Assembly: GCF_001536285.1 (NCBI RefSeq) | Contig: NZ_FAOZ01000035.1 | Location: forward strand, 1 to 64,000 | Origin: Parafrankia irregularis | GTDB taxonomy: Bacteria > Actinomycetota > Actinomycetes > Frankiales > Frankiaceae | Length of the DNA stretch: 64,000 nt | Direction of reading: 5' to 3' | Translations under genes and position numbers: made by a program | Part shown: piece after piece, positions 1 to 64,000 of the stretch | Layout: each line of letters starts with the position of its first letter | Numbering within the stretch: the first letter of the stretch is position 1 | The notes under the pieces: generated by a model | The model's database searches: none | Told to the model about the DNA's origin: nothing | The model's input: the letters and a program-made list of their open reading frames with translations, nothing else

Positions 1-633
1 TTCCTGCACCACGGCGCCCCCGGGCTCCTCCACCCCACCCACACCCTCGTCCTGCACCTGCAGCCCACCGACCTACGGCCAGACACCACCGCGACCGGCA
101 GCACCACCCCGGCCGCCCTGCCCCCGACGGTCCTGCGACGCCTCGGCTGCGACAGCCTCGTCCAAGCCCTGCTCGTCGACCCGCACGGCAACCCACTGGC
201 CCTCGGTCGCCGCCACCGCTTCCCCACCAGCCGGCTACGCACCGCCGTCCACGCCCGTGACCACGGCACCTGTCAGTACCCGGGCTGCGACCACACCCGA
301 TGGCTGAACATCCACCACCTCACCGGCTGGGCCAACGGCGGCCGCACCGACCTCGACAACCTCGTCCTCCTCTGCGGCACCCACCACCGCCACCTCCACG
401 AGGAAGGCATCGTGCTCCGCAGAACCCCCGACGGCACCACCACCGCGCTGCTCCCCGACGGCCGCACCCTCACCCCCGCACCACCCGTCACACCCGGGGA
501 ACACCCCACCACCGCCCTCGCCGACGACACCGGGCACGTCGCACCAGACGCCGTCACCACCCGCGACGGCGGCCGGCTCAACCTCGGCGAATCCCTCTTC
601 GTACTCCTCCAGGACCACGCAACCGTCGCGTAG
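1..633 (+). CDS. DUF222/HNH endonuclease-domain protein (5' end outside window)
   Basis: The frame is open from the first base, so the N-terminal part is missing. The visible 210 codons hold a C-terminal HNH nuclease fold: Cys91 and Cys96 (CQYPGC), the His-His pair at 105-106 (NIHH), Asn120, then Cys125 and a His cluster (CGTHHRHLHE). This is the usual ending of the DUF222/HNH proteins (13E12-type), which occur in many copies in actinobacteria and are often linked to mobile DNA. Codon use is strongly biased to NNC codons (acc, ccc, cgc, cac), unlike the cgg/ctg/gcg-rich genes next to it, which suggests a different origin. The stop codon directly abuts the stop of the convergent glucokinase gene with no gap. 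Family assignment is firm; the cellular role is not known. Confidence 0.85.
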   Translation, partial: FLHHGAPGLLHPTHTLVLHLQPTDLRPDTTATGSTTPAALPPTVLRRLGCDSLVQALLVDPHGNPLALGRRHRFPTSRLRTAVHARDHGTCQYPGCDHTRWLNIHHLTGWANGGRTDLDNLVLLCGTHHRHLHEEGIVLRRTPDGTTTALLPDGRTLTPAPPVTPGEHPTTALADDTGHVAPDAVTTRDGGRLNLGESLFVLLQDHATVA

Positions 634-1605
634 CTAGCTTCGGGCGAGGTCGGCGGCGCCGACGATGCCGGCGGCGGAGCCGAGCGTGGCGACCACCACG
701 TCGGCCTCCGGCCGGTGACCGCGGCCGGACAGCACCGAGCGGAACCGGGTGCGTGCCGGGCCGACCAGCAGCTCGCCCGCGTCCGAGACGCCACCGCCGA
801 CGACGAAGCGGCTCGGATCAAGGACGGCGGCCAGGTTCGCGAGACCCTGGCCGAGCCAGTGACCGACCTGCTCCAGGCATGCCAGCGCGGCCGGGTCACC
901 CTGCTGCGCGGCGGCCGTGACATCCGGGCCGGTCAGGTCCGCTGCCTGGCGCCCGCCCAGCATCCGCAGAGCCGCCTCGGGCGACTCCGCCGCGATCTCA
1001 CGAGCCGCCCGGACGACCGCCCGGCCGCTGGCGTACTGCTCCCAGCAACCGGTGTTCCCGCAGCCGCACTCGTGGCCACCGGGAACCATCTGCATGTGGC
1101 CCATCTCCGCGCCGATCCCGAACGCGCCACGGTGCAGCAGCCCGTTCAGGACGATGCCACCGCCGATGCCCGTCCCGACCGTGACGCAGACCAGGTCGGA
1201 ATGGCCGCGGCCCGCGCCGAAGCGGTACTCGGCCCAGGCCATGGCGTTCGCGTCGTTCTCGACCACCACGGGCAGGCCGACACGGTCCGCCAGCACCTGC
1301 CGCAGCGGCTCGTCCCGCCACGCCAGGTTGGGCGCGAAGAGCACGGTGGAGCGATCCCGGTCGATCCAGCCCGCGGCGCCGACACCGACCGCGCGGATCT
1401 CGAAGCTCTGCCGCAGCTCGGCCACCAGTTCGACGACGACTTCGGCGACCTCGACCGGATCATGGCTCGGGGTCGGTCGCCGCGTGGAGGCCAGCACCGT
1501 CCCCTGGGCGTCGATGACACCGGCGGCGACCTTGGTCCCGCCGATGTCCACCCCGATCGCCAGGTCCCTGTCCCCCATGGGGGCGGCCGCCGACCCGGTG
1601 GTCAC
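634..1605 (-). CDS. glkA: ROK-family glucokinase
   Basis: Predicted cytoplasmic kinase that phosphorylates glucose at C6 with ATP. The 323-residue length is normal. The phosphate-binding motif DIGGTK lies at 20-25, the catalytic Asp is in ENDANA at 117-122, and the ROK zinc site is HECGCGNTGC at 178-187 (His178, Cys180, Cys182, Cys187). The GTG start is preceded by GAGGTGA at a good distance. It is the last gene of a leftward four-gene operon and begins only 7 bp after the hypothetical gene ends. In Streptomyces the ROK glucokinase GlkA, which also mediates glucose repression, has a similar neighbourhood as far as I recall. Another ROK sugar kinase specificity cannot be excluded, but there is no DNA-binding domain, so it is not a ROK repressor. 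Confidence 0.88.
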   Translation of the reverse strand: MTTGSAAAPMGDRDLAIGVDIGGTKVAAGVIDAQGTVLASTRRPTPSHDPVEVAEVVVELVAELRQSFEIRAVGVGAAGWIDRDRSTVLFAPNLAWRDEPLRQVLADRVGLPVVVENDANAMAWAEYRFGAGRGHSDLVCVTVGTGIGGGIVLNGLLHRGAFGIGAEMGHMQMVPGGHECGCGNTGCWEQYASGRAVVRAAREIAAESPEAALRMLGGRQAADLTGPDVTAAAQQGDPAALACLEQVGHWLGQGLANLAAVLDPSRFVVGGGVSDAGELLVGPARTRFRSVLSGRGHRPEADVVVATLGSAAGIVGAADLARS

Positions 1606-1612
1606 TGGGCGC

Positions 1613-2215
1613 TCACCTCACATTTATCTTCTGCACGCGGGGTCGGGCCGACCCCTGGGATGTTGGCTGGGATGTCGCTGTCGTCCGGCTCTCGGCCGGT
1701 TCGTCACGGTGATCAGCATTCCAGGCCCCCCAGGCCGCACGGACGGCGGCACCGAGCGACGTCGCGGCGGAGAGCAGGTGGCCGGCGACCTCCGCGACCT
1801 CGGCGTGCTCGCCGCGCAGACCGGCCAGGAGCCGACAGACCGGGCACACACAGCACGGCCACTCATGGCCGGCCGGCGCGGAGCCCGGTCCCGCGCCCGA
1901 GCCCGCCTTCGCGCCCGGGCCGGCCTCCGCGCCTTGGTCAGGCTCCGCGCCTTGGTCAGGCTCGGCGGCAACCTCGGAGGCGTCCTCCGGCGGGCGGGGT
2001 CCGTCCTGCGCGCGGGGATCGCGGTCCGCGGCCATCCATTTCTGGACCGCCGCCGCCAACAGGGCGGCCTCCTGCGCGAGCGAGCCGACAACCTCTCGCG
2101 CGCTTCCCTCGCCCGGACCGGCACCGGGCCGCTCACCCGCGGGTTCGCCCGCTGAGCCACCCGAACCCGGGCGGGCACCCGCGCCCGCGGGGCCGCGCAG
2201 CGTCGACTCGCTCAC
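1613..2215 (-). CDS. conserved actinobacterial hypothetical protein (downstream of ArsA-like)
   Basis: A 200-residue protein with no recognised catalytic motif. The middle is a low-complexity Glu/Gly/Pro/Ala stretch. The C-terminal third holds a short Cys cluster (CCVCPVC) followed by a predicted amphipathic helical region. The start is taken as the GTG whose last bases overlap the stop of the ArsA-like gene (GTGA, 4-bp overlap), which indicates translational coupling. The corresponding position in M. tuberculosis (Rv2183c) also holds a small protein of unknown function. A longer upstream start inside the ArsA gene is possible but less likely. Function unknown; the tight coupling suggests a partner of the ATPase. 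Confidence 0.6.
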   Translation of the reverse strand: MSESTLRGPAGAGARPGSGGSAGEPAGERPGAGPGEGSAREVVGSLAQEAALLAAAVQKWMAADRDPRAQDGPRPPEDASEVAAEPDQGAEPDQGAEAGPGAKAGSGAGPGSAPAGHEWPCCVCPVCRLLAGLRGEHAEVAEVAGHLLSAATSLGAAVRAAWGAWNADHRDEPAESRTTATSQPTSQGSARPRVQKINVR

Positions 2216-3444
2216 GCGCGGACCCACTGTGCCGGGTCGGGCACGAACGACACCGTCAGCCTGTCCTCGGCGAGGTGAGCGCCGAGGACGTCGCACCGGC
2301 GCAGCGCGGCCGGCAACGAGACATGCCGGCGATCCGATCCGACGCTGACGACGAGATCGTCCCCGACGCGGGCGAGATCCACCTCCGACCGGTGGACGAA
2401 CGGCAGCTCGAACGACATCTCGTAGCCGGACTCGGTGCGTTCCACCCGTGGGGTGGCACCGTCCTCGCCGCGGTGCGTGCCGAGCACAGCGGCCGGGTCC
2501 CGCCCGTCGTAGGCCGCGGCGCCGAACGCCGCCAGCTCCTCAAGCCCGAGCGGCTCACCGGCCCGGTAGGCCGCGGCCAGCACCGGCAGCGGGGCGACCA
2601 GCTCCGCGATCTCGGCGAGCTGGTCGCGGTGCGCCGCCGCCCATCCCGCCCGCCACGCGTCGCCACCGTCCTGGCCGATCACCCGGTTCACGATCACCGC
2701 GTCCACCCCGATGCCATGCAGGGACAGCCCGCCCAGGGTGCGACGGGTCTGCGCGAGCGCGGACGTCTCGGGAGTCAGCACGAGCCGCACGCTGGTCACC
2801 GCCGGGTCCGCGAGCAGGGCGCGCATCTCGTGTGCGAGCGCCGCCAACCCGGAGACAGCCTCGTAGGCGGGCCCGGCCATGGCGGCGAGGCGCCCGACGA
2901 ACCGGCCCGACAGCGGCACGGGCAGCGGCAGCCCCGGTCGCATCCAGCGGGCGAGCGCCCCGTCGGGCGGGCCCAGCCGCCGGCAGCCCCAGGCGAGCGT
3001 CTCCGGGCTGGCGAGCAGCCGCAGGGCGGCGCTCGCCGGCCCCGCGTCGACGACGACGACGTCATAGCGGTCGGCCCTGATCCGGTCGCGCAGCTCCAGC
3101 AGCGTCAGCGCCTCCAGGGCACCGGGCAGCCGCAGGAGCTCCTCAACCTCAAGCGGGTCGAGGTCGAGGCCGGAGTCGGGCAGCCCGGCGGCGATCAGCG
3201 CGCGGACCCGCGGCCACCGCTCGGCGAACGCGTGCCGCAGATCGGTCTGGAGGGCGAACAGCCCGGATTCGAGCTCGACCTCGGCCGGCCCCAGCGGATG
3301 GTCCAGGACACCGGCGAGGCCGGCGGCCGGGTCCACGGAGACGACGAGAGTCCGATAGCCGCGCTGGGCCGCGAGGGTGGCGGTCGCCGCGGCGACCGTC
3401 GTGGTCCCGCCCCCGCCCTTGCCCGTAAGGAGCACACACCGCAC
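2212..3444 (-). CDS. ArsA/GET3-like ATPase lacking the P-loop lysine
   Basis: A 410-residue protein of the anion-transporting ATPase (ArsA/GET3) family, the position equivalent to Rv2184c. The N-terminus has the deviant Walker A layout, but the sequence is TGKGGGGTTTVAA: the signature lysine (GKGG) is present while the usual GK(S/T) lysine is threonine. The DNA was re-read and supports this (ggc-ggg-acc-acg-acg). Other family landmarks remain, including VSVDPAAG near residue 38 and VVVDAGPA near residue 130. The C-terminal 80 residues look like the small beta-rich domain seen in bacterial homologues. GTG start, 6 bp after the SRPBCC stop. Typical members bind ATP and handle hydrophobic clients or metalloids; whether this one hydrolyses ATP is doubtful. 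Confidence 0.8.
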   Translation of the reverse strand: MRCVLLTGKGGGGTTTVAAATATLAAQRGYRTLVVSVDPAAGLAGVLDHPLGPAEVELESGLFALQTDLRHAFAERWPRVRALIAAGLPDSGLDLDPLEVEELLRLPGALEALTLLELRDRIRADRYDVVVVDAGPASAALRLLASPETLAWGCRRLGPPDGALARWMRPGLPLPVPLSGRFVGRLAAMAGPAYEAVSGLAALAHEMRALLADPAVTSVRLVLTPETSALAQTRRTLGGLSLHGIGVDAVIVNRVIGQDGGDAWRAGWAAAHRDQLAEIAELVAPLPVLAAAYRAGEPLGLEELAAFGAAAYDGRDPAAVLGTHRGEDGATPRVERTESGYEMSFELPFVHRSEVDLARVGDDLVVSVGSDRRHVSLPAALRRCDVLGAHLAEDRLTVSFVPDPAQWVRA

Positions 3445-3450
3445 CGGTGG

Positions 3451-3897
3451 TCAGCTCTCCGCGAGCTTCTCGACGTGCTTCTTCAGGTCCTTCAGCGCCG
3501 CGTCGACGATGCCGGTCTGGACCTTGCGCCGCAGAATGCCGGGGATCTTGACCTTCAGCTCCACCGTGAGCTCGTAGGTCACCTCGGTGCGACCGTCGCC
3601 GAGATCACGCAGGGTGTAGCCGCCGTCCTGGGCGGACATCGTCTGGCCGGAGACGAGGCTCCAGCTGACCTGCTCGTCGCCCTTCCAGACGTACTCGTTG
3701 ACGAACTCGTCCTTCACCACGACCGCGTTGATCCGGAACCGGGCCTGCTGCGGACGGCCTTCCGGCCCCACCGCGAGGATCTCGGCCTCCTCGATCTGCC
3801 CCACCCAGGTCGGGTAGGCGGCGATGTCCGCGATGGCCCCCATGACGACAGCCGGCCGGGCATCGATGACGATCGACGACTGCGCGTGATCCGCCAT
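3451..3897 (-). CDS. SRPBCC (polyketide cyclase/START-like) family protein
   Basis: A 148-residue small-ligand-binding protein of the Bet v 1-like SRPBCC fold. The pattern fits: an N-terminal strand (SSIVIDARPAVVM), then AAYPTWVGQIEEAEIL, central strands ending in TEVTYELTVELKVKIPGIL, and a long C-terminal helix (GIVDAALKDLKKHVEKLA). Start chosen at MADHAQ because the upstream seven codons have no ribosome site of their own. It heads the operon with the ArsA-like ATPase, an arrangement also found in M. tuberculosis (Rv2185c-Rv2184c). The shared context suggests that the two proteins handle a lipid or other hydrophobic ligand together, but no ligand can be read from the sequence. Confidence 0.8.
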   Translation of the reverse strand: MADHAQSSIVIDARPAVVMGAIADIAAYPTWVGQIEEAEILAVGPEGRPQQARFRINAVVVKDEFVNEYVWKGDEQVSWSLVSGQTMSAQDGGYTLRDLGDGRTEVTYELTVELKVKIPGILRRKVQTGIVDAALKDLKKHVEKLAES

Positions 3898-4062
3898 AAG
3901 CCGTCCGCACCTCCACATCTCATCGCCCCGGCGGAGACAGCGGGCCGGTCGCGAGGCCGCACGCTGTGACCGGCGGTGGCTACTGACCCGCGCCGCAGGG
4001 CACAGGACGAATGCCCGATCGATCGTTGAGGCTACCGGAATCCCGGCGCCGCGCCGGGTGGC

Positions 4063-4830
4063 CTACCACTCGAGGACGTACGGCGTGCCCCGCGCGTTGA
4101 AGTGGCCCACGTTCACACAGCGGGTGGTGCCGATTTCCAGCTCCGCGACCAGCGGCTGGTGTACGTGCCCGAACAGCACATACCGCGGCCGCGTCGCGTG
4201 GATCGCCTCCAGCACGGCCTTGCTGCCACGCTCGAAACGCTCGGCGACGGTGTCGTAGACCAGTTCGGGGACATGCGGCGGGATGTGGCAGCACAGGACG
4301 TCCACCGCCCCCACGGCGGCCACCTTCGCCGCGTAGGCGTCGTCGTCGATCTCGAACGGGGTGTTCATCGGCGTCCGTAGGCCGCCGCCGACGAAACCGA
4401 AGGTCAGGCCGCCGATCTCGACGGTCTGGCCATCCAGCAGGGTCACCCCGTCACGCAGGAAGTCGGGGTAGAGCTCCGGCAGGTCCACGTTGCCGTAGGT
4501 GAGGTAGGTCGGCGTCGGGAAGGCGGCGAACATGGCGGCGTACTGGCGCCGGATGGCGGCTTCCACAACGGCCGACCGGTTGCCGTCGACACTCGCCCAC
4601 AGTTTGCGGGACCATTCCCGCGCCTCGTCGAACCGCTGCTCGGTCCGCAGCTCGATCATCCGGCGCACCGCCTCGGCGCCGAAGAGGTCGCCCATGATCC
4701 CGCGGCTGTGATCCCGGTAGTCGATGAACAGGATCAGATCGCCGAGGCAGATGAAGGCGTCGGCACCCACGGCGGCGCCCGGGATCGCGTCCGACCGCCC
4801 GTGGACGTCGCTCACCACATGCACCCGCAC
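4063..4830 (-). CDS. calcineurin-like metallophosphoesterase
   Basis: A 255-residue protein with the metallophosphoesterase signature in order: DVHG near residue 8, GDL near 31, the Asn-bearing TYGNVD near 140, CHIPPH near 190 and FGHVHQP near 230. These ligate a dinuclear metal centre that hydrolyses phosphoesters; the substrate is unknown. There is no signal peptide, so it should be cytoplasmic. The start region has two in-frame GTG codons; a GAGG site sits about 5 bp before the second (position 4824), so the true protein may be two residues shorter. It stands alone, 165 bp upstream of the SRPBCC operon and divergent from the acyl-CoA synthetase. Confidence 0.85.
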   Translation of the reverse strand: MRVHVVSDVHGRSDAIPGAAVGADAFICLGDLILFIDYRDHSRGIMGDLFGAEAVRRMIELRTEQRFDEAREWSRKLWASVDGNRSAVVEAAIRRQYAAMFAAFPTPTYLTYGNVDLPELYPDFLRDGVTLLDGQTVEIGGLTFGFVGGGLRTPMNTPFEIDDDAYAAKVAAVGAVDVLCCHIPPHVPELVYDTVAERFERGSKAVLEAIHATRPRYVLFGHVHQPLVAELEIGTTRCVNVGHFNARGTPYVLEW

Positions 4831-5164
4831 CTCAGAGAGCTTAGGTCAGGGACACTTTCCCGCACCAACCGTCAGCCCGTGGCGCGACGTGACGTCGGCG
4901 CCCGAACCGGGCCGCTCGGCGTAACCGGGGAAATCGCAACCGGGGAATTGAGGCTGCTCGCCGTGGCGCGACTCACAGGCTAACGTCACTTGACCCGCTG
5001 TCGTCACAAAGATGACAGCCACCCTTCAACTTCCCCACCGGCGGCCCCGCCCCGTCGCCGGGCCCGTCGCACCTGCCCAGCACACCTGCCCCGGCCCGAC
5101 CACGGGCTTGACCACCGGCCTCCGACACCCCCACCGGACGGCCCCGTCATCCTGAGGAGCTCCC
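4831..5164. promoter_or_regulatory. divergent intergenic region (metallophosphoesterase / acyl-CoA synthetase)
   Basis: This 334-bp gap must hold promoters for both flanking genes. A TTGACC hexamer at 4990-4995 could be a -35 element for the rightward gene, though no convincing -10 follows. Two 10-bp direct copies of AACCGGGGAA lie near 4922 and 4938. A GAGGAGC ribosome site precedes the GTG start at 5165. No coding sequence was recognised. Confidence 0.35.
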
Positions 5165-6979
5165 GTGCGCGAGTACGCCTCCCCCGCCCAGGTCACCGTG
5201 GCGGACGACCTGACGCTGAGCGACGCGATCTTCACCAACGCGCAGCGCGTCCCGAACAAGGTCATCGTCAGGCACAAGGTCAACGACGCCTACGTCGACA
5301 TGACCGCGAGCGAGTTCCGCGATCTGGTCGTACGCACCGCCGCCGGGCTCGTCGCCCGCGGCCTGCAGCCCGGCGACCGCTTCGCGATCATGAGCCGCAC
5401 CCGGTACGAGTGGACGGTCCTCGACTACGCGGTGTGGGCGGCGGGTGGCATCACCGTGCCGATCTACGAGACCTCGAGCGCGGCGCAGATCGAATGGATC
5501 ATGTCCGACTCGGGGACCGTGCTCGCCGTGGTCGAGTCCGACGAGCACGCGGCACTGGTGGCCGAGGTCCGCGACCGGCTGCCCGCCCTACGGGAGGTCC
5601 TGGTCCTCGACCAGGGCGCCCTCGACACCCTGGGCGAGGCCGGGGCGGGCACCGGGGTCGGTGCCGAGGAGCTCGCGGCGGCGCGCTCCGACGTCACGGC
5701 GGACAGCATCGCCACGGTCATCTACACCTCGGGCACCACCGGCCGGCCCAAGGGCTGCGAGCTGTCGCACCGCGCGCTGCTGTTCAACGCCCTGGCCAGC
5801 GCGGAGGCGATGCCGAACCACTTCACCGAGGACGCGTCGACGCTGATGTTCCTGCCGTTGGCGCACGTGCTCGCCCGCACCATGCAGTGCACGATCATCA
5901 ACAACGCCCGCTGCATCGCCTACACACCGGACACCAACACACTGCTGGCCGACCTCGCCAAGGTCCAGCCGACCTTCATCCTCGCGGTGCCGAGAGTCTT
6001 CGAGAAGGTGTACGCCGGAGCCCGGGCGAAGGCGCACGCCGATGGAAAGGGCCGCATCTTCGACGCGGCCGAGGCCACCGCGGTCGCCTACAGCCGCGCC
6101 CTCGACCAGGGCGGCCCGGGCCTGCCACTGCGGCTGAAGCACGCGGTGTTCAGCCGGCTCGTCTACAGCAAGCTGCGGGCCGCGCTGGGCGGCAACATCA
6201 CCCACGGGATCAGCGGCGGGGCTCCGCTGAACGTCCACCTCTGCCACTTCTTCCGCGGCATCGGCTTCCTCATCCTGGAGGGCTACGGCCTGACCGAGTC
6301 CACCGCCGCGGCCACGGTGAACCGGCCGGAGTCACTGAAGATCGGCACCGTGGGCCTCCCGCTGCCCGGGGTCACGGTCCGCATCGCCGACGACGGCGAA
6401 GTGCTGCTGCGCGGCGACCTGGTGCTCAGCGGCTACCGCAACAACGAGACCGCAGGCAAGGAGGCCCTGGACTCCGACGGCTTCCTGCGCACCGGTGACC
6501 TCGGCTCGCTCGACGAGACGGGGCATCTGCGGATCACCGGCCGGAAGAAGGAGATCCTGGTGACCGCCGGCGGCAAGAACGTCGCCCCGGCGCCGCTGGA
6601 GCAGCGGATCGGCCAGCACCCGCTGGTCGGGCAGGCGATGCTCGTCGGCGACCAGCGGCCGTTCATCGCCGCCCTCATCACCCTGGACCCCGAGGCGTTC
6701 GCCACCTGGCTCAAGGCCAACGGGCGCCCGGCGACCACCACCCCCAGCGACCTCGCGAACGACCCCACGCTGGTGGCCGAGATCCAGCAGGCCGTGGACG
6801 CCGCGAACGCCACGGTCTCCCACGCCGAGGCGATCAAGAAGTTCGTGATCCTCCCGTATGACTTCACCATCGCCAGCGGCGAGCTGACCCCCAGCCTCAA
6901 GGTGAAGCGCAACGTGGTGATGGAGCGCTTCGCGGACACGGTGGAAGCCATCTACGCGACCCCCCGCGTCACCACCTGA
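5165..6979 (+). CDS. fadD15: long-chain acyl-CoA synthetase (AMP-forming)
   Basis: A 604-residue ANL-superfamily enzyme that activates fatty acids to acyl-CoA through an acyl-adenylate. The AMP-binding motif YTSGTTGRPKG is at 187-197, followed by the A5-type GYGLTEST, the RTGDLG motif and the C-terminal lysine region GRKKEILVTAGGKNV. Length and sequence match the FadD15 type found beside pimB in mycobacteria, and the same neighbour is present here in convergent orientation. GTG start with GAGGAG about 6 bp upstream. It is cytoplasmic or peripheral to the membrane; no membrane helix is seen. The exact chain-length preference cannot be read from the sequence. Confidence 0.9.
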   Translation: MREYASPAQVTVADDLTLSDAIFTNAQRVPNKVIVRHKVNDAYVDMTASEFRDLVVRTAAGLVARGLQPGDRFAIMSRTRYEWTVLDYAVWAAGGITVPIYETSSAAQIEWIMSDSGTVLAVVESDEHAALVAEVRDRLPALREVLVLDQGALDTLGEAGAGTGVGAEELAAARSDVTADSIATVIYTSGTTGRPKGCELSHRALLFNALASAEAMPNHFTEDASTLMFLPLAHVLARTMQCTIINNARCIAYTPDTNTLLADLAKVQPTFILAVPRVFEKVYAGARAKAHADGKGRIFDAAEATAVAYSRALDQGGPGLPLRLKHAVFSRLVYSKLRAALGGNITHGISGGAPLNVHLCHFFRGIGFLILEGYGLTESTAAATVNRPESLKIGTVGLPLPGVTVRIADDGEVLLRGDLVLSGYRNNETAGKEALDSDGFLRTGDLGSLDETGHLRITGRKKEILVTAGGKNVAPAPLEQRIGQHPLVGQAMLVGDQRPFIAALITLDPEAFATWLKANGRPATTTPSDLANDPTLVAEIQQAVDAANATVSHAEAIKKFVILPYDFTIASGELTPSLKVKRNVVMERFADTVEAIYATPRVTT

Positions 6980-6989
6980 CGCCGCACGA

Positions 6990-7068
6990 CCGCCCGGCCG
7001 CCCGGCCGGGCCGACCGACCGACCGGGCGGTGGGCTCGGCCGGGCGGGCGGTGGGCTCGGCCGGGCGG
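6990..7068. repeat. GC-rich inverted and direct repeats between fadD15 and pimB (possible terminator)
   Basis: CCGCCCGGCCG at 6990-7000 is the reverse complement of CGGCCGGGCGG, which occurs twice (7037-7047 and 7058-7068). The right-hand part is a 21-bp unit (GGGCGGTGGGCTCGGCC core) repeated in tandem. The segment sits between two convergent genes and can form a strong hairpin, so it may end transcription from both sides. There is no T-run. Confidence 0.45.
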
Positions 7069-7077
7069 AACGCCTGT

Positions 7078-8220
7078 TCAGGCGAGCAGCAGCTCATGCA
7101 GCTGGCTCGCCAGGACGTCCCATCGCCAGCGCAACTCGACCCACGCACGCCCCGCCGTGCCCATCGACCGGGCCCGGTCCGGGTCGGCCAGGAGATCACC
7201 GACCGCGCGGACCAGCCCGCGCAGGTCCTGGCCGTCGACGACGACTCCGGTGCGCTGGTCGAGAACCGCGTCGGGGGCACCCCCACTGCGCCCGGCGACG
7301 ACCGGCAGGCCCGTCGCCGACGCCTCCAGGTAGACGATGCCCAGCCCCTCGACCTCCAGCCCGGCCCGCCGGTTGCGGCACGGCATCGCGAACACGTCGC
7401 CGGCCGCGTAGTGGGCCGGCAGCTCCTCCCAGGGCACCGAACCGGTCAGCACCACATGGTCGGCCACGTCGTTCTCACGGATGAGCCGGGCGAGCTCCTG
7501 CCGGTACGGCCCGCCACCGACGAGCAGCAGCGCGGTGCCCGGGACCCGGCGACGCAACGCCGGCAGCGCCCTGATCAGCATGTCCTGACCCTTGCGAGGC
7601 ACCAGCCGGCTCACGCACACGACCACCGGACGACCGTCGAGCTGGTAGCGGCGGCGGATCTCGTCCCGGCCCTCACCCGGGCGGAACAGCGCGGGATCAA
7701 CCCCGCTGGGCAGCCTGGCCAGGTCAGGGCGCGCACCGAGGGCCGGCGCGAGGCGCGCCCGGGTGTAGTCGGTGAGATAGGTGACGACGTCGGTGGTCGA
7801 CCCGATCCGCCGCAGTAACTGCCGCGGCCCGGGCAACGCCGCCCAGCCCACCTCGTGGCCGTGGGTGCTCGCGACCACCCGCCGGGCGTCGATCTCGCGA
7901 CGCAGCCGGGAGCCCAGCAGGCCGAGCGGCGCGGCCGCACCGAACCACAGGGTGTCGCACTTCTCGGCCCGGGCGATCTCCCGGGCCCGGCGCAGCACAT
8001 CCGGTGTGGGCAACATCAGGGACGTCGGATGCCGGATGACGGGGAAGGGCGCCGCCGCGTCGAACTCGGCGGCTCCGCGCCAGGCCGGTGCGTACACGAC
8101 GACCTCGTCCGACGGAAGGCGCGAGGCGAAGTTGTGCACATACGCCTGGATTCCGCCCGGACGCGGCGGAAAATCGTTGGTCACCGTGAGCACCCGCACG
8201 CGGTCATGCTCCCGCATCAC
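7078..8220 (-). CDS. pimB: GDP-mannose-dependent mannosyltransferase, PimB' type (GT4)
   Basis: A 380-residue GT-B glycosyltransferase of family 4. The N-terminus has TVTNDFPPRPGGIQ, the middle STHGHEVGWAALPG and VVCVSRLVPRKGQD, and the EX7E motif is in EGLGIVYLEAS. These follow closely what I know of mycobacterial PimB', which adds the second mannose to phosphatidyl-myo-inositol monomannoside at the cytoplasmic face of the membrane. The gene lies next to fadD15 exactly as in mycobacteria, which supports orthology. The start at MMREHD or the second Met is equally possible. The enzyme would serve PIM or related mannolipid synthesis; the acceptor in this organism is inferred. Confidence 0.87.
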   Translation of the reverse strand: MMREHDRVRVLTVTNDFPPRPGGIQAYVHNFASRLPSDEVVVYAPAWRGAAEFDAAAPFPVIRHPTSLMLPTPDVLRRAREIARAEKCDTLWFGAAAPLGLLGSRLRREIDARRVVASTHGHEVGWAALPGPRQLLRRIGSTTDVVTYLTDYTRARLAPALGARPDLARLPSGVDPALFRPGEGRDEIRRRYQLDGRPVVVCVSRLVPRKGQDMLIRALPALRRRVPGTALLLVGGGPYRQELARLIRENDVADHVVLTGSVPWEELPAHYAAGDVFAMPCRNRRAGLEVEGLGIVYLEASATGLPVVAGRSGGAPDAVLDQRTGVVVDGQDLRGLVRAVGDLLADPDRARSMGTAGRAWVELRWRWDVLASQLHELLLA

Positions 8221-8404
8221 CCGTGCCAGGGGCCGCGTGGGACGCGCTAGTTCTCATCCGGCGTCCGAACTTCACCCAGGCCGACGACACCAGGCATCCA
8301 TCCGCACACGGATCGCTGCCGTTCGGACTGTTGACCTGCCCGCCGCACCGCGGCGGACATCAGCCAGAAACCGGACGACCGCGGGGTGACACGCCCGGAA
8401 CGGA

Positions 8405-8593
8405 TCAGGCCGCCTCGAATCCGCGCGGCATGCGAATCAGGCCGCCGGCGGCCAGCACCTCCAGCGCCCGGCGCTCGTCGTCATCCCACTCCGGCGCTCC
8501 GCTCGGCGTGGCCAGCAGAAAGGTCATCACACAGCCCTCACAGGCGGCCTTCTGCGCTGTGCACGTGTCGCAGTCGATCAGCATCGCGCTCAC
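8405..8593 (-). CDS. small Cys-rich conserved actinobacterial protein
   Basis: A 62-residue protein whose first third carries four cysteines (CDTC ... ACEGC), followed by a hydrophobic VMTFLL stretch and an acidic helical end containing DDERRALEVLAAGG. Similar short proteins lie near pimB or cell-wall hydrolase genes in other actinobacteria, to my recollection. The Cys spacing suggests metal binding or a disulfide pair, but this is an inference. ATG start preceded by GAGGTGAGC on the coding strand. It is flanked by gaps of 184 and 150 bp in which nothing else was recognised. Confidence 0.65.
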   Translation of the reverse strand: MSAMLIDCDTCTAQKAACEGCVMTFLLATPSGAPEWDDDERRALEVLAAGGLIRMPRGFEAA

Positions 8594-8743
8594 CTCTCGC
8601 CCTCACGGCGGCGGCCGCGCACCGGCCGGCCCGCACCGGCCTCGCGGCCACGCCGAAATCGGACACCAGTTCGACAGGTGTCACGCTAGAGCGGGGGTAC
8701 GACAGTTTTCGGCGGCGGTTTCCGGCGACGGTTCTCGGCGGCG

Positions 8744-10060
8744 TCAGCGGTCCAGGCGGGAGAGCAGGGCGTCCGAGGAGACCGTGCGCGCTCCCAGAGC
8801 CCCGCAGTTGTCCGCTACCTCGCGATCGGACGTCACGACCGCGACCGGGCGGCCCTGCGGCTCAGCCCGCACGAGACGCCGGATCTCGTCGTCGGCGAGC
8901 TCGCCGGCCTGGCTGAACACAACCCGCACGCCGCGCGGCATGGCCACGCCGACCGGGCGGGCGAGGACAGCCGTCGCGTCGAAGACGACCGTCACCTCCG
9001 TGTCCGGCGACCGGCCCGCGAGCGCCCCGAGACCGGCCAGCAGCCGCGCCCGCTGCGCCTGCAACGTCAGGCTGCCGTAGCCGCGCTTGGTGACGTTGTA
9101 CCCGTCGATGATCAGATGCAGGCCTGGAACCGCGAGGACGTCGTCGATGATGGTGGGGTCGTCCTCGGCGCGTCCCCGCCCGCCGACGCCGGAGAACGGG
9201 TCGAAGGCCCGCCCGCCGCTCTCGGAGCGCACGAGCAGGTCGGCGGGCCGCGCGACGGTCGTCGGCAGCGAAAGCTCCCGCCGGACACCGTTCGCCGCGG
9301 CCATCAGCGTGTCGAGCAGCACCCGCAACCGTGCCTCGTCCATGCTGCGCGACTCCCGGTTGTCGCGGCGGGTCGCGGAAGCCGCGGCCTCCAGATCAGC
9401 GACCTTCGCCCGCAGCCGCCTCGCCTCGGCCTCGGCCTCCCGGGCGGTCTGCAACGCGGCGTCCCGTGCCGCCTCCGCGGCCAGGCTGATCTCCCGCGCC
9501 GTGACCTCGGCCCGCCGCACCCGATCGGCGGAGGCCCGCAGGCGGCGACGGCCCTCCTCCACGTCCGCCCGGGCCTGCTCGAGCTGGCCCCGCAGCTGCT
9601 CCTGCTCGGCACGCGCCAGCCGCCGGACGGCCTCGATCTGTTCCTCGAGGCGGCGGATCTCCTGCGCCGCCGCGTCGATCCGCGCCGAGGTGACCTCCTG
9701 CGCCGAGGATCGGGCCGCCTCCTCGACGAGCACCGCCCACTCCGCGGTCCGCAGGATGTAGGCGATGGCCGCGACCTGAGCGGGCGGCGCGGCCGGCGGC
9801 GGACCGTCCGGGGCGGTCACAGCGGCGACGAGGTCCGGGTTCGTCCGACGCACCCAGTCCGCCACCCGGCCCCGGAAATGGGCGTCGTTCTCCATCGCGG
9901 AGGCCAGCGGCACGGCACCGAGACGGGCTCGTCGTGACGGTTTGAAGCGGCGCACGGCGAGCAGGCTGGGCGGGACGACCGACTCCGCGAGGTCGGCCAG
10001 CGTGTCGGCGGCGTAGGCGACGACCTGCGCTCGCACATCCGCGGGGAGTGTGTCGTTCAT
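8744..10060 (-). CDS. NYN-domain (YacP-like) RNA-binding/nuclease protein with central coiled coil
   Basis: A 438-residue protein in three parts. Residues 1-115 form a helical domain (VVPPSLLAVRRFKPSRRARLG). Residues about 120-245 are a long charged coiled coil of Glu/Arg/Ala heptads (RRLEEQIEAVRRLARAEQEQL). From about residue 310 there is a NYN/PIN-like nuclease domain: LIIDGYNVTKRGYG, then TVVFDATAV, VVFSQAGELADDEI and VVTSDREVADN. The acidic residues in DGYN, FDA, DDE and SDRE match the metal-binding set of YacP-like ribonucleases. A role in RNA processing is likely but the substrate is unknown. It is monocistronic, reads leftward, and is followed upstream by a 740-bp gap. Confidence 0.82.
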   Translation of the reverse strand: MNDTLPADVRAQVVAYAADTLADLAESVVPPSLLAVRRFKPSRRARLGAVPLASAMENDAHFRGRVADWVRRTNPDLVAAVTAPDGPPPAAPPAQVAAIAYILRTAEWAVLVEEAARSSAQEVTSARIDAAAQEIRRLEEQIEAVRRLARAEQEQLRGQLEQARADVEEGRRRLRASADRVRRAEVTAREISLAAEAARDAALQTAREAEAEARRLRAKVADLEAAASATRRDNRESRSMDEARLRVLLDTLMAAANGVRRELSLPTTVARPADLLVRSESGGRAFDPFSGVGGRGRAEDDPTIIDDVLAVPGLHLIIDGYNVTKRGYGSLTLQAQRARLLAGLGALAGRSPDTEVTVVFDATAVLARPVGVAMPRGVRVVFSQAGELADDEIRRLVRAEPQGRPVAVVTSDREVADNCGALGARTVSSDALLSRLDR

Positions 10061-10802
10061 CCGACAGCTCCGGCTCGCCGGGATTGTCTGACGTCTCCGA
10101 CCGAAGAAGAAACCAGCACGAATCGCCGCAGGCCCCCCGGCTCAGACACGCCACGGGTCGAGACGCCGACCACCCGCAGCCGGTCTGACGCGCGAGGCGA
10201 TTCCACGGGCACGGGGACTCCGGAACGAACGACGACAGCGACGGTCCAGAGTATCGGTCGGTGCACCCACGCCTCCCCGACGCATGAGATCGCCCGGCCG
10301 CTGCCGGTATCTCCGCGCTCACCCGGCCATGACCGAACCGGCCGCGACCGGACCCACGGTGTTCCCTGCCCGCCCACCCTCGCCTGCCCGTCCACCCTGA
10401 CCTACCTGCCCGCCCCGGCCTCCCCGCCCACCCTGTGACCTGCCTGCCCACCCGGATCGACGTCCACCCGCGCCGCGGGAACACGTACCGAACGACACCC
10501 CTCACCGAACGGCGTCCAGGAACAACAGTGCGCGGCGATCAGCAATGGGGCCGGCCGTGAACGCAACGTGCCAGACGCAAACAGCGACGAGTCCGACCAG
10601 AAAACGGGCGGCATTGTGCGTCCAGAGTGCGCCGAGCGCGGTCCCTCCGCGTCCCGACCGGAGCAGCAACAGCTTCACCAAGACCACTAAGGGCTGAAAA
10701 GAGGGCCATTGTCCGCGTCGATATACGTCTTATGTAACCTCGCCGTGGTTATTTGTGCTCCGCCTCGTTGGACGCGCGACGGCGGCCGTCGAGAGGACCT
10801 GT
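10061..10802. other. 742-bp intergenic region without a convincing gene
   Basis: Both flanking genes read outward, so this region holds two promoters. Around 10380-10460 there are degenerate copies of CCTGCCCG-CCACCC. A 61-codon leftward open frame at 10502-10687 encodes a hydrophobic peptide but lacks a clear ribosome site. An AT-richer patch at 10700-10745 with TTGTCC and TATGTA-like hexamers could be the promoter of the downstream DUF4352 gene. Nothing else was recognised. Confidence 0.3.
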
Positions 10803-12107
10803 GTGACCGACCAGAACCCATCCGGCCAGCCTGCGCCCGGGCTGGACAACCAGGAGACCCAGCGGGCTCCCAGCACCTCGTGGCAACAGCCGGCAGGCGC
10901 TGGAAGCCCGCCGGCCAACGCCGGTGCGACACCTCCGCCCGCGCCGGTGCCGCAGTGGGGAGGTGGCACCCCGGCTCCCGGTCAGGAGGGCGGCTGGCCG
11001 TCGCCGCCGCCCGCCGGCGCCTGGGGGGCGCCGCCGGCAGCCGGTCCCACGCCGGAAAGCTCGTGGCCGGGTGCTGGGCATTCGCAGCCACAGCAGCAGT
11101 GGCCACCGCAGAGCACTGACACGCCCTGGGGCCATCAGGCACCGCCCGCCACCGGCTGGCAGCAGCCCGGCGGGCAGGCACAGCAGGGCGTGCCGGCCAG
11201 CGGCTGGCCGCAGCCCGGCGGCTACCCCGGTCAGTACCCTCCGGCCGACTACCAGGGGCAGCCCGGCCAGTACCCACCGGCCGGCTTCTCCGGCGCGCCC
11301 GACCAGTACGCGCAGGCCAACTACCAGGGCTACCCACCGCAGGGCCCGCCGGGGCCCGGGCAGTTCCAGGAGCAGCCGGGACAGTGGCCCCAGCCCGCAG
11401 GACCCACTCCGGCTCCGCGGCGACGCAACCCCGCGGTGATCATCGTTCCGCTGGCGGTTGTCGCCGCGGTCGTTCTGGGCCTGGTCATCGCCTTCGCCGC
11501 CGGGGGCGGCGACGATGACTCCGACCAGACCGTCGCGGCGTCCACTCCCGCCACGGTCACGCTGCCCAGCCTCGGGGCGAGCGGTGCCGCGGCTCCCGGC
11601 GGTGGAGCCGCGCCGGGTACCGCACCGCCCGCGGGCGGTGCCGCCGCCCCGCAGGCGTCGGCGCCCGCAGGCTGCACGCCGCTCACCCCCGCCAACCCGC
11701 CCGCGGGCGTGGCCGGGCTGGGTGGCTCGTCGTCGGTCACCGGCAAGGGCACGTCCTCGTACAGCACCTTCGACGCCAAGGCCACGCTGAACTCGGTCTG
11801 CACCTCGACGGCGAGGGTCGAGGAGTACGGCGACCCGCCGGTCCAGGGAGCCTTCTACGTCCTGAACGTGACCGTGGAGGTCAGCGCGGGCGACATCTCG
11901 GCCGCTCCCGACGACTTCTACATCCAGACCACGGACGGCAGCCGGTACGACGGTGAGTTCAGCTCGCTCGTGCCCAAGCTCTACACCAGCAACGTCAAGG
12001 CCGGACAGAAGGTCACCGGGTTCGTGCTCATCGACGCGCCCCTCGGCCACTTCACGCTCAACTGGGAGCCGCTGTTCGCGGTACAGCCCGCGAAGTTCCA
12101 GCTCTGA
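10803..12107 (+). CDS. proline/glutamine-rich membrane protein with extracytoplasmic DUF4352 domain
   Basis: A 434-residue protein. The first 200 residues are disordered and rich in Pro, Gly and Gln, with several PGQYPPA/GYP-type units. A single membrane helix follows the RRRNP stop-transfer charges (VIIVPLAVVAAVVLGLVIAF, near 225-245). After an Ala/Pro spacer, the last 125 residues resemble the DUF4352 (MPT63/telokin-like) beta-sandwich: YYVLNV-type strand FYVLNVTVEV, then DDFYIQTTDGSRYDG and GFVLIDAPLGHFTLNW. Topology is N-in with the sandwich outside. GTG start chosen for the GAGAGGA site 6 bp upstream. The function is unknown; such proteins are common envelope proteins of actinobacteria. 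Confidence 0.75.
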   Translation: MTDQNPSGQPAPGLDNQETQRAPSTSWQQPAGAGSPPANAGATPPPAPVPQWGGGTPAPGQEGGWPSPPPAGAWGAPPAAGPTPESSWPGAGHSQPQQQWPPQSTDTPWGHQAPPATGWQQPGGQAQQGVPASGWPQPGGYPGQYPPADYQGQPGQYPPAGFSGAPDQYAQANYQGYPPQGPPGPGQFQEQPGQWPQPAGPTPAPRRRNPAVIIVPLAVVAAVVLGLVIAFAAGGGDDDSDQTVAASTPATVTLPSLGASGAAAPGGGAAPGTAPPAGGAAAPQASAPAGCTPLTPANPPAGVAGLGGSSSVTGKGTSSYSTFDAKATLNSVCTSTARVEEYGDPPVQGAFYVLNVTVEVSAGDISAAPDDFYIQTTDGSRYDGEFSSLVPKLYTSNVKAGQKVTGFVLIDAPLGHFTLNWEPLFAVQPAKFQL

Positions 12108-12160
12108 CCCTGACCTGACCGTCGGCGCACCGGCTCCACCGTCGGTGCGCCGACTCGGCC

Positions 12161-12210
12161 GCCGAGGCTGGGGCTGCCGCCGAGGCTGGGGCTGCCGCCG
12201 AGCCGGGGCC
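12161..12210. repeat. 18-bp tandem repeat
   Basis: The unit GCCGAGGCTGGGGCTGCC occurs twice head-to-tail (12161-12178 and 12179-12196), and a degenerate third copy follows. It lies in the 374-bp convergent gap between the DUF4352 gene and the HIT gene. No gene was recognised in that gap. Confidence 0.75.
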
Positions 12211-12290
12211 GAGGCTGTTGCCGAGCCACCCGCTTTTCCTCTCAAGAGGGATGAAACGGGCGAGAGTTCGCCTGGCGACCCGCGAGAAGT

Positions 12291-12324
12291 GAGGGTTTTG
12301 GTCGTTGGAACGACCAAAACCCTC
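12291..12324. repeat. 34-bp palindromic element, copy A
   Basis: The left arm GAGGGTTTTGGTCGTT and right arm AACGACCAAAACCCTC are exact reverse complements around a GG loop. The element lies in a convergent gene gap. It shares length and arm pattern with the palindromes at 24868-24901 and 43679-43712, so it belongs to a small repeat family. As RNA it would fold into a 16-bp hairpin readable from both strands, so a bidirectional terminator role is possible although no T-run follows. Confidence 0.8.
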
Positions 12325-12481
12325 CGCTCTTGCGACTCGCCAAACCGGGCCACCGGGACTGCCGGGCAGGACGACCGCCTCCCACCCGGACTCCACCGCC
12401 GGTTCAGCACGACGCACCGAACACCCACGCAGGCTCGGCGGACTGCCCCCTGAGCCGCAGTGTTTCCGAGCTGGCGGATGA

Positions 12482-12898
12482 TCAGGTCTGGCTGTGGCCC
12501 TGCGCCGCGAGCGCCGCGCGCAGCCGCTCGGCCGCGTCGTCCATCACGGCCGGGTCGGGGTCCCGGTCGGCGAGCGCGAAGCTCAGCTGCGCCTCCGACT
12601 CGATGGGGATCAGGTGCACGTGGGTGTGCGGAACCTCCAGGCCCGCGAGGATCGCGGCCACCCGGCGCGGCTTGAACGCCGCGTCCATCGCCCGCCCGAT
12701 CGTGGCCGCGGCGGACCACACGGACCGCACCACATCGTCGGGCAGGTCGATCCAGTGGTCAATCTCCAGCCGGGGCACCACGAGCGTGTGACCGGGGCGG
12801 ATCGGTGCGATCGAGAGGAAGGCGACCGAGACCTCGTCCGAGTAGACGATGCGACCGGGCAGCTCGCCGTTGATGATCCGGGTGAAGACACTGGCCAT
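12482..12898 (-). CDS. HIT-family (histidine triad) nucleotide hydrolase
   Basis: A 138-residue protein with the histidine-triad motif HTHVHLIP near residues 93-100, preceded by the family landmarks SVFTRIINGELP, FLSIAPIRPGHTLVVP and a central helix. The triad's middle His would form the covalent nucleotidyl intermediate. HIT proteins of this size usually hydrolyse AMP-linked substrates such as adenosine phosphoramidates; the natural substrate here is not known. ATG start. It is monocistronic and divergent from the VOC gene, with a 160-bp gap between them. Confidence 0.88.
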   Translation of the reverse strand: MASVFTRIINGELPGRIVYSDEVSVAFLSIAPIRPGHTLVVPRLEIDHWIDLPDDVVRSVWSAAATIGRAMDAAFKPRRVAAILAGLEVPHTHVHLIPIESEAQLSFALADRDPDPAVMDDAAERLRAALAAQGHSQT

Positions 12899-13058
12899 AG
12901 CGGGACCCTACCGAGATCGCCGCCACCGCACGCTCGTCGCGACACGACAACAGCTATCGAATTGCACTTTTGTAACAAAACGGAGAATGCGCACACTGTA
13001 CTCACGAGTAGGACACGCCGGATCCCCACTGGTGCACCAACTTGCCCGGCCATGCGGA

Positions 13059-13526
13059 ATGATGCTTCAGGTGGCCAGGTTTGAGACGAACGGCATCAAG
13101 GTCGGTCGAATCAGTGTCGACTGTAGCGATGTGGGCACTATGGTCCGTTTCTGGTCCGCGGCCCTGGGCTACGAGGTGTCGGAGCAGGCACGCGACGCCG
13201 CCCTGCTGCACCACCCCGCGGGAGCCGGGCCCAAGCTCCTGCTCCGGCAGCGGGCCAGGCAACGGTCCGTGCGCTGGCCGGGGCGCCGCGGTGGCCGGCG
13301 CGACGAGCACGGCGCAGTGCCGGACGAGGACCCCAACCGCCTGCACCTGGAGCTGTTCGCCGCCGACGCCGAGCGGGTCGTCGGCTGGCTGGCCACGCTG
13401 GGGGCCCGCAAGCTGTCCCGGTACGAGTCGCACGGCGAGACCGGCTACGTGCTGCGCGATCCGGAGGGCAACGAGTTCCGCGTGATGAACGCCGGGCCCA
13501 CGGCGTTCGCCCGCCCGTTCTCCTGA
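13059..13526 (+). CDS. VOC-superfamily (glyoxalase-like) protein with a basic insertion
   Basis: A 155-residue single-module VOC protein. The N-terminus GRISVDCSDVGTMVRFWSAALGY and the C-terminal half NRLHLELFAAD ... GYVLRDPEGNEFRVM match the glyoxalase-like family, with His and Glu positions suited to metal binding. Between them, after GPKLLL, there is a run of about 30 residues rich in Arg and Gly that typical members lack. The frame stays open and rejoins the family pattern exactly, so it looks like an insertion rather than a frameshift. Two adjacent ATG codons offer the start and no strong ribosome site decides between them. Function unknown. Confidence 0.65.
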   Translation: MMLQVARFETNGIKVGRISVDCSDVGTMVRFWSAALGYEVSEQARDAALLHHPAGAGPKLLLRQRARQRSVRWPGRRGGRRDEHGAVPDEDPNRLHLELFAADAERVVGWLATLGARKLSRYESHGETGYVLRDPEGNEFRVMNAGPTAFARPFS

Positions 13527-13616
13527 GGCCGGTGCCGCCCCCTCCCCCGATGCCCGACCCGATGCCCGGGACGGGCCCTGGCGAGAGCTGTCGTACCCGC
13601 CGCCTAGGGTGTGCCC

Positions 13617-15314
13617 GTGTGCCCTGTTCCCGCCCGTTCCGGTGCAGCTCCGCGCCAGGCGAGTCTCGCTGAGCTCGGCCGCCCGCTGGCCGACCTGACC
13701 TTCGTCGTCGTCGACCTGGAGACCACCGGTGGTTCCCCGGCGACATCCGAGATCACCGAGATCGGCGCGGTGAAGGTCCGCGGCGGGCAGGTCCTGGGCG
13801 AGATGTCGTCCCTGGTCCGGGCGTCCACGCCGATCCCCGCGGTGGTGTCGGTGCTCACCGGGATCACCGACAGCATGCTGGCCACGGCGCCGACCCTCGA
13901 CGAGGTCGTGCCGACCTTCCTGGAGTTCTCCCGCGGGGCGGTGCTCGTCGCCCACAACGCCGCGTTCGACCTCGGCTTCCTGCGCGCGGCGGCGCAGGCG
14001 TGCGGCTATCCCGTCCCGGCCTGGGAGCACCTCGACACGGTGCTCATCGCACGCCGGGTGGTGACCCGGGACGAAGCCCCGAACTGCCGGCTGGCATCGC
14101 TGGCCACGCTGTTCGGCAGCCCGACCGAGCCGAACCACCGGGCCCTGGCCGACGCCCGGGCCACCGTCGCCGTCCTGCACGGGCTGTTCGAGCGGCTGGG
14201 CAATCTCGGCGTCACCACGCTGGAGGACGTGCGGGAGTACAGCGCGCGGGTCTCCCCCGCCCAGCGGCGCAAGCGCCACCTCGCCGACGACCTGCCGACC
14301 GGCCCCGGCGTCTACGTGTTCCGCGACGGTGCCGACCGCCCGCTCTACGTCGGTACGTCCCGGTCGGTGCGCTCCAGGGTGCGGACCTATTTCACCGCCA
14401 GTGAGCCGCGCAGCCGGATGGCCCAGATGGTCGCGCTCGCCGAGCGGGTGGACGCGATCGGGTGCGCGCACGCGCTGGAGGCCGAGGTGCGCGAGCTCCG
14501 GCTGATCGCCGAGCACAAGCCGCCGTTCAACCGCCGGTCCCGCCATCCGGAGCGGGCGGTCTACCTGCGCCTCACCGAGGAGCCGTTCCCCCGGCTGTCC
14601 CGGGTGCGCTCCGTCGGCGACGGTGTGACCTACCTGGGCCCTTTCGGCAGCACCCAGGCCGCGCAGGAGGCCGAGATCGCCCTGCTGGCGGCGGTGCCGC
14701 TGCGCCAGTGCTCGACCCGGCTGTCACCGAGCCGGCCGACGGCCGCCTGTGCGCTGGCCGAGCTGGGCCGGTGCGGGGCGCCCTGCGACGGCCGGCAGGG
14801 TGTCGCGGAGTACGCCGAGGTGGTGGGCGCCGCCCGGGAGGCGATGAGCGGTGATCCGGGAGCCGTCCAGGAGGCGCTGGAGGCGCACATCGCGCGGCTG
14901 GCGGCCGAGCAGCGGTATGAGCAGGCCGCCGAGGTCCGCGACCGCCTCGCGGGCTATCTGCGCACCGCCGCGCGCCGGCAGCGCCTCGCCGCGTTGACCG
15001 GCATCCCGGAGATGGTCGCCGCGGCGCCGACCGCCGACGCCGGGTGGGATCTCTCGGTGATCCGCCACGGCAGGCTCGTCTCCGCGGCGACGGTGGCACG
15101 TGGGGTGGACCCGAGGCCCTGGGTCGACGCGGTCGTCTCGACCGCGGAGACTGTTCGCCCCGTGCCGGGGCCGACGCCGTGTGCCCTGGTGGAGGAGACC
15201 GAGCGGATCGGGCGCTGGCTCGCCGCGCCGGGCGTCCGGCTGGTCCGCCTGGAGGGGGAATGGAGCTGGCCGGCGCGGGGGGCGATCCGCGCCGCGCTGC
15301 GGTACGCGACCTGA
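13617..15314 (+). CDS. DEDD 3'-5' exonuclease fused to UvrC-like GIY-YIG nuclease (Rv2191 type)
   Basis: A 565-residue fusion. The first 180 residues are a DnaQ-type exonuclease: FVVVDLETTG (ExoI), HNAAFDLGFL (ExoII) and HRALADARATV (ExoIII). From about 220 to 300 is a GIY-YIG domain (GPGVYVFRDGADRPLYVGTS, then EHKPPFNRRSR). After this comes a UvrC-like Cys region (CALAELGRCGAPC) and a UvrB/UvrC-type motif (EQRYEQAAEVRDRL). The protein lacks the helix-hairpin-helix end of true UvrC. Such fusions occur in this position in mycobacteria and many actinobacteria and are thought to serve DNA repair. The GTG start is chosen because TAGGG lies 7 bp before it; another GTG lies two codons upstream. Confidence 0.87.
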   Translation: MCPVPARSGAAPRQASLAELGRPLADLTFVVVDLETTGGSPATSEITEIGAVKVRGGQVLGEMSSLVRASTPIPAVVSVLTGITDSMLATAPTLDEVVPTFLEFSRGAVLVAHNAAFDLGFLRAAAQACGYPVPAWEHLDTVLIARRVVTRDEAPNCRLASLATLFGSPTEPNHRALADARATVAVLHGLFERLGNLGVTTLEDVREYSARVSPAQRRKRHLADDLPTGPGVYVFRDGADRPLYVGTSRSVRSRVRTYFTASEPRSRMAQMVALAERVDAIGCAHALEAEVRELRLIAEHKPPFNRRSRHPERAVYLRLTEEPFPRLSRVRSVGDGVTYLGPFGSTQAAQEAEIALLAAVPLRQCSTRLSPSRPTAACALAELGRCGAPCDGRQGVAEYAEVVGAAREAMSGDPGAVQEALEAHIARLAAEQRYEQAAEVRDRLAGYLRTAARRQRLAALTGIPEMVAAAPTADAGWDLSVIRHGRLVSAATVARGVDPRPWVDAVVSTAETVRPVPGPTPCALVEETERIGRWLAAPGVRLVRLEGEWSWPARGAIRAALRYAT

Positions 15315-15359
15315 CCACCGGCCACGGCGGCGCCCACGCGGAAGCAGTCCCCGACATGA

Positions 15360-15400
15360 CGAAGGGCCGCCCCTCGTCAGCGACGTGGGGCGGCCCTTCG
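15360..15400. terminator. bidirectional hairpin terminator between the exonuclease gene and qcrB
   Basis: CGAAGGGCCGCCCC at 15360-15373 and its exact complement at 15387-15400 form a 14-bp stem with a 13-nt loop. It lies midway between two convergent stops. No T-run follows, as is common for GC-rich actinobacteria. Confidence 0.75.
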
Positions 15401-15482
15401 CAGGCCTCGGCGGGTCTTCGGCTCCTCCAGGCGCCGGAGCTCCGCGCGCGAACGGTGCGCGGAGCTCCGCGATACGCGGCGG

Positions 15483-17102
15483 TCAGTGCTTGGTCTGGCC
15501 ACCGCCCCCGTGGGAACCCGTGCCCGGAGCCGCCGGCTTCTCGGACTCCTCGGTGAAGAAGCCACCGACGGCCGCGCCGGCGCGGCGCACCAGGCCCTTG
15601 CCGTGCTCGCCCTCGCCGGCCCCGATCGCCACCGGGATCCGGTCCGTCGGAACCTGCGGGTAGTCCGAGACCGGCGGCGGCTTCGGCCGGTGGTCCTCCA
15701 CGAACTCGCCGTTGGCGAGCTGGCGGATGATGCCGGTCTCGATGCCGTGGTGGTCGATCTCGTGATCCCGCTCGTTCAGCGAGATGCACAGCTTCTTGGT
15801 GACGACATAGGCGATCGGCGGGACCACGATGAGCCCGATCCGGCCCGCCCAGGTCATCGTGTTCAGCGAGATGCTGAACGTGTGGGCGATGATGTCGTTA
15901 CCACCGGAGATCCACAGCACCAGGTAGAAGCTGAGGCTCATCGCACCGATCGCGGTGCGGGTCGGAGCCTCCCGCGGGCGCTGCAGCAGGTTGTGCGACT
16001 CCTTGTCCCCGGTGAACTTCGTCTCCAGGAACGGCCAGAGCGCCGCCAGCGTGAACAGGATGCCGGGCAGCACCGCCGTCGGCCACAGGACCGCCGGAAT
16101 CGTGTGCCCGAGCCCGCGGAACTCCCACGGCGGCATGAGCCGGGTCGATCCGTCCAGGAAGCCGATGTACCAGTCGGGCTGGGACGCCGAGCTGACCTTG
16201 GCCGGGTCGTACGGCCCGAACGTCCAGATCGGGTTGATCTGGGCGAGACCGCCGAGCAGCGCGAGCACCGCGAAGGTCAGCATGAAGAAGCCACCGGACT
16301 TCACCGCGAAGACCGGGAAGACCCGGTGACCGACCACGTTGTGCTCGGTCTTGCCCGGGCCGGGGAAGTCGGTGTGCTTCTGGTGCCACAGGATGCCCAT
16401 GTGCGCGCCGATCAGCGCGAGCAGAATGCCGGGCACGAGCAGGATGTGCACCACGTAGAGCCGCGGGATGAAGTTCTCACCCGGGAACTCCCCGTTGAAC
16501 ACCAGGAACGACGTCCAGGTCCCGATGACCGGGATGGACTGGGCGATCGAGGCCGCGATCCGCAGACCGGTGCCGGAGAGCAGGTCGTCCGGCAGCGAGT
16601 AGCCGGCGAAGCCCTCGACCAGGCCCAGCGCCAGCAGGCCGATGCCGATCAGCCAGTTGACCTCGCGCGGCTTGCGGTAGGCGCCGGTGAAGAACACCCG
16701 CATCATGTGCGCGATGATCGACGCGACGAAGACCAGGGCCGCCCAGTGGTGGATCTGGCGGAACACCAGCCCGGCGCGGGTGTCGAAGCTGATGTCCAGC
16801 GTCGACGCGTACGCCCGGCTCATCTCGACGCCCTTGAGCGGGACGTACGAGCCGTTGTAGATGACCTCGACGTTCGACGGGTCGAAGAAGAGGGTCAGGT
16901 AGATACCGGTGAGCAGCAGGACGACGAAGCTGTAGAGCGCGATCTCACCGATGAGGAAGGACCAGTGGTCCGGGAACACCTTGTTGAAGTTCCGGCGGAT
17001 CGCGCTCTGGGTCCCGAACCGCTCGTCGATGGCCCGGTTGACCGCGCGTGCCGGCGTGGGCCGCTTCTGGAACTTCGGCGTGGGTGCGGATGCGGTGGTC
17101 AT
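15483..17102 (-). CDS. qcrB: cytochrome bc1 complex cytochrome b subunit
   Basis: A 539-residue membrane subunit of the menaquinol:cytochrome c reductase, carrying two b hemes and the quinol sites. Axial His candidates are His118/119 and His132 in the first four-helix bundle and His219 and His234 in the second. The quinol-oxidation motif is PDWY at 309-312, the actinobacterial variant of PEWY. A C-terminal hydrophilic extension of about 100 residues is typical of the phylum. Its start overlaps the qcrA stop by 4 bp (ATGA), so the two are translationally coupled. It is the last gene of the ctaE-qcrC-qcrA-qcrB operon. Confidence 0.95.
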
Positions 17103-18430
17103 GAGCGCTCCCAGAACGCGGCGCCGACGGGCTCGGTGTAGTCGCCGTTGCGGGCGATGAAGTAGCCCTCGTCATCCACCGCGATGGCGAGCTGCGGCAG
17201 CGAGCGGCTCGCCGGCCCGAAGATCGCCCGGCACCCGTCCGGCACGTTGAACACCGACTGGTGGCAGGGGCACAGCAGGTGGTGGGTCTGCTGCTCGTAG
17301 AGGCTGACGGGGCACCCGGCGTGGGTGCAGATCTTCGAGTAGGCGACGTGCCCGTCCACGGCCCAGTCCTCGCGGCCCGGGCGCGGCTTGTTCACGCCGG
17401 GCTCGAGACGGATGAGGATCGTGGTGCTGTCCGCCTTGGTGTGGACGTCCAGCTTGGGCTCGTAGGAGATGCTGCCGTCGGCCTCCTTCACCGGGATGGC
17501 CGGGAGCACCGTCTCGATACCGCCGATCGCGATGTCACCGATCTTGACGTAGCGACCCTGCAGGTTGACCAGACGGGCGCCCTTGACCCAGTGGGTGTGG
17601 TCGAGCTTCTTGCCGGGCTTGCTGTTGGTCAGGTTCAGCAGCGGCACGACGACCAGACCACCGAGGATCGTCCCGGCCGCCAGCAGGCTGCGCCGCAGCA
17701 GCGGGTACTTGGCGAGGCCGGAGTCGGCGAAGCCGAGGGCGACCTCCTCCTCGGTGAGGGCGATCTCCTCCTGCGAGGAGGTGAACTCGTGCCGCTCCTG
17801 GACCGCGTGCTCGTGCGGCATGAGGCGCTTGGCCCACAGGATCATGCCGACCCCGAGGCCGCCGATCGCGAGCCCGAGCGCCGTACCCATGGCGGGCGTG
17901 TAGTACTGCTCGTGCTTGTCACCGACGAAGTTGGTGACGATGAAACCGACGGTGCCGACGATCGAGATGGTGAACCAGAAGGCGATGAGCCGCTCGGCGC
18001 GCCGCGAGGCACGCCGGTCGTACTCCGCGGAGTGCGGCGCGCGGGGAGTGATCCCCCCGCCGCCGCCACCGCCCTCGCCCTGCACCGTCGCGGTGGCGGT
18101 ACCGCCGGGTCGCATGACCGACGTCTCCGGGGCACTGGAGGAGTCGGTCGGGTGCGGGGGTGTGCCGAGCACCTCGGGGCCGTCATGTCCCCCGGAGGAG
18201 ACGTCCGGGCCACCGGCTCGGGGGTCGGCGGGGTCCTTGGGACGCCCGGACGTGTCGACCGGGTGCTTCGTCCGCTTGAAAACGCTGCTCATCGAGTCCT
18301 GGTCTGATTTGTCGGCCGACTCTCCCTGATAGCCGGCGTAGTGCATACGACGCTGCGGCGAGTCTGGTGGCAGCTCGCCGCCGGCATCGGCACCGGACTC
18401 CGGCCCGGTCGGGCCCTGGTTCGCGCTCAC
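17099..18430 (-). CDS. qcrA: Rieske iron-sulfur subunit of the bc1 complex
   Basis: A 443-residue protein. The first 130 residues are hydrophilic and Pro/Gly-rich. Three membrane helices follow (around [33 protein letters not shown] and [18 protein letters not shown]), the three-helix form typical of actinobacterial QcrA. The C-terminal Rieske domain has CTHAGC and CPCHQS, giving the two Cys and two His ligands of the 2Fe-2S cluster plus the disulfide pair. GTG start, coupled to qcrC by a 4-bp overlap. It carries electrons from quinol bound at QcrB to the diheme QcrC. Confidence 0.95.
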
Positions 18431-19314
18431 AGCTTCTGCCTCGCGCCGATCCAGAGGCAGACGCCGAGCAGCGCGCCCAGACCGATCACGATCGCGACCA
18501 GGCCCTCGGGGACGGGGCCGTACTTGCCGAGCGACGAACCACCGGGAGCCGGTGAGTCCTGGAGGTGGCGGACGTACGCGGCGACCGCGACGGCCTCCTC
18601 ATCGGTGATCTGACCGGACCCGAACACCGGCATGGACTCCGGGCCGGTCCGCATCGCCTCGACGACCTGGTCGGGGGTGGCCTGGCTGAGCGACGGCGCG
18701 AACTTGCCGTAGGTCAGCGGCGCACCGGCGCCGGCGGCCTGGTGGCACTGCGCGCAGTTCGTCAGGAACAGCTCGCCGCCTTCGGCGAGATCGGCGTCGT
18801 TGAGGTCCTCATCCGTCAGGTTGGGCTTCTCAGGGCCACCGCCGAGCGACTGGATGTAGGCCGCAAGCTGGTCGATCTGCGTCTGCGAGTAGAGCGGGTC
18901 CTTGCGGTCGGCCTGCGCGGCGGGCGCGGCGAGCGGCATGCGCCCGGTCGACACCTGGAAGTCCACCGCGGCCGCGCCCACGCCGATCAGGCTCGGGCCC
19001 TCGGTGGAACCCTGGGCGTTCAGGCCGTGGCAGGTCGCGCAGCCCTGCGAGTAGAGGAGCTTGCCCTGGCGCACGGCCTCGTTCGCGCTCGCAGTGTCCG
19101 CCGCGTTGCCACCGGGAGCGAGCACCGTCCACAGCACCCCCGTGGCCAGCAGGCCGAAGAGCAGGACGATGGACGACGACCGCCGACGGCGGCGCGCGGA
19201 GGCGGACCGGGAGCGTCGACCGAACCTGGCCGAGACGAGCCGGGGTCTGCCGGTCGCGCCCGCGGACGACGACGCCGCGGATTCGGATGCCTTGGATGTG
19301 GTCATGTCGCTCAC
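18427..19314 (-). CDS. qcrC: diheme cytochrome c subunit of the bcc complex
   Basis: A 295-residue protein with an N-terminal membrane anchor ([21 protein letters not shown]), two c-type heme sites (CATCH near residue 97 and CAQCH near residue 197) and a second membrane helix at the C-terminus. The two hemes replace a soluble cytochrome c, so electrons pass directly to the aa3 oxidase in the supercomplex. The N-terminal 50 residues are basic and Ser/Arg-rich. The start overlaps the ctaE stop by 4 bp. Confidence 0.95.
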
Positions 19315-19949
19315 TGGAGGAGGTAGATGGTGGCGAACAGGGCGATCCAGACGACGTCGACGAAGTGCCAGTAGTACGACACGACGATGGCTGACGTCGC
19401 CTTCTCAGGCGTGAAGCGCCCGTAGGTCGACCTGGCCAGCACCAGAACGAAGGCGACCAGCCCACCGATCACGTGCAGCCCGTGGAACCCGGTGGTCAGG
19501 TAGTACACCGACCCGTAGCCGTGCGACGCCAGGGTGAACTCGTTCTCCTTGAAGTACTCCCAGGCCTGCCCGCCGACGAAGACGATTCCCATCAGCAGGG
19601 AGATGAGGTACCAGCGGCGCAGCCCGAAGACGTCGCCGCGCTCGGCGGCGAAGACTCCCAGCTGGCAGGTGACGCTGGACAGGACCAGGATCACCGTGAA
19701 GAAGAGTGCATACGGGACGTGCAGGTGCACAGGGCCGATCTCGGACCCGGCCGGGTCGCCGGTGACCGGCGGCCAGTTGCCGCTGTTGACCGAGCGGATC
19801 GTGTAGTACATCGCGAACAGCGCCGCGAAGAACATCAGCTCCGACGACAGCCACACCACTGTGCCGACCGAGACCATCGAGGGACGGTTGGCCGCCGGGT
19901 GCGCTGGAGGAGCCTTCTCGAGGACAGGGGCTGAGGCCACGACGGTCAT
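19311..19949 (-). CDS. ctaE: cytochrome c oxidase subunit III
   Basis: A 212-residue integral membrane protein with five predicted helices, the normal size for actinobacterial CtaE. Family landmarks include [42 protein letters not shown] and the C-terminal [15 protein letters not shown]. The ATG at MTVVASAP is chosen because the upstream open frame is Arg/Ser-rich with no subunit III character. It is the first gene of the leftward run ctaE-qcrC-qcrA-qcrB, all joined by 4-bp overlaps, so oxidase subunit III is co-translated with the bc1 complex. Confidence 0.95.
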
Positions 19950-20196
19950 TCTGGCATGTGACGCCGCACGCGCCACCGTAGGTTCGACAATCGGTAGGAC
20001 TACAGGGCGTCGATGACGCGCCGAAGCCGCCCGTCGAAGATCGAAAACTGCGCGCAGCACGCTCGAAAGGCCTGCTAATACGCAGGTTCTGGCACGTGAT
20101 GAGGTGTCGCGCACACCTTGCGCCCGGTTTGGGACCCGCCAGTTGTTGTGTCCCTCACCCGTGGCGCCGCGGCGCGCCGACGGTGGCCCGGACGGC

Positions 20197-20658
20197 TCAG
20201 TCCGCGAGTGCGACGAGCGCCCGGATGCCCTCCGCGGGGAACGTGATCCCCTCGTCCGCACCCGGGTCGACGGCGAGCATGAGATCGTCGGAGGGCCACA
20301 TCCGCAGCAGGGCCGCAAGCGGCACCCGCCGGTACCGGCCGACCCCGGGCAGGGCGTCGGTGAGCCGCTGCTCCGAGGTGAACGTCGGCACGAACTGGCT
20401 GCCGTCCGGCTGCTCGGCGACCGGGAGCTTCACCACCCGGGCGTCGCCGTTGTCCCGCCCGGGGTCACTGAGGTCCGGCACGAGGACGTCGGAGGTGGCG
20501 AGGGCGCCCAGCGCGGCGGAGTCGTCCTCATCGCGGGCCAGCCGGTGCAGCGCCTCACCGGCCCGCGTCGTCACGCCGTGGCCGGGCACGCCGGGCTGGC
20601 TGAAGTAGTTGATGCGCTGGCTGAAGTCATCATCGCGGCGGGCGTGGTCATCGGTCAC
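20197..20658 (-). CDS. SseB-family protein
   Basis: A 153-residue protein resembling the SseB N-terminal domain: [25 protein letters not shown], then [46 protein letters not shown]. The family is defined by sequence; its role outside the Salmonella type III effector context is unknown. The GTG start is chosen because GAGGGGA lies about 9 bp before it. It reads leftward in isolation, with a 247-bp gap to ctaE in which no gene was recognised. Confidence 0.75.
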
Positions 20659-20804
20659 GAAGCCGCTCCCCTCGGGCCGGGAACGAGTCTGTCCTGACTC
20701 GCATACCCGGCCCGGGCCGGGATGAACGGGCGACCGCGCCGGCGCCGCCACGAAGGTCTGGCCGGCCGCGGAGCGGTCAGCGGACCGGTCCGCGGCTCGG
20801 TAAT

Positions 20805-20890
20805 GCCAGGTCAGCTGCTGCGCAGCGCCAGGTCCGCGGCCGGGCAGCGCCAGGTCAGCTGCTGGGCAGCGCGAGGTCCGCGATCAGGCT
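20805..20890. repeat. 44-bp tandem duplication covering the 3' end of the DUF3501 gene
   Basis: Two head-to-tail copies start at 20805 and 20849, each beginning GCCAGGTCAGCTGCTG. The copy at 20849 contains the last codons and stop of the DUF3501 gene. The other copy lies just beyond the stop and carries a decayed version of the same codons. This shows a recent slippage or unequal-crossing duplication of the gene end. Confidence 0.8.
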
Positions 20891-21454
20891 GCGGCGGGTG
20901 GCACCGGTGATGGGTGTCGAGTCGCTGTAGGCCGGGTGGTCGACCACGAGCTCGGCGGGGACCTCGGGATCGCGGAAGGCGTCCCTGGTCTCGTCCGTGA
21001 GCGGGAACCGGAACATGTGCACCGAGACGGTCTCGCTCGGGGAGTTCGGGTCCTCGTCGATGCCCGGGATCTCGACCGCGGGCACGGTGACGCCGCCGAT
21101 CTCCAGCGAGATCCGGCGCTGGACACCGTCCAGGCGGCGCAGCTCGTCGCGCACGGCGTCGAGCTGGTTGAGCTCGATGAACATCGTGGCGGTGAGGACA
21201 TGGCTGGAGGGCAGCAGCCGCGAGTAGACGTCGATCTCGTGGGCGACCTCGCCCGGCGCGCTGAGCCGCTCGGTGTAGACCATCTCCTGCACCTGGTACT
21301 GCAGGGTCTGGGCGTTCTCGAACTCGAACAGCAGGATGTCGCCGACGCGGACCCGCCGTTCGCTGCGGATCGGGATCATCCGGGCCCGGGCCTCGCTGCG
21401 TGACGCCGCATAGGACCGATGGTCCGTCGTGATGTCGGCGGTGGTGAACGCCAT
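20855..21454 (-). CDS. DUF3501 family protein
   Basis: A 199-residue protein matching DUF3501: ERRVRVGDILLFEFENAQTL, YQVQEMVYTERL, the ELNQLDAVRDELRRLDGVQ helix and HMFRFPLTDETRDAF. DUF3501 genes are commonly found with rubrerythrin and Fur-like genes, and the same set is present here (Fur, rubrerythrin, DUF3501 in transcription order), which suggests a role in peroxide defence or iron handling. ATG start with a GGAGGT site 8 bp upstream. A 183-bp gap with a hairpin separates it from rubrerythrin, so it may be partly independent. Biochemical function unknown. Confidence 0.8.
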   Translation of the reverse strand: MAFTTADITTDHRSYAASRSEARARMIPIRSERRVRVGDILLFEFENAQTLQYQVQEMVYTERLSAPGEVAHEIDVYSRLLPSSHVLTATMFIELNQLDAVRDELRRLDGVQRRISLEIGGVTVPAVEIPGIDEDPNSPSETVSVHMFRFPLTDETRDAFRDPEVPAELVVDHPAYSDSTPITGATRRSLIADLALPSS

Positions 21455-21562
21455 CGTGCTACCTCCTGCCCCGTCGGGTGGGCGTGTGCGGGTGGCCATG
21501 TGGCCCTGGACGGTGTGACTCTGGACAGGGAACCACCGTGCGGACCGGAATCGCCGCCGGCC

Positions 21563-21595
21563 GGGGGCGGACACGGACGTCCGACGCCCGCCCCC
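21563..21595. terminator. hairpin between rubrerythrin and DUF3501 genes
   Basis: GGGGGCGG at 21563-21570 pairs with CCGCCCCC at 21588-21595, and the loop contains the palindrome CGGACGTCCG. It could reduce read-through into DUF3501 or protect the rubrerythrin mRNA end. Confidence 0.35.
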
Positions 21596-21637
21596 TTCCG
21601 TGCGACGAGCGGATGCGCCAGCAGGCGCGGGCGCCGA

Positions 21638-22078
21638 TCAGGCGTCCGCGGTCTCCTCGGCGGTCACCGCGTCGAGGGCCTTCTTGAAGCGGCCGGCGTG
21701 GGTCTTCTCGGCGCGCGCGAGAGTCGCGAACCAGTCGGCGATCTCCTCGAAGCCCTCCTCGCGGGCGGTCTTCGCGAAGCCCGGGTACATCGCGGTGAAC
21801 TCGTAGGTCTCTCCGGCGACGGCGCTCGCGAGGTTCTTCGCGGTGGTGCCGACCGGCTCACCCGTGGCCGGGTCGCCGACCTCGGCGAGGAAGTCCATGT
21901 GCCCGAACGCGTGGCCCGTCTCGCCCTCGGCGGTGTCACGGAAGAGGGCGGAGGCGTCGGTCAGGCCCTCGATGTCGGCCCGGCGCGCGAAGTACAGGTA
22001 ACGACGGTTGGCCTGGCTCTCGCCGGCGAAGGCCTCCTTGAGGTTCTCGTGGGTCTTGGTGCCTTCAAGCTTCGGCAT
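21638..22078 (-). CDS. rubrerythrin (diiron domain only)
   Basis: A 146-residue ferritin-like protein. The diiron ligands fall in [17 protein letters not shown] (Glu and Tyr), [14 protein letters not shown] (EXXH-like), [18 protein letters not shown] and the last helix [11 protein letters not shown]. It lacks the C-terminal rubredoxin domain of classical rubrerythrin, so electrons must come from another protein. It probably reduces hydrogen peroxide in the cytoplasm. It lies 36 bp downstream of fur and is followed by DUF3501, an arrangement that predicts peroxide- or iron-responsive control. Confidence 0.88.
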
Positions 22079-22114
22079 GCGAAACTCCTCCAGTTACAGG
22101 ATTCGGGTGTTCTG

Positions 22115-22543
22115 TTACGCCCACCGGCCCGGGTCCTGGCCCGCGCCGGTGGTCTGACAATCCGGGCACAGCCCTCGGAACTGCAGGTCGTACCCGGTGA
22201 TCGTGAAGCCGGACCGGCGCGCGATCTCGGCCACCATCCCGTCCGGGACGGGATGGTCGATATCCGCGGCCCGACCGCACCGCTCGCACACGGCATGGTC
22301 GTGCCGGCTGGTGTTGGCGTCGTACCTGGCGGCCGTGCCGTCCCCGAGGCTCAGTTCAAGGGCATGCCCGGTCGCCACCAGCAACGCGAGCGCGCGGTAC
22401 ACCGTGGCGCTGCCGATCCCAGGGGCAGCGACCCGCACGCGCTCGTAGACCTCGGCCGCCGTGGGATGGTCGTCGGCGGCCTTCAGCACCTCCAGCACGG
22501 CACCGCGCTGGGGGGTGAGGCGTAGTTCGGTTCGCTCCGGCAT
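22115..22543 (-). CDS. Fur/PerR-family metalloregulator
   Basis: A 142-residue repressor with the Fur winged helix (LRLTPQRGAVLEVLKAADDHPTAAEVYERV, GSATVYRALALLVATG) and C-terminal dimer domain. The HDHAVCERCG and CPDC pairs give the structural Cys4 zinc site, and His/Asp residues around SRHDHAV fit the regulatory metal site. PerR and Fur cannot be told apart with certainty from this reading, but the rubrerythrin neighbour favours peroxide sensing. It heads the leftward operon, and a TGAGAAC-G-AGTCTCA site lies about 160 bp upstream. Confidence 0.87.
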   Translation of the reverse strand: MPERTELRLTPQRGAVLEVLKAADDHPTAAEVYERVRVAAPGIGSATVYRALALLVATGHALELSLGDGTAARYDANTSRHDHAVCERCGRAADIDHPVPDGMVAEIARRSGFTITGYDLQFRGLCPDCQTTGAGQDPGRWA

Positions 22544-23060
22544 GGATCACGCCCGTCATCGGTTGGCGCCCGCCCGCGCACAGCCCCGGAGGAGAGGACC
22601 GCCCGGGCAGGCGCTGGGACAAACTGTCGACCCTTTTCCCTCTCTCGGGGTGCACGGTCACGGGTGCCGCGAGTCCGAGTCCGCGAGAGAAAAGGCTCGT
22701 TGAGAACGAGTCTCAGTATCACTCTTCGGGCGGCCTGCTGGCAAACCTCACCGGACCGAATCGCCCGGCCACTCCAGGCCATCCGCCCCCGCCACCGAGT
22801 ACGTCCGCCGGACGGCCAAGACCGTACCGTTCTGCCCCCGGGGCCCCGGTGCCGGATGGGGTGCGCGACCGCGGGCCCACGAACAGATAGCCTTCGGGAC
22901 GGATACCGGGATGGTGAGACCCGTGACACCACGGCCGGGGCGTCTCGGCGTGATGTCCGAGGTCCGACGCCGGCAACCGGTGCCCACGCAGTGCCGGTAC
23001 CGGCAGTCGCCTCCCGATCGCCGCCACAGCGGTCGCCCGCCAGAAAGGCCCGTGGACGCC
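22544..23060. other. 517-bp divergent intergenic region (fur / receiver protein)
   Basis: It holds the promoters of the leftward fur operon and the rightward receiver gene. The Fur-type operator is at 22701-22715. Several open frames cross the region but none shows a family match or ribosome site. An AGAAAGG site at 23042-23048 serves the receiver gene. Confidence 0.4.
22701..22715. promoter_or_regulatory. candidate Fur/PerR box
   Basis: TGAGAAC-G-AGTCTCA has the 7-1-7 inverted-repeat layout of Fur-family operators (TGAnAAT-n-ATTnTCA): five of seven arm positions are complementary and the TGA/TCA ends are intact. It lies in an AT-richer patch upstream of the fur-rubrerythrin operon, so the regulator probably controls its own operon. 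Promoter hexamers are not clear. Confidence 0.5.
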
Positions 23061-23486
23061 ATGAGCACCGTCCTCGTCTACGCGAGCAAGCCGGACGTCC
23101 GAGAGCGCGTCCTGGCCGCGGTCGGGCGTCGCCCCGCAGCCGACCTCGACGAGATCGAGTTCGTCGAGGTGACGGACGCCGAGACGCTCATCGACGCCGT
23201 CGACCACGGCGAGGCCGACCTCTGCATCCTCGACGCCGAGGCGACCCCGTCCGGCGGCATGGGGCTGTCCCGGCAGCTCAAGAACGAGGTCGCCGACTGC
23301 CCGCCCACCCTGCTGCTCGTCGCCCGGCGCGACGACCGCTGGCTCGCGACCTGGTCGCAGGCGGACGGGGTCGTGGGCCACCCCGTCGACCCCGGCACGC
23401 TCACCGACGAGGTCGTCCGGCTGCTGCGGGCCCGGGCCGCCGGCACGGTCTCGCGTCGGCCCGTGGTCAACACCCGGGCGCACTAG
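23061..23486 (+). CDS. atypical response-regulator receiver protein beside trpD
   Basis: A 141-residue stand-alone CheY-like domain with no output domain. The strand-loop TVLVYASKPDVRERV starts the fold, LCILDAEATPSGG carries the likely phospho-acceptor Asp, and PPTLLLVARRDDRWLATWSQADGVVGHPVDP ends it. The normal lysine-proline near the end is replaced by His-Pro, so phosphorylation chemistry may be altered. Streptomyces carries a very similar protein in the same position, from memory. Start at ATG; a GTG three codons upstream is the alternative. It precedes trpD on the same strand with a hairpin between them. Confidence 0.65.
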   Translation: MSTVLVYASKPDVRERVLAAVGRRPAADLDEIEFVEVTDAETLIDAVDHGEADLCILDAEATPSGGMGLSRQLKNEVADCPPTLLLVARRDDRWLATWSQADGVVGHPVDPGTLTDEVVRLLRARAAGTVSRRPVVNTRAH

Positions 23487-23505
23487 CCCCAGCACGCATC
23501 GTGAC

Positions 23506-23574
23506 TGAGCCATTTCCATCGTCGGCTCGAACCTGCGGTATCCCAACCAAGCCTCGTGAGATGGAAATGGCTCA
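23506..23574. repeat. 15-bp inverted repeats flanking 39 bp, just upstream of trpD
   Basis: TGAGCCATTTCCATC at 23506-23520 and its exact complement at 23560-23574 are separated by 39 bp. The right arm ends 19 bp before the trpD ATG. The arms are much more AT-rich than the surroundings. It could be a terminator for the receiver gene, a leader structure masking the trpD start, or a tiny MITE-like element; no clear target-site duplication was seen. Confidence 0.7.
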
Positions 23575-23593
23575 CCCACAGACGGAAGTCGTC

Positions 23594-24781
23594 ATGACGA
23601 GCACAGCGGCCAGCGAGAACTGGCCGGACCTGATCAGCATGCTGCTCGCCAGGCAGCCGCTCACCGCCGACCAGACCGGGTGGGCGATGGAGCAGATCAT
23701 GGCCGGGCTGGCCACCCCGGCCCAGGTCGCGGGCTTCATCGTCGCGCTGCGGGCGAAAGGTGAGACCGCCCAGGAGATCGGCGGACTGGTCCGCACGATG
23801 CTGAGCATCGCCGAGCCGCTCCCCCTCGCCGAGGAGCTGCGGGCCGCGGCCGTCGACACCTGTGGCACCGGCGGTGACCGCTCCAACACGGTGAACCTGT
23901 CGACCATGGCCGCGATCGTCACCGCCGGCGCCGGGGTCACCGTCGTCAAGCACGGCAACCGGGCCGCGTCCTCGGCCAGCGGCTCGGCGGACGTCCTCGC
24001 CGAGCTCGGCGTGGTGATCGACCTGCCACCGGCCGGTGTCGAGGCCTGCCTGGCCGCGGCGGGAATCGCGTTCTGCTTCGCCCCGGTCTTCCACCCGGCG
24101 ATACGGCACGTGGGGAGCACCCGCAAGGAGCTGGGGGTGCAGACCGCGTTCAACATCCTCGGGCCGCTGGCGAACCCGGGCCGGCCCGGCGCGCAGACGA
24201 TCGGCGTCGCCGACGCACGCCTCGCCCCGATCGTCGCGGACGTCCTGGCCGACCGGGGCACCCGGGGCCTGGTCTTCCGCGGTGACGACGGACTGGACGA
24301 GCTGACCACCGCCACCGCGTCCACCGTCTGGGTCGTGAACGCACCCACGCCGGCCGCAGCCGGCTCGGGCGGCTCCGGCCGGCCCGGGGAGCCTGGCGGG
24401 CCCACCGGAGCCGGTGGCGCCGAGATCGGGGCCGAGATCGGGGCGGGGGTCCGGTCGCAGGTACGCCGCGACCGTTTCGACCCACGCGACCTCGGCATCA
24501 CTCCCCCGGACGCGACCGCCCTGCGCGGCGCCGACGCGACGTACAACGCGGCGGTGGTACACACCGTCCTCGGCGGGGAGATCGGGCCGGTGCGCGACGC
24601 CGTCCTGCTCGCCGCGGCGGCGGCGCTGGTCTCGGCGGCCGGCCCGACCGACGCGCCCGTCACCGAGCAGATCGCCGCCCAGCTCGGCCGCGCCGCCGAG
24701 TCCATCGACTCGGGTGCCGCCGCGGAGACCCTGCGCCGCTGGGCCGAGGCGAGCCAGCAGGCGGCCAGGGCCCGGGGCTGA
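23594..24781 (+). CDS. trpD: anthranilate phosphoribosyltransferase
   Basis: A 395-residue enzyme that joins PRPP and anthranilate in tryptophan synthesis. The PRPP loop is CGTGGD at 90-95, KHGNRAASS follows at 119-127, and GSTRKELGVQTAFNILGPLANP marks the family core. A Gly/Pro/Ala-rich insertion of about 40 residues lies around 255-295, between TVWVVN and the DRFDPRDLGI segment, and makes the protein longer than usual. It stands away from other trp genes, as in mycobacteria where trpD lies beside ctaE. Start ATG at MTSTAAS with GGAAG upstream; a further in-frame ATG lies upstream inside the inverted repeat. Confidence 0.93.
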   Translation: MTSTAASENWPDLISMLLARQPLTADQTGWAMEQIMAGLATPAQVAGFIVALRAKGETAQEIGGLVRTMLSIAEPLPLAEELRAAAVDTCGTGGDRSNTVNLSTMAAIVTAGAGVTVVKHGNRAASSASGSADVLAELGVVIDLPPAGVEACLAAAGIAFCFAPVFHPAIRHVGSTRKELGVQTAFNILGPLANPGRPGAQTIGVADARLAPIVADVLADRGTRGLVFRGDDGLDELTTATASTVWVVNAPTPAAAGSGGSGRPGEPGGPTGAGGAEIGAEIGAGVRSQVRRDRFDPRDLGITPPDATALRGADATYNAAVVHTVLGGEIGPVRDAVLLAAAAALVSAAGPTDAPVTEQIAAQLGRAAESIDSGAAAETLRRWAEASQQAARARG

Positions 24782-24858
24782 CCGGCCGCCCGACAAACGG
24801 GGCGTGGGGGCACTTGACGGCTCGCAACGCTTTTGCGGCCCGCAACGCTTGTCGATCA

Positions 24859-24910
24859 GCAAGAAGGGAGGATTTCGGTTGCTGCAGCAGCCGGAATCCT
24901 CCCTTCTTGC
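24859..24910. repeat. palindromic element, copy B, with extended arms
   Basis: A 26-bp stem: GCAAGAAGGGAGGATT on the left pairs with AATCCTCCCTTCTTGC on the right, and the inner part closes on GCTGCAGC. Two positions differ but would be G-U pairs in RNA on this strand. The central 34 bp (24868-24901) match the palindromes at 12291 and 43679 in length and pattern. Two degenerate half-copies (CCAAGATCCTC) lie at about 24979 and 24994. The gap is convergent, between trpD and ctaF. Confidence 0.8.
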
Positions 24911-25052
24911 TCAGTGACAGCGGGGGCAGCGGCAGGGGAAGCCCGAAGCTCGGGATTCTGCGGCGGGCTCCAGAACAACCAAGATCCTCACAGCCAAGAT
25001 CCTCTGCTCCTGGGCGGGGTGGGCGCGGTTTCGGATCTTCCGCGGTAAACGA

Positions 25053-25098
25053 CAGGGGCCGCGGTCCCGGGATGGTCACCCCGGGACCGCGGCCCCTG
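25053..25098. terminator. strong bidirectional terminator between trpD and ctaF
   Basis: CAGGGGCCGCGGTCCCGGG at 25053-25071 and its exact complement at 25080-25098 form a 19-bp stem with an 8-nt loop. It sits 23 bp beyond the ctaF stop, between convergent genes. Confidence 0.8.
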
Positions 25099-25120
25099 CG
25101 CGGTCGACGATGGAGAAGGA

Positions 25121-25522
25121 TCAGTCCTCAGGCAGCGGCGGGCGCCAGAAGTTCTCCATGACCAGGCAGACGGCGCTGACGAAGGTCATCACCGCGCCCA
25201 GGATGGTCATCCAGATGCCGAACGCCAGGCCCATCGCGGCCACGGACGCACTCGCGGCGAGGAAGAACGGGTAGTAGCTGCCCGGGGTGAAGTGCCCGAG
25301 CTCGCCCGCCCCGTCAACGATCTCCGCATCCGGCAGGTCCTGCGGGCGCATGCCGATCCGGCGGCCGGTGAAGACCAGGTAGCCGCCGATCAGCAGGCCC
25401 ATACCCGCGCACAGGGTGAGCGCGGCGGTCCCGGTCGGGTCCTTCGCCCAGAACCAGTAGACCAGCGCGGCCGCCCCGGCGAAGATGCCGAAGAAGTTGA
25501 AGATGAAGCCTTCTACCTTCAT
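25121..25522 (-). CDS. ctaF: actinobacterial cytochrome c oxidase subunit IV
   Basis: A 133-residue membrane protein with four predicted helices: [35 protein letters not shown], and two in the second half ([19 protein letters not shown] and [15 protein letters not shown]). The [14 protein letters not shown] motif between them is characteristic of CtaF. It is a small structural subunit of the aa3 oxidase found in actinobacteria. Its ATG overlaps the ctaD stop by 4 bp. Confidence 0.93.
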
Positions 25523-27216
25523 CGCGCGGCTCCCTGCCCGAGTTCCGGTGTGGCGTGCCCGACGACACCTGGGTGGTGCGCGTCGAAGGCCGGGCGCTCG
25601 GAGCGGATTCGCGGCAGCGACCGGAAGTTGTGCCGAGGCGGCGGGCACGAGGTGGCCCACTCCAGCGAGTTCGCGTGCCCCCACGGGTCGTCAGCCGCGG
25701 CGATCGGACCCTTGCGGTAGGAGTACCACAGGTTGTAGAGCAGCGGCAACGTGGAAAGGCCCATCAGGAACGAGCCGGCCGTCGCGACGGTGTTCAGCGT
25801 GGTGAAGCCGTCATTCGGGCTGTAGTCGGCGAACCGCCGCGGCATGCCCTCGGTGCCCAGCCAGTGGAACACCAGGAAGGTCGCGTTGAAGCCCAGGAAC
25901 AGCGACCAGAAGTGCAGCTTCGCCAGCTTCTCGTTCATCATCCGGCCGGTGACCTTCGGGAACCAGAAGTAGACGCCGGCGAAGGCGGCGAACATGAGGC
26001 CGGCCACGACATAGTGGAAGTGCCCGACCACGAAGTAGCTGTCGCTCACGTGGAAGTCGATCGGCGGGCTGGCCAGCAGCACACCGGTGAGACCACCGAA
26101 CAGGAACGTCACGAGGAAGCCGACCGCGAAGAGCATCGGAGCCTCGAAGCTGAGCTGCCCACGCCACATCGTGCCGATCCAGTTGAAGAACTTGATGCCG
26201 GTCGGCACCGCGATCAGGAACGACAGGAAGGCGAAGAAGGGCAGCAGCACGGCGCCGGTGACGAACATGTGGTGCGCCCAGACCGCGACGGACAGGGCAC
26301 CGATGCCGATGGTGGCGAACACCAGGCCCTTGTAGCCGAACAGCGGCTTGCGGGAGAACACCGGGATGATCTCACTGATGATCCCGAAGAACGGCAGCGC
26401 GATGATGTAGACCTCGGGATGCCCGAAGAACCAGAACAGGTGCTGCCACAGCATCGCGCCGCCGTTCTCGGCGTCGAAGATGTGGGCCCCGAACCTTCGA
26501 TCCGCGGCGAGTGCCAGCAGCGCGGCCGCCAGCACCGGGAACGCCACCAGCACCAGGATCGAGGTGACCAGCAGGTTCCAGCAGAAGATCGGCATCCGGA
26601 ACATCGTCATGCCCGGGGCGCGCAGGCACAGGATGGTGGTGATGAAGTTGACGGCACCGAGGATGGTGCCGAGACCCTGCACCGTCAGGCCGAGGACCCA
26701 CAGGTCGGAGCCGACGCCGGGCGAGTACTGCGCGTTGCTCAGCGGCGCGTACGCGAACCAGCCGAACGACGCCGCGCCCCCAGGGGTCGCGAACCCGGCG
26801 AAGACGGTGAGGCTGCCGAACAGGAAAAGCCAGTACGACAGCGCGTTCAGCCGCGGGAACGCGACGTCCGGCGAGCCGATCTGCAGCGGCACCAGGTAGT
26901 TGGCGAACGCGAACGCCAGCGGCGTCGCGAACATCAGCAGCATGAGCGTGCCGTGCATGGTGAAGTACTGGTTGTACTGCTCGTTCGAGAAGTACTGCAG
27001 GCCCGGGCGGGCAAGCTCCGCCCGGATGAAGATCGCGAGAATGCCGGCGATGACGAAGAACGCGAACGACGTCAGGAAGTACATGATCGCGATGTCTTTG
27101 TGGGACGTCGTCCGCAGGTAGCCGAGCAGGTTCGAGATCGGCGGCTTGTAGTTCGGGTCCGCCGAGTCGTGAGCGTGCCCGGCCGGCCCGGCGGGCGACT
27201 CGTGCAGAAGGGTCAC
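25519..27216 (-). CDS. ctaD: cytochrome c oxidase subunit I (aa3 type)
   Basis: A 565-residue membrane protein with twelve predicted helices and the full metal-ligand set: the low-spin heme His in [12 protein letters not shown], the CuB His and cross-linked Tyr in FFGHPEVYI, the CuB His pair in WAHHMF, and the heme a3 and heme a His in VGHFHYVV. It reduces oxygen to water and pumps protons as part of the bcc-aa3 supercomplex. It is coupled by 4-bp overlaps to ctaC upstream and ctaF downstream. The last 30 residues are hydrophilic. Confidence 0.97.
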
Positions 27217-28073
27217 TGGACACTCCCGGTGGTGGCGCCGGAGGACGGTGCCGCGCTGATCGCGGCGGTCTCCCGTTCCTCGATGAAGCGGTCGTACTCG
27301 GCACCGGGCACGACCTTGACGTAGAACGTCATCCGGTCATGGTCGGTACCGCACAGCTCGGCGCATCGACCGACAAAGGTTCCGGTCTTCGTCGCGGTGA
27401 GCTCGAACTGGTTGACGCGCCCGGGGACGACGTCCCGCTTGAACAGGAACTCGGGCACCCAGAACGAGTGGATCACGTCCGGCGACGTGAGCACGAACCG
27501 GACGGACCGGCCCTCGGGCAGCACCAGCACCGGGGCCTCACCGGGCCGGCCGGTGACCTCGACCTGGTTCGTGCCCGGCGTCTTGCCGGTGTCGAGGTAC
27601 TGGAACTGCCAGTTCCACCGGAAACCGATCACGTTCACCGTGACGTCGGGGTCGTCCGAGAGCTTGGTGATCTCGGTCTCGTCACGGGCGGTGTAGTAGA
27701 AGAGGCCCGCCACGATCACAACTGGCACGACGGTGTACAGGATCTCGACGGGCAGGTTGTACCGGACCTGGCGCGGCAGTACATCACTGCGCTTCCGGAA
27801 CACGATGACCGCGTAGAAGATCAGAGCCCATACGAACACACCGACGGCCAGGGCTGCGATCACCGAGCCCTGCCACATGTTCAGGATCCGCGGGGTGTGG
27901 TTGGTCACACCATCTGGGAATCCAAAGTTGGGAACGTCGCAGGCGGTCGCCAGCAGGCCTACGGCCGCCAGCGTGGCGCCCATGCGCGCTCCCGCGCGAC
28001 GCCGGGCCGGCCGTCGGTGTCCAACCCGACGGCTCGCCGGCTCGTCCGCGTCAACGGTGTCAGCCGGGGCCAT
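27213..28073 (-). CDS. ctaC: cytochrome c oxidase subunit II (CuA lipoprotein)
   Basis: A 286-residue protein exported as a lipoprotein: an Arg-rich n-region, hydrophobic [14 protein letters not shown] with the lipobox Cys, then two membrane helices ([22 protein letters not shown] and [19 protein letters not shown]). The periplasmic CuA domain has [18 protein letters not shown] and [12 protein letters not shown] with the two Cys, His and Met ligands. Two starts are reasonable: ATG at MAPADTV (chosen, GAGGA upstream) or GTG 57 bp earlier at 28130 with GGGAGG upstream. It accepts electrons from QcrC. Confidence 0.93.
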
Positions 28074-28556
28074 CGGCGTGTCCTCGACATCCGCGAGCGA
28101 CGGCCGGGTCCGACCGAAGGATCTCCTCACCAGGTCCTGCCTCCCACGACTAGCGGCCGCGTCGGCGATGGACGGATCGCAAGCTCCGCCACCGCCTCGC
28201 GACCGCATAGAAACGCTTCGCGGGCCGGCCGGTCCAACCGGCCTCGCTGCTTCGTCTTCCGACTGTCTTCGACACGCTGTAGATGGTGCGGCAGCAGCGT
28301 ATCCCAGCAGCGGTCGAGCTTCTCGCCGCAGGCCCCGTCCGGAGCTGTGAGACGCGACCCGCGGGGCAACGTGGACAGGCCGGAGTGCCCTTGATCCGGA
28401 CCGCCGGCGGGGCCCGACCGGACCCCCGGCGGTGCTTTCCGCCATCTGCTTTCTTCACGACACCCCGCAAAGCCTTTCCCGTTCCCTGCACGAATGCGGC
28501 GACACCGCTGTGCTGGGGGCACCCGGATGCCCCGCAACGGGCGTAGCGTCACTCTC
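28074..28556. other. divergent intergenic region (ctaC / cysteine desulfurase)
   Basis: About 480 bp holding both promoters. An inverted repeat ACCGCCGG / CCGGCGGT (28400-28407 and 28426-28433) could form a hairpin in the leader of the rightward gene. If ctaC starts at its alternative GTG, the leftmost 57 bp are coding. No other gene was recognised. Confidence 0.3.
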
Positions 28557-29723
28557 GTGCCGGCATACCTCGACCACGCGTCGACCACGCCGCTGCATCC
28601 GGTCGCCCGGGAAGCGCTGCTCGCCGCGATGGACGACGGCTGGGCCGACCCGGCCCGGCTCCATCGCGAGGGGCGTCGCGCGCGGATGTTGCTCGATGCC
28701 GCCCGCGAGACCGTGGCCGGCGTGCTGGGTGCCCGCGCCCCCGAAATCAGCTTCACGGCCAGTGGCACCGCCGCGGCCCACCTGGCACTTCTCGGTACCG
28801 CGGCGGCTCGCCGCCGGGCCGGCGGGGTGGTCGTGGTCAGTGCCGTGGAACACTCCAGCGTCCTGCACGCCGCCCAGCGCCACGAAGGTGCCGGCGGCGA
28901 GGTCGTGACGATCGGGGTGGACCGGCTCGGCCGCGTCGATCCGGCCGCCTTCACCGCCGCGCTCGACGCCCGCCCGGACACGGCGGTGGCGGCACTGCAG
29001 CACGCCAACCACGAGGTCGGCACGGTCCAGCCGGTCGCCGAGGTGGCGCAGGCGCTACGGGCGCGGGGCGTGCCGCTGCTCACCGACGCCGCGATGACGC
29101 TGGGGCGGATCCGGGTCGATCTGCCCGAGCTGGGTGCGGACCTGCTGACCGCGAGCGCGCACAAGTTCGGTGGGCCGCCCGGGGTGGGCCTCCTCGTGGT
29201 CCGCACGGGAACCAGGTGGGCCGCGCCGGGGCCGGCCGACGAGCGCGAGTACGGGCGGGTCCCCGGTTTCCCCAACGTTCCCGCCGTGGTGGCGACGGCG
29301 GCCGCGCTGGCCGTGCGCGCCACAGAGATCGACGCCGAGGCACCACGGCTGGCGTCCTACGCGAACCGGTTGCGCGAGCGCCTGCCGGAGCTGGTGGAGG
29401 ATGTCGAGCTGCTCGGGCCGGGCGGCACCGATCCCACGGTCGCCCTGCCGCACGTGGTGGCCTTCTCGTGTCTGTACGTCGCGGGCGAGGCGCTGCTCGC
29501 CGAGCTCGACCAGGCCGGCATCGCGGTCAGCTCCGGATCGAGCTGCACCGCCGACACCCTGACGCCAAGCCACGTGCTGGTCGCGATGGGCGCGCTGACC
29601 CACGGCAACCTGCGGGTCTCCTTCGGCCGGGAGTCCACCGAGGCGGACGTCGACGCGCTGTTGGCCGCGTTGCCGGCCGCGGTGCGGGCCGTGCGTGAGC
29701 GCGCCGGCGCCGCGGGACTTTGA
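28557..29723 (+). CDS. cysteine desulfurase (NifS/IscS-like)
   Basis: A 388-residue PLP enzyme that removes sulfur from cysteine to form a persulfide. It begins AYLDHASTTPLHP, has ALQHANHEVGTVQP (PLP-stacking His), SAHKFGGPPGVGLL (Schiff-base Lys) and SSGSSCTADTLTPSHVL (active-site Cys on the mobile loop). GTG start chosen to match the family N-terminus; an ATG ten codons upstream is the alternative. The next gene is a TusA-like carrier that overlaps by 1 bp, so the pair likely forms a sulfur relay for Fe-S cluster, tRNA or cofactor sulfur. Confidence 0.9.
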   Translation: MPAYLDHASTTPLHPVAREALLAAMDDGWADPARLHREGRRARMLLDAARETVAGVLGARAPEISFTASGTAAAHLALLGTAAARRRAGGVVVVSAVEHSSVLHAAQRHEGAGGEVVTIGVDRLGRVDPAAFTAALDARPDTAVAALQHANHEVGTVQPVAEVAQALRARGVPLLTDAAMTLGRIRVDLPELGADLLTASAHKFGGPPGVGLLVVRTGTRWAAPGPADEREYGRVPGFPNVPAVVATAAALAVRATEIDAEAPRLASYANRLRERLPELVEDVELLGPGGTDPTVALPHVVAFSCLYVAGEALLAELDQAGIAVSSGSSCTADTLTPSHVLVAMGALTHGNLRVSFGRESTEADVDALLAALPAAVRAVRERAGAAGL

Positions 29724-29998
29724 TGAACGCCGTACCCGAGCCGCCCGAGCCGCCCGCGTCCGAGCGGCCCGCGTCCGAGCGGCCCGCGGTCGTCGTCGAC
29801 GCCCTGGGGCGGCGGTGCCCGCTGCCGATCATCGACCTGGCCCGGCGCATCCGCGACGTCGAGGTGGGCCAGCTCGTCGAGCTGCGGGCCGACGACCCGG
29901 CGGCCGCGGCGGACGTCGCCGCCTGGTGCCGGATGCGCGGCCACGAGCTGGTCGCCGCCCCCACCGCGGCCGTCTTCCTCATCCGCAGGCTGAGCTGA
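29723..29998 (+). CDS. TusA/SirA-family sulfur carrier
   Basis: A 91-residue protein with the TusA core VVDALGRRCPLPIIDLARRI; the Cys in CPxP is the sulfur-accepting residue. The N-terminal 20 residues are Pro/Glu/Arg-rich and include a doubled ASERP unit encoded by two tandem copies of a 15-bp sequence. The start codon overlaps the cysteine desulfurase stop (TGATGA), which implies translational coupling. It probably takes persulfide sulfur from the desulfurase; the final acceptor is unknown. Confidence 0.87.
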   Translation: MNAVPEPPEPPASERPASERPAVVVDALGRRCPLPIIDLARRIRDVEVGQLVELRADDPAAAADVAAWCRMRGHELVAAPTAAVFLIRRLS

Positions 29999-30097
29999 GC
30001 GCACCGGGTGCCTGCCGGTAGGCACCGCAGGCGCCAAGACGGCAGGCACCTCCGCCGGCAGACACTCGCCCGCCGGCGGAGCCGAGCGCGGCTGTGC

Positions 30098-31243
<1,146 letters not shown>

Positions 31244-31338
31244 CTACTGACTCCGACCGGAGCCGGCACGGCGCGGGTACCGCCGGGACGGCCAGACCAC
31301 TCCGGTGCCGATCATCCGATCAGCCGATCATCGGCCGA

Positions 31339-31701
31339 TCAGTGGAAGGAGTCTCCACACGCGCAGGAGCCCTGCGCGTTCGGGTTGTCGATCGTGAAGC
31401 CCTGCTTCTCGATGGTGTCGACGAAGTCGATCGTCGCGCCACCGAGGTACGGGAAGCTCATCCGGTCCACCGCGACCTTGACTCCGGAGAAGTCGAGGAC
31501 GGTGTCACCGTCGAGCTGGCGCTCGTCGAAGAAGAGCTGGTACCGCATGCCCGAGCAGCCGCCGGGCTGCACGGCGATCCGGAGCTGGAGGTCGTCCCTC
31601 CCCTCCTGCTCGAGCAGGGTCCTCACCTTGCCGGCGGCCGTGTCGGTGAGAACGACGCTGCTCGGCCTGGTCTCGGTCTCGGTTGTGTCCTGCACGGTCA
31701 T
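31339..31701 (-). CDS. erpA: iron-sulfur cluster insertion protein ErpA (HesB/A-type)
   Basis: A 120-residue A-type Fe-S carrier. The three cluster-binding cysteines are Cys49 (GGCSGM), Cys113 and Cys115 (SCACGDSFH), and TIDFVDTIEKQGFTIDNPNA matches the HesB signature. It delivers 4Fe-4S clusters to target enzymes. It is divergent from nadA, whose product needs such a cluster, and the same pairing occurs in other actinobacteria, to my recollection. ATG start. Confidence 0.92.
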   Translation of the reverse strand: MTVQDTTETETRPSSVVLTDTAAGKVRTLLEQEGRDDLQLRIAVQPGGCSGMRYQLFFDERQLDGDTVLDFSGVKVAVDRMSFPYLGGATIDFVDTIEKQGFTIDNPNAQGSCACGDSFH

Positions 31702-32354
31702 AGGGGCTGCTCCCTGCCCTTGTGGACGTGCCTGGTTCACCAGGCTTCCTGGTACCCAAGGCGGCCGTACGCGGGAAGTGGCGCCGGGCGACGCCTCCCC
31801 ACGGGCGACACACCTGCCGTGCCGCCGTTCTTGCTCAACACCGCGAGCAAGGATCCGCTTCCCATCGTAGCCAGCGACCTGGACGTCGGCCACGACGCGC
31901 AAGTGACATGCGTCCTTGATCTCGGGGCCGACCGCCCCAAGTTCGCGCAGACCAGGCGATCCGGAGTTAGAGTCTGAACGACCATTAGCACCCGGAGCTG
32001 TTCGGCACACTGTTGTGACCGGCACGTTTTCGGCGTTCGGCACGTTTTCCGTGACCAGCTCGGCCCCTGTGGCTGGGCCGGTTCCCGGGCCGGCGTGGTT
32101 CCCGGGCCGGTCTCGCGGTCGGCACGGGTTTCGCCGCCCGCGAACAGCCGCGCGGCACGGTCCGGCGATGGCCGCCAGGCCGGACCCGCCCTCGACCCGA
32201 CCGATCCGGCCGACCCGACCGACCTGGCCCAACCCGATCGACCCCCGCCACCGGCCCACCACGACGAACCGGCCACGACGAAGAACCGGCCACGACGAAC
32301 CAGCCACGAGCAGCGAGCGGCGGCGGCCCACCGGGCCAGCCCGAAGGAGCGGAC
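31702..32354. promoter_or_regulatory. 653-bp divergent erpA/nadA intergenic region rich in short repeats
   Basis: No gene with family support lies here. Short direct repeats are frequent: GGCACGTTTTC twice near 32020-32050, GTTCCCGGGCCGG twice near 32080-32112, GACCCGACCGA-type units near 32190-32220 and ACCGGCCACGACGAA units near 32268-32300. A GAAGGAG-like site precedes nadA. The region must carry both promoters; its length and repeats suggest regulation or expansion by slippage. Confidence 0.45.
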
Positions 32355-33542
32355 ATGACTGTCAACCCAGCCCTGGAACGCCTGGGCGTCACCGCCTCAC
32401 CGCTCGCACTGCTGCTGCTCGGGCGGGACGCCGACCCCGGCAGCGAGCGGGGTGTCGAGTGCCCCGGTGATCTCCCGCCGGCGGCCGACCCCGGGCTGGC
32501 CGAGCGAGCCCGGGCGGCCAAGGCGGCCCTCGGCGACGACGTGTTCGTCCTGGGGCACCACTACCAGCGCGACGACGTCATCGCGTTCGCCGACGTCACC
32601 GGGGACTCGTTCAAGCTCGCCCAGCAGGCGGCGGCGCGGCCGGCGGCCAGCTCGATCGTGTTCTGCGGTGTGCACTTCATGGCGGAGAGCGCGGACATCC
32701 TGACCGCGGACCACCAGCGGGTGATCCTTCCCGACCTCGCCGCCGGCTGCTCGATGGCCGACATGGCCACCGCCGAGCAGGTGGCACAGGCCTGGGACGA
32801 CCTGCTCGACGCGGGCGTCGCCGCGGACACCGTCCCGGTCAGCTACATGAACTCCTCCGCCGCGATCAAGGCCTTCACCGGGCGCCACGACGGGACGATC
32901 TGCACCTCGTCCAACGCCGAGCGGGCGCTGGGCTGGGCGTTCGGCGAGCGGCGCGGAAAGCGGGTGATCTTCCTGCCCGACCAGCACCTGGGGCGCAACA
33001 CCGCCATCGACAAGCTGGGCATGTCGGAGGCCGACTGTGTGGTCTACGACCCACGGCGGCCCGGCGGCGGGCTGACCCGCGCCCAGCTGCAGGACGCGCG
33101 GATGATCCTCTGGCGCGGCCACTGCTCGGTGCACGGCCGTTTCACCCGGGAGTGTGTGGACGAGGTACGCAACCGCGTTCCGGGGGTACAGGTCCTGGTG
33201 CACCCCGAGTGCCGGCGTGACGTCGTCGAGGCCGCCGACCTGGTCGGTTCCACCGAATACATCATCAAGGTGGTGGACGAGGCCCCGCCCGGGGCCATGT
33301 TCGCGGTGGGAACCGAGCTGAACCTGGTACAACGGCTGGCGAACCGTCATCCTGACAAGAAGATCGTCTTTCTCGACCGTACGGTGTGCTTCTGCTCCAC
33401 GATGAACCGCATCGACATGCCGCACCTCGTGTGGACGCTCGAGGCACTCGCTCGTGGGGAGACCGTGAACCGCATCACCGTCGACCCCGAGGTCGCGACC
33501 TACGCCCGAAAGGCCCTTGACCAGATGTTGGCGCTCCCCTGA
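32355..33542 (+). CDS. nadA: quinolinate synthase A
   Basis: A 395-residue 4Fe-4S enzyme that condenses iminoaspartate with dihydroxyacetone phosphate to quinolinate in NAD synthesis. Landmarks are VLGHHYQRDDVIAFAD, the first Cys in CGVHFMAESAD, LPDLAAGCSMADM, GHCSVHGRF and HPECRRDV; the conserved Cys in these segments ligate the cluster. nadB and nadC are not in the window. ATG start with an AAGGAG site. It overlaps the DUF3043 gene by 1 bp and lies opposite erpA. Confidence 0.95.
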   Translation: MTVNPALERLGVTASPLALLLLGRDADPGSERGVECPGDLPPAADPGLAERARAAKAALGDDVFVLGHHYQRDDVIAFADVTGDSFKLAQQAAARPAASSIVFCGVHFMAESADILTADHQRVILPDLAAGCSMADMATAEQVAQAWDDLLDAGVAADTVPVSYMNSSAAIKAFTGRHDGTICTSSNAERALGWAFGERRGKRVIFLPDQHLGRNTAIDKLGMSEADCVVYDPRRPGGGLTRAQLQDARMILWRGHCSVHGRFTRECVDEVRNRVPGVQVLVHPECRRDVVEAADLVGSTEYIIKVVDEAPPGAMFAVGTELNLVQRLANRHPDKKIVFLDRTVCFCSTMNRIDMPHLVWTLEALARGETVNRITVDPEVATYARKALDQMLALP

Positions 33543-34183
33543 TGGCCCTGCTGAAGAAGCGGAACACCGAGTCCGAGGCGGACCCGGCGGTCGGCGACGA
33601 GCCGGTGCCGGCGTCCGCCCGGGCCGGTGGTGACTCCGCCGAGAACGCCCGGGTCACCGCCGGGAAGGGGCGGCCGACCCCCAAGCGGGCGCAGGCACGG
33701 GCCGCCAGGCCGCGCGGCGGTGCCGGCGGCGCCGGGGCGGTGCGCGCCGCGACCGGCAAGGAGGGCCGGCGGCTGCAGCGCGCCGAGCGACGCGAGCAGA
33801 GCCAGCAGTACCGCACGGCGATGATGTCCGGCGACGTCAACAAGCTCCCGCCGCGTGAGCGGGCACCCGAGCGGGTGATCGCGCGCGACTTCGTCGACAC
33901 CCGGTTCAACATCGGGCCGATCTTCCTGGCCGTCGCCCTCGTCTACTTCATCGGCGGCCTGGTGCCGAACTCCTACGTGCGGCTGACCGCGACCTACCTG
34001 ATGCTGGTCGGGATCATCGCCGTCGTCGTGGACTCGATCGTGCTGGCGCGGCAGGTGAGCCGGCGGGTGGCGGAGAAGTACCCGGACTCCCGGGTGAAGG
34101 TGCGGGCCTACTCTGCGCAGCGGGCGCTGCTGCCGCGCCGCTGGCGGATGCCCCGTCCCCGGGTCTCCCGGTCGGACCGCTGA
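33542..34183 (+). CDS. DUF3043 membrane protein (Rv2206 type)
   Basis: A 213-residue protein. Residues 1-100 are charged and Ala/Arg-rich, then comes RDFVDTRFNIGPIFLAVALVYFIGGLV and a second helix (YLMLVGIIAVVVDSIVLA), followed by a basic C-terminal tail. This is the DUF3043 pattern. Its ATG overlaps the nadA stop (TGATG), so it is co-translated with nadA. It should be an inner-membrane protein with both ends in the cytoplasm. Function unknown. Confidence 0.85.
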   Translation: MALLKKRNTESEADPAVGDEPVPASARAGGDSAENARVTAGKGRPTPKRAQARAARPRGGAGGAGAVRAATGKEGRRLQRAERREQSQQYRTAMMSGDVNKLPPRERAPERVIARDFVDTRFNIGPIFLAVALVYFIGGLVPNSYVRLTATYLMLVGIIAVVVDSIVLARQVSRRVAEKYPDSRVKVRAYSAQRALLPRRWRMPRPRVSRSDR

Positions 34184-34346
34184 CCCGCGGGCCGGACCGC
34201 CGGACCGCTGGTCCGCGCATCCCGTTGCGCCGCTGCGCCGGCCGCTGCCCGTGGCCCTAGCTTCTGCTCCTGCTTCCCTCCTGCTCGCGGGCAGAACGCG
34301 CCAGGAGACGGCGAGGCGGCGGGCGATCGTGTGAAAGGGTTCGGCT

Positions 34347-35324
34347 GTGAAGCATCGACGCCTCGGTAACAGCGGACTGTCGGTCAGCGAGATCTCCTAC
34401 GGCAACTGGATCACCCATGGTGACCAGATCGAGGCCGACGCCGCGACCGCCTGCGTGCACGCGGCCCTCGACGCGGGGATCACCACCTTCGACACCGCGG
34501 ACGTCTACGCCCAGACCCGCGCCGAATCCGTCCTCGGTGCGGCCCTCGCCGGTGTGCGGCGAGAGTCCTACGAGCTGTTCACCAAGGTCTTCTGGCCGAC
34601 CGGGCCTGGTGAGAACGACAAGGGGCTGGGCCGCAAGCACATCATCGAGTCGGCGCACAACTCGCTGCGCCGGCTGGGAACCGACCACATCGACCTCTAC
34701 CAGGCCCACCGCTACGACCCGACGGTGCCGTTGGAGGAGACGCTGCGCGCCTTCGACGACCTGGTACGCGCCGGCAAGGTGCTCTACGTCGGCGTCTCGG
34801 AGTGGACGGCGGCGCAGATCGCCGACGCGGTGCGGATCGCCGGTGAGCTGGGCCTGGACCGGATCATCTCCAACCAGCCGCAGTACTCGATGCTGTACCG
34901 GACCATCGAGGCCGAGGTCGTCCCCACCTCGCGGGAGCTGGGCATCTCGCAGATCGTCTGGTCGCCGATCGCCCAGGGTGTGCTGACCGGCAAGTACCTG
35001 CCGGGCAGCCCGCCACCGGCCGGCAGCCGTGCGACGGGTGGCACCGGAGCCGGCTTCATCGCCCGTTTCATGACGGACGAGGTCCTGACCGCGGTCCAGG
35101 ACCTGCGCCCGATCGCGGCGGACGCCGGCCTGACGATGGCGCAGCTCGCGGTCGCCTGGGTCCTGCAGAACGACAACGTGGCGTCGGCCATCGTCGGGGC
35201 CACCCGGCCCGAGCAGGTCAAGGACAACGTCGGGGCCAGCGGGGTGGTCCTGGAACCGGCCCTGCTCGCCCGGATCGACAAGGCCCTCGCCTCGGTCGCG
35301 ACCACGGAGCCCGAGGGCGCCTGA
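34347..35324 (+). CDS. aldo/keto reductase
   Basis: A 325-residue NADPH-dependent oxidoreductase with the AKR tetrad: Asp and Tyr in FDTADVY near 50-56, Lys in LFTKVFWP near 78 and His in YQAHRYDP near 113. The C-terminal cofactor-binding segment VASAIVGATRPEQVKDNV is intact. The sequence resembles the Kv-beta/YghZ-like subgroup. The GTG start follows an AAAGGG site about 10 bp upstream. It reads alone, convergent with the TetR gene; the substrate cannot be deduced. Confidence 0.9.
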   Translation: MKHRRLGNSGLSVSEISYGNWITHGDQIEADAATACVHAALDAGITTFDTADVYAQTRAESVLGAALAGVRRESYELFTKVFWPTGPGENDKGLGRKHIIESAHNSLRRLGTDHIDLYQAHRYDPTVPLEETLRAFDDLVRAGKVLYVGVSEWTAAQIADAVRIAGELGLDRIISNQPQYSMLYRTIEAEVVPTSRELGISQIVWSPIAQGVLTGKYLPGSPPPAGSRATGGTGAGFIARFMTDEVLTAVQDLRPIAADAGLTMAQLAVAWVLQNDNVASAIVGATRPEQVKDNVGASGVVLEPALLARIDKALASVATTEPEGA

Positions 35325-35391
35325 GCCGCGCCATGCCCGCCGCCCGATGCGGGTGCCGGGTACCGTCCGGTGCGGGTGCCTGAGGGCACCC

Positions 35392-36030
35392 TCACCGGGC
35401 GCTGAACGCCCTGGCCAGCGCCGCCCAGGTCCGGTCCAGATCCGACCCGGGCAGGAACCGCCCGGCGAGTTCTAGCAACACCGTGCCGTGCGCCGCCGCC
35501 CACAGCGCCTGAGCCAGGTAGGGCTCTGCGGTGGCCCGGTAGAACGGCTCGCCCGACCAGTCCTCGAGCCCCGGCGTCAGGTCGGTCCGCCCGAGCGGGT
35601 CGACCGCCGCCAGCCGATAGAGGTTCGGCCGTTCCAGCGCGTACCGGCGGTATTCGGCCAGCAGCCGGGCCACGACGTCGTCCGGCCCGGATGCGTCCAC
35701 CACCCGGTGCAGCACGTCGCCGATCTCCCAGAGCGCGGTCTCGACCAACGCGGCCTCGACCGCGGGCTTGCCGGGCAGGTGCTTGTACAGCGACGGCGCC
35801 CGGATGCCGAGCACCTCCCCGAGGCGGCGCATCGTGAGCGACTGCGCGCCTTCGTCCTCCAGCAGTCGCAGTGCCGCCTGCAGGATCTCGGTGACCCGGG
35901 CGGAGCGGGCCGGTGGCACCGGCCGTGGCGCGATCCGCGCCACGGGAAGCGCCATGCCCGCCGCGCCCGCGGCCGCCGTGCCCGCAGCCGCCGTGCTCGC
36001 AACGACAACGCCCGCGGCATCTGTGCTCAC
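35392..36030 (-). CDS. TetR-family transcriptional regulator
   Basis: A 212-residue repressor with an unusual Ala-rich N-terminal extension of about 40 residues before the helix-turn-helix (ILQAALRLLEDEGAQSLTMRRLGEVLGIRAPSLYKHLPGK). The ligand domain contains LWAAAHGTVLLEL, typical of the WHG-type TetR C-terminus. GTG start with GGGAGGGA upstream. It is the second gene after the F420-type oxidoreductase (43-bp gap), and two matching palindromes lie upstream of that gene, so it probably represses its own operon. Confidence 0.88.
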   Translation of the reverse strand: MSTDAAGVVVASTAAAGTAAAGAAGMALPVARIAPRPVPPARSARVTEILQAALRLLEDEGAQSLTMRRLGEVLGIRAPSLYKHLPGKPAVEAALVETALWEIGDVLHRVVDASGPDDVVARLLAEYRRYALERPNLYRLAAVDPLGRTDLTPGLEDWSGEPFYRATAEPYLAQALWAAAHGTVLLELAGRFLPGSDLDRTWAALARAFSAR

Positions 36031-36073
36031 CGCAGTCCCTCCCTGGCCTACCGTCCACAGACCGCCGCCCGGC

Positions 36074-36562
36074 TCACCGCAGCGGCGTGAGGGCGAACAC
36101 CGGATGGCGCGGCGCGATGCGGGCGAGCTCCTCGTCCGAGGATTCCGGACCCACGCCTTCGAAGAACGCGCCGACCTCCGCCTTCCACTTCACCAGATAG
36201 GCGCGCAGCACCGGGACCTGCTCCGGGCCGGTCAGCTCGACCGCCTGGTAGCTCGATCGCCGGCGCCCCAGTACCAGCGCCAGCTCACCGTCGGCGGCAC
36301 GCACGTTGCGGACCCACTGGCCATGGCCCCGCGCCGAGACGAGGTACTGACGCCCGTCCAGGGTCAGGAGGTTCACCGGCACCCGGCGGATCTGGCCCGA
36401 GGAACGGCCGCGAACCTCCAGCATCCGGCTTCCCCACACGCTCAGCCCGAGCCCGTTGACCAGCGCCACCGCACGGTTGGCCACTTTCCTGGTGAACCAG
36501 CCGGGCTGACGGTAGTGCCGGGCCTCGCCCGCGTTCGCCGCGCTGTCCGCGTTCGAGCTCAT
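36074..36562 (-). CDS. deazaflavin (F420)-dependent nitroreductase-family oxidoreductase
   Basis: A 162-residue protein of the FDOR-A/Ddn-like family: the split-barrel core LEVRGRSSGQIRRVPVNLLTLDGRQYLVSARG, then QWVRNVRAADGELALVLGRRR, with the charged residues used to bind F420. The likely cofactor is the deazaflavin F420, and the substrate is unknown (quinones and nitro compounds are typical). ATG at MSSNADS chosen because GTGAGG lies 8 bp before it; a start 33 bp upstream is possible. It is probably induced by a ligand of the adjacent TetR repressor. Confidence 0.85.
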   Translation of the reverse strand: MSSNADSAANAGEARHYRQPGWFTRKVANRAVALVNGLGLSVWGSRMLEVRGRSSGQIRRVPVNLLTLDGRQYLVSARGHGQWVRNVRAADGELALVLGRRRSSYQAVELTGPEQVPVLRAYLVKWKAEVGAFFEGVGPESSDEELARIAPRHPVFALTPLR

Positions 36563-36601
36563 GATCGACGCCTCACTTCCGGGTGTTTCACCCATCGGTC
36601 A

Positions 36602-36642
36602 GCTAACACTGTTAGCCGATGTCTGAAGCTAACAGCGTTAGC
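36602..36642. promoter_or_regulatory. paired TetR-type operators
   Basis: GCTAACACTGTTAGC at 36602-36616 and GCTAACAGCGTTAGC at 36628-36642 are near-perfect 15-bp palindromes sharing GCTAACA--GTTAGC, with centres 26 bp apart. They lie upstream of the oxidoreductase-TetR operon, where the promoter should be. Size, symmetry and position fit binding of two TetR dimers. Confidence 0.75.
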
Positions 36643-36742
36643 CGCCTGGGTGTCAACCCCTTCGGGCCCGATCGTTGTGACTTTCCCCGTGAGCTCTGCT
36701 ACCTGCCGAGCCCGGGTCCGCGGGAGGCGGGGATACGGCCGC

Positions 36743-36955
36743 TCAGGTCACCGGCCGCAGGCTCATCGGCCCGTAGACGCGGGTACCCGACTCCATCAGG
36801 CTCACCTGCGTCACCCCCTTGTCCAGCAGGTCGCGCCACAGCTCGCCGATCCACGTCTCGGCGTCGCCCTGGCTCGTGAACGACTCCGATCCGTTCGCAC
36901 CGTCCACCGCGACGACCGAGCCGTCCTCTGCCTCGTACCGCCAAGTCCAGCTCAC
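36743..36955 (-). CDS. small conserved actinobacterial protein
   Basis: A 70-residue protein beginning SWTWRYEAEDGSVV, with SFTSQGDAETWIGELWRDLLDKGV and VYGPMSL. I recall similar short proteins in many actinobacteria, without a known function. The GTG start is preceded by GGAAGG at 9 bp; the upstream open frame is basic and unlike the family. There are no Cys residues, no signal peptide and no membrane helix. It reads leftward, divergent from the small membrane-protein gene. Confidence 0.7.
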   Translation of the reverse strand: MSWTWRYEAEDGSVVAVDGANGSESFTSQGDAETWIGELWRDLLDKGVTQVSLMESGTRVYGPMSLRPVT

Positions 36956-37293
36956 GGTCCACGTCCTTCCCGACGTCCGGCGGCGTCGACCGCCCGGCCG
37001 GGGCCACCACAGACCCCGGGAGATGCCCATTACCCCATCCAAGCGCGCGCGACCCGCGGATGAGTGCCACATGCCACGTGCACGCCACGGACGCTCCGTG
37101 CACCTTCGGCCCGCGGCGACCGATGCTCCTTCGGACAAGAGCGGCATCAGTGGCCCGTGGGTCGGTAACGTCGGTTCCGGCCGCGCCCCGACGCGCGCGG
37201 CCCCGGCCCGGTGCCGGCTCCACCGAGTGAGACCACACGGTTCGAGCCCGAAGCAGTTCAGCTCGTCAGAGATCGTCAGAGAGGATGGCAGCA
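36956..37293. other. 338-bp divergent intergenic region
   Basis: It holds the promoters for the small leftward protein and the rightward MBL-CobU genes. CGTCAGAG occurs twice just before the rightward start. No gene or riboswitch-like structure was recognised; in particular no cobalamin-riboswitch core was seen. Confidence 0.3.
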
Positions 37294-37470
37294 GTGACTC
37301 CCGCCTACACCGCCGCGGCGGTACTCGCCGAGACAGCCGAGCACCACGAGGGGGGCATGGTGTGGTGGGCCGCCGCCCTGCTCACCTTCGGCGCGATCGC
37401 CGCGCTCGCCGTGGTCCTGACCCTGATGACGCTCTGGGAGCGCAAGCGCCACCCGCACGCCCACCACTGA
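37294..37470 (+). CDS. small single-span membrane protein
   Basis: A 58-residue protein with one membrane helix (MVWWAAALLTFGAIAALAVVLTLMTLW) between a His/Glu patch (AEHHEGG) and a basic His-rich tail (ERKRHPHAHH). GTG start chosen because GAGAGG lies 9 bp before it; the ATG three codons earlier directly abuts that site. Comparable short membrane proteins are widespread in actinobacteria. The His-rich ends could bind metal, but that is speculation. It precedes the MBL-CobU gene by 35 bp and is probably co-transcribed. Confidence 0.6.
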   Translation: MTPAYTAAAVLAETAEHHEGGMVWWAAALLTFGAIAALAVVLTLMTLWERKRHPHAHH

Positions 37471-37505
37471 TCACCGCCGATCACCGACGAAGGGCCAGGG
37501 GCGCG

Positions 37506-39002
37506 GTGCGGCTCACCCTGCTGGGAACGGGTTCGGCCGACGGATGGCCGAACCCGTGGTGCGAGTGCGCCTCCTGCGCGTGGGCCCGCACGCATCAGCC
37601 ACGTGGCCAGAGCGCCGTCCTCGTCGACGATCGTCTCCTGATCGACTTCGGGCCGGACGTCCCCCGCGCCGCGGCGCGGTTCGGGGTGAGCCTCGCGGGC
37701 CTGCGCCACCTCCTGGTGGGGCATGCCCATCCGGACCACCTCGGCCCGGAGGCACTGATGTGGCGCTCCTGGTCCACCGTCGCGGACCAGCCGCTCGACG
37801 TGCTGGCTCCCCCCGCGGCGCTGGAGGTCTGCCGGGCCTTCATCCGCCGCTGGGAGAGCCGGGAACCCGGCGCTGACGGTTCGCCGCTTCGCCTGCTGAC
37901 CGCCACCGCCGGCGAGCCCGTCGAACTCGGCCGGGGGGACGAGCCGCGCTACCTGGTGCGTCCGGTGGCCGCCCGGCACGGCGACGCCGACATCGGGCCG
38001 GCGGTGCTCTTCGACGTCACCACCCCGGACGGATCACGGCTGCTGTACGGCTGCGACACCGCAGCGCCGCTGCCGCCACAGACACTGACCGCGCTCGCCG
38101 GCCGTGCGTTCGACGTCGTGCTGCTGGAGGAGAACAACGGCGACCGCCCCGGGTTCGGCGAGCACCTGGACCTGCCCTCGTTCGCCCGGCTCGTCGCCGA
38201 GCTGCGCGAGCTCGGGGCCGTCGTCGAGTCCACCAGGGTGCTCGCCGTCCATCTGAGCCACCGCAACCCGCCCGGCGACGAGCTGGCGCGGCGGCTGCAC
38301 GACCTCGGTGCCGAGGCCCCACCCGACGGCACCATCCTGGACGTCCCACCACGCGCACCCTCGAGGGCGCCGTCGAAGGCCTCCCTGGGGACGGACCCGC
38401 CGCGACCCTCGGCGCCGGCGGACCAGCCAGCGGACCGCGCGGCGGACCGGCCAGCGGACCGCGCGGCGCCACCGGCACCGCCGCGGCGGGTCCTGGTCAC
38501 CGGTGGCACCCGGTCGGGCAAGTCCGCGCACGCCGAGCATCGGCTGCTCGCCGAGCCGGACGTCCTCTACGTCGCCACCGGCCGGCCCGCGGACGGATCC
38601 GACCCCGACTGGGCGGCCCGGATCCAGGCCCACCGCGACCGCCGACCGCCGGGCTGGCGCACCGTGGAGACCCTCGATCTCGAGCCGCTGCTGCGCGCGC
38701 CCGGCCCCGCGCTGCTCATCGACAGCATCTCGCTGTGGGTGGCCGCGCGACTGGATGAGGACGAACCGGACTTCGGCGCGTCCGTGCACGGCCTGGTCGA
38801 GGCATGGCGTGAGGCGCGACGTCGCGTGGTGGCGGTGACGGACGAGGCCGGCTCGGGCCCGGTGGCGCCTACCGCGGTGGGGCGCCGGTTCGTCGACCGC
38901 CTCGGCGAGGTCAACGCCCGGCTCGCGGCCGAGGCGGACGAGGTCTGGCTGTCCGTGGCCGGCCTGCCCGTCCGGCTGCGCCCCGCCGAACCCGCCAGCT
39001 GA
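37506..39002 (+). CDS. cobU: metallo-beta-lactamase-fold / CobU fusion (adenosylcobinamide kinase)
   Basis: A 498-residue fusion. Residues 1-260 are a metallo-beta-lactamase fold related to PhnP-like hydrolases: LTLLGTGSADGWPNPWCECASC, the metal site GHAHPDHLG (HxHxDH-like) and later His/Asp positions. A Pro/Ala-rich linker with PADRAAD repeats joins it to residues 325-498, a CobU domain: GGTRSGKSAHAE (P-loop), HRDRRPPGWRTVE with the guanylylated His, LLIDSISLWVA and DEAGSGPVAP. CobU phosphorylates adenosylcobinamide and forms adenosylcobinamide-GDP. The MBL part's role is unknown. cobT and cobS lie downstream beyond a WD40 gene on the other strand. Confidence 0.88.
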   Translation: MRLTLLGTGSADGWPNPWCECASCAWARTHQPRGQSAVLVDDRLLIDFGPDVPRAAARFGVSLAGLRHLLVGHAHPDHLGPEALMWRSWSTVADQPLDVLAPPAALEVCRAFIRRWESREPGADGSPLRLLTATAGEPVELGRGDEPRYLVRPVAARHGDADIGPAVLFDVTTPDGSRLLYGCDTAAPLPPQTLTALAGRAFDVVLLEENNGDRPGFGEHLDLPSFARLVAELRELGAVVESTRVLAVHLSHRNPPGDELARRLHDLGAEAPPDGTILDVPPRAPSRAPSKASLGTDPPRPSAPADQPADRAADRPADRAAPPAPPRRVLVTGGTRSGKSAHAEHRLLAEPDVLYVATGRPADGSDPDWAARIQAHRDRRPPGWRTVETLDLEPLLRAPGPALLIDSISLWVAARLDEDEPDFGASVHGLVEAWREARRRVVAVTDEAGSGPVAPTAVGRRFVDRLGEVNARLAAEADEVWLSVAGLPVRLRPAEPAS

Positions 39003-39101
39003 CCAGGCCGGCCGGAGGCAGGCCGGTCGGTCGGTCGGAGGCCGGCACAGCACGCGGGCGCGGCCCGCGGGATCTCGGCGGCCTCCGTGGCCTCAGCGGC
39101 G

Positions 39102-41411
39102 TCAGTCGTGCAGGAACGAGTACAGGTACAGCCCGGACGAGCCGGCCACCACCAGGCCGGTGCCGTCGGGCAGCCAGGCGCAGCCGCGGGCCGTGCCCTC
39201 GAACCGCATCATCGCGCCGCAGGTCCACGTCCGCGGGTCCCAGATCCGCACCGACCCGTCGCCACCCGCGCTGGCCAGCCACGACCCGTCCGGGGCGAAG
39301 CTCACCTCCCGGACGGCCTGCGTGTGGCCCTCGAGCACGGTCAGCGCCCGGCCGGTCGCGACGTCCCAGATCCGCACGGTGTGGTCCTGCCCGGCGGAGG
39401 CCAGCAGCCGGCCGGCCGCATCGGTCGCGAGCCCGAACACCGGCCCGTGGTGGCCGCGCAGCACCGCCCGCTGCTCGAGGGTCACCACATCCCACACCCG
39501 CACGGTCGCGTCGTCGGCGCCGGAGGCGAGCCACGTCCCGTCCGGGCCGGCGACGCAGGCCGGCACCCGCGCGGTGTGGCCGGTGAAGGTCGCCATCCAC
39601 TCGCCGGACTCGGCGTCCCAGAGCCGCACCGAGTCGTCCTCGCAGCCGCCCGCGACCCAGGTGCCGTCCGCGGCCACGGCGAAGCCGAGGATCGCCACGT
39701 CCGCGGTGAGCACCGCCCGCACCGTCCCGGTGGCCGGCTCCCAGAGCCGCAGCGCGTTCGGCTGGGCCGGCACGACGGCCCAGCCCCCGTCGGGGCTGCT
39801 GCGGCACCCCCGGGCCGGGCCAGGCAGACCCGCCAGCGCCGCGCCCGGCTCGCCGGTCGCGAGATCCCACGCCGTGACGGTTCCATCGTCGCTGGACGAC
39901 ACGACATAGCCCGCGGCACCCGCGGCGGATGCGTCGAGGCCGGGCGCGGCGGAGCGCACGACGACGGAGCACCCCCGGGTGCCCTCGTTGCGTTCCGCGG
40001 TCGGCACCCGGGGCAGCTCCCCCCTGGTGCTCCAGAGCCGGATCGTGCCGTAACGGCCGCCTGAGGCGATCCAGGAGCCGTCCGGGGCGACGACGCAGGC
40101 CCGGGTGCCGACCGCCCCGGTCAGCTCGGCTCGCTGGGTACCGTCGCCGGGGTCGCGCACCGCGATCACATCCCCTTCCGGCGCGACGGCGAAGGAGCCG
40201 TCCGGCGACAGGGCACAGGCGTGCACGGGACGCCCGTTGTCGCCGATCGTGGCGACCTGTCGGCCGGTGACCGTGTCCCACCGGCGCAGCGTGCCGTCCT
40301 CCCCGGCCGACACCAGCCAGGAGCCGTCCGGGCCGTAGGCCAGCGCGAGCACCGGCCCGAGGTGACCGGGCAGGCGGCTGCCGGCGGCGCCGGTGCGCAG
40401 GTCGACCAGCCAGATGGCTCCGTCGTCACCGGCGACGACGACCGTCGTCGGGTCCGGGCCGACCGCGCAGCAACGCAACGGTCCCACCGCCACCGGCACG
40501 GTCAGCTTCGGGCTGCCCGTGGCGACATCCCAGGTCCGCAGCGTGCCGTCGGAGCCGACCGCCACCACCGAGCGGCCGTCGAGGCTCACCGCGACGCCGT
40601 TCACCGGGCCCCGGTGGCCGCGCAGGACGAGGCGGGCGGGGCACCCCGCACCGACCATCCCGTCCACCTCCGCCACCTCGGCCGCGCGGTGCGCGCCGGA
40701 TGCCCGGGATCCCTCGTCCGGGACGTCCCAGATCCGCACGGTGCCGTCCAGGCCCGCGGAGGCCAGCCAGCCGCCGTCCGGGGCGATGGCACAGCTCAGC
40801 ACGTTGCCCGTGTGCCCGGTGAACATCGACCGCGCGATGCCCGTGCCGACCGTCCAGGTCCGCAGCGTCCCGTCCATCCCTGCCGAGGCCAGCCAGGAGC
40901 CGTCGGGTGCGACGGCCAGCGCGTGCACCTGCCCGCGGTGGCCGGCCAGCACCCGCCGCAGCGCCGGGTGTGGCTGGTCGGGCAGCGGCCACCGGTTGAC
41001 CAGCCGCGGACCGGCGAGCTCACGGGCCAGCGCCGCCCGCGCCGGCTCCAGTGCGCGGACGCCGTCCAGCCGGCTCAGCACAATCGCGCCGAGCGCTCCG
41101 GCCGGCGTGGTCGGGGCGAGTAGATGCGCGTTCTGCCCGAGCGCCCGGGCCAGTGCGGGGGCGAACTCCCCGCACAGCTCGTCGACCTCGTCGCGGTCCA
41201 GCTCACCCGTGGCGGACCAGTAGGCCGCCAGAACGTCCCGCCCGATCGCGGCATCCTCGCCGACCACCGCGCGCTCCAGGTACCGCCGCAGGTCCTCGCC
41301 GGTCAGCCGGCCGAGGCCCCCCGCCAAGACGGTCGGCTGACCGGGCGGCGGGGCGGCAGACACATCCGGCAAATTACCGGAACACCCTGCGCCCGGCGGG
41401 CCGGACGACAC
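39102..41411 (-). CDS. WD40 protein with 14 repeats (two seven-bladed propellers)
   Basis: A 769-residue protein. From about residue 155 I count 14 consecutive repeats; seven are strong, of the type GH-17-PDGSWLASAG-DGT-R-WD, and the others are degenerate but in phase. Fourteen repeats make two complete seven-bladed propellers. The first 150 residues are helical and end with LVNRWPLPDQPHPALRRVLAGH, a lead-in I associate with WD40 domains of large STAND-type proteins in Frankia and Streptomyces. The protein has no NB-ARC ATPase, membrane helix or signal peptide. It lies on the opposite strand between cobU and cobT, absent from the usual actinobacterial order. A second start at VSAAPPPG is possible. 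Confidence 0.82.
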   Translation of the reverse strand: MSSGPPGAGCSGNLPDVSAAPPPGQPTVLAGGLGRLTGEDLRRYLERAVVGEDAAIGRDVLAAYWSATGELDRDEVDELCGEFAPALARALGQNAHLLAPTTPAGALGAIVLSRLDGVRALEPARAALARELAGPRLVNRWPLPDQPHPALRRVLAGHRGQVHALAVAPDGSWLASAGMDGTLRTWTVGTGIARSMFTGHTGNVLSCAIAPDGGWLASAGLDGTVRIWDVPDEGSRASGAHRAAEVAEVDGMVGAGCPARLVLRGHRGPVNGVAVSLDGRSVVAVGSDGTLRTWDVATGSPKLTVPVAVGPLRCCAVGPDPTTVVVAGDDGAIWLVDLRTGAAGSRLPGHLGPVLALAYGPDGSWLVSAGEDGTLRRWDTVTGRQVATIGDNGRPVHACALSPDGSFAVAPEGDVIAVRDPGDGTQRAELTGAVGTRACVVAPDGSWIASGGRYGTIRLWSTRGELPRVPTAERNEGTRGCSVVVRSAAPGLDASAAGAAGYVVSSSDDGTVTAWDLATGEPGAALAGLPGPARGCRSSPDGGWAVVPAQPNALRLWEPATGTVRAVLTADVAILGFAVAADGTWVAGGCEDDSVRLWDAESGEWMATFTGHTARVPACVAGPDGTWLASGADDATVRVWDVVTLEQRAVLRGHHGPVFGLATDAAGRLLASAGQDHTVRIWDVATGRALTVLEGHTQAVREVSFAPDGSWLASAGGDGSVRIWDPRTWTCGAMMRFEGTARGCAWLPDGTGLVVAGSSGLYLYSFLHD

Positions 41412-41494
41412 AGTGGGACCACCTGCGTACGCGGACCGGTCCCGGCACCTGGCCGGGGGTCGGATGAAGGTGGCCCATCAGGTAATAAGGACCT

Positions 41495-42697
41495 GTGGAC
41501 ATCACTCCGGCCGGATCCGCCCCGCAGCCGCCGACCTCGACCACCTTTCCGGACGTACCGGAACTCGACCAGGAGGCCATGGCGGCCGCGCGCAGGCGCC
41601 ACGGCATCCTCACCAAGCCGCCGGGCGCGCTCGGCCGCCTCGAGGACCTGTCGATCTGGCTCGCGGGCGTGCAGGGCACCTGCCCACCCCGGCCACCCGG
41701 CCGCATCCGGGTGATCGTCATCGCCGGTGATCACGGCATCGCGGCCGCCGGGGTGTCGGCGTTCCCGTCGGAGGTCACGGCGCAGATGGTGGCGAACTTC
41801 GCCGCCGGCGGCGCGGCCGTCAACGTGCTGGCGCGCCAGGTCGGCGCGTCGGTCCGGGTGGTGGACGTCGCCGTCGACACACCGGAGCCGACCGCCCCGG
41901 GCGGCGTCGACGGCACAGCACCACCCGAGCGGTACCGGATCCGCCGCGCGAGCGGGCGGATCGACCAGGATGACGCGCTCACCTCGGCCGAGGTCTCCGC
42001 GGCGTTCGCCGTGGGCCGGCTGATCGCGGACGAGGAGATCGACGCCGGCGCGGATCTGCTCATCCCCGGTGAGATGGGTATCGGCAACACCACCGCGGCG
42101 GCGGCGGTGATCGGCACCCTGCTCGACCTGGAGCCGGCCGAGGTGGTCGGGCGCGGAACCGGCATCGACGACCAGCGATGGATGATCAAGGTTGCCGCGA
42201 TCCGGGACGCGATGCGGCGCGCCCGGCACGCCGGCAACGCGCTGTCGGTGCTGCGGGTCGCTGGTGGGGCGGATCTCGCCGCGCTCGCCGGTCTCCTCGT
42301 CCAGGCCGGGGTCCGGCGCACACCGGTCGTCCTCGACGGAGTGATCGTCTGCGCGGCGGCGCTGGCCGCCGAGACCATCGTCCCGGGCGCGCGGCAGTGG
42401 TGGATCGCCGGCAGCCGCTCCCCCGAGCCGGCGCAGCGGTTCGTCCTCAACCGGCTCGGGCTCGAGCCGCTCGTGGACGCCGGACTGCGCCTCGGTGAGG
42501 GCACCGGCGCCCTGCTCGCCGTGCCGATGCTGCTGGCGGCGCAGCGCACCCTCGCCGAGATGGCGACCTTCGACCAGGCCGGCGTCAGCAGCGGGAAGAA
42601 CGACCCGTCCGACCCTGCCCCCAGCGAAAGCGAGGGCGACGGCGAGGGCTCGGGGGACGGTCCGGCCGCCGACGGCACCAGCACCGACGCCCCGTGA
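41495..42697 (+). CDS. cobT: nicotinate-nucleotide:dimethylbenzimidazole phosphoribosyltransferase
   Basis: A 400-residue enzyme that makes alpha-ribazole phosphate for the lower ligand of cobalamin. Landmarks are TKPPGALGRLEDLSIWLA, VIAGDHGIAAAGVSAFP, PGEMGIGNTTAAAA and the catalytic Glu in RLGEGTGALLAVP near residue 335. A hydrophilic Ser/Glu/Asp-rich tail of about 35 residues follows the normal end. GTG start with AAGGA 3 bp upstream. The stop overlaps the cobS start (GTGA), so the two are co-translated. Confidence 0.93.
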   Translation: MDITPAGSAPQPPTSTTFPDVPELDQEAMAAARRRHGILTKPPGALGRLEDLSIWLAGVQGTCPPRPPGRIRVIVIAGDHGIAAAGVSAFPSEVTAQMVANFAAGGAAVNVLARQVGASVRVVDVAVDTPEPTAPGGVDGTAPPERYRIRRASGRIDQDDALTSAEVSAAFAVGRLIADEEIDAGADLLIPGEMGIGNTTAAAAVIGTLLDLEPAEVVGRGTGIDDQRWMIKVAAIRDAMRRARHAGNALSVLRVAGGADLAALAGLLVQAGVRRTPVVLDGVIVCAAALAAETIVPGARQWWIAGSRSPEPAQRFVLNRLGLEPLVDAGLRLGEGTGALLAVPMLLAAQRTLAEMATFDQAGVSSGKNDPSDPAPSESEGDGEGSGDGPAADGTSTDAP

Positions 42698-43533
42698 CCG
42701 CCCCGGTGATCGGGGTGCGTGCGGCCGTCACCCTGCTCACCGTGGTGCCGATCCGCGGCCCCGAGCGCCTGGACCGCACCACGGCCAGGCGCGCCATGCT
42801 GGCGGCTCCAGCGGTCGGGTTCGCGCTCGGCTTCGTCTGCGCCCTGGTGGTGCTGGGTCTGCGGGTCATGACGAAGCCACCGGGCGAACGCCCGCAGACG
42901 CTGCTTCCCGCAGTCGTCGGCCTCGCGCTGATCGCGCTGCTCACCCGCGGCCTGCACCTGGACGGGCTGGCGGACGTGGCCGACTCGTTCGGCGTCCGCG
43001 GCGGCCGTGACCGGATGCTCGCCGTCATGCGGGAGTCGACCATCGGTGCCTTCGGCGCGATCACCGTGCTGTTCGTGGTGCTCATCCAGGTCTCGGCGCT
43101 GAGCGTCGCGATCAGCGCGCACCGGGGCACCGTGTCGATCCTGGTCGCGGCGATGACCAGCCGGCTCGCCGCGACCTGGTCCTGCGTCGAGCGGACACCG
43201 GCGGCCCGGCCGGACGGCCTCGGCGCGCTGGTCGCGGGCACGGTGCGCCGCCGCGACGCGACAGCGGCCACCGCCGGTGTGCTGCTGGTGGCCGCGCTGG
43301 CCGGGCGGTTCGACTTCCACGGTGGCGACGACGGCAGGGCCGTCCGCGCGGTGGTGGCCGTGGTGGTCGGGCTCGCCGCGGCGTTGCTGGTCCGCCACCG
43401 CCTCGTCCGCCGCTTCGGTGGCATCACCGGCGACACGCTCGGCGCGACGATCGAGATCACCCTCATGGTCTGCCTGCTGACGATGGCCATGACGATCCCG
43501 ACGTCGATCCTGCGGTTCCTCGGCCTCGCCTGA
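42694..43533 (+). CDS. cobS: adenosylcobinamide-GDP ribazoletransferase (cobalamin synthase)
   Basis: A 279-residue integral membrane enzyme that joins adenosylcobinamide-GDP and alpha-ribazole. The N-terminus TLLTVVPIR is followed by hydrophobic helices and the conserved LHLDGLADVADSFGVRGGRDRMLAVMRESTIGAFGAI, whose acidic residues bind metal. The product acts at the membrane as the last step of cobalamin assembly. It starts within the cobT stop codon (4-bp overlap), consistent with a cobU/cobT/cobS pathway cluster. Confidence 0.93.
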   Translation: MTAPVIGVRAAVTLLTVVPIRGPERLDRTTARRAMLAAPAVGFALGFVCALVVLGLRVMTKPPGERPQTLLPAVVGLALIALLTRGLHLDGLADVADSFGVRGGRDRMLAVMRESTIGAFGAITVLFVVLIQVSALSVAISAHRGTVSILVAAMTSRLAATWSCVERTPAARPDGLGALVAGTVRRRDATAATAGVLLVAALAGRFDFHGGDDGRAVRAVVAVVVGLAAALLVRHRLVRRFGGITGDTLGATIEITLMVCLLTMAMTIPTSILRFLGLA

Positions 43534-43671
43534 TCCGCAAACCGCCCAGGCCCCGGCCCTCGACCCGCCACCCGCCAGGACCCCGCATCGCCGCAGCGCC
43601 GCATCGCCGCAGCGCGCCAGCAATTCACCACAAAAGACGCGAAGTGTCCGCAGGACCACCTGACGATCGAC

Positions 43672-43719
43672 AAACGTTGAGGGTTTCGGTCGTTCCAGCA
43701 GCCAGAATCCTCAACGTTT
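43672..43719. repeat. palindromic element, copy C
   Basis: AAACGTTGAGG at 43672-43682 and its exact complement at 43709-43719 enclose an imperfectly paired interior (TTTCGGTCGTT / AGCAGCCAGAA). The central 34 bp (43679-43712) match the palindromes at 12291 and 24868 in length and pattern. It lies between the convergent cobS and gcvT genes, 25 bp from the gcvT stop. Confidence 0.75.
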
Positions 43720-43744
43720 ACCCGTCAGCAACGCCGACGCGAAG

Positions 43745-44860
43745 CTAGCGCGGGGAGGCGGAGACGAACGGGGGGCGGACAACCGTCATCGACGAGACGC
43801 GGCCGCGGACGTCCACCGTCACGGTGTCGCCCGCGGTCACCGACCGGTCGAGCAGGGCGAGGCCGATGCCCTGGCGCAGCGTCGGCGAGAACGTGCCGCT
43901 GGTGACCTCGCCGACCTCGGCGCCACCGGCACCGGTCACCCGCATGTGCGGGCGCGGGATGCCGCGGTCGTTCGAGCGCAGGCCCCACAGCGAGCGGGCC
44001 GCGCCGGCCGCACGCTCGGCGAGCAGCGCCTCCCGGCCCCAGAAGGCCGGCTTGTCCCAGCCGACCGCCCAGCCGGAACGGGCCTGCACGGGCGAGATCG
44101 ACAGCGACAGGTCCTGGCCGTGCAGCGGGTAGCCCATCTCGGTCCGCAGCGTGTCGCGGGCACCGAGGCCACACGCAAGACCACCGACGCCGGCCGCCGC
44201 CGCCAGCACCTCGTCCCAGAGCGGCACCGCGTCCTCCCAGCGGGGCAGCAGCTCGAAACCGATCTCGCCGGTGTAGCCCGAGCGGCAGACGACGACCGGC
44301 CGGCCCTTCCAGTCGGCGTCGGCGAAGCTCATGTAGGCGCCGTCGGCCGGCAGGCCCAGCGCGGCGAGGACCTGGACCGACGCCGGGCCCTGCACGGCGA
44401 GGACGGCGTAGTCGGTGTGCAGATCCGTCACCGCCACCCCTGACGGCGCGGCCGCGGCCAGCCGCCGGACGACCTCGGCGGTGTTCGCGGCGTTCGGGAC
44501 CAGGAACACGTCGTCATCGGCGTAGAAGTAGGCGATGAGGTCGTCGACGACACCGCCGGTCTCGTCGCAGCACAACGTGTACTGCGCCTGACCGGGACCG
44601 ATCCGGCGCAGGTCGTTGGTCAGGCACGAGTTGACGAAGTCCACCGCGCCGGCGCCGCGCACACGGGCCTTGCCCAGATGGCTGACGTCGAAGACACCGA
44701 CCGCGGAACGCACGGCGGCGTGCTCGGCCAGCACCCCACGGCCCGCGTACTCGATCGGCATCTCCCACCCGCCGAAGCCGGCCGTCTTCGCGCCCAGCTC
44801 GATGTGCCGCTCGTACAGCGGGGACCGGCGCAGCTCTGTCCTTCCGGCAGCCTCTGTCAT
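43745..44860 (-). CDS. gcvT: glycine cleavage system T protein (aminomethyltransferase)
   Basis: A 371-residue tetrahydrofolate-dependent enzyme that releases ammonia from the aminomethyl-lipoyl H protein. Family landmarks are [59 protein letters not shown] and [20 protein letters not shown]. gcvH and gcvP are not in the window. The gene is leftward with a minisatellite immediately upstream, 30 bp beyond its start. Confidence 0.93.
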
Positions 44861-44890
44861 GCCGGCAGCGTAGCGGTCCGGTGGGCTCCG

Positions 44891-45018
44891 CCGTTGCCGA
44901 CGGCGGCCCCCGCCGTTGCCGAGGGCGGCTCCCGCCGTTGCCGACGGCGGCTCCCGCCGTTGCCGAGGGCGGCTCCCGCCGTTGCCGACGGCGGCTCCCG
45001 CCGTTGCCGAGGGCGGCT
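44891..45018. repeat. 22-bp minisatellite between gcvT and pepA
   Basis: Six copies of CCGTTGCCGASGGCGGCTCC (plus CG) start at 44891, 44913, 44935, 44957, 44979 and 45001, exactly 22 bp apart. Position 11 alternates C/G between copies, so the array is really three 44-bp dimers. The C copies can form a CCGCCGT/ACGGCGG hairpin. There are no spacers. It lies in the promoter region shared by gcvT and pepA; nothing else was recognised in the 328-bp gap. Confidence 0.9.
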
Positions 45019-45188
45019 GCCTCGACCGACCGCCGCACCCCCGACCCGATGTCCGTCATGCCCCGGCAACAGGCCCGTCACGGCCTGGCAACCGGCCTGT
45101 CACAGCCCGCACCGCGGGTCGCACCCGCCGCCACACACCTGCCACCGCCACGAGGGGCACTGCCAGGCGGGCCCAATACGCTCAGGCC

Positions 45189-46778
45189 ATGACCGTCACC
45201 TCTGTCGCCGCCACCGCGCTCACCGATCTCGACGTCGACGCGATAGTGGTCGGAATAGCCAAAGGCGAGGACGGCCCGGTGCCTCTCGGCGGGACCGGGC
45301 CGCTCGACTCCGCGCTCGGTGGCCGCCTCGCCCGGATCCTCGCCGATCTCGGGGCGACCGGCGCCGCGGGCGACACCGTGCGGTTCGCGACGCTGGGAAC
45401 GCTGACGGCTCCGACCGTCCTCGCGGTCGGCCTCGGCGATCACAGCACGTTCCTGCGCGACGCGGAAACCGATCACGAGGCCCTGCGGCGCGCGGCCGGC
45501 GCGGCTGTCCGGGCACTCGCCGGAACGACCCGGGTCGCCACCACGCTGGCACTCGCCGGCGGCGAGGCGAGCCCGTCGTCGCTGCGCGCGGCGGCCGAGG
45601 GATCGCTGCTGGGTGCCTATGCCTTCGACAGCCTGCGTGCCGCGTCGACCAGGCCGGCCCCCGTCCAGGAGATCGTCCTGGTGGTCGAGGAGCCGGCGGC
45701 CGTCGCCGCGGCCGAGGCCGCCCTGGCGCGTGCGGTGATCGTCAGCGAGTCCGTCGCGCTCGTCCGGGACCTGGTGAACACGCCGCCGAGCCACCTCTCC
45801 CCCGCCCGGCTGGCCGAGATCGCGGTCGAACGGGCTGGTGCCGTCGGTGTCGAGGTGACGGTGCTGGACGAGCATGCTCTCGCCGACGGGGCCTTCGGCG
45901 GCCTGCTCGGCGTCGGTCAGGGTTCGGTCAACCCTCCGCGGCTCATCCGTCTGCGCTACGCGGGCGCCGGCGAGAAGACCGCCGGCGAGAGCGACAGCGA
46001 GAGCAGGGGCAGCGGTGACGGCGCCGCCGTCGCGGCCACCGACCTGGCCCTGGTCGGCAAGGGCATCACCTTCGACTCCGGCGGCCTCTCGCTGAAGCCG
46101 CCGGTGGCCATGGAATGGATGAAGAGCGACATGGCCGGCGCGGCGTCCGTGCTCGCGTCGGTGATCGCCGCGGCCAGGCTTGGGCTTGCGATCAACCTGA
46201 CCGGCTGGATGCCCTGCGCGGAGAACATGCCTTCCGGTGAGGCCATCCGGCCCTCCGACGTGATCACCCTGCGGGGCGGGAAGCGCGTCGAGGTGCTCAA
46301 CACCGACGCCGAGGGCCGGCTGGTTCTCGGCGATGCGCTGGCCCGCGCCAGCGAGGACCACCCGGCACTCATCGTGGACGTCGCCACGCTCACCGGCGCG
46401 CAGATCGTGGCACTGGGCACCCGCACCAGCGGCGTCATGGGCCGCGGTGACGCACCGGACGCCGTCGTCACCGCCGCCGGGCGTGCGGGCGAGACGGTGT
46501 GGCCGATGCCGATGCCGGCGGAGCTGCGCAAGAGCCTCGACTCGGTGGTCGCCGACCTGACGAACGTCGCGCCCGGCGGCAACCGCGACGCCGGGATGCT
46601 GCTGGCCGCGCACTTCCTCGCCGCCTTCGTGCCCGAGGAGATCCCCTGGGCGCACGTCGACATCGCCGGGCCGTCCTGGAACGGCGGCGAGGCGTACGGC
46701 TACACGCCGAAGGGGGGCACGGGGGCGATCGTGCGCACCCTCGTCCAGCTGGCCGAGGACCGCGCGGCGACCTCCTGA
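45189..46778 (+). CDS. pepA: leucyl aminopeptidase (M17)
   Basis: A 529-residue cytosolic dinuclear-metal aminopeptidase. The catalytic half carries LVGKGITFDSGGLSLKP (metal Lys and Asp), MKSDMAGAASVLA and the signature NTDAEGRLVLGDAL near residue 370, with ATLTGAQIVALG after it. The N-terminal half is the macro-like substrate domain. It includes a short hydrophilic insertion (ESDSESRGSGDG) before the catalytic core. ATG start. It is divergent from gcvT, as in other actinobacteria where pepB is near gcvT. Confidence 0.92.
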   Translation: MTVTSVAATALTDLDVDAIVVGIAKGEDGPVPLGGTGPLDSALGGRLARILADLGATGAAGDTVRFATLGTLTAPTVLAVGLGDHSTFLRDAETDHEALRRAAGAAVRALAGTTRVATTLALAGGEASPSSLRAAAEGSLLGAYAFDSLRAASTRPAPVQEIVLVVEEPAAVAAAEAALARAVIVSESVALVRDLVNTPPSHLSPARLAEIAVERAGAVGVEVTVLDEHALADGAFGGLLGVGQGSVNPPRLIRLRYAGAGEKTAGESDSESRGSGDGAAVAATDLALVGKGITFDSGGLSLKPPVAMEWMKSDMAGAASVLASVIAAARLGLAINLTGWMPCAENMPSGEAIRPSDVITLRGGKRVEVLNTDAEGRLVLGDALARASEDHPALIVDVATLTGAQIVALGTRTSGVMGRGDAPDAVVTAAGRAGETVWPMPMPAELRKSLDSVVADLTNVAPGGNRDAGMLLAAHFLAAFVPEEIPWAHVDIAGPSWNGGEAYGYTPKGGTGAIVRTLVQLAEDRAATS

Positions 46779-47107
46779 CCCCACCGGGTGGTGCTGTGTC
46801 ACCCCGCTGGTCCGCGCGGTCACCCTGTGGGTTCGCGAGATCCGACCGGGCAGCCAGGTCGGGCCACCGGGGGTGAGCCGCGCCACATCTCGGTGGCGTG
46901 ATGCGGCACAGTCGGCGTCGTGGAGCCCAGACAGGCCGCCTGCTCGTGAAAGACTGGACCCAGCCGGTACAGCTGTGCATGGGGGGCGTTCGTCCCCCCG
47001 ATGCGCAGTCGTTCCGGCTGGGCTCACCGGCCATGACGACGGCCACGCTCCTGCCGCCGCCATGCCGGGACCCTGGCGTCCGCAAGTCGTCGAAGAAGGG
47101 ACCTCGC
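46779..47107. other. intergenic region pepA-lpdA
   Basis: About 330 bp between two rightward genes. It contains the hairpin at 46973-47008 and an AAGGGA ribosome site just before lpdA. No additional gene was recognised; the open frame continuing upstream from lpdA lacks family residues. Confidence 0.35.
46973..47008. terminator. hairpin in the lpdA leader
   Basis: CTGTGCATGGGGGG at 46973-46986 pairs with CCCCCCGATGCGCAG at 46994-47008, with one bulged base and one G-U pair. It may end pepA transcription or form part of the lpdA 5' leader. Confidence 0.45.
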
Positions 47108-48490
<1,383 letters not shown>

Positions 48491-48574
48491 CCTGCGGTGC
48501 CCGCCGTTCGTCCCTGACAGCCCGACCGGGCAGCAGGGCGCGACGTCGGGCGCGACGAAGGAGTCGTTGTCAGA

Positions 48575-49993
48575 ATGTCAGTTTCCGTCACAATGCCCCG
48601 CCTCGGGGAGAGCGTCTCCGAGGGGACGGTCACCCGCTGGCTGAAGAAGGAAGGCGAGCGCGTCGAGGCCGACGAGCCGCTGCTGGAAGTAAGCACGGAC
48701 AAGGTCGACACCGAGATCCCCGCGCCGGCCTCCGGCATCCTCGGTTCGATCAAGGTTGCCGAGGACGAGACCGTCGAGGTCGGCGTCGAACTGGCCGTGA
48801 TCGAGGATGGTGCCGCCGCGGCTGCCGCCCCCAGCGCCCCGGCCGCGCAGCCCACGCCCGCCCCCGAGCCGCCGAAGGCAGTCGCTCCCCCGCCGCCGCC
48901 CGCGCCCACCCCGGCTCCGCCGCCCCCGCCGGCCCCGGCACCGGCCCCCGCGCCCGCGCCGACCCCGCCACCGCCGCCGGCCCCCGCTCCGGTTCCGTCG
49001 CAGGCTCCGGTCGCGGCGAGCACCGCGGACGCCAGCGCCGACGGCCTCGGCCGGTACGTCACGCCGCTGGTCCGCAAGATGGCCGCCGAGCTGGGTGTCG
49101 ACCTCGGCATCGTGACCGGCAGTGGGCCGGGGGGGCGCATCACCAAGCAGGACATCCAGGATGCGGCGAAGGCCCCGGCGGCTCCCGCCGCGCCCGCTCC
49201 CGTGCCCGCTGCCGCTGTCGCTCGCCCGGCAGCCGCGCCGGTGCCGGCCCCCGCGGCCGCCGCAGCCGCCGCCCGTGGGCGCACCGAGAAACTCACCCGC
49301 CTGCGCTCGCTCGTCGCCCGCCGGATGGTCGAGTCGCTGCAGATCAGCGCGCAGCTCACGACCGTCGTGGAGGCCGACGTCACGCGCATCGCGAAGCTGC
49401 GCGACCGGGCCAAGGCCGGGTTCCTGGCCCGCGAGGGCGTGAAGCTCTCCTTCCTGCCGTTCTTCGCCGTGGCCGCCTGCGAGGCGCTGCGCGAGCACCC
49501 GGTGATCAACTCCAGCATCGATCTGGAGGGCGGCACGGTCACCTACCACGACGCGGAGAACCTGGGTATCGCGGTCGACACCGACCGCGGGCTGGTCGTC
49601 CCGGTCATCCACAACGCCAGCGACCTGAACCTCAGCGGCATGGCACGCAAGATCGACGAGCTCGCCGCCCGCACCCGCGCCAACCAGGTGTCTCCGGACG
49701 ACCTGGGCGGTGGCACGTTCACGCTGACGAACACCGGCAGCCGGGGCGCGCTGTTCGACACCCCGATCCTCAACCAGCCGCAGGTGGCGATCCTGGGCAC
49801 CGGGTCGGTCGTCAAGCGGCCGGCCGTCGTCACGGACCCGGAGCTCGGTGAGGTCATCGCGGTTCGGTCGAAGGTCTACCTGGCCCTGACCTACGACCAC
49901 CGGATCGTCGACGGTGCCGACGCGGCCCGCTTCCTGACCGCGGTGGCGAGCCGTCTGGAGGAAGGTGCCTTCGAGGCCGAGCTCGGGCTGTAG
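48575..49993 (+). CDS. sucB: 2-oxo acid dehydrogenase E2 (dihydrolipoyl acyltransferase)
   Basis: A 472-residue protein with one lipoyl domain (residues 1-80; lipoylated Lys in [12 protein letters not shown]), a Pro/Ala linker of about 55 residues, an E3-binding domain ([20 protein letters not shown]), a second Ala/Pro linker, and the acyltransferase domain ending with the catalytic [14 protein letters not shown]. It could serve 2-oxoglutarate or pyruvate dehydrogenase; in actinobacteria the same E2 is often shared. It lies between lpdA and the lipoate biosynthesis genes further downstream. Confidence 0.92.
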
Positions 49994-50004
49994 CCGAGCG
50001 GTCA

Positions 50005-50047
50005 GGCCTGCTTGTCAGGCCCGATGAGCAGGCCTGACAAGCAGGCC
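50005..50047. terminator. hairpin terminator downstream of sucB
   Basis: GGCCTGCTTGTCAGGCC at 50005-50021 and its exact complement at 50031-50047 form a 17-bp stem with a 9-nt loop, 12 bp after the sucB stop. A further AAGCAGGCCGAA half follows. Confidence 0.7.
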
Positions 50048-50085
50048 GAACCAAGCAGGCCGAACGAGCCGAGGAGCCCGGACAG

Positions 50086-50997
50086 ATGAAGGTGGCCGTC
50101 ACCGGATCGTCCGGGCTCATTGGTTCCGCGTTGCTGCCAGCCCTGCGGGCTGACGGCCACGAGGTCGTCCGGATCGTCCGCCGGCCGCCGCGGGGCCCGG
50201 GCGAGATCCGCTGGGACCCCCTGGCCGGCCAGTTGGATCCACGCGAGCTCCAGGGCGTCGAAGCGGTGATCAACCTCGCCGGCGCCGGCCTCGGCGATCA
50301 CCGCTGGACCGCGAGCTACAAGCAGGTCCTGTGCGCCAGCCGCATCGAGGGCACCCGCCTGCTCGCCGAGACGCTCGCCGGTCTCGCCGTACCGCCGCGG
50401 GTCCTGCTCTCCGGCAGCGCCATCGGCTGGTACGGCAGCCCCGCCGGGGCGACCGGACCAGCGCTGGACGAGTCCGCCGGTGCGGGCGTCGGATTTCTCG
50501 CCGACCTCGTCCGCGGCTGGGAGGGCGCCACCGCGGCGGCCGAGGCGGGCGGAATCCGGGTTGTGCGGCTGCGTACCGGCGTCGTGCTGTCCGCCCGCGG
50601 CGGAATGCTCGGCCGGCTGCTCCCGCTGTTCCGCCTGGGTGCCGGCGGCCAGCTCGGCCCGGGGCGGCAGTGGCTCAGCTGGATCAGCCTGCGCGACACC
50701 GTCGCGGCGGCGCTCTACCTGCTCGAGGCCGACGGGACACGCGGGCCGGTCAACCTCGTCGCCCCGCGGCCCGTGACCAACGCCGAGTTCACCGCCACCC
50801 TGGCCCGGGCGCTGCACCGCCCGGCGTTCGCGCGGGTTCCCCGCGCCGCCCTGCGGCTGGCACTCGGCGAGTTCGCCGACGAGGGGGTGTTCGCCTCCCA
50901 GCGCCTCGCACCGGCCGCTCTGCTCGACGCGGGTTTCCGTTTCGCCCACCCGGACCTCGCCGCGGCGCTGGAGGACGCCCTGCACCACGGCGGCTGA
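50086..50997 (+). CDS. TIGR01777-family NAD-dependent epimerase/SDR39U1-like protein
   Basis: A 303-residue extended SDR-type protein: VAVTGSSGLIGSALLPAL (nucleotide loop), EAVINLAGAGLGDHRW, the SGSAIGWYGS catalytic-Tyr region and the family C-terminal DUF1731-like part (NLVAPRPVTNAEFTATLARAL). The TIGR01777 group has no firm activity. Its position between sucB and lipB is conserved in mycobacteria (Rv2216). ATG start; it is rightward and ends just before the convergent pseudokinase gene. Confidence 0.9.
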   Translation: MKVAVTGSSGLIGSALLPALRADGHEVVRIVRRPPRGPGEIRWDPLAGQLDPRELQGVEAVINLAGAGLGDHRWTASYKQVLCASRIEGTRLLAETLAGLAVPPRVLLSGSAIGWYGSPAGATGPALDESAGAGVGFLADLVRGWEGATAAAEAGGIRVVRLRTGVVLSARGGMLGRLLPLFRLGAGGQLGPGRQWLSWISLRDTVAAALYLLEADGTRGPVNLVAPRPVTNAEFTATLARALHRPAFARVPRAALRLALGEFADEGVFASQRLAPAALLDAGFRFAHPDLAAALEDALHHGG

Positions 50998-51007
50998 TCC
51001 GACCTGG

Positions 51008-52936
51008 TCAGCCAGGCGCAACCGACTCGCTGCCCGCGAGCCGCCAGCCTCCGCTGGTCCGCCAGAGCGTCAGGATCTTGATGCTCTCCGGCGAACCCGG
51101 TTCGCTTGCCAGGACCGCGCCGGCGGCGTTGAGGAAGTTGTACGCCTCGACGCTCTCCGTCACGCGCAGCACGACCTGATCCGCGCGTTCCAGCTGAATC
51201 TCCAGGTCGATGATCTGAATCCGTACCGGCGACGAGTGTGCGCCTTTCTCCAGCAGCGTGCGGACGGTTGCCTGGTCGGTGCGCAGCGCGGCACTGTCCG
51301 GTGCGTCCGCCGCGTCCAGCGCGGTGAGGTCTGCGCGTTCGAAGGCCCTGCTTCGCGCGACGTTCAGCTCCTCGAGGACCGCCCGCCACGCCTGCTCCGG
51401 TGACCGCCCGTTCACCGGTGTCGCGCTCGGGTCCTGCCCTCCCCCGCCGCCGGCCGCCGGGGCCCCGCGGGTCTCGGCCCGGTCGGAGCCGCCGTTCATC
51501 AGCACGACAGCGATGACGACGGCCACGAGCCCGACGCAGCCGATCGCCGGTAGCAGCAGACGGTTCCGCCCGCCGCGGCCGGACCGCCCCGAACGCCCCG
51601 CCGGGCCCCCACGGGCGCCACCACGGACCCGCCCGGACGCCCGGCCCGCCCGCCGTGCCGCCGACGGTGCCGGGGTCGCCGACCGCCCGCCACGACGCAC
51701 CGCCTTGCCGCCGCGACGATCACGGCCCACCGGGTGCAGCGAGCCCACCAGCTCGGACGGATCGGAGGGTGCGGTCCGTCCGTCTCTCGGCTGGGTTCGA
51801 CCGCTCGCCGCGCCCGCGCCCACGCCGGGGCCGGGGCCGGGGGGCGTACCCGCGGATTCGCCCGCCGCCGTACCCGCCGCGATGCCCTCCGACGGCGGCG
51901 AAGCGGGCTCGCCGGGCTCCTGCCAGGCCGCGTCGGCCCCGCCGCCCGCCCAGACGTCCGGAACAGCCGCCTCGGAAGGATCGCCGCCGGGGGGTGGCAG
52001 CAGCCGCCCGCCGGCCCCGTCCCCACCGGCGACCTCGCCGTCGCCACCCTGGGCACGCGCGGTGTGGCGGTGGCCGGCCTGCCACTCCGGCCCGGTGGCC
52101 CACGGGTCGCGGTCATCATCGAGATCATCACCAGCGTCTGCCGCCGGCTCCGCCTCGTCGATCCACGGGTCGGAGGCGAGCTCGATCTCGCTGCCCACGG
52201 AGCCGCCGGGCGAGACACCCGTCATGCGGATCGGCAGTGGGGTGGCACTGCGTGCGAGGCCGGCGGCCAGCTCGGCCGCGGACGGCCGGCGCAGCGGATC
52301 GTCGATCAGCGCCATCGCCACCGCCACCGCCACCGCGGCCGCGTCGGGGCCGGTGGCCTGGCTCATGGCCCCGAGCAGAAGCTCCGCAAGATCATGCACG
52401 TCGTCCGCGGAAGACCCGCCGGGGCTGGTCAGGGCGGCGACGCCGACGCCGGCGAGCACCGGCCGGCCGTTCGGTTCCAGCAGGATGTCCAGCGCGGTCA
52501 GCTCGCCGTGGACCAGCCCGGCGCCATGCGCCGCCGCGAGTGCCTGCGCCACGGGCAGGCCGATCGTCACGACCTCGCCCGGCTCCAGCCGGCCCCGGGC
52601 GGCGAGCAGCCGGGACAGGCTGACGGTCTCGGGCACCGGCTCGGCCACGACGGCCAGCCCGTCCGCCGTCCGGATCGCGTCGGTCACCGAGACCAGGTGC
52701 GGATGGCGGACGTCGAGCTGGCGCCGGATCTCCCCCAGCGCTTCGGCACGCACCAGCGGATCCGCCGGCAGCCGCACATACCGAACCGTGACGTCCGCGC
52801 CGAGCTGCTCGACACGACCGGCCCAGACCTCACCGGCCCCGGCGTCGTAGCGCCGGTGGCGCAGGATAATGCCCGGCACCGTGGGATCACCGCCGTGCCG
52901 GCCCGGCCGATCGCCGGAATCGTCCGTGAAGGTCAC
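51008..52936 (-). CDS. membrane pseudokinase (kinase-like receptor with degenerate catalytic site)
   Basis: A 642-residue protein. Residues 20-250 have a Ser/Thr-kinase fold, but every catalytic motif is altered: the ATP lysine position reads VTVRYVRLP, the HRDLKPxN loop reads HGELTALDI, and DFG reads AGVG. About 200 residues of low-complexity Pro/Glu/Ala linker follow, then one membrane helix (LLLPAIGCVGLVAVVIAVVLM) and an extracytoplasmic domain of roughly 140 residues (SPEQAWRAVLEELNVARSRAF ... ILTLWRTSGGWRLAGSESV) resembling NTF2-like sensors. It probably binds rather than phosphorylates partners. The GTG start was picked because the upstream frame lacks kinase features. It is divergent from the peptidase gene. 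Confidence 0.78.
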   Translation of the reverse strand: MTFTDDSGDRPGRHGGDPTVPGIILRHRRYDAGAGEVWAGRVEQLGADVTVRYVRLPADPLVRAEALGEIRRQLDVRHPHLVSVTDAIRTADGLAVVAEPVPETVSLSRLLAARGRLEPGEVVTIGLPVAQALAAAHGAGLVHGELTALDILLEPNGRPVLAGVGVAALTSPGGSSADDVHDLAELLLGAMSQATGPDAAAVAVAVAMALIDDPLRRPSAAELAAGLARSATPLPIRMTGVSPGGSVGSEIELASDPWIDEAEPAADAGDDLDDDRDPWATGPEWQAGHRHTARAQGGDGEVAGGDGAGGRLLPPPGGDPSEAAVPDVWAGGGADAAWQEPGEPASPPSEGIAAGTAAGESAGTPPGPGPGVGAGAASGRTQPRDGRTAPSDPSELVGSLHPVGRDRRGGKAVRRGGRSATPAPSAARRAGRASGRVRGGARGGPAGRSGRSGRGGRNRLLLPAIGCVGLVAVVIAVVLMNGGSDRAETRGAPAAGGGGGQDPSATPVNGRSPEQAWRAVLEELNVARSRAFERADLTALDAADAPDSAALRTDQATVRTLLEKGAHSSPVRIQIIDLEIQLERADQVVLRVTESVEAYNFLNAAGAVLASEPGSPESIKILTLWRTSGGWRLAGSESVAPG

Positions 52937-53072
52937 GATCGTCGACGCTAGGCCGAACGGGCAACCCTCGCAGGACACTTTTCGCTGTTGTGGATAACTT
53001 CGTTCCGAACGGTGGGAGCGAGCCGGCCGGGCACTCGGCCGACCAGGAGCCGAACTCAACCAGGAGTCAGCT

Positions 53073-53795
53073 GTGCAGATCCTCGCGACAAGCGGTGGCT
53101 TCCAGCCCGACGGCAGGTGGGGAGCCAAGGTCGGGCCGCTGCTGGATCACGCGATCGCCCTCGCGGAGCCGACCGGCCGTCCCCGGCTGTGCCTGCTGCA
53201 GACAGCTCTCGGCGACGACCAGTCCGCCTACGCCCGCGGCTACGCGGCGCTGAACCGGGACCGGCCGGACGTCGCCGTCTCCCACCTGGCGCTGTTCCCG
53301 ATGCCGAACGTCGCCGACCCGCGGGCCCACCTGCTCGCCCAGGACGTCATCTGGGTCGGCGGCGGCAGCGTGGCGAACCTGCTCGCGCTCTGGCGGGTGC
53401 ACGGCCTCGACGAGATCCTGCGTGAGGCCTGGGAGGCCGGCGTGGTGCTGGGCGGCGTCTCGGCCGGGTCGCTGTGCTGGCATGTCGGCGGCACCACCGA
53501 CTCCTTCGGCCCGGACCTGCGCCCGGTCACGAACGGCCTGGGCCTGCTGCCACACAGCAACACCCCGCACTACGACTCCGAGAGCGCCCGCCGCCCGCTC
53601 TACCAGCGGCTCGTCGCCGACGGGACGCTCCCCGCCGGCTGGGCCACCGACGACGGCGTCGGCCTGCACTTCCGCGGCACCGAGCTGGTCGAGGCCGTCT
53701 CGGACCGGCCGGACGTCCACGCCTGGCGGGTCGAGCCGGGCCCGGGCGCGACCGCGGTCGAGACGCGCGTCTCACCGCGGCGGCTGCCGGACTGA
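53073..53795 (+). CDS. peptidase E-like (S51/GAT1-fold) protein
   Basis: A 240-residue class I glutamine amidotransferase-fold serine hydrolase. The nucleophile Ser is in LGGVSAGSLCW near residue 130, preceded by DVIWVGGGSVANLLALW. Landmarks ILATSGG and the LGLLPHSNTPHYDSE region are also typical of the S51 family (peptidase E / cyanophycinase). Peptidase E cleaves N-terminal Asp dipeptides; the specificity here is not proven. GTG start with AGGAG 6 bp upstream. It is monocistronic and unrelated to the lipoate genes that follow. Confidence 0.85.
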   Translation: MQILATSGGFQPDGRWGAKVGPLLDHAIALAEPTGRPRLCLLQTALGDDQSAYARGYAALNRDRPDVAVSHLALFPMPNVADPRAHLLAQDVIWVGGGSVANLLALWRVHGLDEILREAWEAGVVLGGVSAGSLCWHVGGTTDSFGPDLRPVTNGLGLLPHSNTPHYDSESARRPLYQRLVADGTLPAGWATDDGVGLHFRGTELVEAVSDRPDVHAWRVEPGPGATAVETRVSPRRLPD

Positions 53796-53891
53796 CGTCC
53801 TCCCTGGCCTGAGACCGATCCGAAGCCGGTGGGACGAGCCACTCGTCCGTTGCCGGCCGGGCCGGTCGTCCCACCGGCGTACCCTCGGGAC

Positions 53892-54593
53892 GTGGATGTC
53901 CTGCAGTTGGGTGTCGTTCCCTATCACGAAGCCTGGGGCAGGCAGCGCGCGCTGGCCGAGGAGCGCCGTCACGGGCGCGGCGAGGACACGCTGATCCTCC
54001 TCGAGCATCCCGAGGTCTACACGGCGGGCCGGCGCACCGACCCCGCCGACCGCCCGGTGGACGGCGCGGAGGTCGTCGACGTCGACCGCGGCGGCAGCAT
54101 CACCTGGCATGGTCCCGGGCAGCTCGTGGGCTACCCGATCGTCCGGCTCCCGATGCCGCTGGACGTCGTCGCCTACGTCCGGATGCTGGAAGCCGGCCTG
54201 ATCGCGGTCTGCGCCGAGTTCGGCGTGGCGACCCGCCGGGTCGAGGGCCGCACCGGGGTCTGGACGGTGGACGGCACCCGCAAGCTCGCCGCCATCGGTG
54301 TCCGGGTGAGCTGGAAGGTCACCACACACGGCTTCGCGCTCAACTGCGACCCCGCCCTGGGCTCGTTCGGCCGGATCGTGCCGTGCGGGATCTCCGACGC
54401 GGGCGTGACCAGCCTCAGCCTGGAGCTGGGGCGCACGGTGACGGTGGCGGACGCCCGCCCGGTGGTGGAGCGCCACCTGACCGGCGCCATCACCGACTAC
54501 CTCGCTGCCGGCCGCGAGGCTCAGGCCCGCCGGCAGCCGAAGGCCGACGCACTGATCGGCGCCGGGAACATCGAAGGAGGAGCAGCCGGATGA
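53892..54593 (+). CDS. lipB: octanoyl-ACP:protein N-octanoyltransferase
   Basis: A 233-residue enzyme that transfers octanoyl from ACP to lipoyl domains. The pattern is [66 protein letters not shown] (catalytic Lys) and [17 protein letters not shown] (catalytic Cys). GTG start chosen to match the family; an upstream start in the same frame is less likely. Its stop overlaps the lipA ATG (ATGA). Confidence 0.93.
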
Positions 54594-55582
54594 CGGCCAC
54601 GCCAGTCGCGCCGGAGGGCCGGCCGCTGCTACGCCTCGAGGCCCGCAACGCCCAGACCCCGATCGAACGCAAACCACCCTGGATCCGCACCCGCCTGCGC
54701 ACCGGCCCCGAATACACCGACGTCCGCAGCCTCGTCCACGGCGCCGGCCTGCACACCGTCTGCGAAGAAGCCGGCTGCCCCAACATCTACGAATGCTGGG
54801 AAGACCGCGAGGCCACCTTCCTCATCGGCGGCGACACCTGCACCCGCCGCTGCGACTTCTGCCAGATCGACACCGGCCGCCCCGCCCCGTTGGACACCGA
54901 CGAACCACGCCGCGTCGCCGAATCCGTCACCACCATGGGCCTGCGCTACGCCACCGTCACCGGCGTCGCCCGCGACGACCTCCCCGACGGCGGTGCCTGG
55001 CTCTACGCCGAAACCGTCCGACAGATCCACACCCACTCCCCCGGCACCGGCGTCGAGGTCCTCATCCCCGACTTCGCCGGCAACCCCGACCAGCTCGACG
55101 AGGTCTTCACCGCCACCCCCGAGGTCCTCGCCCACAACCTCGAAACCGTCCCCAGGATCTTCCGCCGCATCCGGCCCGGCTTCCGCTACGAACGCTCCCT
55201 CGACGTCCTCACCCGCGCCCGCGCCGCGGGCCTCGTCACCAAGTCCAACCTCATCCTCGGCCTCGGCGAGACCGACGACGAGATCGCGCAAGCCATGACC
55301 GCCCTCCACGAGGCCGGCTGCGACCTGCTCACCATCACCCAGTACCTGCGCCCCACCCCCCGCCACCACCCCGTCGAACGCTGGGTACACCCCGACGAGT
55401 TCATCGCCTGGCAGCAACGCGGCACCGAGATGGGCTTCGCCGGCGTCCTGTCCGGCCCCCTCGTCCGCTCCTCCTACCGCGCCGGCCGCCTCTACCAGCA
55501 GGCGATTACATTCCGTAGTGAAACTGCCCGGGGTGAGGCGGTTACCTCCCAAAGTGTGTCGCACGACTCTCACACCGGGTGA
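54590..55582 (+). CDS. lipA: lipoyl synthase (radical SAM), with atypical C-terminal tail
   Basis: A 330-residue radical SAM enzyme that inserts two sulfurs into octanoyl groups. The auxiliary cluster Cys are in [12 protein letters not shown], the SAM cluster in CTRRCDFC, and the closing RSSYRAG carries the conserved Ser ligand. Codon use is odd: residues about 25-300 use nearly only NNC codons with CGC for Arg and frequent GAA, unlike the lipB neighbour. The last 26 residues ([12 protein letters not shown] onward) use AT-richer rare codons and exceed the usual family end. It starts inside the lipB stop codon, so coupling is intact. Confidence 0.93.
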
Positions 55583-55800
55583 CGAGTGCGCTGGTGATGA
55601 CTACCCCGGACGACTAGGCTCGTGCCTGCGTCACGCGGCGGTCACAAGACACGGGGCTCGCCGTGGCGTGGGCACCCCCGTCATCTCCGCCAACCGCGGG
55701 AGTGATCGGCGGCGCCCGCGCCCTTCACAGTCAGTGCTGTTCCGGCGGGGCACCGGTCCCGCCTCGGGCTCCACGACCGCGTCGGGAGGTCGTCGACACC

Positions 55801-56244
55801 GTGTTCCGCTCACTCCTCACCGCCCTTGAGGAACTGACTCTTCTCGTCCTGCCGCACGGCGGCCAGCGCACAGCTCGCCACAACGCCTGGCGGGCCGCCA
55901 CCGACCTGCACGTCACGACCGGCTATCGCTGGGTCGACCAGATCTCCGTCTCCGCCTTCGGCCTGGTGCCCGCCCCGGCGAACGCGTCCGTCCCGTCGCC
56001 GGCGGTCCCGCCGGCGACGACCGCCCACGCAGGCATACCCGCGGAGGCGAGGGCGGGTGCGCCGCTGGTCACCCGCCCGGTGGCAGCGGCCGCCGGGGGC
56101 GACTTCCCGGCGCCGCGCGAGCGGGAGTCGGCACCGCGGCCAGCGGCCGCCAGGGCCCCGGGAACCCGCGGCTCCACCGGGCGCGCCCCCAAGCCTCGGG
56201 TCTCCCCGCCGCGCGCCCGCGCCGCCGCCGCCGCGCGTTCCTGA
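55801..56244 (+). CDS. hypothetical protein (unknown, lipA-DUF4191 interval)
   Basis: A 147-residue protein. The first 45 residues look structured (FRSLLTALEELTLLVLPHGGQRTARHNAWRAATDLH); the remainder is Ala/Pro/Arg-rich and probably disordered. GTG start. I recognise no family. The ordered N-terminus with a helix and basic HNAWRA segment suggests a short binding module. Codon use is normal for the region, so it is likely real, but its function is unknown. Confidence 0.45.
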   Translation: MFRSLLTALEELTLLVLPHGGQRTARHNAWRAATDLHVTTGYRWVDQISVSAFGLVPAPANASVPSPAVPPATTAHAGIPAEARAGAPLVTRPVAAAAGGDFPAPRERESAPRPAAARAPGTRGSTGRAPKPRVSPPRARAAAAARS

Positions 56245-56301
56245 CCCGCAGGCGCCGACCGGGCCACCAGCCGGGCCCGCGAAGGCCGTAGGCTCGCGCC
56301 T

Positions 56302-57315
56302 ATGGCGCTGCGGAGGAAGCCGACCGGTGCCGGCGGGGAGCCGGCGCTCGCGGCCGTGGGTGGGAACGGAACAAGTGGTGGCGGGTCGTCCCGTCGGTCG
56401 GGCAAGGCCAGCGCCGCGGGGCGGAACGGACCGGGCGCGGCTGGCGATGGCCCACGTGGCCCGGAGCGGAGCACCATGGCTGGCAGGAGTGACGGGGCTG
56501 GCAGGAATGGCGGGGCCGCCAGGAACGGTGGCGCCGGCAACGGCGGCGCGAAGGCCGGTGCCAAGGCGGGCTCGAAGGCCGGGTCGGGCAAGACCGACCA
56601 GCCGGAGAAGGCCGGCCGGGCCAGCGGTCCCGCGTCCGGCGGCGATGCCGCGGGCGCCGGTGCGCCGGGCAGGCTCGCCCAGATCCGGATGGTCTACAAG
56701 ATCACCCGGCAGCGCGATCCGCAGGTGCTCTGGCTGAGCCTGCTCGGGCTGGCCGTGCCGGTGGTGATCGGCGTGCTGCTCGGAGTCTTCGTCGGCCCCC
56801 TGTATGTCTGGCTGCCGATCGCGATCCTGCTGGGCATCGTGGTGGCCCTCAACGTCTTCAGCCGCCGGGTCCAGAAGACCGCCTACGCGGAGATGGAAGG
56901 CAAGCCCGGCGCGGCGGCCGGCGTGGTGGAGCGCATGCGCGGTGACTGGCGCCTCACCCCCGCCGTCGGGGTCAACCGGCACCAGGATGTGGTCCATCGT
57001 GTGGTCTGCCGGGCCGGCGTGGTGCTCATCGCGGAGGGCCGCGGGCGCGGGCCTCGGGAGCTGCTCGCCGCCGAGAAGCGACGCATTCGCAAGATCGTCG
57101 GCGAGGCGCCGATGGTCGACTACATCGTCGGCAACGGCGAGGGCGAGATCCCGTTGCCGAAGCTGCAGAGCACCCTCATGCGGCTGCGCCGTGAGCTGCG
57201 CAAGCGCGACGTCGACGCCCTCGAGCGCCGGCTGCGGGCCGTGAGCAGCCCCGTCCTGCCGATTCCGAAGGGCCCGATCCCGCGCAACATCCCCCGCGGC
57301 GGCCGCCCGCGCTGA
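56302..57315 (+). CDS. DUF4191 membrane protein (Rv2219 type) with long low-complexity N-terminus
   Basis: A 337-residue protein. Residues 1-125 are Gly/Ala/Lys/Ser low complexity (AGRNGGAARNGGAGNGG-like). From about 130 the DUF4191 core begins: RLAQIRMVYKITRQRDPQVLWLSLLG, two membrane helices (LLGLAVPVVIGVLLGVFVG and VWLPIAILLGIVVALNVF), then GDWRLTPAVGVNRHQDVVHRVV and KKIVG-like RKIVGEAPMVDYIVGNGEGE. Homologues in the same position lack most of the N-terminal tail. Function unknown; the core is membrane-embedded with a cytoplasmic C-terminus. Confidence 0.85.
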   Translation: MALRRKPTGAGGEPALAAVGGNGTSGGGSSRRSGKASAAGRNGPGAAGDGPRGPERSTMAGRSDGAGRNGGAARNGGAGNGGAKAGAKAGSKAGSGKTDQPEKAGRASGPASGGDAAGAGAPGRLAQIRMVYKITRQRDPQVLWLSLLGLAVPVVIGVLLGVFVGPLYVWLPIAILLGIVVALNVFSRRVQKTAYAEMEGKPGAAAGVVERMRGDWRLTPAVGVNRHQDVVHRVVCRAGVVLIAEGRGRGPRELLAAEKRRIRKIVGEAPMVDYIVGNGEGEIPLPKLQSTLMRLRRELRKRDVDALERRLRAVSSPVLPIPKGPIPRNIPRGGRPR

Positions 57316-57371
57316 ACCTGCCCGCCGCGCCGCGGCGGCGGCCAGCGGTCGCGGCGGCCCATCAACGTCAT

Positions 57372-57405
57372 GACGCCCACGTCCCCACTCGGGGACGTGG
57401 GCGTC
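57372..57405. terminator. bidirectional terminator between DUF4191 and RDD genes
   Basis: GACGCCCACGTCCCC at 57372-57386 and its exact complement at 57391-57405 form a 15-bp stem with an ACTC loop, located between convergent stops. Confidence 0.8.
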
Positions 57406-57453
57406 GGTGTCTCGCCGTCCGCTCAGGCCGCGGCTGTCTCCACGGCCTGTAGG

Positions 57454-57930
57454 TCAGGCCTTCGACGGGACGATCTCGTCACGCACGACGACCGTGCCCG
57501 CGGCGCGGTCGTGCGTGCCGCGCAGGTCACGGTCCCAGATGAACGCCGGGACCAGCAGGGCCAGCAGCAGCGTCCGGACCAGGATCCACGGCCAGCTCTG
57601 CCGCCCGAAGTCCCGCACCCGGATCACCCTGATCCCCGCGAGTCGCATGCCGATCGTCTGCCCGGCCACCGTGACCAGCACCAGCTCCTCCAGGAGGAAG
57701 GCACCGTAGATCGCCAGGCCGCGGATATCCGCCGCCGCGTCGACCCCGACCACGAAGAGCAGGCCGACCAGCAGGTTCGCCAGCACGCCGTCGACGATGT
57801 ACGCAATGATCCGGGGCCCGAAGCCCACCACTGAACCGGGCCCGTCCGCCGGAAGCCCGAGCCGGGCTCCGGGCGGCGTGTCCCGGGGCAGACCGGGGCC
57901 CTCCAGCCAACCTCCGAGTGCGCGTCCCAC
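57454..57930 (-). CDS. RDD-family membrane protein
   Basis: A 158-residue membrane protein with the RDD pattern: GFGPRIIAYIVDGVLANLLVGLLF, GQTIGMRLAGIRVIRV and RTLLLALLVPAFIWDRDLRGTHDRAAGTVVV, giving three helices and the Arg/Asp positions after which the family is named. Its place between DUF4191 and glnA is conserved in mycobacteria (Rv2219A). RDD proteins are proposed ion or solute exchangers, without proof here. Divergent from glnA. Confidence 0.87.
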   Translation of the reverse strand: MGRALGGWLEGPGLPRDTPPGARLGLPADGPGSVVGFGPRIIAYIVDGVLANLLVGLLFVVGVDAAADIRGLAIYGAFLLEELVLVTVAGQTIGMRLAGIRVIRVRDFGRQSWPWILVRTLLLALLVPAFIWDRDLRGTHDRAAGTVVVRDEIVPSKA

Positions 57931-57996
57931 CGCGCAAGCCTATGTCGCCCGCTCGCGCAACCAGGGCCATGACAGAACGTCACCAACGCCGTTAAC

Positions 57997-58012
57997 GTAA
58001 CATCCACGAAAC
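57997..58012. promoter_or_regulatory. candidate GlnR half-site pair upstream of glnA
   Basis: GTAAC-n6-GAAAC matches the actinobacterial GlnR half-site arrangement (gTnAC-n6-GaAAC), about 100 bp before the glnA ATG. A weaker TTGAT half-site follows 11 bp later. It suggests nitrogen control of glnA. Confidence 0.55.
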
Positions 58013-58111
58013 AGTGCGTTGATTCCCTCGACGCGCCACGCGGTGACGCCACGCAACCGATCAGAGCGTACTCTGTCAGTCATTGGAAGCCTGAAGAACG
58101 CTGGAGGGTGG

Positions 58112-59536
58112 ATGTTCACGAACGCCGACGACGTACTCCGCTATATCCGTGACGAAAAAGTTCTGTTCATTGATGTACGGTTCTGCGACCTGCCCGGCGT
58201 CATGCAGCACTTCACGATCCCGGCGGAGGTCTTCTCCGAGTCGGTCTTCAGTGACGGTCTCATGTTCGACGGGTCGTCGATCCGCGGTTTCCAGGCGATC
58301 CACGAATCGGACATGCTGCTGCTGCCGGACCCGCGGACGGCCTTCGTCGACCCCTTCCGCGAGCACTCCACCCTCGCGATGACCTTCTTCATCCACGACC
58401 CGATCACCAAGGAACAGTACTCGCGGGATCCCCGCAACATCGCGCGGAAGGCCGAGGAGTACCTGCGCGGCACCGGCATCGCCGACACCGCGTACTTCGG
58501 GCCCGAGGCCGAGTTCTACATCTTCGACGACGTGCGGTACGACTACACCCCGTACGGTTCCATGCACGCCGTTGACTCGGTCGAGGCCGCCTGGAACACC
58601 GCGCGCAAGGAGGAGGGCGGCAACCTCGGTTACAAGCCCCGCTTCAAGGGCGGCTACTTCCCGGTGCCGCCGACGGACCACTTCACCGACCTGCGCTCGG
58701 AGATGAGCCGGGTGCTCTTCGATGTCGGTATCACCGTCGAGATGCAGCACCACGAGGTCGGCACCGCCGGCCAGGCCGAGATCGACATCAGGTTCGACAC
58801 GCTGCTCAAGACGGCCGACAACCTGATGCTCTACAAGTACGTGATCCGCAACGTGGCCCGCGCCCGGGGCAAGACGGTGACGTTCATGCCCAAGCCGCTG
58901 TTCGAGGACAACGGCTCCGGCATGCACACCCACCAGAGCCTCTGGAAGGACGGCGAGCCGCTCTTCTACAGCCCCAACGGCTACGGCGGGCTTTCCGACA
59001 CCGCCCGGCACTACATCGGCGGGCTGCTGCACCACGCGCCGGCCCTGCTCGCTTTCACCAACCCCACCACGAACTCCTACCGGCGGCTGGTGCCCGGCTA
59101 CGAGGCCCCGGTCAACCTCGTCTACTCGGCGCGCAACCGCTCGGCCTGCTGCCGGATCCCGCTCGGCGGTGACTCGCCGAAGGCGAAGCGGGTCGAGTTC
59201 CGCGTGCCCGACCCGAGCTGCAACCCGTACCTCGCGTTCGCGGCGATGCTGATGGCCGGTCTCGACGGGGTCAAGAACAAGATCGACCCGCCGGACCCCA
59301 TCGACAAGGACCTCTATGAGCTCCCGCCGGACGAACTGGCCGCCGTCCCGCAGGTGCCCGGCTCCCTGGAGAAGGTCCTGGAGGCGCTGGAGGCCGACAA
59401 CGACTTCCTCCGCGAGGGGAACGTGTTCACCGGCGATCTCATCGAGACCTGGATCGACTACAAGCGGGTGAACGAGGTCGACGCCATCCGGCTGCGGCCC
59501 CACCCCTACGAGTTCAGCCTCTACTACGACATCTGA
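58112..59536 (+). CDS. glnA: glutamine synthetase type I
   Basis: A 474-residue dodecameric GSI that makes glutamine from glutamate, ammonia and ATP. Landmarks are [19 protein letters not shown], the ATP-binding [18 protein letters not shown] and NRSACCRIP. Tyr402 in [10 protein letters not shown] corresponds to the adenylylated Tyr, so the enzyme should be controlled by the downstream glnE product. ATG start with GGAGGG upstream. It is preceded by a GlnR-type site and followed by glnII. Confidence 0.96.
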
Positions 59537-59777
59537 GTCTCGATTCCGTCCCGGTCCTCCACCGGCGTCGCCAATGAGGTTCCGCGGTCTCTCGGCACAC
59601 CGAGCACGGTGGCCCACGGTGGCTTTCGGTGCCTTTTCGGCATGACCTAGGACTGCTCCGCGCCGGACCTCCGCTCCGCACCCGTGGTCCGGACCTCCGA
59701 CTGGTCGGCGAAGACCTGTGGCCAGACCCGCCGGAATATCCTCGGCAAGGCCGTGGCGGGATCAGCCGATGAGGCAG

Positions 59778-59809
59778 GGCCCGTGTCCATGAACCCCTGG
59801 ACACGGGCC
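59778..59809 (+). terminator. terminator between glnA and glnII
   Basis: GGCCCGTGTCCA and its exact complement at 59798-59809 form a 12-bp stem with an 8-nt loop, followed by the pyrimidine-rich TTCTCTCGTT. Confidence 0.65.
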
Positions 59810-59903
59810 TTCTCTCGTTACAGCCGCTTTTCCGTTCCGCATCTGTCGCGGCTCGACCGGTATTCGCTTCGAGGCACGGCTTTGGCCGCCCGGCAACAAC
59901 CGA

Positions 59904-59941
59904 GTGACCGAGAATTAACAAGACGGGAACTGATTGGAAAC
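59904..59941. promoter_or_regulatory. GlnR operator with four phased half-sites upstream of glnII
   Basis: The sites GTGAC, TTAAC, GGAAC and GAAAC start at 59904, 59915, 59926 and 59937, each separated by exactly 6 bp, so they are on one helical face at 11-bp spacing. This is the known gTnAC-n6-GaAAC doubled layout for GlnR. It lies 116 bp before the glnII start in an AT-richer patch, which strongly suggests nitrogen-responsive transcription. Confidence 0.75.
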
Positions 59942-60056
59942 CGGGCCCGACCAAGCTCCGGACGAACCCTCCCGTCAGTCGCGGCCGGGGTCGGCCCTCC
60001 CCCGGCCGATCACACAGTCGCTCCGTCACGTGACACGTCAACCACGGGGAGTACTA

Positions 60057-61112
60057 GTGAGCTATCAGGCCGAATACATCTGGATCGACGGCACCGAGCC
60101 GGAGCCGTTGATGCGGAGCAAGACCCGCATCGTCAAGAGCGGCAAGGAGCCGGAGATCTGGGGCTTCGACGGCTCCAGCACCAACCAGGCCCCGGGGTCG
60201 AACTCCGACTGCGTGCTGCAGCCCGTCGTCACCGTTCCGGACCCGCTGCGCGGTGGCGACAACGTGCTCGTCCTGTGTGAGGTGCAGCTGACCGACTTCA
60301 CGCCGCACCCGACGAACACCCGTGCCATCGCCCGCGGGGTGGCCGAGAAGTACGCCGACATGTCGCCGATGTTCGGCATCGAGCAGGAGTACACGTTCTT
60401 CCAGAACGGCCGGCCGCTCGGCTGGCCGGCGGTCGGCTTCCCCGAGCCGCAGGGCCCGTACTACTGCGGCGTCGGCGGCGAGAAGATGCCCGGCCGGGCC
60501 ATCGTCGAGCGTCACACCCAGGCGTGCCTGGACGCCGGCCTCGCGATCGAGGGCACCAACGCCGAGGTCATGATGGGCCAGTGGGAGTTCCAGATCGGCG
60601 TGCTGCCGGCGCCGACCATCGGCGACCACATCTGGCTGGGCCGCTGGCTGCTGCACCGCATCGCCGAGGACTTCAACACCACGGTCTCCTTCGCCGCGAA
60701 GCCCGTTCTCGGTGACTGGAACGGCGCTGGCGCGCACACCAACTTCTCCACCAAGCAGACCATGGAGAGCTGGGACGCGATCGTCACCGTCTGCGAGTCG
60801 CTCGCGCCCCGCGTCATGGAGCACGTCACCCACTACGGGACGGGCATCCAGGACCGCCTCACCGGCAAGCACGAGACCGCCCCGTGGAACAAGTTCTCCT
60901 GGGGTGCCTCGGACCGCGGCGCGTCGATCCGGATCCCGTGGGCCGTCGAGAAGGCCAAGAAGGGCTGGATCGAGGACCGCCGCCCGAACGCGAACATGGA
61001 CCCGTACGTGGTCTCCGCGCTCATGATCGACACCTGCTGCAGCGCGCTGGCCGGCGACAAGCCGACCCTGTTCGTGCCGTCGCAGGGCGCCGAGGCCACC
61101 GTCACGGTCTGA
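60057..61112 (+). CDS. glnII: glutamine synthetase type II (eukaryotic-type)
   Basis: A 351-residue GSII. Landmarks are YIWIDGTEPEPLMRSKTRI, WGFDGSSTNQAPGSNSDCVL, FGIEQEYTFFQNGRPLGWP, GAGAHTNFSTKQ and the ATP-binding RGASIRIPW. GSII enzymes are not adenylylated, so control is expected at transcription, in line with the four-site GlnR operator upstream. The GTG start at SYQAEY is preceded by GGGGA. Frankia is known to carry glnII next to glnA; the present arrangement matches. Confidence 0.95.
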   Translation: MSYQAEYIWIDGTEPEPLMRSKTRIVKSGKEPEIWGFDGSSTNQAPGSNSDCVLQPVVTVPDPLRGGDNVLVLCEVQLTDFTPHPTNTRAIARGVAEKYADMSPMFGIEQEYTFFQNGRPLGWPAVGFPEPQGPYYCGVGGEKMPGRAIVERHTQACLDAGLAIEGTNAEVMMGQWEFQIGVLPAPTIGDHIWLGRWLLHRIAEDFNTTVSFAAKPVLGDWNGAGAHTNFSTKQTMESWDAIVTVCESLAPRVMEHVTHYGTGIQDRLTGKHETAPWNKFSWGASDRGASIRIPWAVEKAKKGWIEDRRPNANMDPYVVSALMIDTCCSALAGDKPTLFVPSQGAEATVTV

Positions 61113-61262
61113 CGTCAGATCCCGCGGGCGGGTACTCGCGGGCGGGTCTCGCCGCCCGCGGGACCGCTCGTCCATCATCGGCTCCGGTTCGGCGCATCCC
61201 GTACCGGAGCCGGTGAACCGTCCGTCGGGTGTGCACCGGTCCCCGGGTGTGATCGAAAAGGC

Positions 61263-64000
61263 TCACTGCTCGCGACCGAGCACCTCCAGGGCGACCGCGT
61301 GTGCACGTGCCGCTGCCCGGCGGTAGTCACCGGGCAGCTGGTCCACCTCGTCGGCGGGGTAGCCGAGCGCGCGGGCGACCCGTTCCAGGCCGGGCGCCAC
61401 GCCCGGAAGAAGATCACCACGCTGGCCGGACGTCAGCATGACGCCGTTGCGCACCCGGGAGGCCAGGGTCCAGGCCGCATCCAGCGCGGACAGCTGCGCG
61501 GGCGCGAGCAGGCCGGCCGTCGCGGCCGCGCGCAGGCAGGCGCGGGTCGCGGTCGTGCGCAGCGCCGGGACGCGGCGGGCGTGCCGAAGCTGGAGCACCT
61601 GCACGGTCCACTCGACGTCCGTCAGCCCGCCGGGACCGAACTTCACGTGCATCGCCCGGTCGACCCCGCGCGGGACGCGCTCACGCTCCATCCGCCCGCG
61701 CAACCGCAGGATCTCGGTGATCGTGCCCGCCGGCAGCGCGGACGGGTAGCGGATCCGGTCCGCGAGCGCGCAGAACCGGGCGCCGAGCTCGGCGTCGCCG
61801 GCCAGCGGCTCGGCGCGCAGCAGCGCCTGCGCCTCCCACCCCAGTGACCACCGGTCGTAGTACGCCGCGTAGCCCTCGACCGTCCGCGACAACGGGCCGC
61901 CGCGGCCCTCGGGGCGCAGCCCGGCGTCCAGGGTGAGGGGCGGGTCGGGCCCGGGTAGCGCAAGCAGGCGGTGCAGCTCACCGATGACGTCGGCGGCGAG
62001 CCGGGCGGCCAGCGGCTGCGGGGTGCCCGGCAGCGCCTCGTGGACGAACAGCACATCGGCGTCACTGCCATAGGACAGCTCGCGGCCGCCCAGACGTCCC
62101 ATCGCGATCACCGCGAGCCGCACCGGCAGCGCCTCGTCGTCCCCGCCGGCGACGCGGCGGCGGGCGACCAGCAGTGCCGCCTCCACGGTCGCGGCGGCCG
62201 CGTCGGACAGCGCCTGCCCGACGGCGCCGACGTCCAGCAGACCGAGCAGGTCCGCGCAGGCGATGCGGACCAGCTCCACCCGCCGCACCGCCCGCGCCCG
62301 GCCGACCGCGTCCGCGGCCTCGGGGTTGCGTCGCGACACCGCGAGCAGGGTGCGCACCATCGCCTCGCGCGAGGTCGGCCGCAGCTCCTCCTCGGTGCGC
62401 AGCAGCCGCACCGACTCCGGCGCGCGGGTCATCAGGTCGGCGACGTACCGGCTCGTCGCGAGCACCCGTGCGAGGCGGTCCGCGGCCCCGGCCGAGTCCC
62501 GCAGCAGGCGCAGGTACCACGGCGTGCGGCCCAGCGCCTCGCTCACCTGCCGGTAGGCGAGCAGCCCGGCGTCCGGCTCGGGTGCGTCCGCGAACGCGGG
62601 GAGCATGGCGGGCAGCAGGCGCCGTTGGATGACGGCGGTGCGGCTCACCCCGTTCGTCAGCGCCTCGATGTGGCGCAGGCAGCGCGCCGGCTGGGCGAAA
62701 CCGAGCGCGGCGAGCCGGTCCGCGGCCTCCTGCGGGGTCAGCCGCATCTCCTCCGCCGACAGCCGCGCCACCGCCTCCAGCAGCGGCTGGTAGAAGAGCT
62801 TCTCGTGCAGGGAGCGGACGGTGCGGGTCACCCGCCGGTGCTCCTCCGCAAGCTCCGCGGCCCCCGGCAGCCCCATGCAGCGCGCCAGCCAGCGCAGCTC
62901 GCCGGGATCCCGGGGCAGGGTGTGCAGCCGGCGCAGCCGCTGCAGCTGCAGCCGGTGCTCGGCGACCCGCAGGAACCGGTAGGCGTCGGCGAACCCGGCC
63001 GCGTCGCGGCGGCCGACGTAGCCTCCGCGCCGCAGTCCGTCCAGGGCGTCCAGGGTGGCGGCCACCTGCAGCTTGGCGTCCGCCCGGCCGTGGACGAGCT
63101 GCAGCAGCTGCACGGCGAACTCGACGTCACGCAGCCCGCCGGGGCCGAGCTTGAGGTTGCGGTCGGCCTCGAAACGGGACAGCGACCGTTCCACCCGGCG
63201 CCGCATGGCCCGGACGTCCGTGACGAAGTCGGGGCGCGACGCCGCCGTCCACACCAGCGGTGCGATCATCTCGCCGAAGCGTGCTCCCAGCTCGAGGTCG
63301 CCGGCCACCGGGCGGGCCTTGAGCAGCGCCTGGAACTCCCAGGTCCGTGCCCAGCGCCGGTAGTAGGCGCGATGGCTGTCCAGGGTGCGCACGAGCGCGC
63401 CGTGCCGGCCCTCGGGCCGCAGGTTGACGTCCACCGGGAACAGCTCGCCGGCCGCGGTGGGCGTGCCGCACACCCGCACGACGCCCTCGGCCAGCCTGGT
63501 GGCGGCACGCAGCGTCGCCTCCAGGTCGGGCGGAGCGCCGGAGCCGGGAAGGCCTCCCGGCTCTCCTGGCTTCCCCAGCTCTCCTGGCTTTCTCAGTGCC
63601 CCCGGCCCGTGGTCGGCGACCGGTTCGGCGACGAACAGCACGTCCACGTCGCTGACGTAGTTCAGCTCACGCCCACCGCACTTGCCCATGCCGATGATCG
63701 CCAGGCGGACGGGCGCATCCGCCGGGCCCGCTCCGGCCCGGGCGACCGCGAGCGCGGCGTCGAGCGCCGCCCCGGCCAGGTCCGCGAGCTCCGCGGTGGC
63801 GTCGTCCAGCGACACGGTGCCGGTGAGGTCCCGCGCGGCGAGTACCAGCAGCGCACGCCGGTAGGCCAGCCGCAGCGCGTCGAGGACCGCCACCCCGTCA
63901 CCGCGGGCCCGGGGCACCGCGGCCGCCGGATCGGCGCCGACCGCACGCAGCAGGCCGCGGCGGGTGACCGCCGGGTCCGACGGCCCCGCGGTGGCCCCGT
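61263..64000 (-). CDS. glnE: glutamine synthetase adenylyltransferase/deadenylylase (5' end outside window)
   Basis: The frame stays open to the right edge, so the N-terminus lies beyond it. About 912 codons are visible. Two nucleotidyltransferase domains are present: GMGKCGGRELNYVSDVDVLFV near the N-terminal part (deadenylylase) and AMGRLGGRELSYGSDADVLFVHE further on (adenylyltransferase), each with the G-X-D-X-D pattern. LGPGGLRDVEFAVQLLQL and FGPGGLTDVEWTVQVLQL follow each domain. The enzyme modifies Tyr402 of GlnA in response to nitrogen status. It is convergent with glnII, 150 bp away. Confidence 0.94.
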   Translation of the reverse strand, partial: GATAGPSDPAVTRRGLLRAVGADPAAAVPRARGDGVAVLDALRLAYRRALLVLAARDLTGTVSLDDATAELADLAGAALDAALAVARAGAGPADAPVRLAIIGMGKCGGRELNYVSDVDVLFVAEPVADHGPGALRKPGELGKPGEPGGLPGSGAPPDLEATLRAATRLAEGVVRVCGTPTAAGELFPVDVNLRPEGRHGALVRTLDSHRAYYRRWARTWEFQALLKARPVAGDLELGARFGEMIAPLVWTAASRPDFVTDVRAMRRRVERSLSRFEADRNLKLGPGGLRDVEFAVQLLQLVHGRADAKLQVAATLDALDGLRRGGYVGRRDAAGFADAYRFLRVAEHRLQLQRLRRLHTLPRDPGELRWLARCMGLPGAAELAEEHRRVTRTVRSLHEKLFYQPLLEAVARLSAEEMRLTPQEAADRLAALGFAQPARCLRHIEALTNGVSRTAVIQRRLLPAMLPAFADAPEPDAGLLAYRQVSEALGRTPWYLRLLRDSAGAADRLARVLATSRYVADLMTRAPESVRLLRTEEELRPTSREAMVRTLLAVSRRNPEAADAVGRARAVRRVELVRIACADLLGLLDVGAVGQALSDAAAATVEAALLVARRRVAGGDDEALPVRLAVIAMGRLGGRELSYGSDADVLFVHEALPGTPQPLAARLAADVIGELHRLLALPGPDPPLTLDAGLRPEGRGGPLSRTVEGYAAYYDRWSLGWEAQALLRAEPLAGDAELGARFCALADRIRYPSALPAGTITEILRLRGRMERERVPRGVDRAMHVKFGPGGLTDVEWTVQVLQLRHARRVPALRTTATRACLRAAATAGLLAPAQLSALDAAWTLASRVRNGVMLTSGQRGDLLPGVAPGLERVARALGYPADEVDQLPGDYRRAAARAHAVALEVLGREQ

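Follow-up and report, generated by a model that had tools for sequence, protein, structure and literature searches.

The lipoyl synthase gene (lipA) of Parafrankia irregularis is a codon mosaic. In the window (the whole stretch of 64,000 nucleotides that was analysed), the body of this gene has a codon set of its own, with a consistent direction of change and definable limits; its protein falls within the genus, and the body carries an excess of change relative to that of the sister genome. We favour the explanation that the body was replaced by a diverged allele from the same genus over the evolution of its codons in place, and give it a probability of about one half.

The lipA gene, its setting and its codon mosaic

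The gene (54590..55582, forward strand) is intact and encodes a protein of 330 residues that matches PRK05481 and TIGR00510, the latter with 337.7 bits for a cut-off of 310.25, and so belongs to the family. The translation contains RSSY and, for each of the two clusters, the cysteine motif, whose roles we take to be the usual ones; this is a native and, judging by these motifs, working lipoyl synthase gene. Its neighbourhood is the usual actinomycete one, with the gene order of Streptomyces: lipB (53892..54593, forward strand) lies on one side, an SCO2195-like open reading frame (ORF) on the other, followed by a DUF4191 gene and, farther off, glnA. Family, motifs, neighbours and gene order are those of the lipA genes of Actinomycetes (TIGR00510, between lipB and SCO2195/DUF4191/RDD/glnA), from which the window gene differs in the codon set of its body and in a C-terminal extension of 25 codons found in the genus (g1) and in genus g5. 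The genes for dihydrolipoyl dehydrogenase (lpd) and an E2 component (sucB) lie at 46898-49990, upstream of lipB and lipA by a few kb, and make this a lipoate-related cluster.

This is the single lipA over the family cut-off in the genome bearing the window (9.5 Mb, hereafter G000), and a DNA search of the same genome returned, besides lipA, only short pieces (40 of 412 candidates scored). One congener, G004, has a second lipA on another contig (L170:3401-4324), with ordinary codon usage (C4, defined below, 0.50; GAA 0.18) and a protein about 73% identical to the window LipA. An open frame of 314 codons opposite lipA (54629-55573) was considered as an antisense gene and rejected as a mechanical outcome of the NNC codons. 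The region 53800-56300 has no Rfam match at gathering scores.

We quantified the bias with C4, i.e., C/(C+G) in four-fold codon boxes. The first 21 codons of lipA (54590..54652, forward strand) have ordinary usage and are followed by a body of 284 codons (54653..55504, forward strand) written in an extreme set of NNC codons and GAA, with CAG mostly kept. The C4 of the body (284-286 codons) is 0.93, with GAA at 12/21, GTC at 18/18 and CGC at 26/27, and that of the 20 codons ahead of it is 0.53, without a single GAA. The control neighbour lipB (206 codons read) is equally ordinary (C3 0.58, GAA 2/12), and in the tail of lipA the third positions are 32% C and 32% T (22 codons). A DUF222/HNH gene truncated at the left edge of the window, with its 3' part at 1-630, has a C4 of 0.82 and GAA at 3/4. 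The preliminary description had read all this correctly: a body of nearly only NNC codons with CGC for arginine and many GAA, an ordinary lipA start and lipB, and a similar bias in the DUF222/HNH gene.

The windowed computation of codon bias that it had proposed places lipA at the extreme of the genome. A sample of 1.32 Mb of G000, window included, yielded 808 gene-like ORFs with a median C4 of 0.52 and a 99th percentile of 0.70. The ORF holding lipA ranks first among them, whether taken whole (0.82, despite a wrongly long start) or by its best 150 codons (0.97), and the DUF222/HNH piece ranks second. Only three of the 808 exceed a C4 of 0.70 and a GAA fraction of 0.30 with at least five glutamate codons, a filter that excludes the DUF222/HNH piece (four such codons). 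None of 802 bulk ORFs attains the mobile-minus-bulk codon score of lipA, but the mobile-like set was chosen partly for its bias, which makes the good fit of lipA to it circular; the first lipA codons fit this set no better than the bulk set. The codon set of the body is not that of the highly expressed class: the genes for EF-Tu, RpoBC and ribosomal proteins of G000 mostly have a C4 of 0.4-0.65 and a GAA fraction of 0-0.3. A DDE transposase-type gene of the same genome (L201:9684-11081) also has a biased stretch (150-codon C4 0.85, GAA 0.62). The bias towards NNC and GAA is thus common to lipA and to mobile genes with atypical codons in high-GC actinomycetes, represented here by the DUF222/HNH and transposase-type genes. 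Unlike these, lipA belongs to the core genes, its protein is native and its neighbours are the usual ones.

Direction of the shift and signal of exchange

A protein search of 58 relatives gave 30 lipA loci to read, that of the window included. Only one of the other 29 genes has the shift, that of the sister genome G001 (C3 0.73, GAA 10/22); the remaining 28 have a C3 of 0.46-0.63 and GAA from 0 to 6/22. The direction of change was counted at sites where four congeners agree. At third positions, G000 and G001 have 34 differences in common, each of which replaces a G (by C in 26 cases, by A in 8), and no common change at the 107 sites where the congeners share a C. G000 alone has a further 14 losses of G and two of C, and G001 alone three and five. 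Differences at first and second positions, shared or specific to G000, number 17, of which 11 are losses of G; the third-position changes of lipB have mixed directions. Where the four congeners agree on a codon ending in G, the changes of G000 within four-fold boxes are to C and never to A. The 12 codons in which G000 acquired an A are 10 GAA, one AAA and one CAA (the CAA with a residue change), GAG having become GAA at 10 of 20 sites, and CAG was retained in 3/3. Since A appears only as GAA, AAA or CAA and CAG is retained, the target of the changes is a codon set and not plain mutation bias.

This one-way pattern, with all common differences losses of G, no shared C changed and the changes aimed at a codon set, is what one would expect if directional selection or a biased process towards NNC and GAA had altered the gene in place, with no imported allele. 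We regard this as a possible but tentative alternative. It gains from the presence of the same set in unrelated lipA genes, one of which (Actinoplanes TFC3) has a protein branch of zero length, and from the codon identity to congeners at shared residues, which in the body (0.61-0.65) is not far under that of its neighbours (lipB 0.70-0.74, DUF4191 0.57-0.70). It loses from the difference between this set and that of the highly expressed genes of G000, from the lack of preference for conserved residues (an Akashi-type test gave p <0.05 in one of eight biased genes), and from the extra amino-acid changes of G000, which it leaves unexplained.

These extra changes are specific to the body. Codon identity between G000 and G001 at shared residues is 0.86 in the body, 0.94 in lipB and 0.93 in DUF4191, and amino-acid identity is 0.94, 0.97 and 1.00, respectively. 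The excess divergence is confined to the body, although some flank windows are also low, down to 0.86. The terminal branches of G000 and G001 are 0.066 and 0.0028 in the LipA protein tree, 0.091 and 0.009 in the quick tree, and 0.027 and 0.0044 with DNA positions 1+2 of lipA; for six concatenated flank proteins they are 0.0019 and 0.0081. For the body, the branch of G000 thus exceeds that of G001 ~6- to 24-fold, and for the flanks the order is reversed. Among all changed sites, those specific to G000 are weakly clustered (runs P 0.036), and 30-codon windows reveal neither a peak nor a gap in the codon differences between the two genomes.

The comparison of lipA with its neighbours, which the preliminary description had called for, gives trees that lean in different directions, a weak conflict. 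The flank tree leans to genome G005 as sister (82/86) and rejects G003+G004 (p 0.006) but not G002 (p 0.21). For the LipA body the lean is to G002 (56/88), with G005 rejected weakly by the protein (p-AU 0.045) and not by DNA positions 1+2 (p 0.10), nor when G001 or G000 is left out (p 0.14 and 0.08). G001 has several residues in common with G002, so that partial exchange on its side is also possible. The long body branch of G000 and the different leanings of flank and body trees favour exchange within the genus, without amounting to proof. From these sequence comparisons, allele exchange rather than point changes in place most likely made the body.

Under exchange, the common ancestor of G000 and G001 would already have had codons ~22 to 305 in a G-poor set (NNC, GAA, CAG). 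A second replacement would then have affected the body of G000, through homologous recombination with a diverged allele of the same genus bearing a still more extreme set, and the flanks and the C-terminal extension would have remained native. The mirror image, in which G001 in part returned towards native alleles, could also apply. As the DUF222/HNH and transposase-type genes of G000 have the same bias, the codons of the donor allele may reflect life on a mobile element. Mosaic housekeeping genes produced by allelic replacement likewise have one internal segment that departs from the flanks and from the sister strain; in lipA, unlike in these, the departure is mostly one-way synonymous change and no donor was found.

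Shifted lipA genes in other lineages

The same codon set is found in the lipA genes of Actinoplanes TFC3, of two Rhodococcus plasmids, of Rhodococcus ARC_M6 and of loci L118 and L127. The TFC3 gene (L234:8687-9607), on its protein branch of zero length, comes first of 118 sampled ORFs, the lipA region having been included deliberately in the sample. The eight biased rows represent six changes on the quick tree and at least five by its starred branches, although the stars of a quick tree that contains long rows merit less trust. In each of the eight genes the bias is lower over codons 1-30 than over codons 61-90. Between lipA and its neighbours the contrast is clear in TFC3, the plasmid locus L146 and L118 and weak in ARC_M6 and L127, with L145 at the threshold; neighbours have part of the bias in L101 and L127, which weakens the contrast there. 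The lipA genes of the Rhodococcus megaplasmids (NZ_CP110470, NZ_CP070614) share the codon set and have more ordinary neighbours, but they form a separate protein lineage, and the NZ_CP070614 copy adjoins pyruvate dehydrogenase-type genes. At the megaplasmid locus L145, the shifted lipA lies near genes for ACC deaminase and of the pyruvate dehydrogenase type.

The frequency of such shifts was assessed with an even draw of 128 genomes of the class, of which nine were not read; G000 was kept apart, and loci under 60% GC (14/118) and one without neighbours were dropped. One of 103 lipA genes is shifted (L118), as against none of 308 neighbour ORFs (p 0.25). The 89 newly read loci contain no shifted gene among 74 lipA and 251 neighbour ORFs, and 29 genomes read earlier were added to reach the 1/103. 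Three other comparisons of biased lipA with other ORFs gave 2/80 against 1/314 (p 0.11; the 80 include L036-L039, which repeat relatives), 2/30 against 0/59 (p 0.11) and 2/29 against 0/61 (p 0.10). Loci L116-L144 and those on plasmids came from searches by DNA likeness to the window, which skews them towards such codons. The shift is rare and sporadic, and the comparisons for a special tendency of lipA are not significant. We found no paper on lipA codon mosaics by title or abstract in the literature searched.

A broader proposal would be that the lipA code has been rewritten repeatedly and independently in Actinomycetes to NNC, GAA and CAG with an unchanged protein lineage, through selection on translation or transcript that does not act on highly expressed genes; we hold it to be unlikely. 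Codon optimisation for high expression is a much weaker candidate still. LipA is consumed in its own reaction, and C-ending codons are often tied to high expression in high-GC bacteria, but the highly expressed genes of G000 mostly avoid GAA and have an ordinary C4, and the shift is absent from the lipA of 28 of 29 other relatives and of 102 of the 103 class genes evenly drawn.

As to the origin of the protein, a quick tree with 137 rows of LipA groups it with G001 (SH-aLRT 98) and then with G002 (91), inside the genus; a more careful tree, of 11 rows, has weak resolution and places it nowhere outside the genus. The lipA DNA is 93% identical to that of G001 and 84% to those of G002-G004, the next closest, with other family members up to 0.837 (the LipA body of Parafrankia colletiae, L036, is the same as that of G002). 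No closer allele turned up among the 30 loci read after the protein search of 58 relatives, and no donor allele in DNA searches of G000 itself, of six genomes of the genus, of 396 genomes of the phylum (two candidates scored each) or of plasmid and phage records. A phage or viral carrier was discarded: the single match to a phage record has 72.9% identity (MT835496), and a 35-base piece has no exact match in viral contigs.

Of the signs expected of distant acquisition, an atypical composition is present (first of 808 ORFs) and a protein grouping outside the genus is absent. With a protein nested in the genus and no closer allele, a distant donor is not supported. Plasmids do carry lipA, and the R. 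opacus plasmid gene, which has the same set, shares 0.857 of its codons at shared residues, but this is expected of any two genes on one codon set. Its protein is 0.757 identical to the window LipA, as against 0.87-0.89 for congeners other than G001, and the SH-aLRT of 98 for G000 with G001 nests the window LipA in the genus. A body taken from a distant actinobacterium, e.g., from a Rhodococcus-type plasmid, is thus highly improbable. Of the earlier suggestion of an acquired or recombined body, exchange or remodelling relative to the flanks stands (a bias that among the 29 other relatives only G001 has, a long branch in G000), and acquisition from afar does not. Just as improbable is selection for a weakly structured or Rho-loading (C-rich, G-poor) messenger RNA, since the weak folding of the G000 gene (mean energy per base -0.27, against -0.43 to -0.45 in four congeners) is mostly due to composition, and codon order, slightly less structured than in codon-preserving shuffles for G000 (z 1.8) and TFC3 (z 2.15), gives z values of 0.55 in G001, -0.96 in R. 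opacus and -2.06 in G003, whose gene is an ordinary one.

The C-terminal extension and the region downstream

The extension comprises 25 codons past YQQA (55505..55579, forward strand) and is conserved in g1 and g5. The distance from ERKP to the stop is 305 residues in all six g1 genomes and in 11 of 13 g5 loci (304 and 310 in the other two); in eight g6 loci it varies from 288 to 307. The tail is thus neither absent nor random in sister strains. The preliminary description had noted its AT-richness rightly (32% T at third positions), but had taken it for over-long and for read-through into old intergenic DNA, which its nearly constant length and related sequence in both genera contradict. It had also regarded a bias and a tail common to all orthologues as the mark of selection rather than transfer: the tail is conserved in g1 and g5, and the bias recurs only in G001 among the 29 relatives.

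Within the tail, a conserved DNA pattern that overlaps the code (AAAGTGTG-n7-ACTCTCAC; 55551..55573, forward strand) is a candidate regulatory element. Its TCTCAC (55568-55573) is invariant in all 17 aligned loci (of 19 in g1 and g5), and TCT makes up only 1.9% of the serine codons in the G000 sample. The pattern has one exact copy in the genome, and its five matches with three mismatches are no better than those of a control pattern. Past the stop lies a hypothetical promoter-like pair, CTGGTG (55591-55596) and TAGGCT (55615-55620), on the forward strand (55591..55620), which is largely conserved in the alignment and was not picked up by a scan for the sigma-70 consensus. It is followed by a GlnR-like box, GTCAC-n6-GTCAC (55630..55645, forward strand), that begins 50 bases past the start of the stop codon and is the sole match in the window to the GTnAC-n6-GTnAC consensus; 12 of 17 loci have a similar box within 120 bases of the lipA stop. 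PMC3087709 gives this consensus for GlnR of S. venezuelae and names the SCO2195 homologue as a GlnR target with such a site. The four-site a-b-a-b pattern of S. coelicolor GlnR, with three mismatches allowed, has no match at the lipA region.

The ORF that follows (55801..56244, forward strand) shows weak similarity to the SCO2195 family, whose proteins are regulated by GlnR (NCBIfam NF050183, E 0.00015, 21.5 bits, under the cut-off of 85). The AT-richer codons of the tail are most likely due to its overlap with the upstream region of this ORF. The stretch 55551-55645 resembles a promoter region under nitrogen control that lies partly within coding sequence. The tail itself is a conserved extension, and its DNA probably doubles as upstream region of the GlnR-linked ORF.

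Odd codon usage is often taken as a sign of transfer between distant organisms. Judged by its codons alone, the most C-biased ORF of our sample would be misread, since the protein that it encodes belongs to its own genus. The tail of lipA is a coding extension that seemingly carries DNA of the upstream region of the next gene. If the similar shifts in unrelated lipA genes have a single cause, they would offer a clean case for drivers of synonymous choice beyond expression and origin.
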